Assembly: GCA_026196575.1 (NCBI GenBank)
Contig: JAPHSX010000019.1
Location: forward strand, 1 to 52,648
Length of the DNA: 52,648 nt
Source of the DNA: Gammaproteobacteria bacterium
Lineage (GTDB): Bacteria > Pseudomonadota > Gammaproteobacteria > Thiohalomonadales > Thiohalomonadaceae
Direction: 5' to 3'
Shown here: positions 1 through 52,648 of the stretch, in pieces
Numbering within the stretch: position 1 is the first letter of the stretch
How the letters are laid out: each line of letters begins with the position of its first letter
Made by a program: the position numbers and the translations under genes
Notes under the pieces: model-generated
The model's database searches: none
What the model was told of the DNA's origin: nothing
What the model saw: the letters and a program-made list of their open reading frames with translations, nothing else

Positions 1-818
1 CCCCACCCCCACTGAAACCAGGCCACCAGCGCCACCGGCACGGTCACCACTGCGGCACCGATGTAGGGCACCACCACCGAGAGCCCCACCAGCACCGCCA
101 GCAGGATGGCGTACTTCAGTTCCAGCAGGGTGAAGACGATGAAACTGGTGACGCCGACGATCAGGATCTCCCAAAACTTGCCGCGCACATAGTTGCCCAG
201 TTGCACATCCACTTCATGCCAGACATGGGTGGAGAGGGCGCGCTCACTGGGCAGAAAGCCGGTAAACCAGCGGACGATGAGCCCCTTGTCCTTGAGAAAG
301 AAAAAGACCAGCAGCGGCACCAGAATGAGGTAGACCAGCACCGTGATCATACCGGGGATCGAGGAAAGGGAGAGCGTAAGGATGCGCTGTCCCTGCAGGG
401 TGATCTCCTTTTGAATTAACGACATCACATCGGTGATCTGCGCCTCACTGATCACCGGGTAGTGCTGCGGCAGCTGCAACAGCGCCTCCTGACCACGGCT
501 AAGAAATTTGGGCAGTTCGCGGATAAAGTCGAGTGCCTGGCCCCACAACAACGGCACCACGGCAAACAGCAGGAAGAGGATAAAGGTCATGAAGATGAGG
601 AACACCAGGATCACCACACGGGTGCGCGGTGCACCGCGCCGCTGGATGAGCTGCACCAGCCCCTCCAGCAGATAGGCAATAACGATGCTGGCCAACACCG
701 GGGCGAGCATCTGTCCCATGAAGAGTACCACCGAGGTGCCGATCACCAGCAACACCGCCAGCAACACCGCCTGCGGATCGGAGAAGTTGCGCTGAAACCA
801 CTGTGTGATCAGGTTCAT
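1..818 (-). CDS. AI-2E family transporter (PerM-like), partial at window edge
   Basis: Polytopic inner-membrane protein of the PerM/AI-2E exporter family, translated from the minus strand; about 272 residues are present and the C-terminus lies beyond position 1. I read several long hydrophobic segments near the N-terminus (VLLAVLLVIGTSVVLF, then VVILVFLIFMTFILFLLF), a soluble middle part rich in Leu/Gln, and the family-typical later stretch with LVPLLVFFFLKDKG followed by a Gly/Val-rich segment ending VVVPYIGAAVVTVPV. The ATG at 818 lies 5 bases after the stop of the upstream small gene, so the two are probably translationally coupled. The family is variously credited with signal export or ion/permease functions; no substrate can be assigned here. 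Confidence 0.85.
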   Translation of the reverse strand, partial: MNLITQWFQRNFSDPQAVLLAVLLVIGTSVVLFMGQMLAPVLASIVIAYLLEGLVQLIQRRGAPRTRVVILVFLIFMTFILFLLFAVVPLLWGQALDFIRELPKFLSRGQEALLQLPQHYPVISEAQITDVMSLIQKEITLQGQRILTLSLSSIPGMITVLVYLILVPLLVFFFLKDKGLIVRWFTGFLPSERALSTHVWHEVDVQLGNYVRGKFWEILIVGVTSFIVFTLLELKYAILLAVLVGLSVVVPYIGAAVVTVPVALVAWFQWGW

Positions 819-823
819 GGTGA

Positions 824-1201
824 TCAGATAGCGTCGCTGTTGCCCGTCTGTTTCTCATAGTAGCGCAAAAACATCGCCTCCAATTCGTCAATCACCTCAC
901 CGGCGGGACGCCCCTGCATCATATGTTCGGCCATCAGCCCGGAGGCCTCGTGCAGCATTTTGGAGTGATCGATCATCGGGTAACTGGCACGCAGCCGCTT
1001 CATCGCCGCAACCACGCTCTCCTCGGCGGGGCGTGGGATATCGAGCGGCGTCTGCGCCACCGCAGGCGCCGACGGCACGGCCCGCGCGGCCAGAAACTCG
1101 GCGAAATCGAGCAGACTCTGGCGCTCGGCTTCGGGCAGGCCGTGATAGAGGGCCAGCAGCCGCTTCTCGGGCCGGGATTTGCTATTTTGAACGGGGAACA
1201 C
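824..1201 (-). CDS. conserved hypothetical protein (125 aa)
   Basis: Small soluble protein of unassigned function. The middle of its N-terminal half contains LLDFAEFLAAR, a motif resembling the DUF2281-type helix seen in some antitoxin-like proteins, followed by a Pro/Ala-rich linker and an acidic C-terminal helix region (VIDELEAMFLRYYEKQ). It starts with GTG, preceded by AGGAG nine bases upstream, only 12 bases after the LysR gene, and ends 5 bases before the PerM-like gene. The three genes therefore look like one operon. The DUF2281 resemblance is by eye only and should be treated as weak. Confidence 0.6.
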   Translation of the reverse strand: MFPVQNSKSRPEKRLLALYHGLPEAERQSLLDFAEFLAARAVPSAPAVAQTPLDIPRPAEESVVAAMKRLRASYPMIDHSKMLHEASGLMAEHMMQGRPAGEVIDELEAMFLRYYEKQTGNSDAI

Positions 1202-1213
1202 GGCAGAAAACTC

Positions 1214-2113
1214 CTATTGGTGCTCTTTGCAGTAACCCTTGGCAAAATCGAGCAGCTTCTCCATCGCCCGCAGCCGAAACTTCTGCTTCTGGTGCACAAA
1301 GGAGAAGGGGCGCTCGATCGGCTCCTCCAGATTTATCGCCACCAGGCAACCGAGCTTCAGCTCCTTGTCGATGGTGGCGCGCGAAAGGATGGAGATCCCC
1401 ATGCCCGCCTCCACCGCCCCCTTCACCGCCTCGGGGCTACCCAGCTCCATCACGATATCGAGGTCGGAGCCGTTACCGCCGGCGGCGCTCATCGCCTCCA
1501 GCATCACCTCGCGGGTGCCGGAACCCTCCTCGCGGCAGATGTAGGGGTGGTTGCACAGCTCGGTGATCGGCACACTTTTCCTCTTTGCCAGCTCGTGGCT
1601 GGGCGGCACCACCAGCACCATCTGATCCATGCGACAGGTCTCGACCACCAGATTCTTGTTGCTCACCGGGGCCTCGACCACTCCCAGATCGATACTGTTG
1701 TTCTCCACCATCGAGACGATGCCATCGGTATTGGCCACCTGCAGACGGATGGAGACCTCGGGGTACTTCGCCTTGAAGTCACCCAGCAGCGCCGGCAACA
1801 TGTACTCGGCGATGGTGGTGCTGGCGCCGAGCATCAGCACCCCGCTCACCTCGCCGGTGAGGTCGCGCACCGCATTCTCCATCTCGGCGTAGAGCGAAAA
1901 GATGCGATCCGCGTACTCATAGACGCGCTGCCCCGCATCGGTCAGGCTGATGCGGTTATGGGTGCGATCGAACAGGCGGGTATTGAAATACTCTTCGAGC
2001 TGACGCACCTGAAAGGTGACCGCCGGCTGCGTCATGTGCAGTGACTCCGCCGCCTTGGTGAAGCTGAGCTGGCGTGCCACGGTATGGAATACCTGTAGTC
2101 GTCTATCGGCCAT
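1214..2113 (-). CDS. LysR-family transcriptional regulator
   Basis: DNA-binding regulator of 299 residues, the normal LysR length. Residues 1-65 form the winged helix-turn-helix (FHTVARQLSFTKAAESLHMT, then QPAVTFQVRQLEEY). From about residue 90 comes the periplasmic-binding-protein-like effector domain, including GASTTIAEYMLPALL and the EEGSGTRE loop that lines the ligand pocket in CysB/CbbR-type relatives. It resembles the CysL/YeiE/CbbR branch of LysR proteins, but the sequence does not reveal the inducer. It heads a minus-strand operon with a small hypothetical gene and the PerM-like transporter. The AT-rich stretch at 2114-2210 probably holds its promoter. Confidence 0.9.
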   Translation of the reverse strand: MADRRLQVFHTVARQLSFTKAAESLHMTQPAVTFQVRQLEEYFNTRLFDRTHNRISLTDAGQRVYEYADRIFSLYAEMENAVRDLTGEVSGVLMLGASTTIAEYMLPALLGDFKAKYPEVSIRLQVANTDGIVSMVENNSIDLGVVEAPVSNKNLVVETCRMDQMVLVVPPSHELAKRKSVPITELCNHPYICREEGSGTREVMLEAMSAAGGNGSDLDIVMELGSPEAVKGAVEAGMGISILSRATIDKELKLGCLVAINLEEPIERPFSFVHQKQKFRLRAMEKLLDFAKGYCKEHQ

Positions 2114-2210
2114 GACTACACTCTCCCTCCACGGAGCTATATGTAATATTTATGATGGGCAAGGATACTTTATAATACTGCGCAACGACAACTGCCACCG
2201 CCATGACTGA

Positions 2211-2531
2211 TTAGTGGCTGTCATACACGGTGCCACTCGGCAGGGCCAGTTGCAGCTCAACCAGACGTCCGCCAAAGATCACCAGCGTCCCGCGATGGCG
2301 CCACGCCCCCTCATCACTGAACTCAAAGCTGTACTCACGACGCAGCCGCACCCGGCCATCGCGGCCACGGCGCGGCCGTAACCGCTCCAGCAGCACCGTC
2401 TCATCCAGCAACTGCTGGCCGTGGCGCTCACAGGCACGCCTGGCCACCTGCACCGCCTGCTCCCGCGCACGACTACCGACATACCAGAACCAGGCCAGCG
2501 CAACCACGATGATCAGCAAAAGAGCTTCCAC
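2211..2531 (-). CDS. DUF3301 domain-containing protein
   Basis: Small single-pass membrane protein of 106 residues: an N-terminal hydrophobic anchor ([17 protein letters not shown]) followed by a conserved basic soluble domain with [25 protein letters not shown] and the closing [10 protein letters not shown]. This matches the DUF3301 family as I remember it; its function is unknown. It lies between the LysR gene and pyrC and is divergent from pyrC. Confidence 0.8.
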
Positions 2532-2611
2532 GGCTACTCCAATAATTGGACGATAGGGGTCATAATGATAACAAGTTCCTCTACGAGTGTTGGCACGGAG
2601 GGTGTCAGCAC

Positions 2612-2677
2612 CGCAGGAGCGACTTCAGTCGCGAACCACGGTGGCAGATTTATTCGCGGTCACAGACCGCTCCTACC
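2612..2677. repeat. REP-like inverted pair (GTAGGAGCG family)
   Basis: Two REP-like elements face each other: CGCAGGAGCGACTTCAGTCG starting at 2612 and, on the opposite strand, GTAGGAGCGGTCTGTGACCG ending at 2677. Each has a short internal palindrome (CGACTTCAGTCG; CGGTCTGTGACCG). The pair fills the gap between the DUF3301 gene and pyrC. No REP-associated transposase is present in the window. Confidence 0.7.
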
Positions 2678-2756
2678 CAGGGAGGCCATCGGGTTGCGAC
2701 AGTGCCAACTGACATCTGGCCCTGGCCTGGCCACCCCACAACCGGACACCTGTGCC

Positions 2757-3794
2757 ATGACGACAGAGAGAATCACCCTCACCCGCCCCGACGATTGGCA
2801 CCTGCACCTGCGCGATGGCGACGGCCTCAAGGCGGTGGTGGGTCACACGGCCCGACAGTTTCACCGTGCCATCGTGATGCCCAACCTGCGGCCACCGCTC
2901 ACCACCACGGCACAGGCCCTGGCCTATCGCGAGCGCATCCTCTCCGCCCTGCCCACTGGCAGCGGGTTTGAGCCCCTGATGACCCTCTATCTTACCGACA
3001 ACACCTCACCGCAGGAGATCCAGCGGGCCTGGGAGAGTGGTGTGGTAAAGGCGGTCAAGCTCTATCCCGCCGGCGCCACCACCAACTCCGACGCCGGGGT
3101 GAGCCACATCTACAAGCCGGAGGCAGCGCTGCGGGCGATGGCCGAGGTGGGGATGCCGCTGCTGGTACACGGCGAGGTGACCGAGCCCCACGTCGACATC
3201 TTCGATCGCGAGTCGGTCTTTCTCGACACCGTGCTCAAGCCGCTGCTGGATCATATCCCCGACCTCAAGGTGGTGGCCGAACACATCACCACCCGCGAGA
3301 TGGCCGACTTCGTGCTGCACGCCGGCGACAAGGTCGCCGCCACCCTCACCCCGCAACACCTGCTGCTCAACCGCAACGCGCTGCTGGTGGGCGGCATCCG
3401 CCCGCACCACTACTGCCTGCCGGTGCTCAAGCGCGAGAGCCACCGCGAGGTCCTGCTGGAGGTCGCCACCTCCGGTAACCCCAAATTCTTCCTCGGCACC
3501 GACTCCGCCCCCCACGCCCGGAGTGCCAAGGAGAGCGCCTGCGGCTGCGCCGGGATCTACTCCGCCCACGCCGCCATCGAGCTTTACGCCGAGGCCTTCG
3601 AGCAGGCCGGCGCCCTGGAGAGGCTGCAGGGCTTCGCCAGCCATCACGGCGCCGACTTTTACGGCCTGCCGCGCAACGCTGATACCATCACCCTGGAGAG
3701 AAGGGCGTGGCAGGTGCCAGCCAGCTACCCCTTCGCTGACGAGGTAGTGGTGCCGCTCCGGGCGGGGGAAGCGGTCGCATGGCGACTACTATAG
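2757..3794 (+). CDS. pyrC: dihydroorotase
   Basis: Class II dihydroorotase, 345 residues (E. coli PyrC is 348), which cyclises carbamoyl-aspartate to dihydroorotate in pyrimidine synthesis. Zinc-site motifs are visible: [10 protein letters not shown] near residue 10, KLYPAG (the lysine that becomes carboxylated) near 100, LVHGEV, EHITT and GTDSAPH near 250. The reading frame is open upstream of 2757, but the family-typical start [17 protein letters not shown] points to the ATG at 2757. It lies alone on the plus strand, with the damaged CheB-CheR gene following in the same frame after the TAG stop. Confidence 0.96.
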
Positions 3795-3819
3795 GGGCTC
3801 CGAAGCCGAGGGTACGGGG

Positions 3820-6610
3820 ATGAAGCGCATGGCAGGCAAAAAAGCGGCAAAGGGGAGCACAACACCCCCACTACAGCGAAAGATAGCGCCGAGAGACGGC
3901 ACGGCGACTTTCCCATCGTCGGCATTGGCGCCTCCGCCGGCGGTCTGGAGGCATTCGAGCAGTTCTTCCGCCACATCGTGCCCGATAGCGGCATGGCCTT
4001 CGTGCTGGTGCCGCACCTCGACCCCGGCCATGACAGCATCCTGAGCGAGATCCTGCAACGCGCCACCGGCATGCCGGTGGTCGAGGCGGGGGATCAACTC
4101 AAGGTGGCCCCTGACCATGTCTATGTGATCCCGCCCAATCGCGACATGGCAATCTTTCACGGCACACTGCAACTGAGTGTGCCGGAGCAACCACGAGGCC
4201 ACCGCATGCCGATCGACACCTTCCTGCGCTCGCTGGCCGATGATCAGGGTGAGCGGGCCATCGGCGTCATCCTCTCCGGCACCGGCACCGATGGCACCCT
4301 GGGACTGCGCGCCATTATCGGCGCCGGTGGCATCACCCTGGTGCAGGAGCCGGCCAGCGCGGCCTACGACGGCATGCCCACCAGCGCCATTCGCGCCGGC
4401 TACGCCACCCACATCCTGCCCGCGGACAAAATGCCGGAGGCGCTGCAACGCACCAATCGCGCCCTGGCGGCCCATCCGCAAACCCCGTCGACCCCGGAGG
4501 TTACAAGCGGCATGAACCGCATCCTGCTGCTGCGCACCGCCACCGGCCACGACTTCTCCCTCTACAAAAAAAACACCATCGGCCGGCGCATCGAGCGGCG
4601 CATGTCGCAACACACTATCGACGATCTGGAGGGCTACGCCCGCTACCTCAAGGAGAATCCCGATGAGGTACACGCCCTGTTCAAGGAGCTGTTGATCAAT
4701 GTCACCAGCTTCTTTCGTGACCCGGAGGCCTTCATCGTCATGGAGAGGGAGATCCTGCCGCAACTGTTCGCGGAGAAGGGTGACGATGACACCTTTCGGG
4801 TCTGGGTGGCCGGCTGCGCCACCGGCGAGGAGGCCTACTCCATCGCCATTCTGTTGCGCGAGTATATGGATACCCACCGGCGGGAGTTGAAGGTTCAGCT
4901 CTACGCCACCGATCTTGACGCTGACGCCATCGCGGTGGCCCGTGCCGGCCTCTATCCGCCGAACATCCTGCAGGATCTCCCGGCCGAACGGCTACGCCGC
5001 TATTTTGTCAAGAGCGATGCGGGCTACCGCATAAAGAAGGAGATCCGCGACATGGTGGTGTTCGCGGTGCAGAACGCGATTAAGGATCCGCCCTTCACCC
5101 GTCTCGACCTGCTCAGTTGCCGCAACCTGATGATCTACCTGGAGACCGAGCTGCAGAACCGCCTGATACCCGTTTTTCACTACGCCCTCAGACCGGGCGG
5201 GGTGCTGTTTCTCTCCTCCGCCGAGAGTATCGGTGGCCATCCCGAACTGTTCACCCCCCTCAGCCGCAAGTGGAAGTTCTACCGCGCCAACCCATCCGCG
5301 GCCTCCGCCCGCTCGGTGATCAACCGGGTGTTGTCCTGGGAGGCGGAGAGCAAAACCAAGCCGCCCGAGGAGGTACTGAAGAAGGCGCAGTCACCGAATT
5401 TTGCCGAATTGACCCGGCAGCTGCTGCTCCAGTCCTACGCCCCCGCATCGGTGGTCACCGACCTGAAGGGCACTATCATCTATGTGCATGGCTGGACCGG
5501 CAAATACCTGCGGCCGGCCCCCGGCCAGGCCACGCTGAACGTGGTGGAGATGGCGCGTAACGGCCTGCAATTTGAACTGCGTCGGGCGTTGCAACACGCC
5601 GCTCAGGGCAAGGAGTTACTGAACCGCGAGGTGATGGTCACGGCCAGCGGTGAGTGCTATACCGTGAGCCTCAGCATCCGCCCCCTGGCCGATCCGCAAA
5701 TCGGCCAAGGGCTGTTGCTGGTGAGCTTTCAGGATGTCGCCACACGGGCGCAGAGGAGGCGCGGCGCATCGAGGAGCTGGAACACGAACTGGCCTATACC
5801 AAGGAGAATCTCCAGGTCACCGTGGAGCAGCAGCAGACCTCCAATGAGGAGCTGAGCACGGTCAATGCCGAATTTCAGGCCAAGATCGAGCAGTTGACGG
5901 TGATGCAGAACGACATGAAAAATCTGCTCGACAATATCAATATCGGCACCCTATTTCTCGATGAGCATCTATTGATCCGCCGCTTCACCCGCGATGCCAC
6001 GCACATCTACCGTCTGGTCGCCACCGACATGGGGCGGCCGCTGGCCGATATCAAATCGGATATCGAGGAGGAGCTGCTGCCCGACGCCCAGAAGGTGCTC
6101 GAAACCCTGGTGCCGTGCGAACGCGAGGTGCATACCAGCCACGACACCCACTACCTGGCGCGTATCCAGCCCTACCGCACGCTGGACAACGTGATCGATG
6201 GCGTGGTGCTCACCTTCACCGACATCAGCCAGCGCATCGCCATCGAGGCGGCACACCAGGAGGCGCGGCAACTGGCCGAGGGGATCGTCAACACGATACG
6301 GGAGCCGCTGCTGGTGCTGGACAGCCAGCTGAGGGTGGTCACCGCCAGCCGCTCGTTTTATCACCATTTTCAGGTTACCCCGGAGGTGACGCTGGGGCGG
6401 CCGGTGTATGAACTGGGCGATTGCCAGTGGGATATCCCGATGCTGCGCGAACTGCTGCACTCCCTGCTGCTGCGCGATGAGCCGTTCGAGGATTATCTGG
6501 TAGAGCATGACTTCCCCGCCATCGGCCACCAGAGGATGCGGCTCAATGCCCGCCGCATCAATACCCCGGCGGGTCAGCCGCGCCTGATCCTGCTGGTCAT
6601 AGAGGAATAA
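3820..6610 (+). pseudogene. CheB-CheR-PAS chemosensory fusion, frame-disrupted
   Basis: Remnant or mis-sequenced gene for a fused methylesterase/methyltransferase of chemoreceptor-type signalling. Domains in order: CheB (GIGASAGGLEAFE with the catalytic Ser, VLVPHLDPGHDS, GVILSGTGTDGTLG), CheR (GCATGEEAYSIAILL SAM loop, CRNLMIYLE), a coiled coil (EEARRIEELEHELAY, QQQTSNEELSTVNAEF), then two PAS domains. Two frame changes break it. The conserved CheB start (FPIVGIGASAGG, from 3909) has no ATG/GTG/TTG in its own frame after the pyrC stop; the likely start ATG at 3820 is in another frame. Between about 5735 and 5760 the frame changes again, before the coiled coil. Both changes are equivalent to one lost base. 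The protein ends directly after the second PAS domain. Confidence 0.8.
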
Positions 6611-6761
6611 TCTTCCGCACCCGCTATCCTGTAAATGTACGGCTGATGGTGACGGCAAGAGTGGCGATGTTGAACTTTCCGCCATCTTGTCGTCATCCTG
6701 CAGCCAACCCGCCGAGTGCACCCGGCCCACCGCCTCGGGGGCGTAATGCAGACGAGGTACC

Positions 6762-8999
6762 ATGCGTAACAACATGACAGAAGAGGAGCTGCTGCGAATG
6801 GTGGCGGAGGCGCGGTTGGCGCGCGGGACGCCGCTGGAGAACGAGGACGCGGCACACGCCGCCGGCGAGCTGCTGTATGAGCTGCAGGTTCACCAAATTG
6901 AGCTGGAGATGCAGAACGAGACGCTGCGCCAGACGCAGCTCGCGCTGGAGGAGTCCCGTGACCGCTATCTGGACCTCTACGATTTTGCACCACTCGGTTA
7001 CCTCACCCTCACCAGCAAGGCTCTCATCACGGAGGCCAACCTCACCGCCGCCACCATGCTGGGGGTGGAGCGCGGCAAGCTGCTGCAGCGCCGTTTTACC
7101 CGCTTTGTCAGCGCCGGGGAGGGTGACCGCTGGTACCTCCACTTCCTGCGCCTCGTGCAGCACGAAGAGAGACTCTGCTACGAGGGCGTGCTCCAGCGTG
7201 CCGATGGCAGCCGCTTTACGGCGCAGCTGGATTGCCTGCGCCAGGAGCGGGCCGGCGAAGAGCCAACAGTGCGTATCGCCCTGACCGACATCAGCGCGCG
7301 CAAACGCATCGAGGAGGAGTTGCGCATCGTCGCCGTCGCCTTCGAATCCCAGGAGGGGGTGATAGTGACCGACCCCAACGGGATGATCCTGCGGGTCAAT
7401 CAGGCCTTTACCCGGCTCACCGGCTACAGTGCGGAGGAGGCGCTGGGGCAAACCCCGGCGCTACTGCGCTCCGGGCGCCATGACAAACAGTTCTACCAGC
7501 GGCTGTGGCAGACGCTGAAAGAGCAGGGGCACTGGCAGGGCGAGATCTGGAACCGGCGCAAAAACGGCAAAATCTACGCCGAACTGCTTAGCATCACCGC
7601 CGTCCATGCACCGGACGGGGCGGTCACCCACTATGTGGGACTCTTTTCCGAGATCGCCAGGGATCGCGAGGCGGAGGCCGAAATCCACCGCCTCGCCTAC
7701 TATGACCCGCTGACCCAGCTGCCCAATCGGCGCCTGTTTCAGGAGCGTCTGAAACAGGCGCTGGCGGCCAGTGGCCGCAATGGTCTTTACGGCGCGATCC
7801 TGTTTCTGGATCTGGATCGCTTCAAGGAGCTCAACGACCTGTACGGCCATGACGCCGGTGACCACCTGCTGATCGAGGTGGCGCGGCGCCTCAGCGCCTG
7901 CGTGCGCGCCGACGACACCGTGGCCCGGCTGGCGGGCGATGAGTTTGTGCTACTGCTGGAGGGACTGGATCAGGGACAGGCCGAGGCCGCCACCAGGGCA
8001 CGCCAGCTGGGAGACAAGGTGCAGGAGGCCATGGCCCGGCCGTTTCTGCTCACTAGTGGCGACTATCACTGCACCACCAGTATCGGCATCTGCCTGTTTC
8101 CTAATAACGAGGCGACAGTCGAGGAGTTGCTGCACAACGCCGACCTGGCGATGTATCAGTCCAAAAGCGCCGGCCGCAACACCCTGCGTTTTTTCGACCC
8201 GGCGATGCAGTTGATGCAGGACCAGCGCAACGCGCTGTTCCACGAACTGCGCGAGGCCGGCTCGCGCGGAGAGCTGCAACTCTACTACCAGCCGCAGGTA
8301 ACGCAGCAAGAGGGGGGCAGCCACATCACCGGCGCCGAGGCGCTGTTGCGCTGGAACCACCCCCGGCGCGGCATCCTGCTGCCCGAGGCATTTATGCCGC
8401 TTGCCGAGGAGAGCGGCCTGAGCCTCGACATTGGCCGCTGGGTGGTGGCGAGCGCCTGCGCCCGGCTCAAGGCGTGGGCAGCAGATGAAGTGACCCGTGG
8501 GCTGAGACTGGCCATCAATCTCAGTACGCGCCAATGCCAGACAAACCTCATCGAGGCGCTGCAGCAGGAGCTGGCGCAGAGCGGCATCGATCCGGGACGG
8601 CTGACCCTGGAGCTGAGCGAAAACCTGCTGCTCGACGCGCTCCCCACCACACTGGAGGCGATGCGCACCCTCCGGGCGCAGGGGATCCGTTTCGCACTGG
8701 ACAATTTCGGCACCGGCTACTCCTCCATCTCCCAGCTGGCCCACCTGCCGCTGGACCAACTCAAGATCGACCGCGAATTGATTCACCACCTGCCCGAGGA
8801 TCACAACAGCGCGCTAATCGTGCGAACCATCATCACCATCGGCAACAACTTCGGGCTGGAGCTCATCGCCGAGGGGGTGGAGAGAGAGGAGCAGCGCACC
8901 TTTTTGCGCGACCACGGCTGCCTTGCCTGTCAGGGAGAACTTACCGGCCCGCCACTGCCACTGGAAGAGTTCGAGCGGTTGTTGCGCCCTCAGGGGTAG
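6762..8999 (+). CDS. PAS-PAS-GGDEF-EAL c-di-GMP signalling protein
   Basis: Cytoplasmic sensor of 745 residues with no membrane segment. An N-terminal coiled coil (residues 20-65, YELQVHQIELEMQNETLRQ) leads into a PAS domain (70-180), a second PAS (185-305), a diguanylate cyclase domain (about 310-475) and an EAL phosphodiesterase domain (about 490-740). The cyclase signature reads AGDEF rather than GGDEF. In the EAL domain EALLRW, ELSEN, LKIDRELI and AEGVE are present, but the usual DDFGTGYSS reads DNFGTGYSS, which alters a metal ligand. It may be a weak or single-activity enzyme. The start ATG follows GAGG at a spacing of 4. Divergent in function from, but adjacent to, the broken CheB-CheR gene. 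Confidence 0.93.
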   Translation: MRNNMTEEELLRMVAEARLARGTPLENEDAAHAAGELLYELQVHQIELEMQNETLRQTQLALEESRDRYLDLYDFAPLGYLTLTSKALITEANLTAATMLGVERGKLLQRRFTRFVSAGEGDRWYLHFLRLVQHEERLCYEGVLQRADGSRFTAQLDCLRQERAGEEPTVRIALTDISARKRIEEELRIVAVAFESQEGVIVTDPNGMILRVNQAFTRLTGYSAEEALGQTPALLRSGRHDKQFYQRLWQTLKEQGHWQGEIWNRRKNGKIYAELLSITAVHAPDGAVTHYVGLFSEIARDREAEAEIHRLAYYDPLTQLPNRRLFQERLKQALAASGRNGLYGAILFLDLDRFKELNDLYGHDAGDHLLIEVARRLSACVRADDTVARLAGDEFVLLLEGLDQGQAEAATRARQLGDKVQEAMARPFLLTSGDYHCTTSIGICLFPNNEATVEELLHNADLAMYQSKSAGRNTLRFFDPAMQLMQDQRNALFHELREAGSRGELQLYYQPQVTQQEGGSHITGAEALLRWNHPRRGILLPEAFMPLAEESGLSLDIGRWVVASACARLKAWAADEVTRGLRLAINLSTRQCQTNLIEALQQELAQSGIDPGRLTLELSENLLLDALPTTLEAMRTLRAQGIRFALDNFGTGYSSISQLAHLPLDQLKIDRELIHHLPEDHNSALIVRTIITIGNNFGLELIAEGVEREEQRTFLRDHGCLACQGELTGPPLPLEEFERLLRPQG

Positions 9000-9006
9000 C
9001 GGCCTG

Positions 9007-9600
9007 TTACACCTCGCGCCGGCCGTGAAAGGCGTGCGACAGGGTTCCCCCATCCACATACTCCAGCTCGCCACCCAGCGGCACGCCATGGGCGATACGC
9101 GTCACCTTCACCCCGCGCCGGTGCACCATGTCGCTGATGTAATGGGCAGTGGCCTCCCCCTCGACGGTGGGGTTGGTGGCCAGGATCACCTCGGCGATAT
9201 TGCCCTCGTCGAGCAGCCGGGCCAGCCGATCCAGACCAATGTCGTCCGGGCCGATGCCGTCAAGCGGCGAGAGGTGGCCCATCAGCACGAAGTAGCGCCC
9301 CTGATAGCCGGTGGAGCTCTCCAGCGCCTCCACATCGGTGGGCGATTCGACGATGCAGAGGGTGGTGGCGTCACGCCGCTCACTACTACAGATGGGGCAG
9401 AGTTCACTCTCGCTGAGGGTGCGACAGCGGCGGCAGTGGCCGACCCGCTCCATCGCCTCGCTGAGGGCGGCGGCAAGATGGAGGGCGCCGCCGCGGTTAC
9501 GCTCCAGCAGGTGGTAGGCCATGCGCTGCGCCGACTTGGGGCCTACGCCGGGCAGACAGCGCAACGCCTCGACGAGGCGATTAATTAATGGCGTAGACAT
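9007..9600 (-). CDS. recR: recombination mediator protein RecR
   Basis: Works with RecF/RecO to load RecA at gapped DNA. 197 residues with the family layout: helix-hairpin-helix ([20 protein letters not shown]), a four-cysteine zinc finger ([16 protein letters not shown]), and a Toprim domain ([13 protein letters not shown]). I chose the ATG at 9600 ([13 protein letters not shown]) since it aligns with known starts; an in-frame ATG at 9612 exists but sits immediately after AGGTGA, too close for it to serve as its ribosome site. It is the last gene of the dnaX-ybaB-recR set, separated from ybaB by a REP pair. Confidence 0.95.
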
Positions 9601-9619
9601 TGAAAAAAGCATTCACCTG

Positions 9620-9684
9620 TGGGAGCGGCGTCCCGCCGCGATGAGATTGGTAAGCCCTGATTCGCGACGGGACGCCGCTCCCAC
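9620..9684. repeat. REP-like inverted pair (GTGGGAGCGGC family)
   Basis: Arms at 9620-9642 and 9662-9684 are inverted repeats of 23 bases differing at one position, beginning GTGGGAGCGGCGTCCCG. Each arm itself contains a GGCG/CGCC-type palindrome. Located between ybaB and recR, where it could act as an mRNA stabiliser or attenuator. Same general head (GTRGGAGCGG) as the pair at 2612. Confidence 0.8.
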
Positions 9685-9701
9685 ACATCATTTCGCACAA
9701 A

Positions 9702-10025
9702 TCAGAAGGGGAGCTTCATCCCGCCCGGCAGATTGAGGCCGGCGGTAACGCCCCCCATCTTCTCCTGCGAGCTCTTCTCCAGCTGGCGCACCGCATCATT
9801 GACGGCGGCAGCGATAAGGTCTTCCAGCATCTCCTTGTCGTCGCGCATCACAGTGTCATCGATGCTGACGCGCTTCAGGTCGTGGCGCCCGGTCATCACC
9901 ACCGTCACCATCCCGCCACCGGCCTGACCGGTCACCTCCATGTTGGCCAACTCCTCCTGCACGCGCGCCATATCGGCCTGCATCTTCTGCGCCTGCTTCA
10001 TCAAATTGCCCAATCCGCCCTTCAT
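9702..10025 (-). CDS. ybaB: YbaB/EbfC family nucleoid-associated protein
   Basis: Small dimeric DNA-binding protein, 107 residues (E. coli YbaB is 109). Visible hallmarks are the N-terminal [16 protein letters not shown], the helix [19 protein letters not shown], the glycine-rich [11 protein letters not shown] strand and the [16 protein letters not shown] helix, ending [12 protein letters not shown] strong AGGAG lies just before the ATG. Placed between dnaX and recR as in most gammaproteobacteria. Confidence 0.95.
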
Positions 10026-10084
10026 GCTCCTAACCTCCTCTATCTGTGAATGAGATCGCCACCGTGTCGACCTCGTCTATCTGC

Positions 10085-11764
10085 CTACCCCTGCCCGAGC
10101 GGTCTCACCGAACCGGGCTGAATGGTGCCATCAAAATGTTCAAGGAGCGACTGCAGAACGGTGTCGCCCGCAATCGCCTCCTCCGCCGTCGCCTGCCCCG
10201 ACGCCTGCTGCTCCTTGCGCAGTTGCACCGGGGTGGCGGCCGCACTCGCGCCGCTACCGACCACCAGCCGCACCTCGCCACCAAGATAGTGCCCCAGTGC
10301 CTGGCGCAGCCCCTCCTCATACTTGGGGTTGCGCATATTCTCAAAGGCGGGGTCGAGCTCCAGGGCAAGCTTGCCCCCGGCAAAACTGGCCAGTGCGCAG
10401 TGCTCCGCCATCTGGCGGGTCATCCCGGTGAGCGGCAGCCTGGCGACCAGCGAGGCCCAGCCGGCGGCATCACCCGGGGCGGGCATCTGACCCGCCACCA
10501 CGGGCTCGGTGGCCATTTGCGGGGCGGGGGGTTCGCCGATCCGCGCCGTGCCGGGGGGTGGCGTGGCCGCGGGTGACCTGGTGGCGCCGGTGCCCGGCGC
10601 CGCCCTCCTCTGCGTCTCCGCCCCTGGCGTCACGGCAACGGGGGCACCCTCCTTTTTTCCCGTAACCGCGCCGGCGGGGCTGGTCGGACAAAAGGCGAGC
10701 ATGCGTAACAACACCATCTCGAAGCCGCTGCGCGGTTCGGGTGCCAGCGGCAGGTCGCGCCGCCCGAGGATGCCGATCTGGTAGTAGAGCTGCACCGCCT
10801 CGGGGCTGAGCTGGGTGGCTAGTGCCCGCACCACCTCGCCGTCACCCAGGCTCTCGTCCAGCGCAGCCGGGATCTGCTGCACCAGGGCAATGCGGTGCAG
10901 CAGGCTGTTGAGCTCCGCCAGCACCCCGGCAAAATCGGGCGACTGCTCGGCCAGCGACTCGATGCGCGCCAGCAGCGCCGCGCCCTCGCCACCAGCCAGC
11001 GCCTGCAGCAGCGCCGCCACGCGGTCGCGATCGATGGTGCCGAGCATCTCCCGCACCTCGGCCGTCTCCACACGGCCGCCGCCGTAGGCGATCGCCTGAT
11101 CGAGCAGGCTCAGTGCATCGCGCATCGAGCCGTCGGCGGCACGGGCGATCTCGTTGAGCGCCGCCGGTTCCGCTGCCACCCCCTCCCTGCCGAGGATGGC
11201 GCCCAGATGGTCGCGAATAAGATCCAGCGGCAACCGTTTGAGATTGAACTGCAGACAGCGCGAGAGGATGGTCACCGGCAGTTTCTGCGGGTCGGTAGTG
11301 GCGAGCAGGAATTTCACATGCGGCGGCGGCTCTTCCAGTGTCTTCAACAGGGCGTTGAAGCTGTGGTTGGAGAGCATGTGCACCTCGTCGATGAGGTAGA
11401 CCTTGTAGCGGCCGCGGCTGGGGGCGTACTGCACGTTGTCGAGCAGGTCGCGGGTATCCTCCACCTTGGTGCGCGAGGCGGCATCCACCTCGATGAGGTC
11501 GACAAAGCGCCCCTCGTCGATCTCGCGGCAGGCGGAGCAAACCCCGCACGGGGTGGAGCCCATCCCCTGCTCGCAGTTGAGCGACTTGGCGAGGATGCGC
11601 GCCACCGTGGTCTTGCCCACGCCGCGGGTGCCGGTAAAGAGAAAGGCGTGGTGCAGACGGTCGTTGTCCAGCGCATTGATCAGGGCGCGCAGCACATGCT
11701 CCTGTCCCACCATTTCGGTGAAGTTGCGGGGACGCCACTTACGGGCCAGCACCTGATAGCTCAT
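10085..11764 (-). CDS. dnaX: DNA polymerase III subunits gamma/tau
   Basis: Clamp-loader ATPase, 559 residues for the full-length tau form. Walker A GTRGVGKTT near residue 45, zinc module CGVCSAC, Walker B DEVHML, sensor motif SRCLQFNLKRL, then clamp-loader helices, a Pro/Ala/Gly-rich linker (about residues 360-425) and a C-terminal polymerase/helicase-binding region. In frame at codons 370-371 the mRNA reads A AAA AAG (10652-10658, minus strand), the slippery heptamer used by E. coli dnaX to make gamma; shifted translation would stop at 10470 and give a 431-residue protein. A GCCCC/GGGGC stem follows 6 bases downstream. First gene of dnaX-ybaB-recR, directly after the 4.5S RNA gene. Confidence 0.97.
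   Translation of the reverse strand: MSYQVLARKWRPRNFTEMVGQEHVLRALINALDNDRLHHAFLFTGTRGVGKTTVARILAKSLNCEQGMGSTPCGVCSACREIDEGRFVDLIEVDAASRTKVEDTRDLLDNVQYAPSRGRYKVYLIDEVHMLSNHSFNALLKTLEEPPPHVKFLLATTDPQKLPVTILSRCLQFNLKRLPLDLIRDHLGAILGREGVAAEPAALNEIARAADGSMRDALSLLDQAIAYGGGRVETAEVREMLGTIDRDRVAALLQALAGGEGAALLARIESLAEQSPDFAGVLAELNSLLHRIALVQQIPAALDESLGDGEVVRALATQLSPEAVQLYYQIGILGRRDLPLAPEPRSGFEMVLLRMLAFCPTSPAGAVTGKKEGAPVAVTPGAETQRRAAPGTGATRSPAATPPPGTARIGEPPAPQMATEPVVAGQMPAPGDAAGWASLVARLPLTGMTRQMAEHCALASFAGGKLALELDPAFENMRNPKYEEGLRQALGHYLGGEVRLVVGSGASAAATPVQLRKEQQASGQATAEEAIAGDTVLQSLLEHFDGTIQPGSVRPLGQG
10620..10658 (-). promoter_or_regulatory. candidate programmed -1 frameshift site in dnaX
   Basis: The heptamer A AAA AAG (10658 to 10652) is phased exactly as X XXY YYZ relative to the dnaX frame (GGA AAA AAG GAG). 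It is followed by a possible hairpin pairing GCCCC (10645-10641) with GGGGC (10624-10620). Experimental knowledge from E. coli shows the same heptamer plus a downstream stem directs gamma synthesis. Confidence 0.7.
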
Positions 11765-11841
11765 GCCTTCGCGCTCCGGAGGATTCGTAAAGGCGGCAGT
11801 ATAACGCAGAGGGAAAAGAGATGGGGAATAGAAAAAGTGGC

Positions 11842-11948
11842 GACCCGCACCAGCCGCACCCCGGCGCCCGAGTCTACCGCTGCGGCTGCTCCCTTCCGGG
11901 CCTGACCGGGTTCACGGTGTATCGTCGCGAGGGGACCGATGCGGGCCG
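11842..11948 (-). ncRNA. ffs: 4.5S RNA (bacterial small SRP RNA)
   Basis: RNA component of the signal recognition particle. The conserved apical domain is plainly readable on the minus strand: GGTCAGGCCCGGAAGGGAGC with the following AGCC, which forms the Ffh-binding GGAA tetraloop stem. The 5' end (GGCCCGCA) pairs with the 3' end (TGCGGGTC) to close a single long hairpin of about 107 nt. A run of Ts (CACTTTTTC) follows. A perfect TATAAT at 11958-11963 (minus strand) places the start near 11950. It lies upstream of dnaX on the same strand. Confidence 0.93.
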
Positions 11949-11957
11949 CCGCCGCGG

Positions 11958-11963
11958 ATTATA
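11958..11963 (-). promoter_or_regulatory. -10 element of the 4.5S RNA promoter
   Basis: TATAAT on the minus strand, about 9 bases before the inferred RNA 5' end. The region 17 bases further upstream (TGGTAA) is only a weak -35 match. Confidence 0.6.
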
Positions 11964-12017
11964 GAGGAGTGGCCGCACCATTACCATGGCCGCTGTGGCG
12001 CGGCCTGCGCGACACCC

Positions 12018-12920
12018 TCAAGCGGGCCGCGATTGCGGCAGCTTCTGCAACATCGCCTTAATCTCAATGCCGTCAAGGGTAGTAAAGGGGGTGAAGGCGC
12101 CCTCCTTGAAGATGTTGCGAAACCTCACCACCACCTGATTCCCCTCCACCTTGCGCACCGCCCCTTCCAGCCGATAGCGGCGATCCAGCTCGCTCATCTC
12201 GACACTCACGCCGACGGGTTTGCCCTCCAGCAGAACGGCTGAGGCCGCCGGGTCATCAATGAGAAAACGTCCCGCATCCTCAACAAAATCGACCAGCAGC
12301 GCATCGAATACCCGTTCCCCCTTGAGCGCCCTGACGGTGGCCGGAACCGCGGTCAGCAGGCGCTGGTACTTACGCCGCTCACTCACCTTGAAGCTATCGG
12401 CGTCAAAGTCCAACACCGCCACCTCATGATTGACGAACAGCCCCTGCCTGAGCCGCATATAGCCGGTGACCAGCCCATCAATGGTATAGCTGCTATGCCC
12501 GCCACCGGCCGACATGGCAGTGATCGTATTGCCGCGCTTGAACAGCCCCACCCGGCTCAACTCCTCCTTGCGCTGATAGGACATCTTGCGATCATCACTG
12601 TTCTCCAGCGGCAGCAACAGGGCAAAGGTCTCGACGCGCGAAATGCTCGCGACATCATCGCGGCTATGAAAGAGCATCGTCCGGCTCGCCTCATCCCAAC
12701 TGAGATCCTCGTTGGCATAGATCACCCGCTGGTTGACCAGCATGCCAACCACGATCGACTTGACCTCCAGCTCCCGGATATACTCCGGGCGCAACAGGAT
12801 CTGCTCGCCGATGGCAAAGTGGCTACTCAGATCATGCAGCAACTCCGCATCAAAGCCGCCATCCCCGCCAGCACCGCCCCGCGCGGCCTCTTTCACCGGC
12901 TTTTTCTTGCGAAAGAACAT
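12018..12920 (-). CDS. PilZ-like domain protein
   Basis: 300-residue soluble protein. The N-terminal half (residues 20-165) is of no recognised family and has alternating beta-like segments. The C-terminal half starts with SERRKYQRLLTAVPATV, reminiscent of the RxxxR c-di-GMP arginine motif of PilZ domains, and continues with beta strands ending VVVRFRNI. The second PilZ motif, (D/N)xSxxG, is replaced by a D-F-V-E-D-A-G stretch, so ligand binding may be altered or lost. AGGGAGAGG precedes the ATG. It stands alone between the 4.5S RNA and tRNA-Ser genes. The YcgR/flagellar-brake type of architecture is possible but unproven. Confidence 0.6.
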   Translation of the reverse strand: MFFRKKKPVKEAARGGAGGDGGFDAELLHDLSSHFAIGEQILLRPEYIRELEVKSIVVGMLVNQRVIYANEDLSWDEASRTMLFHSRDDVASISRVETFALLLPLENSDDRKMSYQRKEELSRVGLFKRGNTITAMSAGGGHSSYTIDGLVTGYMRLRQGLFVNHEVAVLDFDADSFKVSERRKYQRLLTAVPATVRALKGERVFDALLVDFVEDAGRFLIDDPAASAVLLEGKPVGVSVEMSELDRRYRLEGAVRKVEGNQVVVRFRNIFKEGAFTPFTTLDGIEIKAMLQKLPQSRPA

Positions 12921-13190
12921 TGCCTCTCCCTTATTTCGACCGTCCTACAGCCCGCCCACGCCCCGGTTCAATGTAGCGCGCCACCCACACAAATGGTAGC
13001 AAATGATCGCCATCGAAACGGCCTACCCCCGCCAACCCTCACGCGCTGGAGGTTACAACAAGCCGTATCGCCCGTGACAGCGCTGCACGAGCGCACGGTG
13101 TATGGAAAGAGCTTCGACAAGGGAGAAAACCGCTGAACCGGGAGCAAAACTAAAGTGTAACTTATTGAAATAAAGAGATTTTCAGATAAT

Positions 13191-13278
13191 TGGCGGAGAA
13201 GAAGGGATTCGAACCCTTGATACGTTGCCGTATACACACTTTCCAGGCGTGCTCCTTCAGCCACTCGGACACTTCTCC
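13191..13278 (-). tRNA. tRNA-Ser (GGA)
   Basis: 88-nt class II tRNA encoded with its CCA (13191-13193). Read on the minus strand: acceptor GGAGAAG, D-arm GAGTGGCTGAAGG, anticodon loop CTGGAAA closed by CACGC/GTGTG (anticodon GGA), a long serine-type variable arm, and TTCGAATCC in the T loop. Confidence 0.97.
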
Positions 13279-13638
13279 AATACAGCTCCCTGCAAACCAT
13301 CCTGGTCGAGAGAGCGCGCCAGAGTATACCAGAAGGTGTCGGGGCGCAACACCGCTACACACATCAGTTGTTGGCATCCCTGTAAATAATAAATTCCTTC
13401 GAGTGAGAAGCAGCCGCCTCTTCTTCATTCCCTGCGTGGGAATACACCATCCATCAAATCGCCTTGACGCAATGAACGGCCGAGCCGCTCCCACGGCTGG
13501 CCCAATCCGATAAAGCATATCCCGGATATTTCATGAATGCGCGCAAGGGTCTCTTCTGAATATTATAAAACATCATGTCTAGGCAGTCATCGACGGTGCC
13601 ACTATAGTTGCGGGAGAAATCACAACAGAAGGTGCCCC

Positions 13639-14760
13639 ATGATCGTCATCCTGCAACCCCACGTTAACCGCAGCAGCGAAGAGTTCGACCGGCTGATGGA
13701 GTACATCGCCAACAAGCCGGGGCTCTCCGTGCGGGTGCATGAGGAGCACGGCAGCCTGCAGGTGCTGACCGAGCTCTATCTGATTGGCGATACGGCAAGT
13801 CTCAGCGAGGAGGAGATCGCCACCCTGCCCGGCGTGGAGCGGGTGGTGCGCATCTCCCAGGAGTACCGCATCCTCGGCCGCCACAAGGATGAGCACCGCC
13901 CCACCGGCTTTGAGTACAACGGGGTGCATTTCGGTCAGGACAACCTCAACATCTTCGCAGGCCTGTGCGCGGTGAACACCCCCGAGGATGTAGAGACAAT
14001 GATGCAGGCGCTACAAACCAACGGCCAGGTCTGCACCCGCATGGGGGCCTACAAGCCGCGCACCAGCCCCTACGCCTTTCAGGGCCATGGCAAGAACTGC
14101 CTGCCCTATGTCTTTGAGCTGGCGGGCAAATACGGCATCAAGGTGATCGCTATGGAGATCACCCATGAGTCGCACCTGGCCGAGATCAACGAGGCGCTGC
14201 ACCAGAGCGGCAACCCCACCGGGGTGATGCTGCAGATCGGCACCCGCAACACCCAGAACTTCGAGCTGCTAAAGGCGGTAGGGCGCCAACATCACCACCC
14301 GGTGCTGCTCAAGCGCGGCTTCGGCATCACCCTTGAGGAGTCGCTCAACGCCGCCGAATATCTCGCCAGCGAGGGCAACAGCAAGGTGGTGTTCGGCCTG
14401 CGCGGAATGAAGACCAACATGGCCGATCCGCACCGCAACTTTGTCGACTTCGCCCATGTGCCGGTGGTCAAACGACTCACCCGCATGCCGGTCTGCATCG
14501 ACCCCTCGCATTCGGTAGGCAACCGCGATGTGGCCCCCGATGGCCTGCTCGACGTCATGCACGTCACCGCTCAAGGGGTGATCGCTGGGGCCAACATGAT
14601 CCTGGTCGACTTTCACCCCCACCCGGCGCGCGCCCTGGTCGATGGTCCGCAGGCACTGACCCTGCCCGAACTGCCCTTTTTCATCGAGGATGTGACCATT
14701 GCCCGCGAGGCCTACGAAAAGCGCATCGCCCGCAGCCGTATCTTTCAGCGGCTCCATTAA
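13639..14760 (+). CDS. DAHP synthase-like protein (type I-beta fold), divergent
   Basis: 373 residues. A ferredoxin-like N-terminal domain (about 1-75, starting MIVILQPHVNRSSEEF) precedes a TIM barrel related to 3-deoxy-7-phosphoheptulonate synthases: FAGLCAVNTPED (place of AGPCSVE), AYKPRTSPYAFQG, LQIGTRNTQNFELLKAVG, LLKRGFG and CIDPSHSVGNRD. The family catalyses the first step of aromatic synthesis. Here some usually fixed positions differ: the CERG(I)RT segment reads FGLRGMKTN, and the metal-binding V-E-V-H reads L-V-D-F-H (Glu to Asp). So it may be a paralogue with a changed job. The frame is open back to 13537, but the ATG at 13639 fits the family start. Single gene. Confidence 0.8.
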   Translation: MIVILQPHVNRSSEEFDRLMEYIANKPGLSVRVHEEHGSLQVLTELYLIGDTASLSEEEIATLPGVERVVRISQEYRILGRHKDEHRPTGFEYNGVHFGQDNLNIFAGLCAVNTPEDVETMMQALQTNGQVCTRMGAYKPRTSPYAFQGHGKNCLPYVFELAGKYGIKVIAMEITHESHLAEINEALHQSGNPTGVMLQIGTRNTQNFELLKAVGRQHHHPVLLKRGFGITLEESLNAAEYLASEGNSKVVFGLRGMKTNMADPHRNFVDFAHVPVVKRLTRMPVCIDPSHSVGNRDVAPDGLLDVMHVTAQGVIAGANMILVDFHPHPARALVDGPQALTLPELPFFIEDVTIAREAYEKRIARSRIFQRLH

Positions 14761-14794
14761 TGAAGCCAACGTGTGATGTCACCAGCAGGCACAG

Positions 14795-14824
14795 ACATGA
14801 CAACAACATGACAGAAACATGACA
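14795..14824. repeat. three tandem ACATGACA repeats with 11-bp period
   Basis: Perfect copies of ACATGACA begin at 14795, 14806 and 14817, one helical turn apart, centred about 120 bp before the predicted start of the sigma-54 transcript. On the minus strand they read TGTCATG-N4-TGTCATG-N4-TGTCATG, which resembles PhoB half-sites in sequence and spacing. Candidate binding site for a response regulator or enhancer-binding protein. Confidence 0.65.
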
Positions 14825-14903
14825 CATGCGAACCTGCGTCATTGAAGCGGCAGCTTATGTCAGGAAGAAACCTCTAACCCTCTGATTTTTTTAGCAGAAT
14901 ATA

Positions 14904-14920
14904 TTGGCATGCCATTTGCT
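14904..14920 (+). promoter_or_regulatory. candidate sigma-54 (RpoN) promoter
   Basis: TTGGCATGCCATTTGCT matches the -24/-12 consensus (TTGGCACG-N4-TTGCT) at all but one base, with the invariant GG and GC 10 bases apart. No protein gene follows within reach on the plus strand; a terminator at 14990 does. Confidence 0.65.
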
Positions 14921-14930
14921 AAATACAGGT

Positions 14931-15018
14931 GACAGGTTTTGGAGGCTGGATACGCCTTCAAGCTTCTCCCTCCACACTGTGGTGTTTTTACGCGTCCATC
15001 CCCGGACGCGTTTTTTTT
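14931..15018 (+). ncRNA. candidate sigma-54-driven small RNA, about 88 nt
   Basis: Predicted transcript between the sigma-54 promoter and the terminator ending in eight Ts. It has no credible reading frame. Internal pairing of GGAGG (14941-14945) with CCTCC-like CTCCCTCC (about 14966-14973), and a CCACACTGTGG palindrome, suggest a structured RNA exposing a C/U-rich segment that could pair with ribosome binding sites. The exact 5' end is inferred from the promoter only; there is no match to a known family that I can name. Confidence 0.5.
14990..15018 (+). terminator. strong intrinsic terminator
   Basis: Stem ACGCGTCC (14990-14997) and GGACGCGT (15004-15011) with a 6-base loop, followed by TTTTTTTT to 15018. 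Oriented for plus-strand transcription only. Confidence 0.9.
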
Positions 15019-15068
15019 CCTCCTTCAAACCCACTCACCCCACCTCTCTCTTTGCAACCAACCTCCAC

Positions 15069-15647
15069 TCAACCGTAATAATCCGGCTCGTTTCCCGGTT
15101 TCCACTTGATATTACAGCCGAGGCTGGCCTTCTGCCCTTCGGGTACCGGCAGGTTGGCGAGTAGGGCCTTGATGGCATCCTCCAGATCGGCGCCGGTAAC
15201 CGGGGCATCATTGCCGGGACGGGAGTCATCGAACTGGCCGCGATAGGCGAGTTTGTGGTCGGCATCGAAAAGGTAGAAGTCGGGGGTACAGGCGGCACGG
15301 TAGGCCTTGGCGATCTGCTGGCTTTCATCGTAGAGGTAGGGGAAGTGGATGCCGTACTGCTCAATGAAGGTGGGCATCTGGTCCACGCCATCCTCCGCCT
15401 TGTACGCCACATCGTTGCTGCTGATGGCGACAAAGGCGACATCCCGCGGCAGGTAGCGGTCGGCCAGCTCCCCTACCCTGGCGGCGATATGTTTAACGAA
15501 GGGGCAGTGGTTACACCAGAAGATCACCACCAGCGGTCGACCGGCGAAATCCGTCAACGAGACGGTGCGTCCGGTGGACGGTTCCGGCAGGGTAAAGCCG
15601 GGGGCAGCGGTACCCAGCGGGAGCATGGTGGAGGGGGTTCTTGCCAT
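15069..15647 (-). CDS. thioredoxin-like/AhpC-TSA family redox protein
   Basis: 192-residue cytoplasmic protein with a thioredoxin fold. VIFWCNHCPFVKHI (about residues 41-54) carries a CNHC active-site pair in the place of CGPC; the cis-proline segment appears as AACTPDFYLFD. The sequence fits the group annotated as thioredoxin-family or resA/TlpA-like peroxiredoxin relatives that lack a signal peptide. Its partner is unknown. AAGGAG precedes the ATG. It stands alone between the small-RNA terminator and galU. Confidence 0.85.
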   Translation of the reverse strand: MARTPSTMLPLGTAAPGFTLPEPSTGRTVSLTDFAGRPLVVIFWCNHCPFVKHIAARVGELADRYLPRDVAFVAISSNDVAYKAEDGVDQMPTFIEQYGIHFPYLYDESQQIAKAYRAACTPDFYLFDADHKLAYRGQFDDSRPGNDAPVTGADLEDAIKALLANLPVPEGQKASLGCNIKWKPGNEPDYYG

Positions 15648-15725
15648 GGCCTTCTCCTTCTCTTTGGTTGTGCGGATAACCTATTGTAGAACACTGTGGC
15701 GCAACCGCCCCGCAACACTGTGTCG

Positions 15726-16598
15726 CTACCACTCCAGCCCCTGCAGATATTCCCTGAAGCTCTCCTTTAATTCCGGATGTTTGATCGCATACTCGACCGT
15801 TGCCTTCAGGTACCCCAACTTGCTGCCGCAGTCATACCGCTTACCCTCAAACCGATAGGCCAGAACCCGCTCCTCTTGCAGCAAGTCGGCGATCGCATCC
15901 GTTAACTGGATCTCCCCGCCAGCCCCCGACTGGGTTCTCTCCAGCAGCTCAAAGATACGCGGCGTCAGCAGATAACGGCCCACCACCGCCAGGTTGGACG
16001 GCGCTTGCACCGGCTTCGGCTTCTCGATGATATTGACGACGGTGGCCAGGCGTCCATTCTCCTCGGCGATACTGACAATGCCGTACTTGTCGGTCTGCGA
16101 TTTTGGCACCTCTTCAACCCCCAGCACACTGCACTGCTGCTGCGCAAACTGCTCCACCATCTGCGCGACAACACCGCCATTGGCGCCATCGATCATGTCA
16201 TCGGCCAACAACACCGCAAAGGGTTCATTGCCCACCACCCGTCGGGCACACAACACCGCATGCCCCAGACCCAGTGCCTCAGGCTGGCGGATATAGACAC
16301 AGGAGACCCCTTTGGGTACCACGCCACGTACCAGGTCCAGGAGCTCATACTTTCCCTTCTTCTCCAGCTCACTTTCCAGCTCGTAGTTTTTGTCGAAATG
16401 GTCCTCAATCGCCCGTTTGGCGCTGCTGGTAACAAAGATCATCTCCTCGATGCCGGCGGCCACCGCCTCCTCGACCGCATACTGGATCAGCGGCTTGTCC
16501 ACCACCGGCAGCATCTCCTTGGGATTGGCCTTGGTGGCCGGTAAAAAACGGGTGCCCAGACCGGCCACCGGAAATACGGCTTTACGAATATGACTCAT
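15726..16598 (-). CDS. galU: UTP--glucose-1-phosphate uridylyltransferase
   Basis: Makes UDP-glucose from UTP and glucose-1-phosphate. 290 residues with the family landmarks: [21 protein letters not shown] (nucleotide loop), the [11 protein letters not shown] segment, [21 protein letters not shown], and [15 protein letters not shown] near the C-terminus. Divergent from the phosphomannomutase gene across a 129-base gap that must hold both promoters; galE and a WcaJ-type transferase lie nearby, so UDP-sugars for exopolysaccharide are the probable use. Confidence 0.96.
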
Positions 16599-16727
16599 AG
16601 CTAACTCATCCTTGCGACAATTAATCCGGATGTTTCACAAATCAAACATCCGGGTTAACAAAACGGTATTAATGCGGGAGAATACAAGGGTTGTCACACC
16701 CATCATCAACCGGATCGTACCCACATC

Positions 16728-18227
16728 ATGTCTAATACACCAGCTACCGTGCGCATCAATGAACTCATGGAGATCAGTGGTGTGAAGTTCGGCACCAGCG
16801 GCGCACGCGGCCTGGTAAGCGACATGAACGACCGCATCTGCTACGCCTACACGGCAGCCTTTCTGCAGTATCTGAAGAAGATAGGGGAGTTGGCCTCGGG
16901 GCAAACCGTCGGTCTCGCCCACGACTTTCGCCCCAGCAGCCCCGCCATCATGCGTGCCTGCTGCCAGGCTATCGTCGACGACGGATACACCCCGTTAAAT
17001 GGCGGCTGTGTGCCCACCCCGGCCATCGCCCACTACGGCATGCGGCACAATATCCCCACCCTGATGGTAACCGGCAGCCATATCCCCGACGATCGAAACG
17101 GCATCAAGTTCTACCGCCCTGGCGGCGAAATTCTCAAGGCCGATGAGCAGTCCATCAGGGAGCAGAGCATCAACCTCTCCCCTGAGCGGTTTGATCTTCA
17201 GGGCAGTCTGTTACACCCAACCCCTGTCCCGGCGATCGACGACACCGTTCATCGGGAGTATGTCAAACGCTTTACCGATTTTTTTCCACCCCATGCGCTG
17301 CGGGGAATGACGGTGGCCGTCTATCAACACTCATCGGTAGCCAGCCGGAGCTTGCTGGAGGTGATTGCCGCACTCGGCGCCACCGCAATACCGCTTGGTC
17401 ACTCCGCCAGCTTCATCCCGGTGGATACCGAGGCGGTGCGTCAGGAGGATATCGCCCTGGCCGCACAGTGGGCCGGCGAATTCCTGTATGATGCGATTGT
17501 CTCCACCGACGGTGATGGTGACCGCCCGCTCATCGGCGATGAGCACGGCAACTGGCTGCGCGGTGACATCGTAGGCATTCTCTGTGCGCGTTATCTCTCA
17601 GCCGATGTCGTGGTAACGCCGATCAGCAGCAATACGGCGGTGGAGAAATCAGAGCTGTTTACACAGGTGATCAGAACCCGCATTGGTTCACCCTATGTCA
17701 TCAATGCCATGCAGCGGGCCGCCGATCAAGAGCCACATACGATAGTGGGCTACGAAGCCAACGGCGGCTTTCTTACCCAGAGCAACGCCACACTCCTTGG
17801 GAAAACACTCTCTCCCCTGCCCACCCGAGATGCCCTGCTCCCCATCCTCGCGATCCTGCATCTAACCACCTTAAAACAGTGCAAGGTGTCATCGCTGGTC
17901 AACGAGCTCCCCGCCCGCTTCAGCCACAGTGATCGCATCAAGGGGGTACCGACAGGACTCAGCCTTAAAAGGCTTGCAACGCTAGCGCAAAGTAACGCCC
18001 GTGAGTTTATCGCTCAACTTGCCGAACAGTATCACGGAGAGATTGGCACTATGCAGAACCTCGACACCACAGACGGGCTGCGGGTAACACTCAGCAGCGG
18101 CAACATCTTCCACCTGCGTCCCTCCGGTAATGCACCGGAGCTGCGCTGCTACACCGAAGCCGACAGCGAAGAGACTGCACAACAACTCAACCAGGCCTGC
18201 ATCGAAGTGATGCGTGGCTGGCAATAG
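16728..18227 (+). CDS. phosphomannomutase/phosphoglucomutase family protein
   Basis: 499-residue alpha-D-phosphohexomutase. Domain 1 opens with KFGTSGARGLV and carries the phosphoserine loop as TGSHIPDDRNGIKFY (usual TASHNP). The metal loop is STDGDGDRPL near residue 260; the sugar loop GYEANGGFL near 343; the phosphate loop RPSGNAPELRCY near 465. It interconverts mannose- or glucose-6-phosphate and 1-phosphate; which sugar cannot be told from sequence alone. The TGSHIP variant and the GDGDRP loop belong to the ManB/CpsG-like branch. Placed between galU and galE. Confidence 0.9.
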   Translation: MSNTPATVRINELMEISGVKFGTSGARGLVSDMNDRICYAYTAAFLQYLKKIGELASGQTVGLAHDFRPSSPAIMRACCQAIVDDGYTPLNGGCVPTPAIAHYGMRHNIPTLMVTGSHIPDDRNGIKFYRPGGEILKADEQSIREQSINLSPERFDLQGSLLHPTPVPAIDDTVHREYVKRFTDFFPPHALRGMTVAVYQHSSVASRSLLEVIAALGATAIPLGHSASFIPVDTEAVRQEDIALAAQWAGEFLYDAIVSTDGDGDRPLIGDEHGNWLRGDIVGILCARYLSADVVVTPISSNTAVEKSELFTQVIRTRIGSPYVINAMQRAADQEPHTIVGYEANGGFLTQSNATLLGKTLSPLPTRDALLPILAILHLTTLKQCKVSSLVNELPARFSHSDRIKGVPTGLSLKRLATLAQSNAREFIAQLAEQYHGEIGTMQNLDTTDGLRVTLSSGNIFHLRPSGNAPELRCYTEADSEETAQQLNQACIEVMRGWQ

Positions 18228-18234
18228 CCCCACC

Positions 18235-19221
18235 TTACACCCCAGCCCACTCGCCCGCACTGCACTCCCACTGCCAGGCATGTCCAACGATGGTATCCAG
18301 CTCGGCAAACCGAGGGCGCCAACCCAGTGCCTCCCTGGCAAGACGGCTATCCGCCACCAGTACCGCCGGATCACCGTCACGGCGCACATCATCCACCACC
18401 TTGATGTCACACCCCGTCACCCGTGAGGCCGAATCAATCACCTCCTGTACGGAAAAACCGTTGCCGTTGCCCAAGTTGTAGCGTGCACTCTTCTGCGTGG
18501 AGCGCAGCGTTTCAATGGCTAGCAAGTGGGCCTCACAGAGATCCATCACGTGAACATAATCACGAATACAGGTGCCATCGGGAGTCGCATAGTCACGGCC
18601 GAAGACCTTGATGCCATCACGCCGGCCACTGGCTGCCTGCAAGATCAGGGGAATGAGGTGCGTTTCCGGCAGATGGCGCTCACCCAGCTCACCGTCTGGA
18701 TCAGCCCCGGCTGCATTAAAATAACGCAAACATACCGACTTCAGTCCATAGGCCCTCTCATAGTCCTCCAGCATCTGCTCCACAAACCACTTGCTGCGCC
18801 CATAGGGGTTAATAGGCCGTGCAGGATGCGCCTCATTGATTGGCGTGTATTCCGGCTCGCCGAAGAGCGCCGCCGTCGAAGAGAAGATAAAATGGTTCAC
18901 CCCGCACCCGACAATGGCATCAAGCAGGTTCTGGGTATTGGTGACATTGTTCGTGTAGTATTTGGCCGGCTCCGCCACTGACTCCCCCACCTGAATGAAT
19001 GAGGCAAAGTGCATCACCGCATCAAAGGCCCCTCCCTTGAGCACACGCTCCAGCGCAGCTCTGTCCGCCAGATCCGCCTCAATAAACTCCCCGTAGCGCA
19101 CCGCATCACGATAGCCCTGGCAAAGATTATCCAGCGTCACCACCCGATGCCCGGCAACCGCCAGCAACTTCACCATATGCGAGCCGATATACCCGGCGCC
19201 CCCAACAACGAGAATATTCAT
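18235..19221 (-). CDS. galE: UDP-glucose 4-epimerase
   Basis: Interconverts UDP-glucose and UDP-galactose with tightly bound NAD. 328 residues: Rossmann motif VVGGAGYIGSHMVKLL at the N-terminus, FSSTAALFGEP with the catalytic Ser/Thr, and PYGRSKWFVEQ giving the catalytic Tyr-x-x-x-Lys. RDYVHVMDL and LGNGNGFSVQEV complete the family pattern. I use the ATG at 19221, which has GGAG five bases before it; GTG codons in frame reach 19227. Convergent with the mutase gene, 7 bases apart. Confidence 0.95.
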   Translation of the reverse strand: MNILVVGGAGYIGSHMVKLLAVAGHRVVTLDNLCQGYRDAVRYGEFIEADLADRAALERVLKGGAFDAVMHFASFIQVGESVAEPAKYYTNNVTNTQNLLDAIVGCGVNHFIFSSTAALFGEPEYTPINEAHPARPINPYGRSKWFVEQMLEDYERAYGLKSVCLRYFNAAGADPDGELGERHLPETHLIPLILQAASGRRDGIKVFGRDYATPDGTCIRDYVHVMDLCEAHLLAIETLRSTQKSARYNLGNGNGFSVQEVIDSASRVTGCDIKVVDDVRRDGDPAVLVADSRLAREALGWRPRFAELDTIVGHAWQWECSAGEWAGV

Positions 19222-19377
19222 CACCACTCCTGAGTCTGTTGCGTCGATCTCCGGCCGATACCACGCACGCCGCCAAAACGCGCCCTATGGTACCGGAACG
19301 GCAATAAAGGGGCACGGTCTCAAGGCTGACGGCATGGTATCCCGGCAGCGCCACGCCCCGAGATCGCAAAAGGGTAT

Positions 19378-19426
19378 CGTTCCCACGCTCCCGCGTGGGA
19401 ACGCAAGTCCAGACGCTGCTGCGTCT
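19378..19426. repeat. tandem palindromes (CGTTCCCACGC / AGACGC types)
   Basis: A perfect palindrome with arms CGTTCCCACGC and GCGTGGGAACG spans 19378-19403 and is followed by AGACGC-TGCT-GCGTCT at 19411-19426. Similar CGTTCCCACG hairpins are dispersed in several gammaproteobacterial genomes. A related GGTGGGAGCGCGACC fragment sits at about 19478-19500. They occupy the 360-base gap before the WcaJ-type gene, which otherwise shows only its promoter-proximal region. Confidence 0.7.
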
Positions 19427-19584
19427 AGCCCGGCTGAAAGTGGCCCCGGTGAGCTTGCCGGCGCAGAAGCGATAAGTGGGTGGGAGCGCGACCCGCCACC
19501 CCTATCCACCGCAACCCGTCAGTGCTAGAATAACCACCGTCAAATAAATGGATATTTCGCTAAAAATCAACGGGTTATGGAGAA

Positions 19585-20967
19585 ATGAAGATCCGCATCA
19601 CCGACTCCTCCTTCGTCTGGCTGCACCGGGCGCTCGACATTGCCGTCCCCTTTGGTCTGCTCTATCTAATCGCCGTGGGATACGGTATCCCCTGGCAGGA
19701 TCGTTACAGCATCATGGGACTCATTGGTGGTCTCTCGTTTACCTTTTTCAACCAGGCCACCGGCGTCTATACCGGATGGCGGGGACGCTCCCTCTTTGCC
19801 GGCTTCAGAAAAGTGCTTCAGGCCTGGGGAATAACCTGGATGTTCCTCATTATTCTCGCCTTCATGCTCAAGGATGTTGCCAACTTCTCCCGCCTCACCG
19901 TCACCCTCTGGGCCCTGATCACCCCTATCGCCCTGTTTACCTACCGTTTTCTTATTCGCCTCATCCTGGCAAGGCTCCGTGCACAAGAGTGGAACCGGCG
20001 CAACATCGCCATTATCGGTGCCGGCCACCTTGGTCAACGCCTTGCGGAGACACTCAATCAATCCAAAATGTTCGGCTACAACCCCGTCGCCTTCTACGAT
20101 GATGCGCCAAACACAGCGGGTAGATCAGTAGCGGGCATTCCAGTCGTTGGCACCATCGACGACCTGCTTAAGGGCGCGCCCCTCGATGGGCTGTACGATG
20201 AAATCTACATCTCCCTGCCAATGCGGGCCGAAGAGCGCATCAAAAGCATTCTCAACGCCCTCGCCGACTCCTCTATAACGGTAAAATTTATCCCCGATTT
20301 TTTCAGCTTTGACCTGCTGCATTCACAGCTCACCGACATCGGAGGCATCCCTGTCGTCAGCGTCTATGACAGCCCGCTCAACAGCATGAGTAATGCAATC
20401 CAAAAACGCATGGAAGACATCATTCTGTCCACGTTAATTCTGTTACTAATTTCTCCTCTATTCATGGTTCTCTCCCTGGGTGTAAAACTCTCTTCCCCGG
20501 GTCCCGTCTTCTATAGACAGGCGCGCATCGGCTGGAACGGCAAGAACTTCAACATGCTTAAGTTCCGCTCCATGCCGATAGATGCAGAAAAAGAAGGGGT
20601 ACAGTGGGGCGGATCGAAAAACAAAACCACTTCAAAGTTTGGCGCTTTCATCAGGAAGACAAGTCTAGATGAACTACCGCAGTTTTTTAATGTTCTAAAG
20701 GGTGATATGTCGATTGTCGGGCCACGGCCTGAACGGGATATCTTCGTAGAAGAGTTCAGAAAAAAGATCCCCCGTTACATGCAAAAACATATGGTGAAAG
20801 CCGGCATCACTGGCTGGGCGCAGATCCACGGCTGGCGTGGTGATACCTCTTTGGAGAAAAGAATTGAATTCGACCTTTACTACATCGACAACTGGTCACT
20901 GTGGTTAGACTTCAGAATCATCATTCTGACCTTCATCAAGGGATTCATTAATAAAAACGCCTACTGA
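19585..20967 (+). CDS. undecaprenyl-phosphate glucose phosphotransferase (WcaJ-type)
   Basis: Initiating glycosyltransferase of exopolysaccharide synthesis: transfers a sugar-1-phosphate from a UDP-sugar to undecaprenyl phosphate at the inner membrane. 460 residues with an N-terminal set of about four membrane segments, a Rossmann-like middle domain (AIIGAGHLGQRLAETL), a further hydrophobic helix (ILSTLILLLISPLFMVL) and the conserved C-terminal catalytic part: SPGPVFYRQARIGWNGK, LKFRSMP, RKTSLDELPQFFNVLKGDMS, VGPRPER, KAGITGWAQIHGWRG. Substrate sugar (glucose or other) is inferred from family resemblance. It is the last chromosomal gene before the integrated element; no Wzx/Wzy genes follow, perhaps because the element interrupts the region. 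Confidence 0.93.
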   Translation: MKIRITDSSFVWLHRALDIAVPFGLLYLIAVGYGIPWQDRYSIMGLIGGLSFTFFNQATGVYTGWRGRSLFAGFRKVLQAWGITWMFLIILAFMLKDVANFSRLTVTLWALITPIALFTYRFLIRLILARLRAQEWNRRNIAIIGAGHLGQRLAETLNQSKMFGYNPVAFYDDAPNTAGRSVAGIPVVGTIDDLLKGAPLDGLYDEIYISLPMRAEERIKSILNALADSSITVKFIPDFFSFDLLHSQLTDIGGIPVVSVYDSPLNSMSNAIQKRMEDIILSTLILLLISPLFMVLSLGVKLSSPGPVFYRQARIGWNGKNFNMLKFRSMPIDAEKEGVQWGGSKNKTTSKFGAFIRKTSLDELPQFFNVLKGDMSIVGPRPERDIFVEEFRKKIPRYMQKHMVKAGITGWAQIHGWRGDTSLEKRIEFDLYYIDNWSLWLDFRIIILTFIKGFINKNAY

Positions 20968-21129
20968 AGAGTAGCGCAGGCGTTTCAGCCACTACCACTG
21001 ACGTATAACCTCACCTCGCTCAAACTGCCATGGCGGTAATGGTTGGCCACGCACGCAGATGAGCGGATTAGACAGCTTGGTTAGGACAAGAGAACAAAAC
21101 AGAAGGAAAAACACGAGGATAAGCAACAT

Positions 21130-21146
21130 ATATGGCGGAGAGGGTG
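21130..21146. repeat. left attachment site (direct repeat of tRNA-Ser 3' end)
   Basis: ATATGGCGGAGAGGGTG here is identical to 33725-33741, where it forms the 3' end of tRNA-Ser(UGA). It marks the left boundary of the integrated element, 167 bases before the integrase gene. Confidence 0.88.
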
Positions 21147-21255
21147 TCCGTTGATTTAGCTTCCAAAGGCGTCCATTAACGCACAAATTTTACAATACAT
21201 TCAATTAGTTATAGTCTACCACCATCCAGTAAGCGGCAACGGAATCCCTGATTTG

Positions 21256-21277
21256 TGGGGGACCGATTGGGGGACTA
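21256..21277 (+). promoter_or_regulatory. putative integrase arm-type sites, left
   Basis: Two TGGGGGAC copies start 12 bases apart (21256, 21268), upstream of the integrase gene. A nearly identical pair with the same spacing and orientation lies inside the right end (33653, 33665). Confidence 0.55.
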
Positions 21278-21312
21278 CCTCCCTGCCCTATATATATTAA
21301 AAGGATAGTGGT

Positions 21313-22548
21313 ATGGCCATTCATAAACTCTCCCCACGCAAGGTTGAAACCGCTGGCCCTGGCAAATATGAGGACGGCGGTGGACTTCGACTTGTAGTGT
21401 CAAAAACCGGTGCAAAAAAGTGGGTATTGCGGTTCACGTTCCACAGAGATAACGGTACTAAAAAGCGAAGGGAGATGGGCTTGGGTAGCTACCCTGATGT
21501 TGGGCTAGCTGAGGCAAGGGAGATGGCCTCCGAATACCGCAAAGATATTAAGAATGGGGTAGACCCAATCGAGGCTCGAAAGGTTGTCCCAGAAGAGGTC
21601 CCCTCCTTTGCCACCTGTGCCGCTCGGTACATTAGAGCGCACCGCCATGGTTGGAAGAGCGGCAAACACGCTAGGCAGTGGGTAAGGACATTAAAAACCT
21701 ACGCCCGTACTGAGATTGGCGCTAAAAAAGTGGATGCCATTACCACTGAGGACATACTGAAAATTCTCACCCCCATATGGAACAGCAAGACCGAGACCGC
21801 TAAACGACTTCAAGGGCGCATTGAAATAGTCCTCGACTATGCGGCTGCCCACAAATACCGCGATCCACTCAACCCAGCACGCTGGCGTGGTCACCTCGAC
21901 AAGCTGCTACCCAAACCCTCACGAGTGAAGAAGGCGAGCCACCACCCTGCAATGCCTTACATGGAGGTCCCCAGCTTTATGGCTGAACTGTCAGGAAATG
22001 ACAGCATTTCGGCAAAGGCCCTTCGTTTTCTGATCCTGACAGCAACCCGTACCAGTGAAGCGTTAGAAGCGAAGTGGGAAGAGATCGACCTAGACGCTGC
22101 GGTATGGACTATCCCAGCAGAACGGATGAAAGCAAAGAAGGAGCATCGTGTGCCTCTATCCAGTGCTGCAATCACTATTTTGAAGGAGCTAGACCGTGAA
22201 GAGGATAATCCCTACTTGTTCCCTGGCGCCCGAAATGGCCGCCCCCTCTCCAACATGGCACTACTTCAACTAATGAGGGGTATGGGATATGGAGTAAAAG
22301 GTGATCGGGGCAGCTACGTCCCCCACGGCTTCCGCTCAAGTTTCCGTGACTGGTCTGGGGAGGTGTCGAATTTCCCGCGTGACGTAGCAGAGATGGCCTT
22401 GGCCCATGTTATCGAAAACAAGGTGGAGGCCGCATACAGGCGTGGTGACCTATTCGCCAAACGATACAAGATGATGCAGGCGTGGTCAGACTACCTCGTA
22501 AGTACAGAAGCTGGCACTGTGATGGCACTCAAGCAAGAAAGGGCATGA
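21313..22548 (+). CDS. int: tyrosine recombinase (P4-type integrase)
   Basis: 411 residues. The N-terminal DUF4102 arm-binding domain is recognisable (KLSPRKVETAGPGKYEDGGG, then REMGLGSYPDVGLAEAREMA). The catalytic domain supplies Arg in ATRTSEALEAKWEE (about residue 247), HGFRSSFRDW (His-x-x-Arg, about 338), HVIENKVEAAY with the nucleophilic Tyr near 374. Such enzymes integrate islands at tRNA 3' ends, in line with the 17-bp repeat. AAAGGA lies before the ATG. It sits at the end of the element away from the tRNA, opposite to the most common arrangement. Confidence 0.95.
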   Translation: MAIHKLSPRKVETAGPGKYEDGGGLRLVVSKTGAKKWVLRFTFHRDNGTKKRREMGLGSYPDVGLAEAREMASEYRKDIKNGVDPIEARKVVPEEVPSFATCAARYIRAHRHGWKSGKHARQWVRTLKTYARTEIGAKKVDAITTEDILKILTPIWNSKTETAKRLQGRIEIVLDYAAAHKYRDPLNPARWRGHLDKLLPKPSRVKKASHHPAMPYMEVPSFMAELSGNDSISAKALRFLILTATRTSEALEAKWEEIDLDAAVWTIPAERMKAKKEHRVPLSSAAITILKELDREEDNPYLFPGARNGRPLSNMALLQLMRGMGYGVKGDRGSYVPHGFRSSFRDWSGEVSNFPRDVAEMALAHVIENKVEAAYRRGDLFAKRYKMMQAWSDYLVSTEAGTVMALKQERA

Positions 22549-22574
22549 GACGACAGATGCCGATGCTGACTCAA

Positions 22575-23507
22575 CTATTTTTCTTGGCGATCAACCCACA
22601 CAAATTTTTCATTTGATAAGGTTGATTCACCATCCCACCGATACGCTACCAGTTTGCCGCCCGGTTTTGCGACGCTGTAATCAAGGCAGGCGATATTTCC
22701 GGCCAAGCCCTGGGGCTGGCCTTCCAACCAGTAGTGGCCCATGAAGACTGGCGGCTCATGATGTGAGTAGTTAAGCAAGTGATCACCGTCAACTTCATCA
22801 TCTGGAATATGTGTTGACGCAGATTCAGGCCCAAAAAAAGCCTGGCGATATGTTGTCGCAGCCCCATCCCACCAGCGGATGCGGATATGGTGCCTCTCAT
22901 TCCCATCCTTGTCCTGAAAACTGTTCCCTGGTGACAGAGGAATTTCCTTGCCTTTCAGAAGGGTTTCTACAGCCTCGAACTCCCATGTCTCCGGTCTCGA
23001 AGCTGCATCCAGCAGTGCATCAGATAATAGAATACTGCCGTAATGTTGTTTGATTCGGTTGATCCAGCTCTCATCCCAGCAAGCATGGATAAGGCGGAAA
23101 CCGTCTAAATCCAACCATAGTGGCAAGGTTTTAAACCACGCAATGACATCAGCATACTCACTGAGGTCTGGCTCATAGGCATTGAGAAACATCTCGTGTT
23201 GCCGATAATTCTTTTCAGAGTGTTCGCGTAAATAACCTCTGCCGTCACCCCTCTGGGAATAGTAGGCAATAGCATTAAATTCATGGTTTCCCATAACGGA
23301 GACAGCAGCCCCAGACTTTATCATGGGCCGGACAATATTGATGACCCCCCGCTGATCCGGCCCACGATCAATGAAGTCTCCTAAAAACGCGACTAAACGT
23401 GATGGATGACGATAGACACCATCAACCTTGGCGTAGCCCAGAGTCTCAAGCAGGCGCACCAAACTACCGGAACACCCGTGGATATCGCCAATAATGTCGT
23501 AACTCAT
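22575..23507 (-). CDS. metallophosphoesterase (PrpE/ApaH-like) in hsd operon
   Basis: 310-residue calcineurin-like phosphatase. The dimetal motifs are complete: YDIIGDIHGC (N-terminus), FLGDFIDRGPDQRG, VMGNHEFNA, then RLIHACWDES and FMGHYWLEG. Relatives split dinucleoside polyphosphates or act as protein/small-molecule phosphatases; substrate unknown. I use the ATG at 23507 (MSYDIIGDIHG); a GTG at 23528 would overlap the preceding gene by 8 bases. It is the last gene of the five-gene restriction operon, 13 bases after the peptidase gene, which suggests co-transcription. It could be a cargo gene unrelated to restriction or an added effector that cleaves a nucleotide signal. Confidence 0.85.
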   Translation of the reverse strand: MSYDIIGDIHGCSGSLVRLLETLGYAKVDGVYRHPSRLVAFLGDFIDRGPDQRGVINIVRPMIKSGAAVSVMGNHEFNAIAYYSQRGDGRGYLREHSEKNYRQHEMFLNAYEPDLSEYADVIAWFKTLPLWLDLDGFRLIHACWDESWINRIKQHYGSILLSDALLDAASRPETWEFEAVETLLKGKEIPLSPGNSFQDKDGNERHHIRIRWWDGAATTYRQAFFGPESASTHIPDDEVDGDHLLNYSHHEPPVFMGHYWLEGQPQGLAGNIACLDYSVAKPGGKLVAYRWDGESTLSNEKFVWVDRQEK

Positions 23508-23520
23508 CACCGCCAGCCTG

Positions 23521-24438
23521 CTATCCACGCGGGGCTTTCTTAGCGCGGGTGAATTGTGTGTGATTCACAAGCCCTAAAAAGGTCTCGACCTGACCGGCAG
23601 CCCGCATGACCTGATAGAAATCCATCCCCGCCATTTCTTCATGCTCACCTCTTTTGGGCTTTACAAAATTGGAGAGATAGCTTTGCGACTTTGGTTCAAT
23701 ACCTTGTCGGTGGCAAACGATATAAGCTACAGACTCCGCTTCAATCTCTCTCTGTGTATGCGATACACCCTTTCGGTCGGGGATATTAAGATCCTTGTCT
23801 CGACCGCAATGACCAAGGCATAGATGGCCAAGTTCATGTGCAAGCGTAACAAACTGGGTGACAGGGGAATGATTCTGATTGATGCTTAGCAAATACCTCC
23901 GCTTGGCTTTACGGTCTTTCTTGGGGAAATCATCTACATAACCAGCCTTGGCATCTCCGCCATCAAACGCCGCCCACTCAATACCCCTCTTCCACAGCTT
24001 TTTGGCAAATTCATACATACGCTGTTTACTCATCTCACCTCTAGCCGGAAACATCTGTGCAGATTCGGGTAGTGGCTCACCCTCTGTATCTTGCACATCA
24101 TAAACAAGTGCAACAGGTCCAAATGGCCACAGAATCAGCAAAGGGCGCGCGTCTCTTTTGGGATAGCGGTTAAATCGTTCTTGCCAGTCTCGCGCTGATG
24201 CAGCATAGGTCAGGCCTGGCTTCTGAATATGCAGGAGCATGGCATTGAAGGGGGCAAAATTACGCAGTTTCACGGTGAATTTCAGCATCTCGCGATAGTC
24301 TTTACTTCTGGTATAGAGCCGAGACTCCTCCAGCAGACCATCAAGCAGGCTTCGTGCCTGTTCCTCATCAACTGACGCTTCGGAAGCCTGCTTAGCCTGA
24401 GGCTTCTCATCCTGCCCATCAAACAAGTCATCCATCAT
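23521..24438 (-). CDS. ArdC/ImmA-like M78 family zinc metallopeptidase
   Basis: 305-residue protein. The N-terminal part (about 35-115: KFTVKLRNFAPFNAMLLHIQ, then DWQERFNRYPKRDARP) resembles the ssDNA-binding ArdC-type domain, and the C-terminal half holds the zinc peptidase motif LAHELGHLCLGH with a second conserved E-x-E-A-E-S-V-A-Y-I helix. ImmA/IrrE proteases cleave repressors; ArdC proteins counter restriction. Here it follows hsdR by 31 bases, so it could regulate, protect from, or act alongside the restriction complex. I take ATG 24438 with AAGGA nine bases before it. The family assignment is mine; the role is inference. Confidence 0.75.
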   Translation of the reverse strand: MMDDLFDGQDEKPQAKQASEASVDEEQARSLLDGLLEESRLYTRSKDYREMLKFTVKLRNFAPFNAMLLHIQKPGLTYAASARDWQERFNRYPKRDARPLLILWPFGPVALVYDVQDTEGEPLPESAQMFPARGEMSKQRMYEFAKKLWKRGIEWAAFDGGDAKAGYVDDFPKKDRKAKRRYLLSINQNHSPVTQFVTLAHELGHLCLGHCGRDKDLNIPDRKGVSHTQREIEAESVAYIVCHRQGIEPKSQSYLSNFVKPKRGEHEEMAGMDFYQVMRAAGQVETFLGLVNHTQFTRAKKAPRG

Positions 24439-24469
24439 CACTGTTATTCCTTAACGCCGTCCAAGACCT

Positions 24470-27400
24470 CTATTCGATCAATTCCCTACTATCGCCATGT
24501 TTGATAATGTCGTATACCAAGCTAAAGAACGCCGCCATGTGCTGACCATCTTTTAGGAGTGTACGCGCTAGGTCGTTATGTGACTTCATAGCGCTCACGG
24601 TGGCCTGCCTGACCACATCCGGCAGGTCGCCTTGCAGGGCCTGAGCCTTGGTGTTCTTCTCCACCTGTTCGACCACTCGTGAGTTGTCCCTGGCGATATT
24701 GACTACCTGGGTGGTGAAGTGTCGCTGTCCCATGTCGTTGGCCACATCACCAAATAGGTCGTTCATGCGGGCGATGATCTGGTGCAGGAATTCCTTCTCT
24801 CTGTCACTTGCCTCGGCCTCATTCGGGCCGATGGGCTTGAGGGTATACTTCTCACCCTCCTCCTCTATATCCTTCTGCGGCTTGATGGCAGTCCACGCCA
24901 AGGTCAATCCGGTCAGGTCGATCTGCTCAGGGGATACCCCCTTCAACCGCTTGGAGAAGAGCTTGGCGAAGGCGGCGAAGTTCTCCAGCTCGGCGTCGGC
25001 CAGCTCGACCAACTGAGCGATGTAGTTGTAGACCCGCACGAAGCGGCCAAGGTCGCTCTTGAAGCGCAGCAGGGCCTCGCGCTGGGTGGAGAACTCACTG
25101 CGCTGCGCCTCTGCGTAGTTCTTGGCCTTCTCGTCATTCGCACTAATGGCCTTGTCGATGGCGTGGTCCCACTTCTCAATGGCATCGCCTAGGGCATTGA
25201 GCTTGCTATTAAAGACGTCGGTAGGGCGCTGGGTGGCGCTGTAGAGCTTTTTGTGAATATGCTCGGGGGTAGCATTTCCCAGCAATGCCTTGCCCCGCGC
25301 CTGTTTGAAGGCTTCAAGGTCTTCCGGCAGATAGATCCCCGCATCATCGAGAATGTTGCGCATGTCGTAGACCACATCAAGGTCCTGCACACTCTCCATC
25401 TCGGCCCCGTCGTCGTACATGCGGAAGGCGTCGAGGATGGTCTGTGGCTCGTTGGTGAAGTCGATGACGTAGGTCTCGTCCTTGCCGGGATAGGTACGGT
25501 TGAGGCGCGAGAGGGTTTGTACCGCCTCTACGCCGCTTACCTTCTTGTCTAGATACATCGCCACCAGCTTGGGCTGATTGAAGCCGGTCTGGAACTTGTT
25601 GGCGACGATCATCACCTGAAACTCGTGCTTCTCGAACTCGTTACGCAGGTCACCGCTGGCACCGGGGTTGAGGTTGTACTCGGCGTACTCCTTCTCCGGG
25701 TCGATACCCAGCGGCAGCTCCTCGTCCTCATCCCCTAATATGCTGCCCGGCACCTTGCCGGAGAAGGCCACCAGCGCCTTGAGGCCCTTACCCTGATAGT
25801 GCCTGTTGATGTACTGGTCGAAGGCGAGCTTGTATTTTACCGCCTGCGGCCTGCCGCTGGTGACTACCATCGCCTTGGCCTCGCCGTTCAGCAGCGGCGC
25901 GATGTTTTGCAGGAAGTGTTCGATGATGAACTCCACCTTCTGGCTGACGATGGTGGGGTGCAGTGACTTCCAGCGGGCCAAGGCGCGGCGGGCAAACTTC
26001 TTGTCCACCCGCTTGTCGTTGATTGCCTCATCCCCCAGCCGCAGCGCCTGCTGGTAGGGGGTATAGTTACGCAGCACATCTAGGATGAAGCCCTCCTCGA
26101 TGGCCTGGCGCTGGGTATAGCGGTGGAAGGAGTCCGGCTTGTTCTCATCGGAAACCGGCTGTGTCGGGTCCTTGGGGCGACCGAACAGGGTCAGGGTACT
26201 GTGCTTGGGGGTGGCGGTGAAGGCGAAGTGGCTGACGTTGGCCGGGCGAACGCGGGACTTCTGCACCTCCAGCAGCACCTCCTCAAGTGTCATCTCCTCC
26301 ATCTTCGCCTTGGTATCCAGCGACAGGGCCGCCCGCAGCCCCTGAGCGGTAGAGCCGGTCTGTGAGGTGTGGGCCTCGTCGATGATCACGGCGAAGCTGC
26401 GCTCCTTGAGCGACTGCTCGGTGATGATCGCCTCCATGGCATAGGGGAAGGTCTGGATGGTGACGACGATGATCGGCACCCCCTTCTGCAACGCCTCGGC
26501 CAAGCGCTTGCTCTTCGACTCCCCGCCCTTCTGGTTGGCGTCGATGGTCTCGATCAGGCCGAACTGGTGGTCGAGCTGCTTCACCGCATCCTGTAACTGG
26601 GCATCCAGCACGGTACGGTCGGTGACGATAATCACCGAGTTGAAGTAGGCCTTGCCGTCGGGATAACGCAGTTTCACCAAGTCATGGGCGGTCCAAGCGA
26701 TGGTGCTGGTCTTACCGGAACCGGCGGAGTGTTCGCACAGGTACTGCTGCCCGGCCCCCTTCTCCTTGGCGTCGGAGATCATCTTGTTCACCGCCTCGAA
26801 CTGGTGATAGCGGGGGAAGATCAGGGTCTCGTCAGTGTAGGGCATACCAAACTTGTCCACCTTCTCCTTGGTCTCCACATAGACAAAGCTGTGGAAGATG
26901 CGCAGCCACGCGTCGGGCTGGCAGATCTCCTCCCAGAAGTAGGCCACCGGGTACTCCCCATCGTCGCGGGCCTTGTTGCCCGCATGACCGTCGTTGCCCT
27001 TGTTGAAGGGGAGGAAGTAGGTTTTCTCGCCATTGAGGTGGGTGGTCATTTCAATCGCGCTGTCGCTCATGGCGAAGTGGACCACCGCCCCGCGCTTGAA
27101 GGTAAGCAACGGCTCGCGGCGCTTGGTCTTGGGGTCCTGCGGCAGTCGGTCTCTCTTGTACTGCCAGATCGCGTCATCGATGGCCTGGGTAAAGTCGGTC
27201 TTCAACTCCACCGTCGCCACGGGGATGCCGTTGATGAAGAAGCCGAGGTCGATAGCCCACTCCCGCGTGGGGTTGTACTTCAACTGACGCACCACCCGCA
27301 GGATGTTGTGCCGGTACTTCTCCACCTCTCGGCTGTTGCGCTCATCCTCCGGCGCGGACTGGCTCATCTCAATCTTGCCCACCCCGGCCACGGAGAGGCC

Positions 27401-27667
27401 CTCACGCAGCACCTTCATAGTGCCGCCGGACTTGGCCGACAGCGCCTTCTCCAGTCGGTCGAGAAGGGTATTCTCAGCGGAGGACCCGTTGTGCCGCTCC
27501 AGCTTCTCCCACGCATCCGGCTGCGCCGCCTTTACCCAAGCGACCACATCCTCAGGATAGAGCGCCCGTACCGGGTCGTAATGGCTATTGTGGCCCTCCA
27601 CCCAGCCGTTCTCGACCAGCTGCTGGACGACGTAGCTTTCAAGGTGGGCTTCGTGATGTGCGGCCAT
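24470..27667 (-). CDS. hsdR: type I restriction endonuclease subunit R
   Basis: Motor and nuclease subunit of a type I restriction enzyme, 1065 residues. A PD-ExK nuclease appears near residues 140-160 (IDLGFFINGIPVATVELKTD). Helicase motifs follow: Walker A SAGSGKTSTIAW (about 315), VTDRTVLDAQL, DEAH in FAVIIDEAHTSQTG (about 428), FAFTATPK (about 485) and QTLSRLNRTYPGKDE (about 720). A helical C-terminus would contact HsdM. The frame is open further upstream, but the ATG at 27667 has GGGAG at good distance and begins the family-like MAAHHEAHLESYVV. Third gene of the minus-strand operon, 116 bases after hsdS. Confidence 0.96.
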   Translation of the reverse strand: MAAHHEAHLESYVVQQLVENGWVEGHNSHYDPVRALYPEDVVAWVKAAQPDAWEKLERHNGSSAENTLLDRLEKALSAKSGGTMKVLREGLSVAGVGKIEMSQSAPEDERNSREVEKYRHNILRVVRQLKYNPTREWAIDLGFFINGIPVATVELKTDFTQAIDDAIWQYKRDRLPQDPKTKRREPLLTFKRGAVVHFAMSDSAIEMTTHLNGEKTYFLPFNKGNDGHAGNKARDDGEYPVAYFWEEICQPDAWLRIFHSFVYVETKEKVDKFGMPYTDETLIFPRYHQFEAVNKMISDAKEKGAGQQYLCEHSAGSGKTSTIAWTAHDLVKLRYPDGKAYFNSVIIVTDRTVLDAQLQDAVKQLDHQFGLIETIDANQKGGESKSKRLAEALQKGVPIIVVTIQTFPYAMEAIITEQSLKERSFAVIIDEAHTSQTGSTAQGLRAALSLDTKAKMEEMTLEEVLLEVQKSRVRPANVSHFAFTATPKHSTLTLFGRPKDPTQPVSDENKPDSFHRYTQRQAIEEGFILDVLRNYTPYQQALRLGDEAINDKRVDKKFARRALARWKSLHPTIVSQKVEFIIEHFLQNIAPLLNGEAKAMVVTSGRPQAVKYKLAFDQYINRHYQGKGLKALVAFSGKVPGSILGDEDEELPLGIDPEKEYAEYNLNPGASGDLRNEFEKHEFQVMIVANKFQTGFNQPKLVAMYLDKKVSGVEAVQTLSRLNRTYPGKDETYVIDFTNEPQTILDAFRMYDDGAEMESVQDLDVVYDMRNILDDAGIYLPEDLEAFKQARGKALLGNATPEHIHKKLYSATQRPTDVFNSKLNALGDAIEKWDHAIDKAISANDEKAKNYAEAQRSEFSTQREALLRFKSDLGRFVRVYNYIAQLVELADAELENFAAFAKLFSKRLKGVSPEQIDLTGLTLAWTAIKPQKDIEEEGEKYTLKPIGPNEAEASDREKEFLHQIIARMNDLFGDVANDMGQRHFTTQVVNIARDNSRVVEQVEKNTKAQALQGDLPDVVRQATVSAMKSHNDLARTLLKDGQHMAAFFSLVYDIIKHGDSRELIE

Positions 27668-27783
27668 GACAACTCCCTTTGTGGTTTTTTTAGGCTTGGT
27701 TTCTAACGTCGATGATGTGCAGGGATGCACGAATGCCGCGAGCACATGGATGAGCAGGAGCGGCCTTGCCGGTGATGGGTAAA

Positions 27784-29130
27784 TTACGCATTTCTGACAT
27801 CTATCTTCCCTGTCACGGCGGCGCTGATTAAGGCGGTGCGGTGTTCTTTGAGAAGCTCAACCGAAATACCTGTCTCACCCAAAATAGCATCGTACTTTCT
27901 CAAAGCAGCTTTCAGGTGTTCTACGATTCTTTGCTGTTCATCATGCGGTGGGATGGGGGCTGGGTAACTACCAATATCTGCGCAGGTAATCGCACCCTTG
28001 GTACTTCCAGCACCCGATGACTCATAACGGATTCGGTCATACTGTGAAGTCATCCAGAAGTGAATATACTCAACATCAACACCTGATTTATTTATTCTGA
28101 TTGCGGCTAAATGCTGGTTGATTGTTGCCTCTATCATACAAATGGCTACGCGACCTCTCGTTTGCCCCTCGCCAGTGATCGCAATAAGTATGTCGCCTTC
28201 TGTTACTGGCTGAACACTAGTCTCTTTCAGAGCTTTCTCGGTGATAAACTGGTCTGCCTGAGTGATAACACCATCATTAATCTTCGAGCTGTTGAGCCAG
28301 CCGATACTGCCATCTTCCCAATACTCAGGATTATCCCTTGAAGGTGTAGCGCCGTTTGAGATGCTAGCGAGATATTTAATTTTTCCACTACCCCAATGCT
28401 CCGGCACCTCCCCAATCCACTCAACCCCTGAGTCTTTCATCTTCACATTGGGGTCGAGGCCCTTGGTGACGATGTGGCTGATGAGGGCCTGACGCTTCTC
28501 CTTGAGAAGATTGATGAAGTTCTGCTTTTCGGCAATCAGGTTGTCGATACGGGCGATTTCGCGGTCGAGGTAGTCGGCAATCCTCTGCTGTTCTGCCGTA
28601 TCAGGAAAACAAAAGTAATTCGACAGGTATGAATCGGAGTCTATGTTCTGTATGCCTGTCGTCTGCTTGATGGACATAAAGTTGACTTTCCGATCATACA
28701 GATGACTAAACCCATAGGTTAAATACCGGCTATCAAAGCCACAACGAGGCGACATTTTCGCAACAAAATTCGAAGAAACAGCAGCATACTCATGCTCAAA
28801 TAAGACAACGCAACCGACTAACGTCTTTTCTCCTCCTCCCGACTTCTCGATCAACAGGTCGCCACTCTTGAGTAATCGTTTCTCACTTTCCTTGGGCGTG
28901 ATATAACGGTAAGTGAGTTTCTCATTAGAGACTTTCAACGCTGTCCTATCAAAGTCAGCTACCCGCAGTACGACAAGATCGTCTTGCCCGCTAGGTTCCT
29001 CTCCCCATATACCGTTAACACAGCCGGTTACACTTCTTTTTAAAGCATGAAGTCCCCAATGCGCGGGAATCTCGCCCAACCACTCAACTCCCGACTCCTT
29101 GTACTCAGGATAAGGCTGCACCCCACTCAC
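27784..29130 (-). CDS. hsdS: type I restriction system specificity subunit S
   Basis: DNA-recognition subunit, 448 residues, built as two target-recognition domains each preceded by a copy of the same motif: KESGVEWLGEIPAHWG near residue 10 and KDSGVEWIGEVPEHWG near residue 234. Each half ends with a conserved helix segment (EQQRIADYLDREIARID; EQQRIVEHLKAALRKYD). The target half-sites cannot be predicted here. Start is GTG, overlapping the hsdM stop by GTGA, so translation is coupled. Confidence 0.95.
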   Translation of the reverse strand: MSGVQPYPEYKESGVEWLGEIPAHWGLHALKRSVTGCVNGIWGEEPSGQDDLVVLRVADFDRTALKVSNEKLTYRYITPKESEKRLLKSGDLLIEKSGGGEKTLVGCVVLFEHEYAAVSSNFVAKMSPRCGFDSRYLTYGFSHLYDRKVNFMSIKQTTGIQNIDSDSYLSNYFCFPDTAEQQRIADYLDREIARIDNLIAEKQNFINLLKEKRQALISHIVTKGLDPNVKMKDSGVEWIGEVPEHWGSGKIKYLASISNGATPSRDNPEYWEDGSIGWLNSSKINDGVITQADQFITEKALKETSVQPVTEGDILIAITGEGQTRGRVAICMIEATINQHLAAIRINKSGVDVEYIHFWMTSQYDRIRYESSGAGSTKGAITCADIGSYPAPIPPHDEQQRIVEHLKAALRKYDAILGETGISVELLKEHRTALISAAVTGKIDVRNA

Positions 29131-31109
29131 TCCGCCACCTCCGCTAGCAGCGCCTGTATCCGCGCCTCCGAGACCTTGAGGTCGGCGTCGATCTCATGCA
29201 GCGGGCGTGGCGGCACATACTTGTAGAAGTAGCGGTTGAAGTTGATCTCGTAGCCGACGAGGCCGACCTCGCCGTCCTTGGGGTCGCGCACCGAGTAGTC
29301 GATGAAGGCGTCGGGGACGTGTGGCAGCACCTCCTGGGCGAAGTACTCCTCTACCTTGGTGCCGAAGGGGACGCTCTCGGTGTCGTTGAGGGAGGTGTCG
29401 GGGACGACCTGCCCCTTGTCATCCAGCACCGGCTCGGCCTCCTCATCGCGCTCCATAAAGACAGCGACAAAGGCGTTGGCCAAGGGCTTGCCGGTCTTGC
29501 CGAAGCCTGCCTGCTTGTTGTTGGCCGATACCACATCAAAGGCCCAGTGGTAGTCGTGGTCGCCGAGGCTGGCGCGGAAGAAGTCCACCCACGCGGCCTG
29601 CTGGGTCTCGTCCAGCTTCTGGAAGGCCTTGTTCTCGTAGAGGGCCTTGATGCGCTCCTTGGTGATGCTGAGCTTGGCCTTGAGGGGGCGCTTGATGGCC
29701 ACCTTGCGGAAGGCGAAATCGGTGGTGTTGAAGATTTTGCAGTGTTTGCCGCGTCGGAAGCCTTCGTACAGGCGCACCACATCATCGATCTGGGTATGGG
29801 TGAGATAGCGGCGCTTGGTCCCCTCGGACTTGCGCATGGAGGTCCATGTGTCGGCCAGATTGATGAGCTGCACCTTGTCCTTGCGCCGCATCTCCTTGTG
29901 GTTGGAGAGGATCCAGACATAGGTGCCGATACCGGTGTTGAAGAACATATCGGTGGGCAGGGCGATGATCGCCTCGACCAAGTCCTGCTCCAGCAGCCAG
30001 CGGCGGATCTCGCTCTCGCCGGAACCGGCATCACCGGTAAAGAGGGGGGAGCCGGAGAGGACGATACCGACGCGCCCGCCCCCGTTCTCTGGGCGTTCCA
30101 TCTTGCTCACCAAGGTCATCAGAAAGAGCATGGAGCCGTCGCTGACACGCGGCAGGCCGGGGCCGAAGCGCCCGGCGTAGCCCAGCTCCTGTTGCTCCTT
30201 CTCCACCGCCGCCTTGTCCTTCTCCCACTTGATGCCGAAGGGGGGGTTGGCGAGGCCGTAGTGGAATTTATGGTCGCGCAGCTGGTCGTTGGAGAGGGTG
30301 CTGCCCTGCTTGATGTTCTCCGACTTGAAGCCCTGGATCAGCATGGCGGTAAGGGCCATGGCGTGGGTGCGGGGGTCCAGCTCCTGGCCAAAGGGGACGA
30401 TCTCGGCGGTGGAACCCATCTCCCGTATCACCCCGATGGCGTCGGTGATAAAGCCCAACAGGCCGCAGGCCGGGTCGTAGACGGTGCGGATGAGGCCCGA
30501 CTCCTGAAACATCGCCTCATCGGGGGCCAGCACCAGCTTGGTGGCGAGGTGGACCACATCCTTGGGGGTCATGAACTCCCCCGCCTTCTCGTTGATGCTG
30601 GCGGCGAACTGGCGGATCAGCTCTTCGTAGGCGTTGGAGAGGTCACGGTCGGAGACCGCATCGGGGTGCAGGTCGATGGCGGCGAACTGGCTGGTCATGC
30701 GGTAGAGCAGCCGCGCCTTGCTCAACTCGTGGATGGTGTTGGCGAAGCCAAACTCCTCGAAGATCACCCGCACATTGGCGCTGAATTTGCTGATGTACTC
30801 CTCAAGGTTGGGGGCGGTCTTGGTGCCGCCCAGCGTCTCCAAGCTGTACTGGCTGGTGTTGTAGAACGGCAGGCCGGAGAAGGAGGGCAGGATCAGGTTC
30901 AGGTCAATGCCGGAGTCCTTCTCCTTCTCGTACTCGGCCAGCACCTTCGCCTTGGTCGGCTCCAGCACACACTCCAGACGGCGCAGCAGCAGCAGCGGGA
31001 TGACGATGCGGGCAAAGTCGGTGTGCTTGAAGTCACCCCACAGGTCGTTGGCGATTTTCCAGATGAAGTTCGAAAGGTTGATGCTGTCGGTTGTTTTTGT
31101 TGTTTCCAC
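29127..31109 (-). CDS. hsdM: type I restriction system methyltransferase subunit M
   Basis: N6-adenine methyltransferase subunit, 660 residues. N-terminal HsdM helical domain (INLSNFIWKIANDLWGDF, LLLLRRLECVLEPTK); the SAM region begins with FMTPKDVVHLATKL. The SAM-binding motif I reads DPACGLLGF (about residue 213) where type I enzymes usually have GTGG; the catalytic motif IV NPPFG is normal (ANPPFGIKW, about 285). The C-terminal 200 residues include an interaction region with EYFAQEVLPHVPDAF. It starts with GTG and heads the operon hsdM-hsdS-hsdR-peptidase-phosphatase; a divergent gene lies 99 bases away. Whether the altered loop still binds SAM is not certain. Confidence 0.95.
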   Translation of the reverse strand: METTKTTDSINLSNFIWKIANDLWGDFKHTDFARIVIPLLLLRRLECVLEPTKAKVLAEYEKEKDSGIDLNLILPSFSGLPFYNTSQYSLETLGGTKTAPNLEEYISKFSANVRVIFEEFGFANTIHELSKARLLYRMTSQFAAIDLHPDAVSDRDLSNAYEELIRQFAASINEKAGEFMTPKDVVHLATKLVLAPDEAMFQESGLIRTVYDPACGLLGFITDAIGVIREMGSTAEIVPFGQELDPRTHAMALTAMLIQGFKSENIKQGSTLSNDQLRDHKFHYGLANPPFGIKWEKDKAAVEKEQQELGYAGRFGPGLPRVSDGSMLFLMTLVSKMERPENGGGRVGIVLSGSPLFTGDAGSGESEIRRWLLEQDLVEAIIALPTDMFFNTGIGTYVWILSNHKEMRRKDKVQLINLADTWTSMRKSEGTKRRYLTHTQIDDVVRLYEGFRRGKHCKIFNTTDFAFRKVAIKRPLKAKLSITKERIKALYENKAFQKLDETQQAAWVDFFRASLGDHDYHWAFDVVSANNKQAGFGKTGKPLANAFVAVFMERDEEAEPVLDDKGQVVPDTSLNDTESVPFGTKVEEYFAQEVLPHVPDAFIDYSVRDPKDGEVGLVGYEINFNRYFYKYVPPRPLHEIDADLKVSEARIQALLAEVAE

Positions 31110-31208
31110 TTAGGGTTCTCAATTTTCCGTATGCGAATCCCCTGTAATCTACCCTACAATCCCATATAATCCAATAAGTTACTTTTACATCTAATCGGTT
31201 ACACCTAT

Positions 31209-31730
31209 ATGGCCATCAACCTCCAAGCCAAGCAGCTCGAACTCAGCCAGCTAATAGCGTGGCTCGCTGCTGTGATCTACCCGGATGATGAGCCAAGTGC
31301 TTCAAAAAAGCGGGTACGTCAGCGGATCCGTGAAGGCGCAAAGAAGCAAGAAATCACAATATCCCCTACAGATGGAAAGGAATATTTGGAAACTAAAAAG
31401 TTCTTCTACTGGGCCGTAACACAGTGGTCTGAGCTTATCGATGTTGAAGGCATCCCCAAAGAGCCTGTATCAGGCTCATGCACGATGACCCTCCCCTCCC
31501 TTAAATGTGAGGCGTTTGGGGTAAACATACCAAATGATATCAATGAGCTAAGAGAAGCCTATTGTAAGGCTGAATCTGAACGTCAGCGCTTGCAGCTTGA
31601 GAACGACAAACTCCGCAGCACCATCGCTGAGCTTGATGAAGAACTCCAGCAACGGCGTGAGAAGGCCGACAGAATCAGTCGGCAGAACTCAAAATCTGGA
31701 AAGAAGGGGGGCAGAGGCAACAGTTATTAG
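31209..31730 (+). CDS. hypothetical coiled-coil protein divergent from hsdM
   Basis: 173 residues, unrecognised. N-terminal 85 residues look globular (LSQLIAWLAAVIYPDDEP; KRVRQRIREGAKK is basic and helical), followed by a strongly predicted coiled coil (about 110-160: SERQRLQLENDKLRSTIAEL and further) and a basic Gly/Lys tail. No clear ribosome site precedes the ATG. Its position, divergent from the restriction operon with a shared 99-base AT-rich control region, makes a controller or phage/island DNA-binding role a reasonable guess only. Confidence 0.6.
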   Translation: MAINLQAKQLELSQLIAWLAAVIYPDDEPSASKKRVRQRIREGAKKQEITISPTDGKEYLETKKFFYWAVTQWSELIDVEGIPKEPVSGSCTMTLPSLKCEAFGVNIPNDINELREAYCKAESERQRLQLENDKLRSTIAELDEELQQRREKADRISRQNSKSGKKGGRGNSY

Positions 31731-31817
31731 TGACAGAAAACCGTAAAGCGTCGCTTAACCCAATTCTGTCAGGATAATGAGGTACCCATGTTCAATAGCT
31801 TCTAGAGGAGGCGCAAC

Positions 31818-32021
31818 ATGGCTACTACCTTCCTTCGGCTTCCAGCCGTTAAGGCCCGAACGGGTCTCTCCCGCAGTTCACTCTACCTTCGCATATCCGA
31901 AGGAACATTCCCGAAGCCTATTTCTCTGGGTGCTAGGGCCGTTGGCTGGAACGAGTCAGACATCGAAATTTGGATGCAGCAGCGCATTGAGGAGACTCGC
32001 GCAAAGGAGGCAGGAAAATGA
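31818..32021 (+). CDS. AlpA-family transcriptional regulator
   Basis: 67-residue winged helix protein of the AlpA/excisionase-like type: FLRLPAVKARTGLSRSSLYL followed by GTFPKPISLGARAVGWNESD and EIWMQQRI. In relatives it activates integrase or excision genes of islands and cryptic prophages. GGAGG precedes the ATG. The next gene overlaps its stop by 4 bases. Confidence 0.9.
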   Translation: MATTFLRLPAVKARTGLSRSSLYLRISEGTFPKPISLGARAVGWNESDIEIWMQQRIEETRAKEAGK

Positions 32022-32317
32022 TCCGCCGCCGATACTGCCCCAAAGCCAATTCTTGTGAAGCGCCCGTTTGCCCCATGGACCCTGACTGGAAGTACCAAAC
32101 CCAAATGGCCGGTGATCAAGTCTGCTTCTACTTGTATGGCGGGAAGCAATTGGTCGATTTCAACCATGTCGATCTCGATACCCAAGCCAAACTCAAACAT
32201 ATGATCATCGAGTTTATTACCGAGATTAATGCCCAGTATGGGCATGACTATATCAGACAAAAACTGCGCGAAGCTGAACAGTCATCTCAGATCATGGGCC
32301 AGCATAGGCTGAGCTAG
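32018..32317 (+). CDS. hypothetical protein, Cys-rich N-terminus
   Basis: 99 residues, overlapping the AlpA gene by ATGA, so co-translated. Residues 1-20 contain a CPKANSCEAPVCP cluster that could bind a metal; the rest is helical (HVDLDTQAKLKHMIIEFITE). Not recognised; typical of short accessory genes in tRNA-integrated elements. Confidence 0.6.
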   Translation: MIRRRYCPKANSCEAPVCPMDPDWKYQTQMAGDQVCFYLYGGKQLVDFNHVDLDTQAKLKHMIIEFITEINAQYGHDYIRQKLREAEQSSQIMGQHRLS

Positions 32318-32325
32318 GTACCATA

Positions 32326-32757
32326 ATGGCAGACAGGCTCATAAAGGCAAAAGGGCGAAGGACCAGTGGAGTCTTCGTCCCACTCCCAGCTGCTGTTTTG
32401 ACTCACCCCAACTTTATCTCACTCAGCCATAAGGCAGTAAAACTCTTACTTGATATGCTCTCTCAACTACGGTTGAAAGAAGGAGGCACGAAGAATAACG
32501 GAGACATCTGTATTGCTTGGTCGATAATGTCAGAAGAAAGGGGCTGGAAATCAAAAGAAACTCTCAATAATGCCCGTAATGAGCTATTGCACTATGGCTT
32601 CATCCAAGTGACTCGGCAGGGAGGCCGCAAAATTTGCACTCTGTATGCCATCACTTGGTGGGCTATTGATGAGTGCAATGGCAAACTTGATGTGGCTGAA
32701 ACGAAAGTTGCCTCTAACCTGTGGAAAGAGGTGAAGCCTCCCTACGGTGAGAGTTAG
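32326..32757 (+). CDS. putative replication/HTH protein of the element
   Basis: 143 residues. Segments FVPLPAAVLTHPNFISLSHK, AVKLLLDMLSQLRLKEGG, WSIMSEERGWKSKETLNNAR and YGFIQVTRQGGRK fit the winged-helix pattern of short replication-initiation-like proteins found in islands and prophages (helix, turn, recognition helix, then a beta wing and LYAITWWAIDEC). Lies 8 bases after the previous gene and just before the palindrome cluster at 32772-32900, which could be its binding site. Function by analogy only. Confidence 0.5.
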   Translation: MADRLIKAKGRRTSGVFVPLPAAVLTHPNFISLSHKAVKLLLDMLSQLRLKEGGTKNNGDICIAWSIMSEERGWKSKETLNNARNELLHYGFIQVTRQGGRKICTLYAITWWAIDECNGKLDVAETKVASNLWKEVKPPYGES

Positions 32758-32771
32758 ACAGAATTTAATTC

Positions 32772-32900
32772 TTTGACCCGATTATGAAGATTTATTGCCC
32801 CGATAGTCGGGTCAAAACTAATGATGACGTGAATGAAACAGGGGAGATTTGCATCATATGCCCCGATAGTCGGGTCAAATAGTCTGTATCTTTGACCCGA
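32772..32900. repeat. TTTGACCCGA / CCCGATAGTCGGG palindrome cluster
   Basis: TTTGACCCGA occurs on the plus strand at 32772 and 32891 and inverted (TCGGGTCAAA) at 32807-32816 and 32870-32879. Each inverted copy is also the right arm of a perfect 13-base hairpin CCCGATAGTCGGG (32799-32811 and 32862-32874). The outer TTTGACCCGA could pair with the inverted copy instead, so two alternative hairpins exist. The 250-base stretch 32758-33007 holds nothing else recognisable. Confidence 0.8.
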
Positions 32901-33007
32901 TAATCGTACACCTTCTTAGATCTACCATGGGTATGTACTATCCGTAGTCGGAGAAACATCTCTGTACAGAGTTTCCAAATGATTTCGGTAAAAAGTTGGA
33001 GGTAAGC

Positions 33008-33688
33008 ATGGGCGGCATAGGTAGCGGTCGGCAGTGGTACTCGGATGCAAAAGACACCACAGATGATTACCGTAGCATCGACGTGCGGCGCTTAAAACGC
33101 GAGGACCTGCTATCACCCAACCAATCATTCGGGTGGCGGTGGTCACGCTCTGGCGAGGTTGTCGCATCCATACGCGTTCGCACCGAGCCAGATCGGGTGA
33201 TCCTCACCTACCGCTACCAAAGCGGTGGTGGTGACTGGAAGGAGGAGAACTACCCAGTCTACCTTGACTGGACCGACTGCCACCTCGGTGGGCAGCGCCC
33301 CTGGTTCCTGTGTCCAGCTCATGGCTGTGGTCGGCGTGTAGCAATCCTTTACGGTGGCAGCATCTTCGCCTGCCGTCACTGCCACCAGCTAGCCTACTCA
33401 AGCCAACGCGAAACCGATTACGACCGAGCGGCACGTCGAGCTGATCGGATTCGAGACAAACTGGGGTGGGAACCGGGCATCCTCAACGGCAATGGCTGGA
33501 AACCCAAGGGCATGCACTGGAACAGCTTCAAGCGACTGGCAGCCCAGCATGATGCTTTTGTACAGATGTCGCTCGCGGGGTTGGCTGATCGCCTACTTCT
33601 GATGGGTGAATCACCAGATGAGCTGTTTGCCGAGTACGGCATAAAAAACAACTGGGGGACTAATTGGGGGACTATAGCTAATTTATAA
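33008..33688 (+). CDS. GSGR-motif zinc-ribbon hypothetical protein
   Basis: 226 residues. Starts MGGIGSGRQWYSDAKDTTDD, a motif that recurs in a family of unassigned proteins found near integrases. The middle has PWFLCPAHGCGRRVAILYGG and IFACRHCHQLAYSSQRETDY, forming a likely C-x4-C / C-x2-C zinc ribbon. The C-terminal helical part includes KRLAAQHDAFVQMSLAGLAD. GGAGG precedes the ATG at 33008. The final residues (NNWGTNWGTIANL) are encoded by the right arm-type motif pair, so the C-terminus may be dictated by that site. Function unknown. Confidence 0.65.
   Translation: MGGIGSGRQWYSDAKDTTDDYRSIDVRRLKREDLLSPNQSFGWRWSRSGEVVASIRVRTEPDRVILTYRYQSGGGDWKEENYPVYLDWTDCHLGGQRPWFLCPAHGCGRRVAILYGGSIFACRHCHQLAYSSQRETDYDRAARRADRIRDKLGWEPGILNGNGWKPKGMHWNSFKRLAAQHDAFVQMSLAGLADRLLLMGESPDELFAEYGIKNNWGTNWGTIANL
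33653..33674 (+). promoter_or_regulatory. putative integrase arm-type sites, right
   Basis: Two TGGGGGAC copies at 33653 and 33665, same 12-base spacing and orientation as at 21256, about 50 bases before the right attachment site. They overlap the 3' end of the GSGR-protein gene. Confidence 0.55.
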
Positions 33689-33724
33689 TTACAACATACT
33701 GATTATAAAGGATGTTTTGCATAA

Positions 33725-33741
33725 ATATGGCGGAGAGGGTG
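33725..33741. repeat. right attachment site at tRNA-Ser(UGA) 3' end
   Basis: Second copy of the 17-bp repeat, inside and just past the tRNA 3' end, so the tRNA remains intact after integration. Confidence 0.88.
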
Positions 33742-33815
33742 GGATTCGAACCCACGGAAGGTCGCCCTTCAACGGTTTTCAAGACCGTCGCTTTCGGCCG
33801 CTCAGCCACCTCTCC
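33728..33815 (-). tRNA. tRNA-Ser (UGA)
   Basis: 88-nt class II tRNA with encoded CCA (33728-33730). Minus strand: acceptor GGAGAGG, anticodon loop CTTGAAA closed by ACGGT/ACCGT (anticodon TGA), long variable arm, T loop GGTTCGAATCC. It is the integration site of the element. Confidence 0.97.
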
Positions 33816-34000
33816 TGAAGGAAGGCGCAGGATAACGGAAACATAGTCTCTTTTCCAGCCTGATTTTGCACCCGTTATTGTGCTTGATCCTGGCCTTCAT
33901 CCCGTTATCCTATGAACCCAACACGGTTTTCGTTGTCTCATTTGCCGATGACGCGTAACCTTCATCAACGAACAGTAATGCTAACCATGAGGAGCATGGA

Positions 34001-34672
34001 ATGAACCAGAACACCGCCACAATCGTCCGCTCACCGCAAGCGGTTTTGACGACCAACAAGCTGATCCGCAACACCTACAGTCTGCTCTCCATGACGCTGA
34101 TCTTCAGTGCCGTAATGGCGTTGGTCTCCACCATGATGCATGTCGGCCCCATGACCAGTCTGCTCTCCAGTGTTGGCGCCATTGCCATGTTGTGGCTGGT
34201 GCTGCCGCGCTTTGCCAACTCAGGGGCGGGGATCGGGGTGGTCTTTGCCATTACCGGTCTGCTCGGCTTTGGCCTTGGTCCGATGCTCAATAACTACCTT
34301 GCCCTGAGCAACGGTGCGCAGCTGGTAGCCACCGCCGCAGGCGGCACCGGGGTGATCTTCCTCGCCCTCTCCGGCTATGCCCTGACCAGTCGCAGGGATT
34401 TCAGCTTCATGGGCGGTTTCCTGATGACTGGCATCATCGTCGTGCTGGTGGCGATGATTGCCAACATCTTCCTTGCCATCCCGGCGCTCTCGCTGGCGAT
34501 GTCGGCGGCGATTGTGATGCTGATGAGCGGCTTCATCCTCTATGACACCAGCCGCATGGTCAACGACCCCCACGCCAACTACCTGATGATGACGGTGTCG
34601 CTGTTCCTGAACATCCTCAATCTCTTCACCAGTCTGTTGCATCTGCTGGGTGCGTTCTCTGGCGATGATTGA
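34001..34672 (+). CDS. Bax inhibitor-1 (YccA-like) family membrane protein
   Basis: 223 residues with about seven hydrophobic segments, beginning NTYSLLSMTLIFSAVMALVS and ending with TVSLFLNILNLFTSLLHLLG, the family's well-conserved C-terminal helix, preceded by FILYDTSRM. YccA in E. coli modulates FtsH membrane proteolysis; UPF0005 relatives are often calcium-leak-type proteins. GGAG stands before the ATG. Followed by an intrinsic terminator. Confidence 0.92.
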   Translation: MNQNTATIVRSPQAVLTTNKLIRNTYSLLSMTLIFSAVMALVSTMMHVGPMTSLLSSVGAIAMLWLVLPRFANSGAGIGVVFAITGLLGFGLGPMLNNYLALSNGAQLVATAAGGTGVIFLALSGYALTSRRDFSFMGGFLMTGIIVVLVAMIANIFLAIPALSLAMSAAIVMLMSGFILYDTSRMVNDPHANYLMMTVSLFLNILNLFTSLLHLLGAFSGDD

Positions 34673-34702
34673 TTAGGTCGTAAGGAAACATGGCCACTCA
34701 AG

Positions 34703-34726
34703 AGCCCCGCTGACGCGGGGCTTTTT
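34703..34726 (+). terminator. intrinsic terminator after the BI-1 gene
   Basis: AGCCCCGC (34703-34710), loop TGAC, GCGGGGCT (34715-34722), then TTTTT. Confidence 0.92.
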
Positions 34727-34751
34727 GTGTCAGGACAAGGGGGAACGAAAG

Positions 34752-34940
34752 ATGGGTGAAGATATGTGGTTAAAGATCGGCTCGGCGCTGTTGCTTGGGG
34801 CGATGCTGGCAATGATCTGGCCACGCGCCCGCCTCATGATGCAGGAGGGGCGCAAGGGCAGCGGTACCGAGTGGAAGGCGGCCCTGATACCGCTGCTGCT
34901 GGTGATCGGTTTTGTGATCCTGTTGATACTGTCGCTGTAG
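34752..34940 (+). CDS. small membrane protein (62 aa)
   Basis: Two hydrophobic segments: WLKIGSALLLGAMLAMIWP near the N-terminus and AALIPLLLVIGFVILLILSL at the C-terminus, joined by a short basic loop (PRARLMMQEGRKGS). I recall this arrangement as a conserved small hypothetical of gammaproteobacteria. An alternative start is the ATG at 34764 (MWLKIG). A GTG at 34725 is inside the terminator, so unlikely. Convergent with mltG, ending at its neighbour's stop. Confidence 0.65.
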   Translation: MGEDMWLKIGSALLLGAMLAMIWPRARLMMQEGRKGSGTEWKAALIPLLLVIGFVILLILSL

Positions 34941-35984
34941 CTACTCAGCACGAAAATTGGGGTGGCTGCAGTCGCGACTGCGCAACTGATACCTCTTTAC
35001 CGCGCACTCATGCTCTTCGTAGCTGGCAGAAAAGTGGTGGCTGCCGTCGCCACGCGAGACAAAATAGAGGCTCTCCCCCCCGGCCGGGTGCAACACGGCA
35101 TGCAGCGCCTCGCCACTGGGCATGGCAATGGGTGTGGGTGGCAACCCCTTGCGGGTATAGGTGTTGTAGGGGGTATCTTTTTTCAGGTCGTCGGCGCGAA
35201 TATTGCCGTCATACTCCAACCCCATGCCGTAGATCACCGTGGGGTCGGTCTGCAGCCGCATCCCCTTGTGCAGGCGGCGGATGAAGACCCCGGCGATCTG
35301 CGCCCGCTCCCCGGGGAGACCGGTCTCCTTCTCCACGATGGAGGCGAGGATCAGCGCCTCGTAGGGGCTCTGCAGTGGCAGCCCTGCCTCACGCATGGGC
35401 CACTCCTGCTCCAGCCGCTGCGCCATCGCCCGGTAGGCGCGCTGCAGAAATTCAACATCGCTGAGGCCACGCGGAAAATGGTAGGTGTCGGGGAAGAAGC
35501 GCCCCTCCGGATGTTCGCCCTCATGTCCCAGGCGCGCCATGATCGCCTCCGCCGTCAGCCCCTTGAGCTGGTGGCGCAGGTAGGGGTTGCCGGCGATCTC
35601 CGTCATCATCTGGCGAAAACTCCACCCCTCCAACAGAGTGATCGCGTACTGGTACACCTTGCCGGCCACCATGTTTGCCAGAAGCTGTGAGGGAGTCATG
35701 CCTGCTGTGATCGGGTACTCTCCCGCCTGAATACTCCCCGTCTTGCCCCGCAGGCGTGTCATCCAGACAAAATAGCGCCCCTCCGCTATCAACCCCCGGC
35801 GCTGCAGATCGCGGGCAACGGCCGTGACCGAACTACCGGGGTTCACCTGCAGCACTACCGTGCCCCCGCCGGCCAGGTTCATGGGGATATCGACAAACTG
35901 CTGGTATGACATCAGCAGCCAGCCGGCGACAAAACTGCCCGCCAGCACCACTATCCCCACCAGTTTGAACAGCCGCTCCCTCAC
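34941..35984 (-). CDS. mltG: endolytic murein transglycosylase MltG
   Basis: Cuts nascent glycan strands and so terminates peptidoglycan chains at the inner membrane. 347 residues: an N-terminal signal anchor (LFKLVGIVVLAGSFVAGWLL), a LysM-like portion, then the YceG domain with GWSFRQMMTEIAG, PDTYHFP, catalytic Glu in ASIVEKETG (about 214), and QTDPTVIYGMG, TYTRKGLPPTPI. Starts with GTG overlapping the pabC stop (GTGA). It ends the fab operon; tmk and holB, usual next neighbours, are absent. Confidence 0.96.
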   Translation of the reverse strand: MRERLFKLVGIVVLAGSFVAGWLLMSYQQFVDIPMNLAGGGTVVLQVNPGSSVTAVARDLQRRGLIAEGRYFVWMTRLRGKTGSIQAGEYPITAGMTPSQLLANMVAGKVYQYAITLLEGWSFRQMMTEIAGNPYLRHQLKGLTAEAIMARLGHEGEHPEGRFFPDTYHFPRGLSDVEFLQRAYRAMAQRLEQEWPMREAGLPLQSPYEALILASIVEKETGLPGERAQIAGVFIRRLHKGMRLQTDPTVIYGMGLEYDGNIRADDLKKDTPYNTYTRKGLPPTPIAMPSGEALHAVLHPAGGESLYFVSRGDGSHHFSASYEEHECAVKRYQLRSRDCSHPNFRAE

Positions 35985-36796
35985 CCCGCGACCTCCAGTC
36001 TCATCTGCAGCATCGAGCGCAGGTTCCGCGTGACTTCACCGGGAGAGAAGTCACGACCGGCAAAATGGCCAACCGGCCAGATGCCGATGAGACTGTTGGT
36101 GAGAAAGATCTCATCCACCTGCGCCAGTGCCTGTGGCGTGATCTCGCCACTCGCCACACCAATCCCCATCTCCTTCGCCAGCGCCATTACCTGCCCGCGC
36201 ATTACCCCATGCACGCCGCAACGGCTCAGGTCGGGGGTATAGAGCCGCTCCCCCTCTACCCAGAAGAGGTTGCTCATGGTTCCCTCCCTCACCCACCCCT
36301 CAAGGTCGCACATCACCCCCTCATGAATGGCCGGATCTTCCCATTCGGCACGGGCCATCACCTGCTCCAGACGGTTGAGGTGTTTGACCCCGGCCAGCCG
36401 CGGATTGCCGGTGAGTGGCATCTGGCAGAGGCGCAGACAGGCACCCTGAGAGAGGTCGGGATAGTCGGGCCAGGGGTAACGGAACAGCAGCCGCTGCGGT
36501 GTGACCGTTGGCGGCGGCCGGTAGCCACGCCCGCCACTGCCACGGGTGAGCAGCAGCTTGAGCACCGCACGCTCGGCATCACCGCACAGCGTGAGCGCCT
36601 CGGCATGGAGCTGTTGCGGATCGGGGGGTGGTAGCTGCAGCACGGCGCAACCGTGTTGCAGCCGCTCCATGTGATGTGACCAGAGCCGTGGGCGGCCATT
36701 GATAATGGCAACCGTCTCGAACAGCCCGTCACCGTAGTGCAGACCGCGGTCCGTGGCCGCCAGTTGCTCCGTCATTTCACCATTAATCATGATCAC
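35981..36796 (-). CDS. pabC: aminodeoxychorismate lyase
   Basis: PLP enzyme releasing p-aminobenzoate and pyruvate from aminodeoxychorismate for folate synthesis. 271 residues of fold-type IV: DRGLHYGDGLFETVAI near the N-terminus, VKHLNRLEQVMARAEW containing the PLP lysine, MCDLEGWVREGTMSNLFWVEG, and EIFLTNSLIGIWPV. The GTG at 36796 has GAGGTG seven bases before it; ATG 36790 is an alternative. Coupled to mltG by overlap. Confidence 0.92.
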   Translation of the reverse strand: MIMINGEMTEQLAATDRGLHYGDGLFETVAIINGRPRLWSHHMERLQHGCAVLQLPPPDPQQLHAEALTLCGDAERAVLKLLLTRGSGGRGYRPPPTVTPQRLLFRYPWPDYPDLSQGACLRLCQMPLTGNPRLAGVKHLNRLEQVMARAEWEDPAIHEGVMCDLEGWVREGTMSNLFWVEGERLYTPDLSRCGVHGVMRGQVMALAKEMGIGVASGEITPQALAQVDEIFLTNSLIGIWPVGHFAGRDFSPGEVTRNLRSMLQMRLEVAG

Positions 36797-36909
36797 AAGT
36801 GCGCACCTCTACTGGCGGCCATTGTAACGAAGGAGGGAGGGAACTGCACAAGGGTAGGGAGAGATGAGGCCTCCCGGGCGAGGCTGTTTCCATCCGGGAG
36901 GTTGCCGAT

Positions 36910-38148
36910 TCAGACCTTGGCGAGCACCAAGGTGGCGTTGGTACCACCAAAGCCGAAGGAGTTGGAGAGCGCGTAGTTGATCGCCATCTGCCGCGCGCTA
37001 CCTGGCACATAGTCGAGATCGCACTCCGGATCCGGATTGAAGATATTGATGGTAGGCGGCGCCACCTGCTCGGCCACCGCCAGAGCGGTAAAGATCGCCT
37101 CGACACCGCCAGCGGCCCCCAACAGGTGACCGGTCATCGACTTGGTCGAACTCATCGCCAGCTTGTAGGCGTGGTCGCCGAAGGCACCCTTGGCCGCCTC
37201 CGTCTCGGCCTTGTCCCCGGCCGGGGTGGAGGTGCCGTGGGCATTGATATAGTTGATCTGCTCCGGGTTGATGCCTGCATTGCGCATGGCGTTGTTCATG
37301 CAGCGCATCGCCCCTTCGCCGCCCGGTGCCGGCAGGGTCATGTGGTAGGCGTCACCACTCATACCATAACCCACCACCTCGGCATACATCTTCGCCCCCC
37401 GCGCCTTGGCGTGTTCGTACTCCTCCAACACCACCACGCCGGCGCCGTCACTCAGGACGAAGCCGTCGCGATCCTTGTCCCAGGGACGGCTGGCGGTCTG
37501 CGGGTCGTCGTTGCGGGTAGAGAGGGCGCGGGCCGAGGCAAAGCCGCCGAGGCCGCAGGGCGAGGTCGCCATCTCCGCGCCGCCGGCCACCATCACGTCG
37601 GCATCGCCGTATTCAATCAGGCGTGCCGCATCACCAATGCTGTGGGTGCCAGTGGCGCAGGCGGTGACCAGGGCGATGTTCGGCCCCTTCAGGCCGTACA
37701 TAATGGAGACGTGGCCGGAGATCATGTTGATGATGTTGCTGGGGACAAAGAAGGGGGAGATCTTGCGTGGGCCGCCACTGCTGTAGGCCTCGTGTCCCTT
37801 CTCGATGCCGGGCAGGCCACCGATCCCCGAGCCGACGGCGACACCGATACGCTCGGCGTTCGCCTCGGTTACCTCCAGCCCGGAGTCCTTGATCGCCTCC
37901 ATCGAGGCGGCGATGCCGTAATGGATAAAGGGGTCCATCTTCTTGGCATCCTTCGCCGAGAGATAGGCGGTGACATCGAAGTTCTTGACCGAACCACCAA
38001 AGGTGGTAGAAAAACCGGTGGTGTCAAAGTGGGTAATGGGGGCGATACCGCTCTTGCCCGCCAGGATACTCTCCCACGACTCCTTGACACTCAACCCCAC
38101 GGGCGAAACCATGCCCATACCAGTGATCACAACACGACGCTTAGACAA
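36910..38148 (-). CDS. fabF: beta-ketoacyl-ACP synthase II
   Basis: Elongating condensing enzyme, 412 residues (E. coli 413). Triad residues: Cys in [14 protein letters not shown], His in [11 protein letters not shown], His in [16 protein letters not shown]. Starts at TTG 38148 ([12 protein letters not shown]), preceded by GAGGG at spacing 7; upstream residues of the open frame do not look like FabF. Separated from acpP by an intrinsic terminator, so read at lower level than acpP. Confidence 0.97.
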
Positions 38149-38185
38149 GAGACGGCCCTCTTTGAAAACTTTGTACCAGACAAAC

Positions 38186-38217
38186 AAAAGGCCGCGCCCA
38201 CCTCGTGGTTGCGGCCT
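38186..38217 (-). terminator. intrinsic terminator/attenuator between acpP and fabF
   Basis: On the minus strand AGGCCGC (38217-38211) pairs with GCGGCCT (38195-38189) and is followed by TTTT, 17 bases after the acpP stop. Read-through must supply fabF unless it has its own promoter. Confidence 0.8.
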
Positions 38218-38233
38218 GGAGTGATGTCAGCAA

Positions 38234-38470
38234 TCAGCCCTGGTGGGCATTGACGTAGTCAATTGCCTGCTGCACCGTGGTGATATTTTCCGCATCCTCA
38301 TCGGGGATCTCGGTCTCGAACTCCTCTTCCAGAGCCATGACCAGCTCTACGGTATCAAGAGAGTCAGCGCCCAGGTCATCAACGAAAGAGGAGGTGTTGC
38401 TAACCTCATCTTCCTTCACGCCCAACTGCTCAATTACAATCTTCTTGACGCGCTCTTCAATGCTACTCAT
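38234..38470 (-). CDS. acpP: acyl carrier protein
   Basis: 78 residues, strongly acidic. Serine 37 in [17 protein letters not shown] carries the phosphopantetheine arm; [18 protein letters not shown] is the C-terminal helix. Supplies the fatty acid synthesis genes around it. Confidence 0.98.
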
Positions 38471-38616
38471 GACGGATGTTTCCTCCCGGAGATATAGAAA
38501 TAATTCGTTTTACTGCGCGGTATTGTAGAGAAAAGCGCCGCTAGATGCCATACATTGGCCCCATTCCGAAACCCCACCCCGAACACCTGATATCACATTG
38601 ATTTACAAGGGGTTTC

Positions 38617-39360
38617 TCACCCCATATACATGCCGCCGTTGACGTTAATCGTCTCGCCGGTGATATAGGCCGCCTGCGCTGAGGCCAAAAAGGCGACCGC
38701 CGCGGCGATCTCCTCTGGCTGACCGAGACGGTTCAACGGGATCTGGTTGAGCAGCAACTGTTTGTGCTCATCGGCCAGCGCCTTGGTCATATCGGTGTCG
38801 ATAAAGCCGGGGGCGACGGCATTGACGGTAATGCCGCGCGCCCCCACTTCGCGCGCCAGCGACTTGGTAAAACCGATCATCCCCGCCTTGGCAGCGGCGT
38901 AGTTGGTCTGCCCGGCGTTACCCATCAGCGCGACCACTGAGGCGATACTGATGATGCGTCCCTTGCGCGCCTTGGTCATCGGGCGCAGGCACGCCTTGGA
39001 CATGCGAAAGACCGATTTGAGATTGGTCTCCATGATCGCATCCCACTCATCGTCCTTCATCCGTACCAGCAGGTTGTCGCGGGTAATACCGGCATTGTTC
39101 ACCAGAATGGTCGGGGCGCCAAACGCCTCGCCCACCATCGTGAGCACCGTATCGATATTCTCCTGGCTGGTGACATCCAGGGCCACCCCCCTGCCGTTGA
39201 TACCGTGCTCCTGGAGATAGGCGGTGATCGCCTCGGCCCCCGCCTCGGAGGTGGCGGTACCGATCACCGCGGCACCCTTCGCGCCCAGTGCCAGCGCAGT
39301 CGCCTTGCCGATGCCGCGGCTGGCACCGGTAACCAGTGCAATTTCATTGGCTAATGACAT
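38617..39360 (-). CDS. fabG: 3-oxoacyl-ACP reductase
   Basis: 247-residue NADPH-dependent short-chain dehydrogenase. TGASRGIGKATALALG at the N-terminus, NNAGITRDNLLVRM, SIASVVALMGNAGQTNYAAAK with the catalytic Tyr and Lys, and a C-terminal VNGGMYMG. The ATG at 39360 is preceded by AAGGAGAG. Between fabD and acpP as usual. Confidence 0.97.
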   Translation of the reverse strand: MSLANEIALVTGASRGIGKATALALGAKGAAVIGTATSEAGAEAITAYLQEHGINGRGVALDVTSQENIDTVLTMVGEAFGAPTILVNNAGITRDNLLVRMKDDEWDAIMETNLKSVFRMSKACLRPMTKARKGRIISIASVVALMGNAGQTNYAAAKAGMIGFTKSLAREVGARGITVNAVAPGFIDTDMTKALADEHKQLLLNQIPLNRLGQPEEIAAAVAFLASAQAAYITGETINVNGGMYMG

Positions 39361-39371
39361 CAATCTCTCCT

Positions 39372-40307
39372 TTATGCCGGCAGTTCGGAGACTGCCTTTT
39401 CCAGCGTGGCAGCATCGAACACTGCCAGCGCATTCATTGACTTTTCGATCCGCTTGTTGAGCCCCACCAGTACCTTGCCGGGGCCGCACTCCACCAGGGT
39501 ATCTACCCCCTGCCGCGCCATCATCTGCACCGACTCCACCCAGCGGACCGGGCTGTAGAGCTGGCGCACCAGCGCATCGCGAATCGCATCGGCATCCGTG
39601 GCGGCAGCCACATCGACATTATTGATGACGGGAATGGTGGGGCTGGAGATCGACAGGGTTGCCAACCGCAGGGCCAACTGCTCCGCCGCCGGTCGCATCA
39701 GCGCACAGTGCGATGGCACACTCACCGGCAGCAACAGCGCACGTTTGGCGCCCGCCTCCTTGGCCGCCTCCACGGCACGCTCCACCGCCGCCGCGCTGCC
39801 CGCCACCACCACCTGGCCGGGGGCGTTGAAATTCACGGCCGAGACGACATCCCCCTGGGCCGCCGCCTCGCAAACGCCAATCACCGTGGCATCATCGAGG
39901 CCAAGGATCGCCGCCATCGCCCCCTTGCCGGCGGGCACCGCCTCCTGCATCAACCGTCCCCGCTCGGCCACCAGCCCTATCGCATCGGCAAAAGTGAGCG
40001 CCCCGGCGGCCACCAGCGCGCTATATTCGCCCAGACTATGGCCAGCAACCACCACCGGGTTGGCGCGCCCCTGATCCTGCAGGATACGCCACACCGCAAT
40101 GCCGGCGGCAAGCATCGCCGGTTGGGTAATGGGGGTCTTGTTGAGCTCCTCGACAGAACCCTCCTGCACCAGTTGCCACAAGTCGTAACCCAGCACCGTC
40201 GAGGCCTCGGCGAAGGTTTCGCCAACTAACGGAAAGGCGGCGGCCAGCTCGGCCAGCATGCCGACAGATTGGGAACCCTGTCCCGGAAAGACAAATGCTA
40301 CGGACAT
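39372..40307 (-). CDS. fabD: malonyl CoA-ACP transacylase
   Basis: 311 residues. FVFPGQGSQSVGM opens the chain; the nucleophile Ser lies in AGHSLGEYSALVAAG near 92; the partner His is in SVPSHCALM. Transfers malonyl groups to ACP for condensation. Confidence 0.97.
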   Translation of the reverse strand: MSVAFVFPGQGSQSVGMLAELAAAFPLVGETFAEASTVLGYDLWQLVQEGSVEELNKTPITQPAMLAAGIAVWRILQDQGRANPVVVAGHSLGEYSALVAAGALTFADAIGLVAERGRLMQEAVPAGKGAMAAILGLDDATVIGVCEAAAQGDVVSAVNFNAPGQVVVAGSAAAVERAVEAAKEAGAKRALLLPVSVPSHCALMRPAAEQLALRLATLSISSPTIPVINNVDVAAATDADAIRDALVRQLYSPVRWVESVQMMARQGVDTLVECGPGKVLVGLNKRIEKSMNALAVFDAATLEKAVSELPA

Positions 40308-40381
40308 CCCGCATCCCCCTCTTGTTTTGATTAGTGCCGAATGGGCAACGTCGTTGAGACGTTGATATCGTGCAGGCCTGC

Positions 40382-41350
40382 TTAAAATTTGACCAGCGCC
40401 GAGCCCCAGGTAAAGCCACCGCCAAAGGCCTCCAGCAACAGGGTATCACCGCGCTGAATTCGTCCGTCGCGCACCGCGACATCCAGCGCCAGCGGCACCG
40501 AGGCGCCCGAAGTGTTGCCGTGTTCGCCCACGGTCATTACCACATGGTCCATATCCATCTTTAGCTTCTTGGCGGTAGCACCAATGATGCGGGTATTGGC
40601 CTGGTGCGGTACCAGCCAGTCGATATCACCCTTCTCGAGGTGGTTCGCCGCCAGGGTCTCATCGACGATACGTCCCAGGGTGTTGACCGCCATCTTGAAC
40701 ACCTCGTTGCCCTTCATCTCGACAAAGGCGTGATGCTCACGTACCGCCGCCGCATTGTTGGAGACACCGTACTTCACCTCCAGCAGCTCCTTGTACTGCC
40801 CGTCGGCATGGAGGTGGGTGGAGAGGATGCCGGGCTCATCGGCGGCCTGCAGCACCACCGCGCCGGCGCCGTCACCGAACAGCACACAGGTGGTGCGATC
40901 GGACCAGTCGACGATACGCGACATGGTCTCCGCCCCTATCACCAGGGCCGTTTTATGGGTGCCGCTCTTGATGAATTTGTCGGCCACGCCAAGGGCGTAG
41001 ACAAAACCGGTGCAGACCGCCTGCACATCGAAGGCGGTGGCGCCATGGTTGCCCAGGCGAGCCTGCAACAGGCAGGCGGTGCTGGGAAAAATCTGATCGG
41101 GGGTGGTGGTGGCGACGATAATCAGATCCAGCTCATCGGCGCCAACCCCGGCCGCCTCCATCGCATGGCGTGCCGCCAGTTCGGCCAGATCGACGGTGTT
41201 TTCACCCTCGGCGGCAATGTGACGTTGCTTGATCCCGGTACGACTGAAGATCCACTCATCGCTGGTATCGACAATCTTCTCCATATCGGCATTGGTCAGA
41301 ACCTTTTGTGGCAGATAGCTGCCGGTGCCGCTGATACGTGAATAGATCAA
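40382..41350 (-). CDS. fabH: beta-ketoacyl-ACP synthase III
   Basis: Starts fatty acid synthesis by joining acetyl-CoA and malonyl-ACP. 322 residues: [48 protein letters not shown] with the catalytic Cys, VPHQANTRI (His) and [12 protein letters not shown] (Asn-His-like). Start is TTG overlapping the plsX stop (TTGA). Confidence 0.97.
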
Positions 41351-42372
41351 ACCGCTTGCCTCTTTTCCAGTAGTTTTCCCAGCTCTTCGCTAATCATCTC
41401 AGGGACATTCTTCTTCACCTCCAGCACCGCCACACCAATCGCGTTGCTAAAGGAAAAGGTGTCGGCACTGCCGTGACTTTTTATCACAATTCCACGTAGC
41501 CCGACCAGTGTAGCGCCATTGTATACGCGAGGGTCAATACGATTTTTGAACGCGTTAAGCACCGGCAGCGCCACCAGAGCCGCCAGGCGGGTGAAGAGGT
41601 TACGCTTGAACTCCTGCCTCATGTAGTAGCTGACCATCTTCGCCAAGCCCTCGCTGGTCTTCAGCGCCACGTTACCGACAAAGCCATCGGCTACCACCAC
41701 ATCCACCGTCCCCTTGTAGATATCGTCACCCTCGACAAAACCGACGTAGTTAAGGCCGCTGGTCACCAGCAGGGCCGCGGCGGCCTTCACCTGCTCATTC
41801 CCCTTCATCTCCTCCTCGCCGATGTTGAGCAGACCCACCGTGGGACGCGCAATGTTATCGATGGCGCTGGAGAGCACCGAACCCATCAGCGCAAACTGGT
41901 AGAGCACCTCGGCGGGAGAGTCGACATTGGCACCGAGATCCAGCATGTGAGAGTGGCCACGCATCGTCGGCAAGGTAGAGATAATGGCGGGGCGATCAAT
42001 ACCGTTAAGCGTCTTCAGCACGAAGCGCGCGGTGGCCATCAGGGCGCCGGTATTGCCGGCGCTGATACAGGCCTGCGCCTGCCCCGCCTTGACCAGGTCG
42101 AGGGCGACACGCATCGAGGAGTCTTTCTTGCCGCGCAGCGCCTGCGACGGCTTCTCATCCATCCCCACCACCTGTGAGGCGTGGTGCAGGCGCAGTCGTT
42201 CATCCGCCGTCGAGCCATGACGCGCCAGCTCAGCGGCCAACGCCGGCTCGTCCCCTACCAGGATCAACTGCAGCCCCCGGTGGCGCTTCAGCGCAATCAA
42301 TGCCGCAGGCACGGTCACCACCGGGCCATGGTCACCACCCATGGCATCGATGGCGATTACAGTTTGTGTCAT
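41347..42372 (-). CDS. plsX: phosphate acyltransferase PlsX
   Basis: Makes acyl-phosphate from acyl-ACP for phospholipid synthesis. 341 residues: [53 protein letters not shown], and [14 protein letters not shown]. In the operon between rpmF and fabH. Confidence 0.97.
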
Positions 42373-42454
42373 GAGTGTTCCTTAAACGCAACACCGGCCC
42401 GGGATCCAGAGGATCGCGAGCCGGTAGCGAATGCTCTCAAGGTAGCGGCAAAGG

Positions 42455-42634
42455 CTACTCGCCCTTGACGTTTACCACCTTGCGGCCACGGTAATAACCA
42501 TCGGCACCCACATGGTGGCGCAGATGGGCCTCACCGGTGGTAGCGTCGATAGAGACCGCTGCGCTGGTCAGCGAATCGTGCGCACGACGCATGCCGCGGC
42601 GGGAGGGGGATTTTTTGTTCTGCTGTACGGCCAT
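42455..42634 (-). CDS. rpmF: 50S ribosomal protein L32
   Basis: 59-residue protein read directly: [20 protein letters not shown], then a middle segment with TGEAHLRHH, and [13 protein letters not shown] at the end. Too short for a minimum-length filter. It lies between yceD and plsX, as in E. coli and Pseudomonas. The classic Cys zinc pairs of some L32 proteins are absent, which is normal for this branch. Confidence 0.97.
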
Positions 42635-42647
42635 TGCTAAAACCTCG

Positions 42648-43190
42648 TCAGGTGTTACTGTTACTTTTCAACGCAGCCAGGGCAGCAAAGGGGTTGGCCT
42701 TTTTGTCCTCACCACGCTCATAATCGTTGCGCTTCACCGCCGCTGCCACCCGCTGCTTCACCTCAATGCACTGCGACTCATCGTGCTTTGCCACCAGGGG
42801 CAAGGCCAGTATCAGCTCATCTTCGATAACATCGCGCAGAAAGAGGGTATCCCCCTCCAGCAGCAGCGGTTCATAGTGTGCAGGCAGCTTTTCCGCCGCC
42901 TCGATGCTACGCACCAGCCCCAGAGCGAAGGTCGAATCGATCGGCGCCTGCATCGGCTGCAGGCAGCGCTGACACTCCAGCGGCACCGCACCCTGCAACC
43001 GCCCCTTCATGTATCGAATGCCCTCGGCATCGATACCAAACTCCAGGGAGACCACCACCTCGCCACTGCTCTCCAGCAGCAAGTCGTGCAACCGCTCCAG
43101 ATCCGCAATGGCGTAACGCCCTTCCAGCAGACGACCTGTCTCGGCCATCCTCAGGGGGTCGATGTGAACCGGTAGGCGCTCGTCAAACAT
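42648..43190 (-). CDS. yceD: YceD family (DUF177) 23S rRNA accumulation protein
   Basis: 180 residues. The conserved segment [13 protein letters not shown] with C-x2-C sits near residue 75; later [17 protein letters not shown] is the second block. E. coli YceD is linked to 23S rRNA maturation. First gene of the operon leading through rpmF into fatty acid synthesis; its promoter is in the 204-base gap shared with the divergent carboxylase gene. Confidence 0.92.
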
Positions 43191-43394
43191 AAGCGCGCAA
43201 TAATACGCCCGCTACCCACAGCTGTCAAAATAAAAACTCAATGAAATCGTGCTGTTCCAGCCGAAACACCGACACCCTTCCCGCGCCCGTCAACATCCGT
43301 TACTTGACAGGGGAGGGTCACTCTCTTAGTTAGTTGATAGACTCTTCGGCGGGAACCACCTCCTGCCAGAAGGATGAGACCGAAAGGGGAACAG

Positions 43395-44831
43395 ATGGCG
43401 GCAATCCACAAACTCCTGATAGCCAACCGCGGCGAGATCGCGGTACGGCTGATCCGCGCCTGCCGAGAGATGGGGATCTATAGTGTTGCCGTCTACAGCG
43501 AGGCGGATCGCAACGCCCTGCATGTGCGGATGGCCGACGAGGCGCACAGCCTGGGGGCCGAGCCACTGCAGGGCTATCTCGACGCGGCGGGGCTGATAAG
43601 GATGGCGCAGGAGCACGGTTGCGATGCCCTGCATCCCGGCTACGGTTTTCTGGCAGAGAGTCCGGCACTGGCCGAGGGGTGCGAGCAACAGGGCATCCGC
43701 TACGTTGGCCCCCCCGCGGCGGTGATCCGCCATCTGGGGGACAAGCTGGCGGCACGGCGCAGTGCGCAGGAGGCGGGGGTGCCTGTCACCCCCGGCTCGG
43801 CGGGCAATCTGGACAACCTCGACGCGGCCCTGGCCTGCGCCCGCCAGACGGGCTACCCGGTCATCCTCAAGGCCACCGGTGGCGGTGGCGGGCGTGGCAT
43901 TCGTCGCTGTGACGATGAGGCGGCGCTACGGCAAAACTTCCAGCGCGTTGCCACCGAGGCGGATCGTGCCTTCGGCCACAGCGGCCTCTTTCTGGAGAAA
44001 TATATCGAGCGGGCACGCCACATCGAGGTGCAGATCCTCGCCGACCACCACGGCCACACCCTGCACCTGCTGGAGCGCGACTGCTCCATCCAGCGCCGCC
44101 ACCAGAAGCTGATCGAGGTCGCCCCTTCGCCGCAAATCACCCCTACACAACGCGCGCAACTCTGCCGCTGGGCGGTGCAACTCGCCAGTGCGGTGGGATA
44201 CCGCAACGCCGGCACGGTGGAGTTCCTGCTCGATGCCGACGACAACATCACCTTCATGGAGGTGAACACCCGGCTGCAGGTGGAGCACCCGGTCACCGAG
44301 ACCATCACCGGTATCGACATCGTCCAGCAGCAGCTGCGGATCGCCGCCGGTGAGCCGCTGACCATTCAGCAGGCCGATGTTACCCCACGCGGCTACGCCA
44401 TGGAGCTGCGCATCAACGCCGAAGACCCGCAGCACGACTTCGCGCCGCAGTTCGGCCCGCGCCTCGGCCATCTCCGCCACTACACCACACCGGGCGGCCC
44501 GGGGGTGCGCACCGACAGCGCCCTCTACAGCGGCTACGAGATCCCCGCCCACTACGACTCGCTCTGTGCCAAGCTCATCATCAGCGCCGCCGACTGGCCT
44601 GGGCTGCTTGGCCGTGCCCGGCGGGCACTGGCCGAGCTGCGGCTGGACGGGGTGAAGAGCACTATCCCCTACTACCAGACACTGCTGAATGAGACCGATT
44701 TTCGCCGCGGCCATTTCGATACCGGCTATGTCGCGGCCCACCCCGAACTTGTCGCCTATCACACTGATGATGCGCAGCGCCGCAAGGTCACCGCCATCGC
44801 CGCCGCCCTCACTGCTGCCGGCTTAATATAA
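43395..44831 (+). CDS. biotin carboxylase subunit (pyruvate carboxylase subunit A type)
   Basis: 478-residue ATP-grasp enzyme that carboxylates biotin. HKLLIANRGEIAVRLIRACREMG at the start, the ATP-grasp GGGGGRGIRR loop, HIEVQILADHHG, EVNTRLQVEHPVTE, and RINAEDPQ. The extra C-terminal extension, absent from AccC, and the immediate carboxyltransferase partner point to PycA rather than AccC. AGGGGA precedes the ATG at 43395 (the frame is open earlier). Sits 9 bases before the partner gene, divergent from yceD. Confidence 0.9.
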   Translation: MAAIHKLLIANRGEIAVRLIRACREMGIYSVAVYSEADRNALHVRMADEAHSLGAEPLQGYLDAAGLIRMAQEHGCDALHPGYGFLAESPALAEGCEQQGIRYVGPPAAVIRHLGDKLAARRSAQEAGVPVTPGSAGNLDNLDAALACARQTGYPVILKATGGGGGRGIRRCDDEAALRQNFQRVATEADRAFGHSGLFLEKYIERARHIEVQILADHHGHTLHLLERDCSIQRRHQKLIEVAPSPQITPTQRAQLCRWAVQLASAVGYRNAGTVEFLLDADDNITFMEVNTRLQVEHPVTETITGIDIVQQQLRIAAGEPLTIQQADVTPRGYAMELRINAEDPQHDFAPQFGPRLGHLRHYTTPGGPGVRTDSALYSGYEIPAHYDSLCAKLIISAADWPGLLGRARRALAELRLDGVKSTIPYYQTLLNETDFRRGHFDTGYVAAHPELVAYHTDDAQRRKVTAIAAALTAAGLI

Positions 44832-44840
44832 GGAGTGCCC

Positions 44841-46658
44841 ATGACTGATCCCCGCCCCCAGCGCGTACTGATCACCGACACCGTGTTGCGCGATGCCCAC
44901 CAGTCGCTGCTGGCCACCCGTCTGCGCACCGCCGACATGCTACCCATCTGCCAGCGCCTCGATCAGATCGGCTTCTGGTCGCTGGAGGTGTGGGGCGGCG
45001 CCACCTTCGACGCCTGCCTGCGCTTTCTCGCCGAGGACCCATGGCAACGGCTAAGGGCATTGCGCAAGGCCCTGCCCAATACCCGTCTGCAGATGCTGCT
45101 GCGCGGCCAGAACCTGGTTGGCTACCGCCACTACGCCGACGATGTGGTGAGAAGCTTCGTGCGCAAGGCGGCGGATAACGGTATCGACGTCTTTCGCCTC
45201 TTCGATGCCCTCAACGACAACCGCAACCTGCGCGTTGCCATCGAGGCGGTCAAGGAGAGTGGACGTCACGCCCAGGGGGCGATCTGCTACACCACCAGCC
45301 CGGTGCATGATATCCCCCGCTTCGTGGCGCAGGCACAGGAGCTGGAGGCGATGGGCTGCGACAGCCTCTGCATCAAGGATATGGCGGGGCTGCTCACCCC
45401 GCAGGCCACGACCGACCTGGTCTACGCGCTAAAACAGGCGCTCACCATTCCCCTGCATCTGCACAGCCACGCCACTGCGGGCCTTGCCGCAATGTGCCAG
45501 CTCAAGGCGATAGAGAACGGCTGCCTGCATATCGATACCGCCATCTCGGCACTGGCCGGTGGCACCAGCCATCCGCCCACCGAGAGCATGGTAGCGGCGC
45601 TACGCGACACCCCCTTCGACAGCGGCCTCAATCTGGAGGCACTGCAGGAGATCGGCTTCTACTTTCGCGAGGTGCGGCGCAAATACCACCGTTTCGAGAG
45701 CGACTACACCGGGGTGGATACCCGGGTGCAGGTCAACCAGGTGCCGGGGGGGATGATCTCCAACCTGGCCAACCAGCTACGCGAGCAGGGGGCGCTGAAG
45801 CAGATGAAAGAGGTGCTGGCCGAGATCCCCAGGGTCAGGGCCGACCTTGGCTACCCGCCGCTGGTCACCCCCAGCTCACAGATCGTCGGTACCCAGGCGG
45901 TGCTCAACGTACTGGGACAATCGCGCTACACCAGCACCACCCGTGAGGTGAAGGCCTATCTCGGCGGCCACTACGGCAGGGCACCGGGGGCGATCAACCC
46001 GGAGCTGCAACGCCAGGTGCTGGGTGACGAGCCACCCATCGCCGTGCGCCCCGCCGACCTGCTCCCACCCGAAATGGCCCTTGCTGCCGCACAGGCGCGG
46101 GGGGTGGCCAAGTGCGAGGAGGATCAGCTGATCGTCGCCCTGTTCAACGAGGTCGGCCTCGACTTTCTGCAGCGCCGCGCCGCCGGCACGCTGCAACCGG
46201 AACCGCTGGATGAGGCTGCCTCAGAGGATGCCCTCACACACCACATCGGCCGGGAATTTACCGTCACCCTGCCGGGCGACTTGCATGGCGAGCGTTACCG
46301 CATCAAAATCACCGGCGGCCAAACCGAAGCCAGCGCACGACGCATCGAGCTGGAGATAGACGGCGAGCAACAGGAGGTGCTCGTCACGGATGGCGGTACC
46401 ACGATCACACAAGCCACCGGCAACCGCCCCGCCCCACAGGGGCCGGGTGATGTTACCAGCACCATGCCCGGACTTATCGTCGAGTTGCTGGTCAAGGAGG
46501 GAGAGACGGTGGCCAGGGGCTCCCCGCTTCTGGTCATCGAGGCGATGAAGATGCAGAGCGAGATCGCTGCCCCCGTCGCAGGCAGGATCGAACAGATTTA
46601 CATCCGCAAGGATGACCACATAGAGGCGGGCGAGACCCTGCTCACCATCAAGCCATAA
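44841..46658 (+). CDS. pyruvate carboxylase subunit B / oxaloacetate decarboxylase alpha
   Basis: 605 residues. Carboxyltransferase domain: TDTVLRDAHQSLLATRLR, IDVFRLFDALNDNRN, CIKDMAGLLTPQ, LHLHSHATAGLAAM; C-terminal biotinyl domain with the lysine in VIEAMKMQSEI (about residue 570). AAGGAG five bases before ATG 44841. Without the membrane subunits of the sodium pump nearby, the pair most likely makes oxaloacetate from pyruvate; in other settings the same subunit drives decarboxylation. It is the second gene of a two-gene operon. Confidence 0.9.
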   Translation: MTDPRPQRVLITDTVLRDAHQSLLATRLRTADMLPICQRLDQIGFWSLEVWGGATFDACLRFLAEDPWQRLRALRKALPNTRLQMLLRGQNLVGYRHYADDVVRSFVRKAADNGIDVFRLFDALNDNRNLRVAIEAVKESGRHAQGAICYTTSPVHDIPRFVAQAQELEAMGCDSLCIKDMAGLLTPQATTDLVYALKQALTIPLHLHSHATAGLAAMCQLKAIENGCLHIDTAISALAGGTSHPPTESMVAALRDTPFDSGLNLEALQEIGFYFREVRRKYHRFESDYTGVDTRVQVNQVPGGMISNLANQLREQGALKQMKEVLAEIPRVRADLGYPPLVTPSSQIVGTQAVLNVLGQSRYTSTTREVKAYLGGHYGRAPGAINPELQRQVLGDEPPIAVRPADLLPPEMALAAAQARGVAKCEEDQLIVALFNEVGLDFLQRRAAGTLQPEPLDEAASEDALTHHIGREFTVTLPGDLHGERYRIKITGGQTEASARRIELEIDGEQQEVLVTDGGTTITQATGNRPAPQGPGDVTSTMPGLIVELLVKEGETVARGSPLLVIEAMKMQSEIAAPVAGRIEQIYIRKDDHIEAGETLLTIKP

Positions 46659-46680
46659 CTGATTTGGGAAAAACGATCCA

Positions 46681-47259
46681 ATGCAACAACTGGTACTCGG
46701 CTCCACCTCCCCCTTTCGCCGGCAACTGCTGGAAAAACTCGGCCTCCCCTTCGACACTGCCGCCCCCGAGACCGATGAAAGCCCACTGCCGGGGGAGACA
46801 CCCGCGCAGCTGGTGGCCCGCCTTGCCGAGGCCAAGGCGCGTGCCGTCGCCGCCCACTACCCCGGGGCGCTGATCATTGGTTCGGATCAGGTGGCAGTAA
46901 ACGATGGCGAGATCCTCGGCAAGCCGCACACTCACGACAAGGCGATGGCGCAGCTGCGCCGCGCCTCCGGCAGGCATGTTCGCTTTCTTACCGGGCTCTG
47001 CCTCTATAACGCCGCCACCGATCATGCACAGGTCGAGGTGGTGCCCTTCGATGTGGTGTTTCGCGAGCTGAACGATGAGATGATCGACAGCTACCTCAGG
47101 GCCGAACGGCCCTACAACTGTGCCGGCAGCTTCAAATCCGAGGCGATGGGGATCGCACTATTTGAGAGACTGGAGGGGGAAGACCCCAACACCCTCATCG
47201 GCCTGCCGCTGATTCGGCTGGTGCGGATGTTGGAAAAAGAGGGGGTAAGGGTTATTTAG
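46681..47259 (+). CDS. Maf family nucleotide pyrophosphatase (YceF type)
   Basis: 192-residue house-cleaning enzyme that removes modified nucleotides; YceF relatives act on 7-methyl-GTP. [18 protein letters not shown] at the N-terminus, PDETDESP-like [31 protein letters not shown] and [20 protein letters not shown]. It follows the carboxylase pair by 22 bases and converges on sppA. Confidence 0.92.
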
Positions 47260-47264
47260 GAAAA

Positions 47265-47291
47265 GGTGACAGGGGATATTTTTCCCGTCAC
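47265..47291. terminator. weak convergent hairpin between maf and sppA
   Basis: GGTGAC (47265-47270) pairs with GTCACC (47286-47291) with AT-rich loop. No convincing T run on either strand, so only a candidate. Confidence 0.35.
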
Positions 47292-47298
47292 CCAGGTA

Positions 47299-48282
47299 TT
47301 AGCGCAAACCAGCAGGGCTCAAGCCAAGCTGCTCACCCAGCACATTGGCCATGGCGGCCCCCAGACGGTCGGCAAAGCGCTTGAAGAGATCCGGCTTGGG
47401 GGTGTAGTCAACCACCTGCTCGACCTTGAGCACCTCGCGGGCCACAAAATCGACATCGCCAATGGCATCGGCAAGGCCCAGCGAAATACTCTGCTCACCG
47501 GTCCAGAACTTGCCGCTAAAGAGCTGCGGCTCATCCCTGAGACGTTCCCCCCTCCCCTCCTTCACCGCGGCAATAAATTGCTGATGGATCTCATCGAGCA
47601 ATCCCTTGACGTGGGTTACCTCATCCTCCTGCAGCGGGGTGAAGGGATCGAGCATCCCCTTGCTCTCGCCGGCGGTAAGGAGGCGCCGCTCGACGCCGAG
47701 TTTCTCCATCGCCCCGGTGAAGCCGAAGCCATTCATCAGCACGCCGATGGAGCCGACGATGCTGGCAGGGTTGACATAGATATTATCGGCGGCCGAGGCG
47801 ATATAGTAGGCGCCAGAGGCCCCCACATCGACAATCACCGCATGCAGCGGGATCGTCGGATAGAGCTCACGCAGCCGCCTGATCTCACGGTAGACATAGT
47901 CGGACTGCACCGGTGAGCCGCCGGGGCTATTGATGCGCAACACCACCCCTTTGGTCTTCTCATCCTTAAAGGCATCCCGCAGCCCCTCAATAATGGTATC
48001 GGCATTGGCCCTGGTGGCGTCGGAGATCATGCCGTTCACCTCGACCATCGCCGTGTGCTCTTTGGCCTTGGCGGCATCACCAAGCTCGGCACCCTGCATT
48101 CCCAGATAGATCAGCAGGAAGAGGTAACTGAAGATCAGCAGCTTGAAAAAAATGTTCCAGCGGCGCGCATGGCGCTGCTCCTTCAGTGAAGCGGTACTCA
48201 GCCGCTCCAGCAGCTCCCGCTCCCAACCGTTGCTGCCCTCATGCACCGGCTCTTTGCCCTCTCGACCAAACATACGACCCAT
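47299..48282 (-). CDS. sppA: signal peptide peptidase SppA (S49, short form)
   Basis: Membrane-anchored Ser-Lys protease that degrades leftover signal peptides. 327 residues: N-terminal anchor (RRWNIFFKLLIFSYLFLLIYL), RINSPGGSPVQSDYVYREI, catalytic Ser in DVGASGAYYIASAADN, and the Lys in LLTAGESKGMLDPFTP. Last in rluC-HAD-sppA, following the HAD gene by 2 bases. Confidence 0.95.
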   Translation of the reverse strand: MGRMFGREGKEPVHEGSNGWERELLERLSTASLKEQRHARRWNIFFKLLIFSYLFLLIYLGMQGAELGDAAKAKEHTAMVEVNGMISDATRANADTIIEGLRDAFKDEKTKGVVLRINSPGGSPVQSDYVYREIRRLRELYPTIPLHAVIVDVGASGAYYIASAADNIYVNPASIVGSIGVLMNGFGFTGAMEKLGVERRLLTAGESKGMLDPFTPLQEDEVTHVKGLLDEIHQQFIAAVKEGRGERLRDEPQLFSGKFWTGEQSISLGLADAIGDVDFVAREVLKVEQVVDYTPKPDLFKRFADRLGAAMANVLGEQLGLSPAGLR

Positions 48283-48284
48283 CC

Positions 48285-48968
48285 CTATTTCATTGCACTC
48301 GTTGAGAGTAGCTGATACCCGGCCAACCAGCCGCCGAGCTCGTTAATGGCATCCAGACAGTGCAACGGCCCGTGGCGCAGCAACCGCTCCCGCTCATGCA
48401 CCCCGTAGCTCACCGCCAGTGAGTGGGTACGGGCATTGCTGGCCATCTGCATGTCATATTCGCTGTCACCAATCATCAGGGTCTTGCCCGGCTCCACCCC
48501 CAGCTCGTCCATCACCTCCTGCAGCATCTGCGGGTGAGGCTTGGAGAAGCTCTCATCGGCACAGCGGGTGGCGTGAAAATAGTGGCCAAGTCCGGTCGTC
48601 TCCAGCACCATGTCGAGCCCGCGGCGCCCCTTGCCGGTGGCCACCGCCAGCAGGTAACCCGCCTCACTCAGCTCGCGAATGGTCTGCGCGGCACCGGGAA
48701 AGAGTTCGGAGTGGTGCTCGCTGCCACCAAGAAAGTGGTAGCGGTAGCGCTCCACCATCGCCTGGAGAAAGGCATCATCCGTTCCCGGGTAGAGGGTATT
48801 GATCGCCTCGCGCAGCCCCAGACCAATAATATTTTTGATACTCGCCGCATCACGCGGGGCGCACCCCAGGTCGGCAATCGCCGCCTGCATGCAGAGCACA
48901 ATGCTCGCCTCGGAATCCATCAGGGTACCATCCCAGTCGAAGACCAGCAGGTCGAAGTGTTGACTCAT
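48285..48968 (-). CDS. HAD-IA family hydrolase (Gph-like)
   Basis: 227 residues. HAD motifs I LLVFDWDGTLMDS, II AVATGKGRRGL, III/IV KPHPQML and MIGDSEYDMQMASNA. A phosphatase for phosphoglycolate or another small sugar phosphate; same neighbour order is known in Pseudomonas. Start ATG overlaps the rluC stop by 4 bases. Confidence 0.9.
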   Translation of the reverse strand: MSQHFDLLVFDWDGTLMDSEASIVLCMQAAIADLGCAPRDAASIKNIIGLGLREAINTLYPGTDDAFLQAMVERYRYHFLGGSEHHSELFPGAAQTIRELSEAGYLLAVATGKGRRGLDMVLETTGLGHYFHATRCADESFSKPHPQMLQEVMDELGVEPGKTLMIGDSEYDMQMASNARTHSLAVSYGVHERERLLRHGPLHCLDAINELGGWLAGYQLLSTSAMK

Positions 48969-49915
48969 AAATCGGCTTCCAGATTATTTAACAGTTGTTG
49001 CAGACCCGGCTCCAGCGGGGCCTCCACATGCACCGTGCCGTGCTCCGGCAGGGTAAAGTGGAGCTCCGCCGCGTGCAGAAAGAGACGCTTCAGCCCCCGA
49101 CCCGCCATCTCGCGATTAAAGGCGAGATCCCCGTATTTGTCGTCGCCGGCGATGGGGTGGCCACTATGCTGGGCATGCACCCGCACCTGATGGGTGCGTC
49201 CGGTGACCAGCTTGACCCGCATCAGGCTGCACTCCTTATATAAAGCAAGCGGCGTGAAGATACTCAGTGAGGGTTTTCCCTCTTCGCTCACCCGTACCAC
49301 CCGCTCGCCCGACTGCAGCTCATTCTTGCGTAACGGTGCATCGATCCCCTTCGTCCCCCCCCTCCAGCGCCCCATCACCAGGGCCAGATAGAACTTGTCC
49401 ATCCCCCCCTCGCGCAACAGGGTATGGAAGGCACGGAGCACGCTGCGCTTTTTGGCGATCACCAGACAGCCGCTGGTGTCGCGATCCAGGCGGTGCGCCA
49501 GCTCCAGGAAGTGCGCCTCGGGGCGCAGCGCCCGCAGCCCCTCGATCACCCCGTAGGAGAGCCCGCTCCCCCCATGGACCGCCAGTCCCGAGGGCTTGTT
49601 CAACACCAGCAACCCATCATCCTCGTAGAGAATACTGTCACGGATCTGGCGCAGCACCCGGTCACTTGGGGGTAGCAACTCCGGCTTTTCACTCACTCTG
49701 ATTGGGGGTATTCGCACCACATCACCCAGCAGCAGGCGGTAATCGGGTTTGATACGCCCCTTGTTCACCCGCACCTCACCCTTGCGCAACAGGCGATAGA
49801 TACGGGTCTTGGGCACACCCTTGAGGGTTTTCAACAGGAAGTTGTCGATGCGCTGCCCGGCACCGCCCTCATCCACCTCGACCAAACGGACGGCTATCGC
49901 TTGAGTATCATTCAT
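48965..49915 (-). CDS. rluC: 23S rRNA pseudouridine synthase C
   Basis: 316 residues. N-terminal S4 RNA-binding domain (RIDNFLLKTLKGVPKTRIYR, VNKGRIKPDYRL) and RluA-type catalytic domain with the aspartate in LAHRLDRDTSGCLVIAKK, then VTGRTHQVRVHAQHSGHPI. Modifies positions 955/2504/2580 in E. coli. Opens a minus-strand operon, divergent from rne with a 379-base gap. Confidence 0.95.
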   Translation of the reverse strand: MNDTQAIAVRLVEVDEGGAGQRIDNFLLKTLKGVPKTRIYRLLRKGEVRVNKGRIKPDYRLLLGDVVRIPPIRVSEKPELLPPSDRVLRQIRDSILYEDDGLLVLNKPSGLAVHGGSGLSYGVIEGLRALRPEAHFLELAHRLDRDTSGCLVIAKKRSVLRAFHTLLREGGMDKFYLALVMGRWRGGTKGIDAPLRKNELQSGERVVRVSEEGKPSLSIFTPLALYKECSLMRVKLVTGRTHQVRVHAQHSGHPIAGDDKYGDLAFNREMAGRGLKRLFLHAAELHFTLPEHGTVHVEAPLEPGLQQLLNNLEADL

Positions 49916-49940
49916 CCTGCCATGATACCAGCGACAAAGA

Positions 49941-49969
49941 TTGATGTACCATCGCAGTGCTGTTATATT
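49941..49969 (+). promoter_or_regulatory. sigma-70 promoter for rne
   Basis: TTGATG (49941-49946) and TATATT (49964-49969) with 17-base spacing. Predicted start near 49976, about 320 bases before the rne ATG. Confidence 0.65.
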
Positions 49970-49975
49970 TCAATG

Positions 49976-50294
49976 TCTTCGTAAAAGGCCCTGCGCAAGA
50001 TTCCAAGAAAAAGCGCCGCCAAACAACGAAATATGCAAGAAAGACCGGCCTGATACAGAAACCTCTGCCAGGCAATATGAGTTAACTGCGTAACCCGGCC
50101 TGATGCCGAGACGCCCAAACACAAAGCGCTCCCGCGTTCCGATTTCGGTACCGCAGGGCTGAATTTACAGAGTGATTGCCGGCCGCCCTACCGATTCCGC
50201 GGCCAAAGATTAGCGAGTCACCACTGGTGTGACAGCCGCTCTGGCGAACCCGCAGACCCATTGGGATGTGGTTGAGCGCCGAGAGAACTGACAA
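49976..50294 (+). promoter_or_regulatory. structured rne 5' leader
   Basis: Long untranslated leader, as in E. coli where it mediates feedback control by RNase E. Hairpins I can draw include GGCCGC...GCGGCC near 50180-50205 and GTCAC...GTGAC near 50217-50233. I have not matched it to the E. coli element. Confidence 0.5.
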
Positions 50295-52648
50295 ATGAAG
50301 AGAATGTTGTTTAACGCAACTCAGCCCGAAGAGTTGCGTCTGGCGCTGGTCGATGGCCAGCGTCTGTACGATCTGGATATCGAAAGCTCCACCCACGAGC
50401 AGAAAAAATCCAATATCTATAAAGGCCGTATTACCCGCGTCGAGCCCAGCCTCGAAGCGGCCTTCGTCGATTACGGCGCCGAACGTCATGGCTTCCTTCC
50501 GCTAAAAGAGATCTCCCGCAGCTATTTCGACCCCAAGGTGTCACTCAGCGGCCGCATCAACATCAAGGAGGCGGTAAAGGAGGGGACCGAGGTCATCGTG
50601 CAGGTGGACAAGGAGGAACGCGGCAATAAAGGCGCGGCCCTCACCACTTTCGTCAGCCTCGCCGGACGCTATCTGGTGCTGATGCCCAACAACCCGCGCG
50701 CCGGTGGCGTCTCACGCCGTATCGAGGGCGAGGATCGCGCCGAACTGCGTGATGCCATGAGCCAGCTGGTGATCCCCACCGATATGGGGGTGATCATCCG
50801 CACCGCCGGCGTCGGCAAGAGCGCCGAGGAGCTGCAATGGGACCTCGACTACCTGGTGCAGGTATGGCGCGCCATCGAGGGCGCGGCCGCCGAGCGCAAA
50901 GCCCCTCTCCTCATCCATCAGGAAGGGAATGTCGTCATTCGCGCCATTCGCGACTACCTGCGCACCGATATTGCCGAGATCGTCATCGATGACGAGACGG
51001 TCTACAACCAGGCCAAGGAGTTCATGCAGAGCGTGATGCCGCAAAATCTGGGCAAGCTCAAGCTCTACCAGGATCGCGTCCCGCTCTTCACCCGCTACCA
51101 GATTGAATCGCAGATCGAGTCAGCCTTCCAGCGTGAGGTGCGTCTGCCCTCCGGTGGCTCCATCGTCATCGATCACACCGAGGCACTGATCTCCATCGAC
51201 ATCAACTCCGCACGCGCCACCAAGGGCAGCGACATCGAGGAGACAGCACTCAACACCAATACCGAGGCGGCCGACGAGATCGCCCGCCAACTGCGCCTGC
51301 GCGACCTTGGTGGCCTGGTGGTGATCGACTTTATCGACATGACCCCGGCACGCAACCAGCGCGCCGTGGAGAACCAACTGCGTGATGCCCTGAAGATGGA
51401 TCGTGCCCGCGTGCAGGTCGGGCGCATCTCTCGCTTTGGCCTGCTGGAGATGTCGCGTCAGCGGCTGCGTCCCTCGCTGGGCGAGTCGAGTCAAATCGTC
51501 TGTCCCCGCTGCAACGGCCAGGGCACCATCCGTGGCATCGAATCACTAGGCTTGTCGGTACTGCGCATCATCGAAGAGGATGCGATGAAGGATAAGACCG
51601 GCCAGATCCGTGCCCAACTCCCGGTCGAGGTTGCCACCTTCCTGCTCAACGAAAAGCGTGGTGCCATCGCCGAGATCGAGTCACGCCAAGGCGTGGCCAT
51701 CATCATCGTTCCCAACCCACACCTGCAAACACCCCACTTTGATGTGCAGCGGGTACGCAGTGACGATACCGATTTCAAGCCCCAGGCAAGCTACAAAATG
51801 GCCACTGCCAACGAAGAGCCGGAAGAGGTTGGCAGTCGTGGGCAGGAGAAGACCCGTGCCAAACGCGAAGAGCCCGCGGTAAAGAGCGTGGCGCAAACCG
51901 CGGCACCAACACCTGCACCTGCACGCACCGAGGAACAGTCCAAGACTGAAGACAAACCGCGGCCGCAAACCGGTTTCTTGCGCCGATTGCTTGGCGGCCT
52001 CTTTGCCAGCGAGCCCACGCCCGAAAAGGAGAAAAGAGAGGCAGAAGCCCCGGCAGCTCGTGGCAGGGAAGAACGCACACCCTCACCCGGCGACAAGCGG
52101 CCACGCAGTCGTGGCGGCAAACGCCGTAGCAGTGGTGGCCGTGTTGACCGCAGCGAAGAGACCAGCCAGGGCGATCAGAAACAGCGACCGGAGCAGCAAA
52201 AACGGCGCGAACAGCGGCCGGCAAAAGCAAAGAATCAGGAGCCAAAGAGCATCGACAAACTGCAGTCTGTGCAAGAAGAGAGCACGGACACCAGCACAAC
52301 GCCCGATCAGGAGCGCAGCGGCACGCGACGCGGAAGGCGTGGCGGTGGTCGCCGCCGTGGCCCGCAGCGCGAAATCGACACCAGCGTCAGTCAGCCAAGG
52401 GCATATGCTACGGGCGGGTCAGACGGCGATAACGAGAACCAAATGCCCTCAACCAGCACCAGCGAGACAAGGCCCACAACCGTAGAGAACCCGCCACCGG
52501 CTACAGTCACAGCAAGACCAGACACCACGCCGCCTCAAGCCATCGTGGTGCCAGCACCCGAACCGGTAGAGCAACACCCGGCACCAGTCGTCGAGGCTCC
52601 CACACCCGAGCCGGCAGAGCAGCAATCGGCACCGGTCGTCGAGCCACC
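50295..52648 (+). CDS. rne: ribonuclease E, partial (runs off window end)
   Basis: 784 codons are present. N-terminal catalytic half: [21 protein letters not shown]1 domain ([20 protein letters not shown]), 5' sensor and RNase H-like parts, DNase-like catalytic aspartates in [10 protein letters not shown] and VVIDFIDM, and the zinc link [13 protein letters not shown] (about residue 400). From about 500 the chain becomes Arg/Pro/Glu-rich and low complexity, the usual RNA-degradosome scaffold, here continuing past 52648. It has a sigma-70 promoter and long leader. A very early ATG at 50295 fits E. coli RNase E. Confidence 0.97.

Follow-up and report, generated by a model that had tools for sequence, protein, structure and literature searches.

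Background

In the pairs Qrr with LuxO, GlmY with GlrR, CrcZ with CbrB and NrsZ with NtrC, a small RNA is turned on by sigma-54 together with an enhancer-binding protein dedicated to it. FisR of Cupriavidus pinatubonensis and Acinetobacter baumannii is a sigma-54 activator with an N-terminal sensor, an AAA+ domain and a Fis domain; its gene lies near sulfide:quinone reductase and it activates the sulfide-oxidation operon. A tetrasulfide forms between C53 and C64 of the Cupriavidus protein (PMC8614764). FisR of A. baumannii responds to sulfide although the sensing cysteines are missing from it (PMC7315123), so that cysteines alone are no proof of the signal. Among small RNAs, Rfam family RF02278 (Betaproteobacteria toxic small RNA/S17) includes B. 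cenocepacia ncS03/05/27/62 and B. pertussis S17. These RNAs are short, with an unpaired C/U-rich stretch directed against ribosome binding sites (RBS), a CCAC/GUGG-type hairpin and a U-tailed terminator. S17 represses mRNA at the RBS (PMC11722255).

Here we describe a locus in a 52,648-nt stretch of DNA from a member of the Thiohalomonadales (contig JAPHSX010000019.1; hereafter, the window). An initial annotation, made from the sequence alone, had read it as a candidate sigma-54-dependent small RNA unlike those of known kind.

Methods

Positions 14895-15022 of the window served as a BLAST query against 39 relatives. A sequence-only model of 28 positions was run on 20 genomes of the order (here a single family), and other members of the class were covered by a 369-genome sample. 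A half-site cluster was defined as four or more TGACA/TGTCA half-sites within 110 bp, with the expected number taken from a first-order Markov model. A regulon pattern search was carried out across the 20 genomes. Rfam covariance models were applied to the window and its relatives, and folding was compared with that of dinucleotide shuffles.

Results

The features of the locus are collected in Table 1. In the promoter element, GG (14906-14907) and GC (14918-14919) are spaced exactly 10 bases apart, as the initial annotation had noted, and the match to the sigma-54 consensus TGGCAYRNNNNTTGCW, which it had called near-perfect, is perfect. Because the 2.74 Mb genome has 4 matches to TGGCAYRNNNNTTGCW and 3 to a reversed control, the promoter site is not significant by itself; conservation gives it significance. 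No sigma-70-like promoter was detected near the RNA gene, from 14500 to 15700, and the window's genome carries rpoN (488 bits; cut-off 277).

Table 1. Coordinates of the features at the locus and of one candidate target within the window
Feature	Position	Strand	Basis or remark
DAHP synthase, upstream neighbour, not part of system	13537..14760	+	flank differs in other genera
Upstream activating sequence (predicted), five TGTCA/TGACA half-sites	14777..14862	+	cluster statistics, relatives
Sigma-54 (-24/-12) promoter TGGCATGCCATTTGCT	14905..14920	+	TGGCAY-N6-YGC kept in 12/12 homologous loci
Predicted small RNA, ~88 nt	14931..15018	+	start inferred 12 nt after -12 GC; comparison with relatives
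5' hairpin (hairpin 1), sequence variable, present in relatives	14934..14965	+	folding vs shuffles
C/U-rich anti-Shine-Dalgarno segment CUUCUCCCUCC, proposed seed	14963..14973	+	C/U-rich in 12/12
Near-invariant core CCACACUGUGGUGU with short CCAC/GUGG hairpin 2	14972..14985	+	comparison of relatives
Intrinsic terminator ACGCGTCC-ATCCCC-GGACGCGT, then T8 (15011-15018)	14990..15018	+	terminator stem after core in 12/12
AhpC/TSA (redoxin) family protein, convergent downstream neighbour, not part of system	15069..15647	-	
Candidate target: LysR regulator RBS GTGGAGGGAGA, 11 nt perfectly complementary to RNA	2114..2132	-	gene 1214-2113 (-)

The predicted RNA keeps the length of 88 nt first proposed for it and contains no ATG. 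TTG-started frames span the region but continue past the terminator into the gene that follows, in agreement with the earlier reading that no reading frame lies there. The strong eight-T terminator of that reading is borne out as a stem of 8 pairs (14990-15011) with T8. Within the C/U-rich segment, CTCCCTCC occupies 14966-14973, and the near-invariant core CACACUGUGGUGU can form CCAC/GUGG. Compared with dinucleotide shuffles, folding of the 5' part is better (p<0.05) in 8-9 of 11 sequences; whole-RNA z-scores, to which the terminator contributes, range from -2.2 to -6.0 in ten sequences. UGGA or GGA occurs in the loop of hairpin 1 in several genera (in the window, for example, at 14945-14955) and recalls CsrA sites. 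Among the traits of an Hfq-dependent trans-acting small RNA, the U-rich tail is the one seen.

BLAST returned matches in nine further genomes, all of the same family; within the RNA these mostly covered the 3' half only, outside the promoter. Each of the nine has TGGCA[C/T]-N6-[C/T]GC upstream at a similar distance, and since it was the RNA sequence alone that first led to these relatives, their promoters are an independent confirmation. The 28-position model recovered the same ten genomes, with one copy each. Two divergent copies complete the set, one adjoining the activator gene described below in G006 (core TCTACTCTGTGGTGTTT) and one found via promoter architecture in G015 (CTCCTCACTATGGAGTTTTTA). 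A homologous RNA gene is present in 12 of the 20 genomes of the order (the window's and 11 others), single copy where counted, with a GC-to-core distance of 53-73 nt and an RNA length of 87-108 nt. The TGGCAY-N6-YGC promoter, the C/U-rich stretch with its short hairpin (CUCCNUCCACACUGUGGUG-UUUU) and the terminator are kept together in all 12; loss of promoter and terminator in relatives, which the initial annotation had named as evidence against its proposal, was checked and not seen. In the core, G001 has a longer loop, G002 and G006 have C-G changed to U-G, and G015 has an alternative CUCC/GGAG stem; these variants are compatible with a predicted hairpin, the covariation being not strong. 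No credible match was found in other members of the class in the 369-genome sample, and weak matches in G121 and G356, with neither promoter nor terminator, were judged to be chance. On this comparison the small RNA gene is real and evolutionarily conserved, and found only in the order Thiohalomonadales, to which the sulfur oxidisers of Thiohalomonas belong; with high probability it is a sigma-54-dependent small RNA gene, as first proposed.

The genes flanking the RNA vary (DAHP synthase; bioA-like/rhodanese; agmatinase/gph; others). Because they change among genera, the association with DAHP synthase is incidental, and a role tied to that enzyme was rejected. Further sigma-54 sites were seen in two relatives. 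One, TGGCATACAACTTGCC in G001 (L077:5665), comes directly after the terminator of the RNA, and two tandem rhodanese genes lie downstream of it. The other, in G006 (L074:7522), is situated between RNA and activator gene and is accompanied by a TGACA cluster of its own; no gene follows it in the direction it faces, and it possibly serves a second RNA. Elsewhere in the window, a phage-type integrase adjoins a type I restriction-modification set (HsdR-, HsdS- and HsdM-like) at 21313-31109; together with a tRNA at 33731-33815 (-), this region is likely a mobile island.

The half-sites upstream of the promoter begin at 14777, 14798, 14809, 14820 and 14858 (spacing 21, 11, 11 and 38), and three of the five sit in a 13-nt direct repeat with an 11-bp period. 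TGACA/TGTCA clusters also precede the RNA promoter in relatives, with just two exact half-sites in G017 and G019. In 261 kb around the RNA and activator loci, 22 clusters were observed vs 0.25 expected, located ahead of either the RNA or a single PAS-AAA+-Fis activator gene and almost nowhere else. The clusters upstream of the activator's own gene point to autoregulation; in G015 that region is without a full cluster. An orthologue of this activator (at least 67% identity) occurs in exactly the 12 RNA-bearing genomes. None was found in the eight RNA-free genomes of the order, and the best match elsewhere had at most 49% identity. The all-or-none co-occurrence has p=7.9e-6 by species, a value inflated because presence and absence run along related genera (6 with, 5 without), and 1/462 (~0.002) by genus; both values ignore phylogeny. 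In eight genomes no more than about 2.5 kb separates the activator gene from the RNA, and in G000, G002, G010 and G015 the two are unlinked; in the window's genome the activator gene stands on another contig (G000:C74, ~3688-5013), adjoining neither the RNA nor sulfide:quinone reductase.

The regulon pattern search recovered the RNA promoters, including the G015 copy, and no other recurring gene across the 20 genomes. The PEP-CTERM regulator PrsR, suggested by nearby polysaccharide genes, was rejected as the activator: its motif, with TTTACA at the end (PMC1569441), is at odds with TGACA/TGTCA. Predicted upstream sites and a putative cognate enhancer-binding protein, as expected of a sigma-54-dependent small RNA, are both present. 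The findings argue strongly that the activator drives the RNA promoter, and the small RNA gene is probably controlled by a FisR-like protein.

Like FisR, the activator has a sensor, an AAA+ sigma-54 domain and a Fis helix-turn-helix. Its PAS cysteines C55, C66 and C73 are invariant in 12/12 genomes, with spacing of 11 and 7. The C55-C66 spacing equals that of C53-C64 in FisR of C. pinatubonensis, and C73 would match C71, which we take to be the third FisR cysteine. In several genomes the gene preceding the activator encodes a sulfide:quinone reductase (E=4e-172 against 3sz0, a solved enzyme of this kind), and tandem rhodaneses adjoin it in G001 and G007. We infer with moderate confidence, from these sequence features, that sulfane sulfur is the activator's signal. 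Whereas known FisR activates a sulfide-oxidation operon, the sole conserved sigma-54 promoter with a half-site array here is that of the RNA.

No Rfam family reached its threshold in the window or its relatives, and no GlmY/GlmZ, CrcZ, NrsZ or Qrr match was listed; the unlikeness to known sigma-54 small RNAs remarked on in the initial annotation holds. The nearest family was RF02278, at 22.3 bits in the window and 21-26 bits in relatives, below the threshold of 50. A general layout of two hairpins with an unpaired C/U-rich anti-RBS stretch is common to both. The core sequence differs, and the RNA gene here has a sigma-54 promoter and TGACA array, whereas S17 and the RF02278-like RNAs of the same genomes have a sigma-70 type promoter. 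Most RNA-bearing genomes have a better RF02278-like RNA at another locus (up to 45.8 bits, below 50; TTGACA/TATATT promoter), which in the window's genome is G000:C64:174028-174100 (L156). Given this separate sigma-70-driven RNA in the same genomes, the RNA described here would be a second, separately regulated anti-RBS RNA. RF02278/S17-like RNA (CUCCUCCAYCCUCCUUUGGUGG) with a sigma-70 promoter was observed throughout the order at 23-46 bits (L028-L042, L045, L156); the RF02278 family is not confined to Betaproteobacteria.

The C/U-rich stretch complementary to ribosome binding sites, also pointed out in the initial annotation, is an anti-Shine-Dalgarno sequence kept in 12/12 genomes; its pairing stays predicted. 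A search for complementary RBS in 11 genomes gave 15 matches, with no excess over a reversed-pattern control, and seed pairing over sampled starts of the window's genome was no better than that of shuffled seeds (43/100). Besides the LysR regulator (Table 1), a FadL-type outer membrane protein is a candidate target in genus g8, with pairing of 17 nt in G008 and 15 nt in G014; in four other RNA-bearing relatives this pairing was weak, no better than in two RNA-free genomes. The activator's own RBS pairs well with the RNA in genus g8 only. None of these candidates (FadL-type, LysR or activator mRNA) is conserved or statistically secure. We hold RBS blocking by the C/U segment with moderate confidence, and the target mRNAs with little.

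Discussion

Genome comparison shows an RNA gene with a sigma-54 promoter, clusters of half-sites, and one-to-one co-occurrence with a single activator. The best explanation of the whole, which we consider probable, is that a FisR-like sensor acts with sigma-54 to turn on an RNA, which in turn blocks the RBS of mRNAs. The locus would encode a trans-acting, non-coding regulatory RNA of ~88 nt. Sigma-54 RNA polymerase would sit at -24/-12, and the FisR-like enhancer-binding protein (PAS-AAA+-Fis helix-turn-helix) would bind the helically phased TGACA/TGTCA half-sites upstream. Reaction of the PAS cysteines with sulfane sulfur (persulfide/polysulfide from sulfide oxidation) would then open the promoter. 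The RNA is predicted to fold into the 5' hairpin, an accessible CUCC(N)UCC segment, the short conserved hairpin, and the terminator with its U tail; the C/U segment may pair with the Shine-Dalgarno region of selected mRNAs and so repress them. A fuller reading is offered more tentatively, as a possibility we do not yet favor outright. It is that of a persulfide-sensing sigma-54 activator whose sole conserved sigma-54 output in the order is a translation-retuning small RNA; the two would be the equivalent of LuxO-Qrr for sulfur stress, and the same cell would have a second anti-RBS RNA driven by sigma-70. Cells may adjust protein synthesis by RNA as reactive sulfur accumulates.

It is highly improbable that the locus holds no RNA gene, just a chance promoter-like site and a terminator belonging to DAHP synthase. 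The promoter site alone is about as frequent as chance genome-wide and the terminator lies 230 bp past the DAHP synthase stop, but the promoter-RNA-terminator unit recurs in 12 genomes, several of them with no DAHP synthase gene nearby, and conservation in other genomes rules out a terminator of the upstream gene only. Descent is a different question, as the RNA could be a divergent RF02278 branch captured by a sigma-54 promoter after duplication, an ancestry compatible with RBS blocking under a FisR-like activator. We regard it as unlikely: the layout CUCC..CCAC..GUGG..UUUU..terminator is similar and several loci give weak model scores, yet all of these fall below threshold and are partly owed to the terminator, and most genomes have the better-scoring, sigma-70-driven RNA elsewhere.

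Two further alternatives concern what the system senses and what the RNA acts on. The RNA might be sigma-54-dependent and activator-driven with the activator sensing some other cue (redox, metal or nitric oxide), the sulfur genes being chance neighbours. Cysteine-containing PAS domains are able to bind metals or cofactors, and sulfide:quinone reductase is not adjacent to the activator in the window's genome, G001 or G010; the match in cysteine spacing to FisR and the sulfide:quinone reductase or rhodanese genes adjoining the activator in several genera speak against this, and we consider it quite unlikely. It is distinctly improbable that the RNA acts on protein, with its GGA-bearing hairpin 1 titrating CsrA, or the RNA titrating Hfq as CrcZ does for Crc/Hfq. 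GGA does lie in or near the hairpin 1 loop in several genera, but such sites are few per RNA and not kept in every genome, and conservation falls on the C/U segment and core rather than on GGA.

The literature searched showed no case of a small RNA controlled by a persulfide-sensing sigma-54 activator. If confirmed, RBS blocking under a FisR-like activator would give chemolithotrophs a further, post-transcriptional level of control over sulfide and sulfane-sulfur homeostasis, and would be a case of two anti-RBS RNAs in one cell, one sigma-70-driven and one inducible. The pair of promoter and activator is easily tested, and since S17, the nearest studied relative, represses a sigma-54 activator, one can test directly for feedback on the FisR-like gene.

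As far as our searches show, the RNA family and the activator class are new, while the kind, a sigma-54 activator with a dedicated small RNA, is known. The principle is the same as in Qrr/LuxO, GlmY/GlrR, CrcZ/CbrB and NrsZ/NtrC, but the activator here is of a different class, with a cysteine-bearing PAS domain and no receiver domain.
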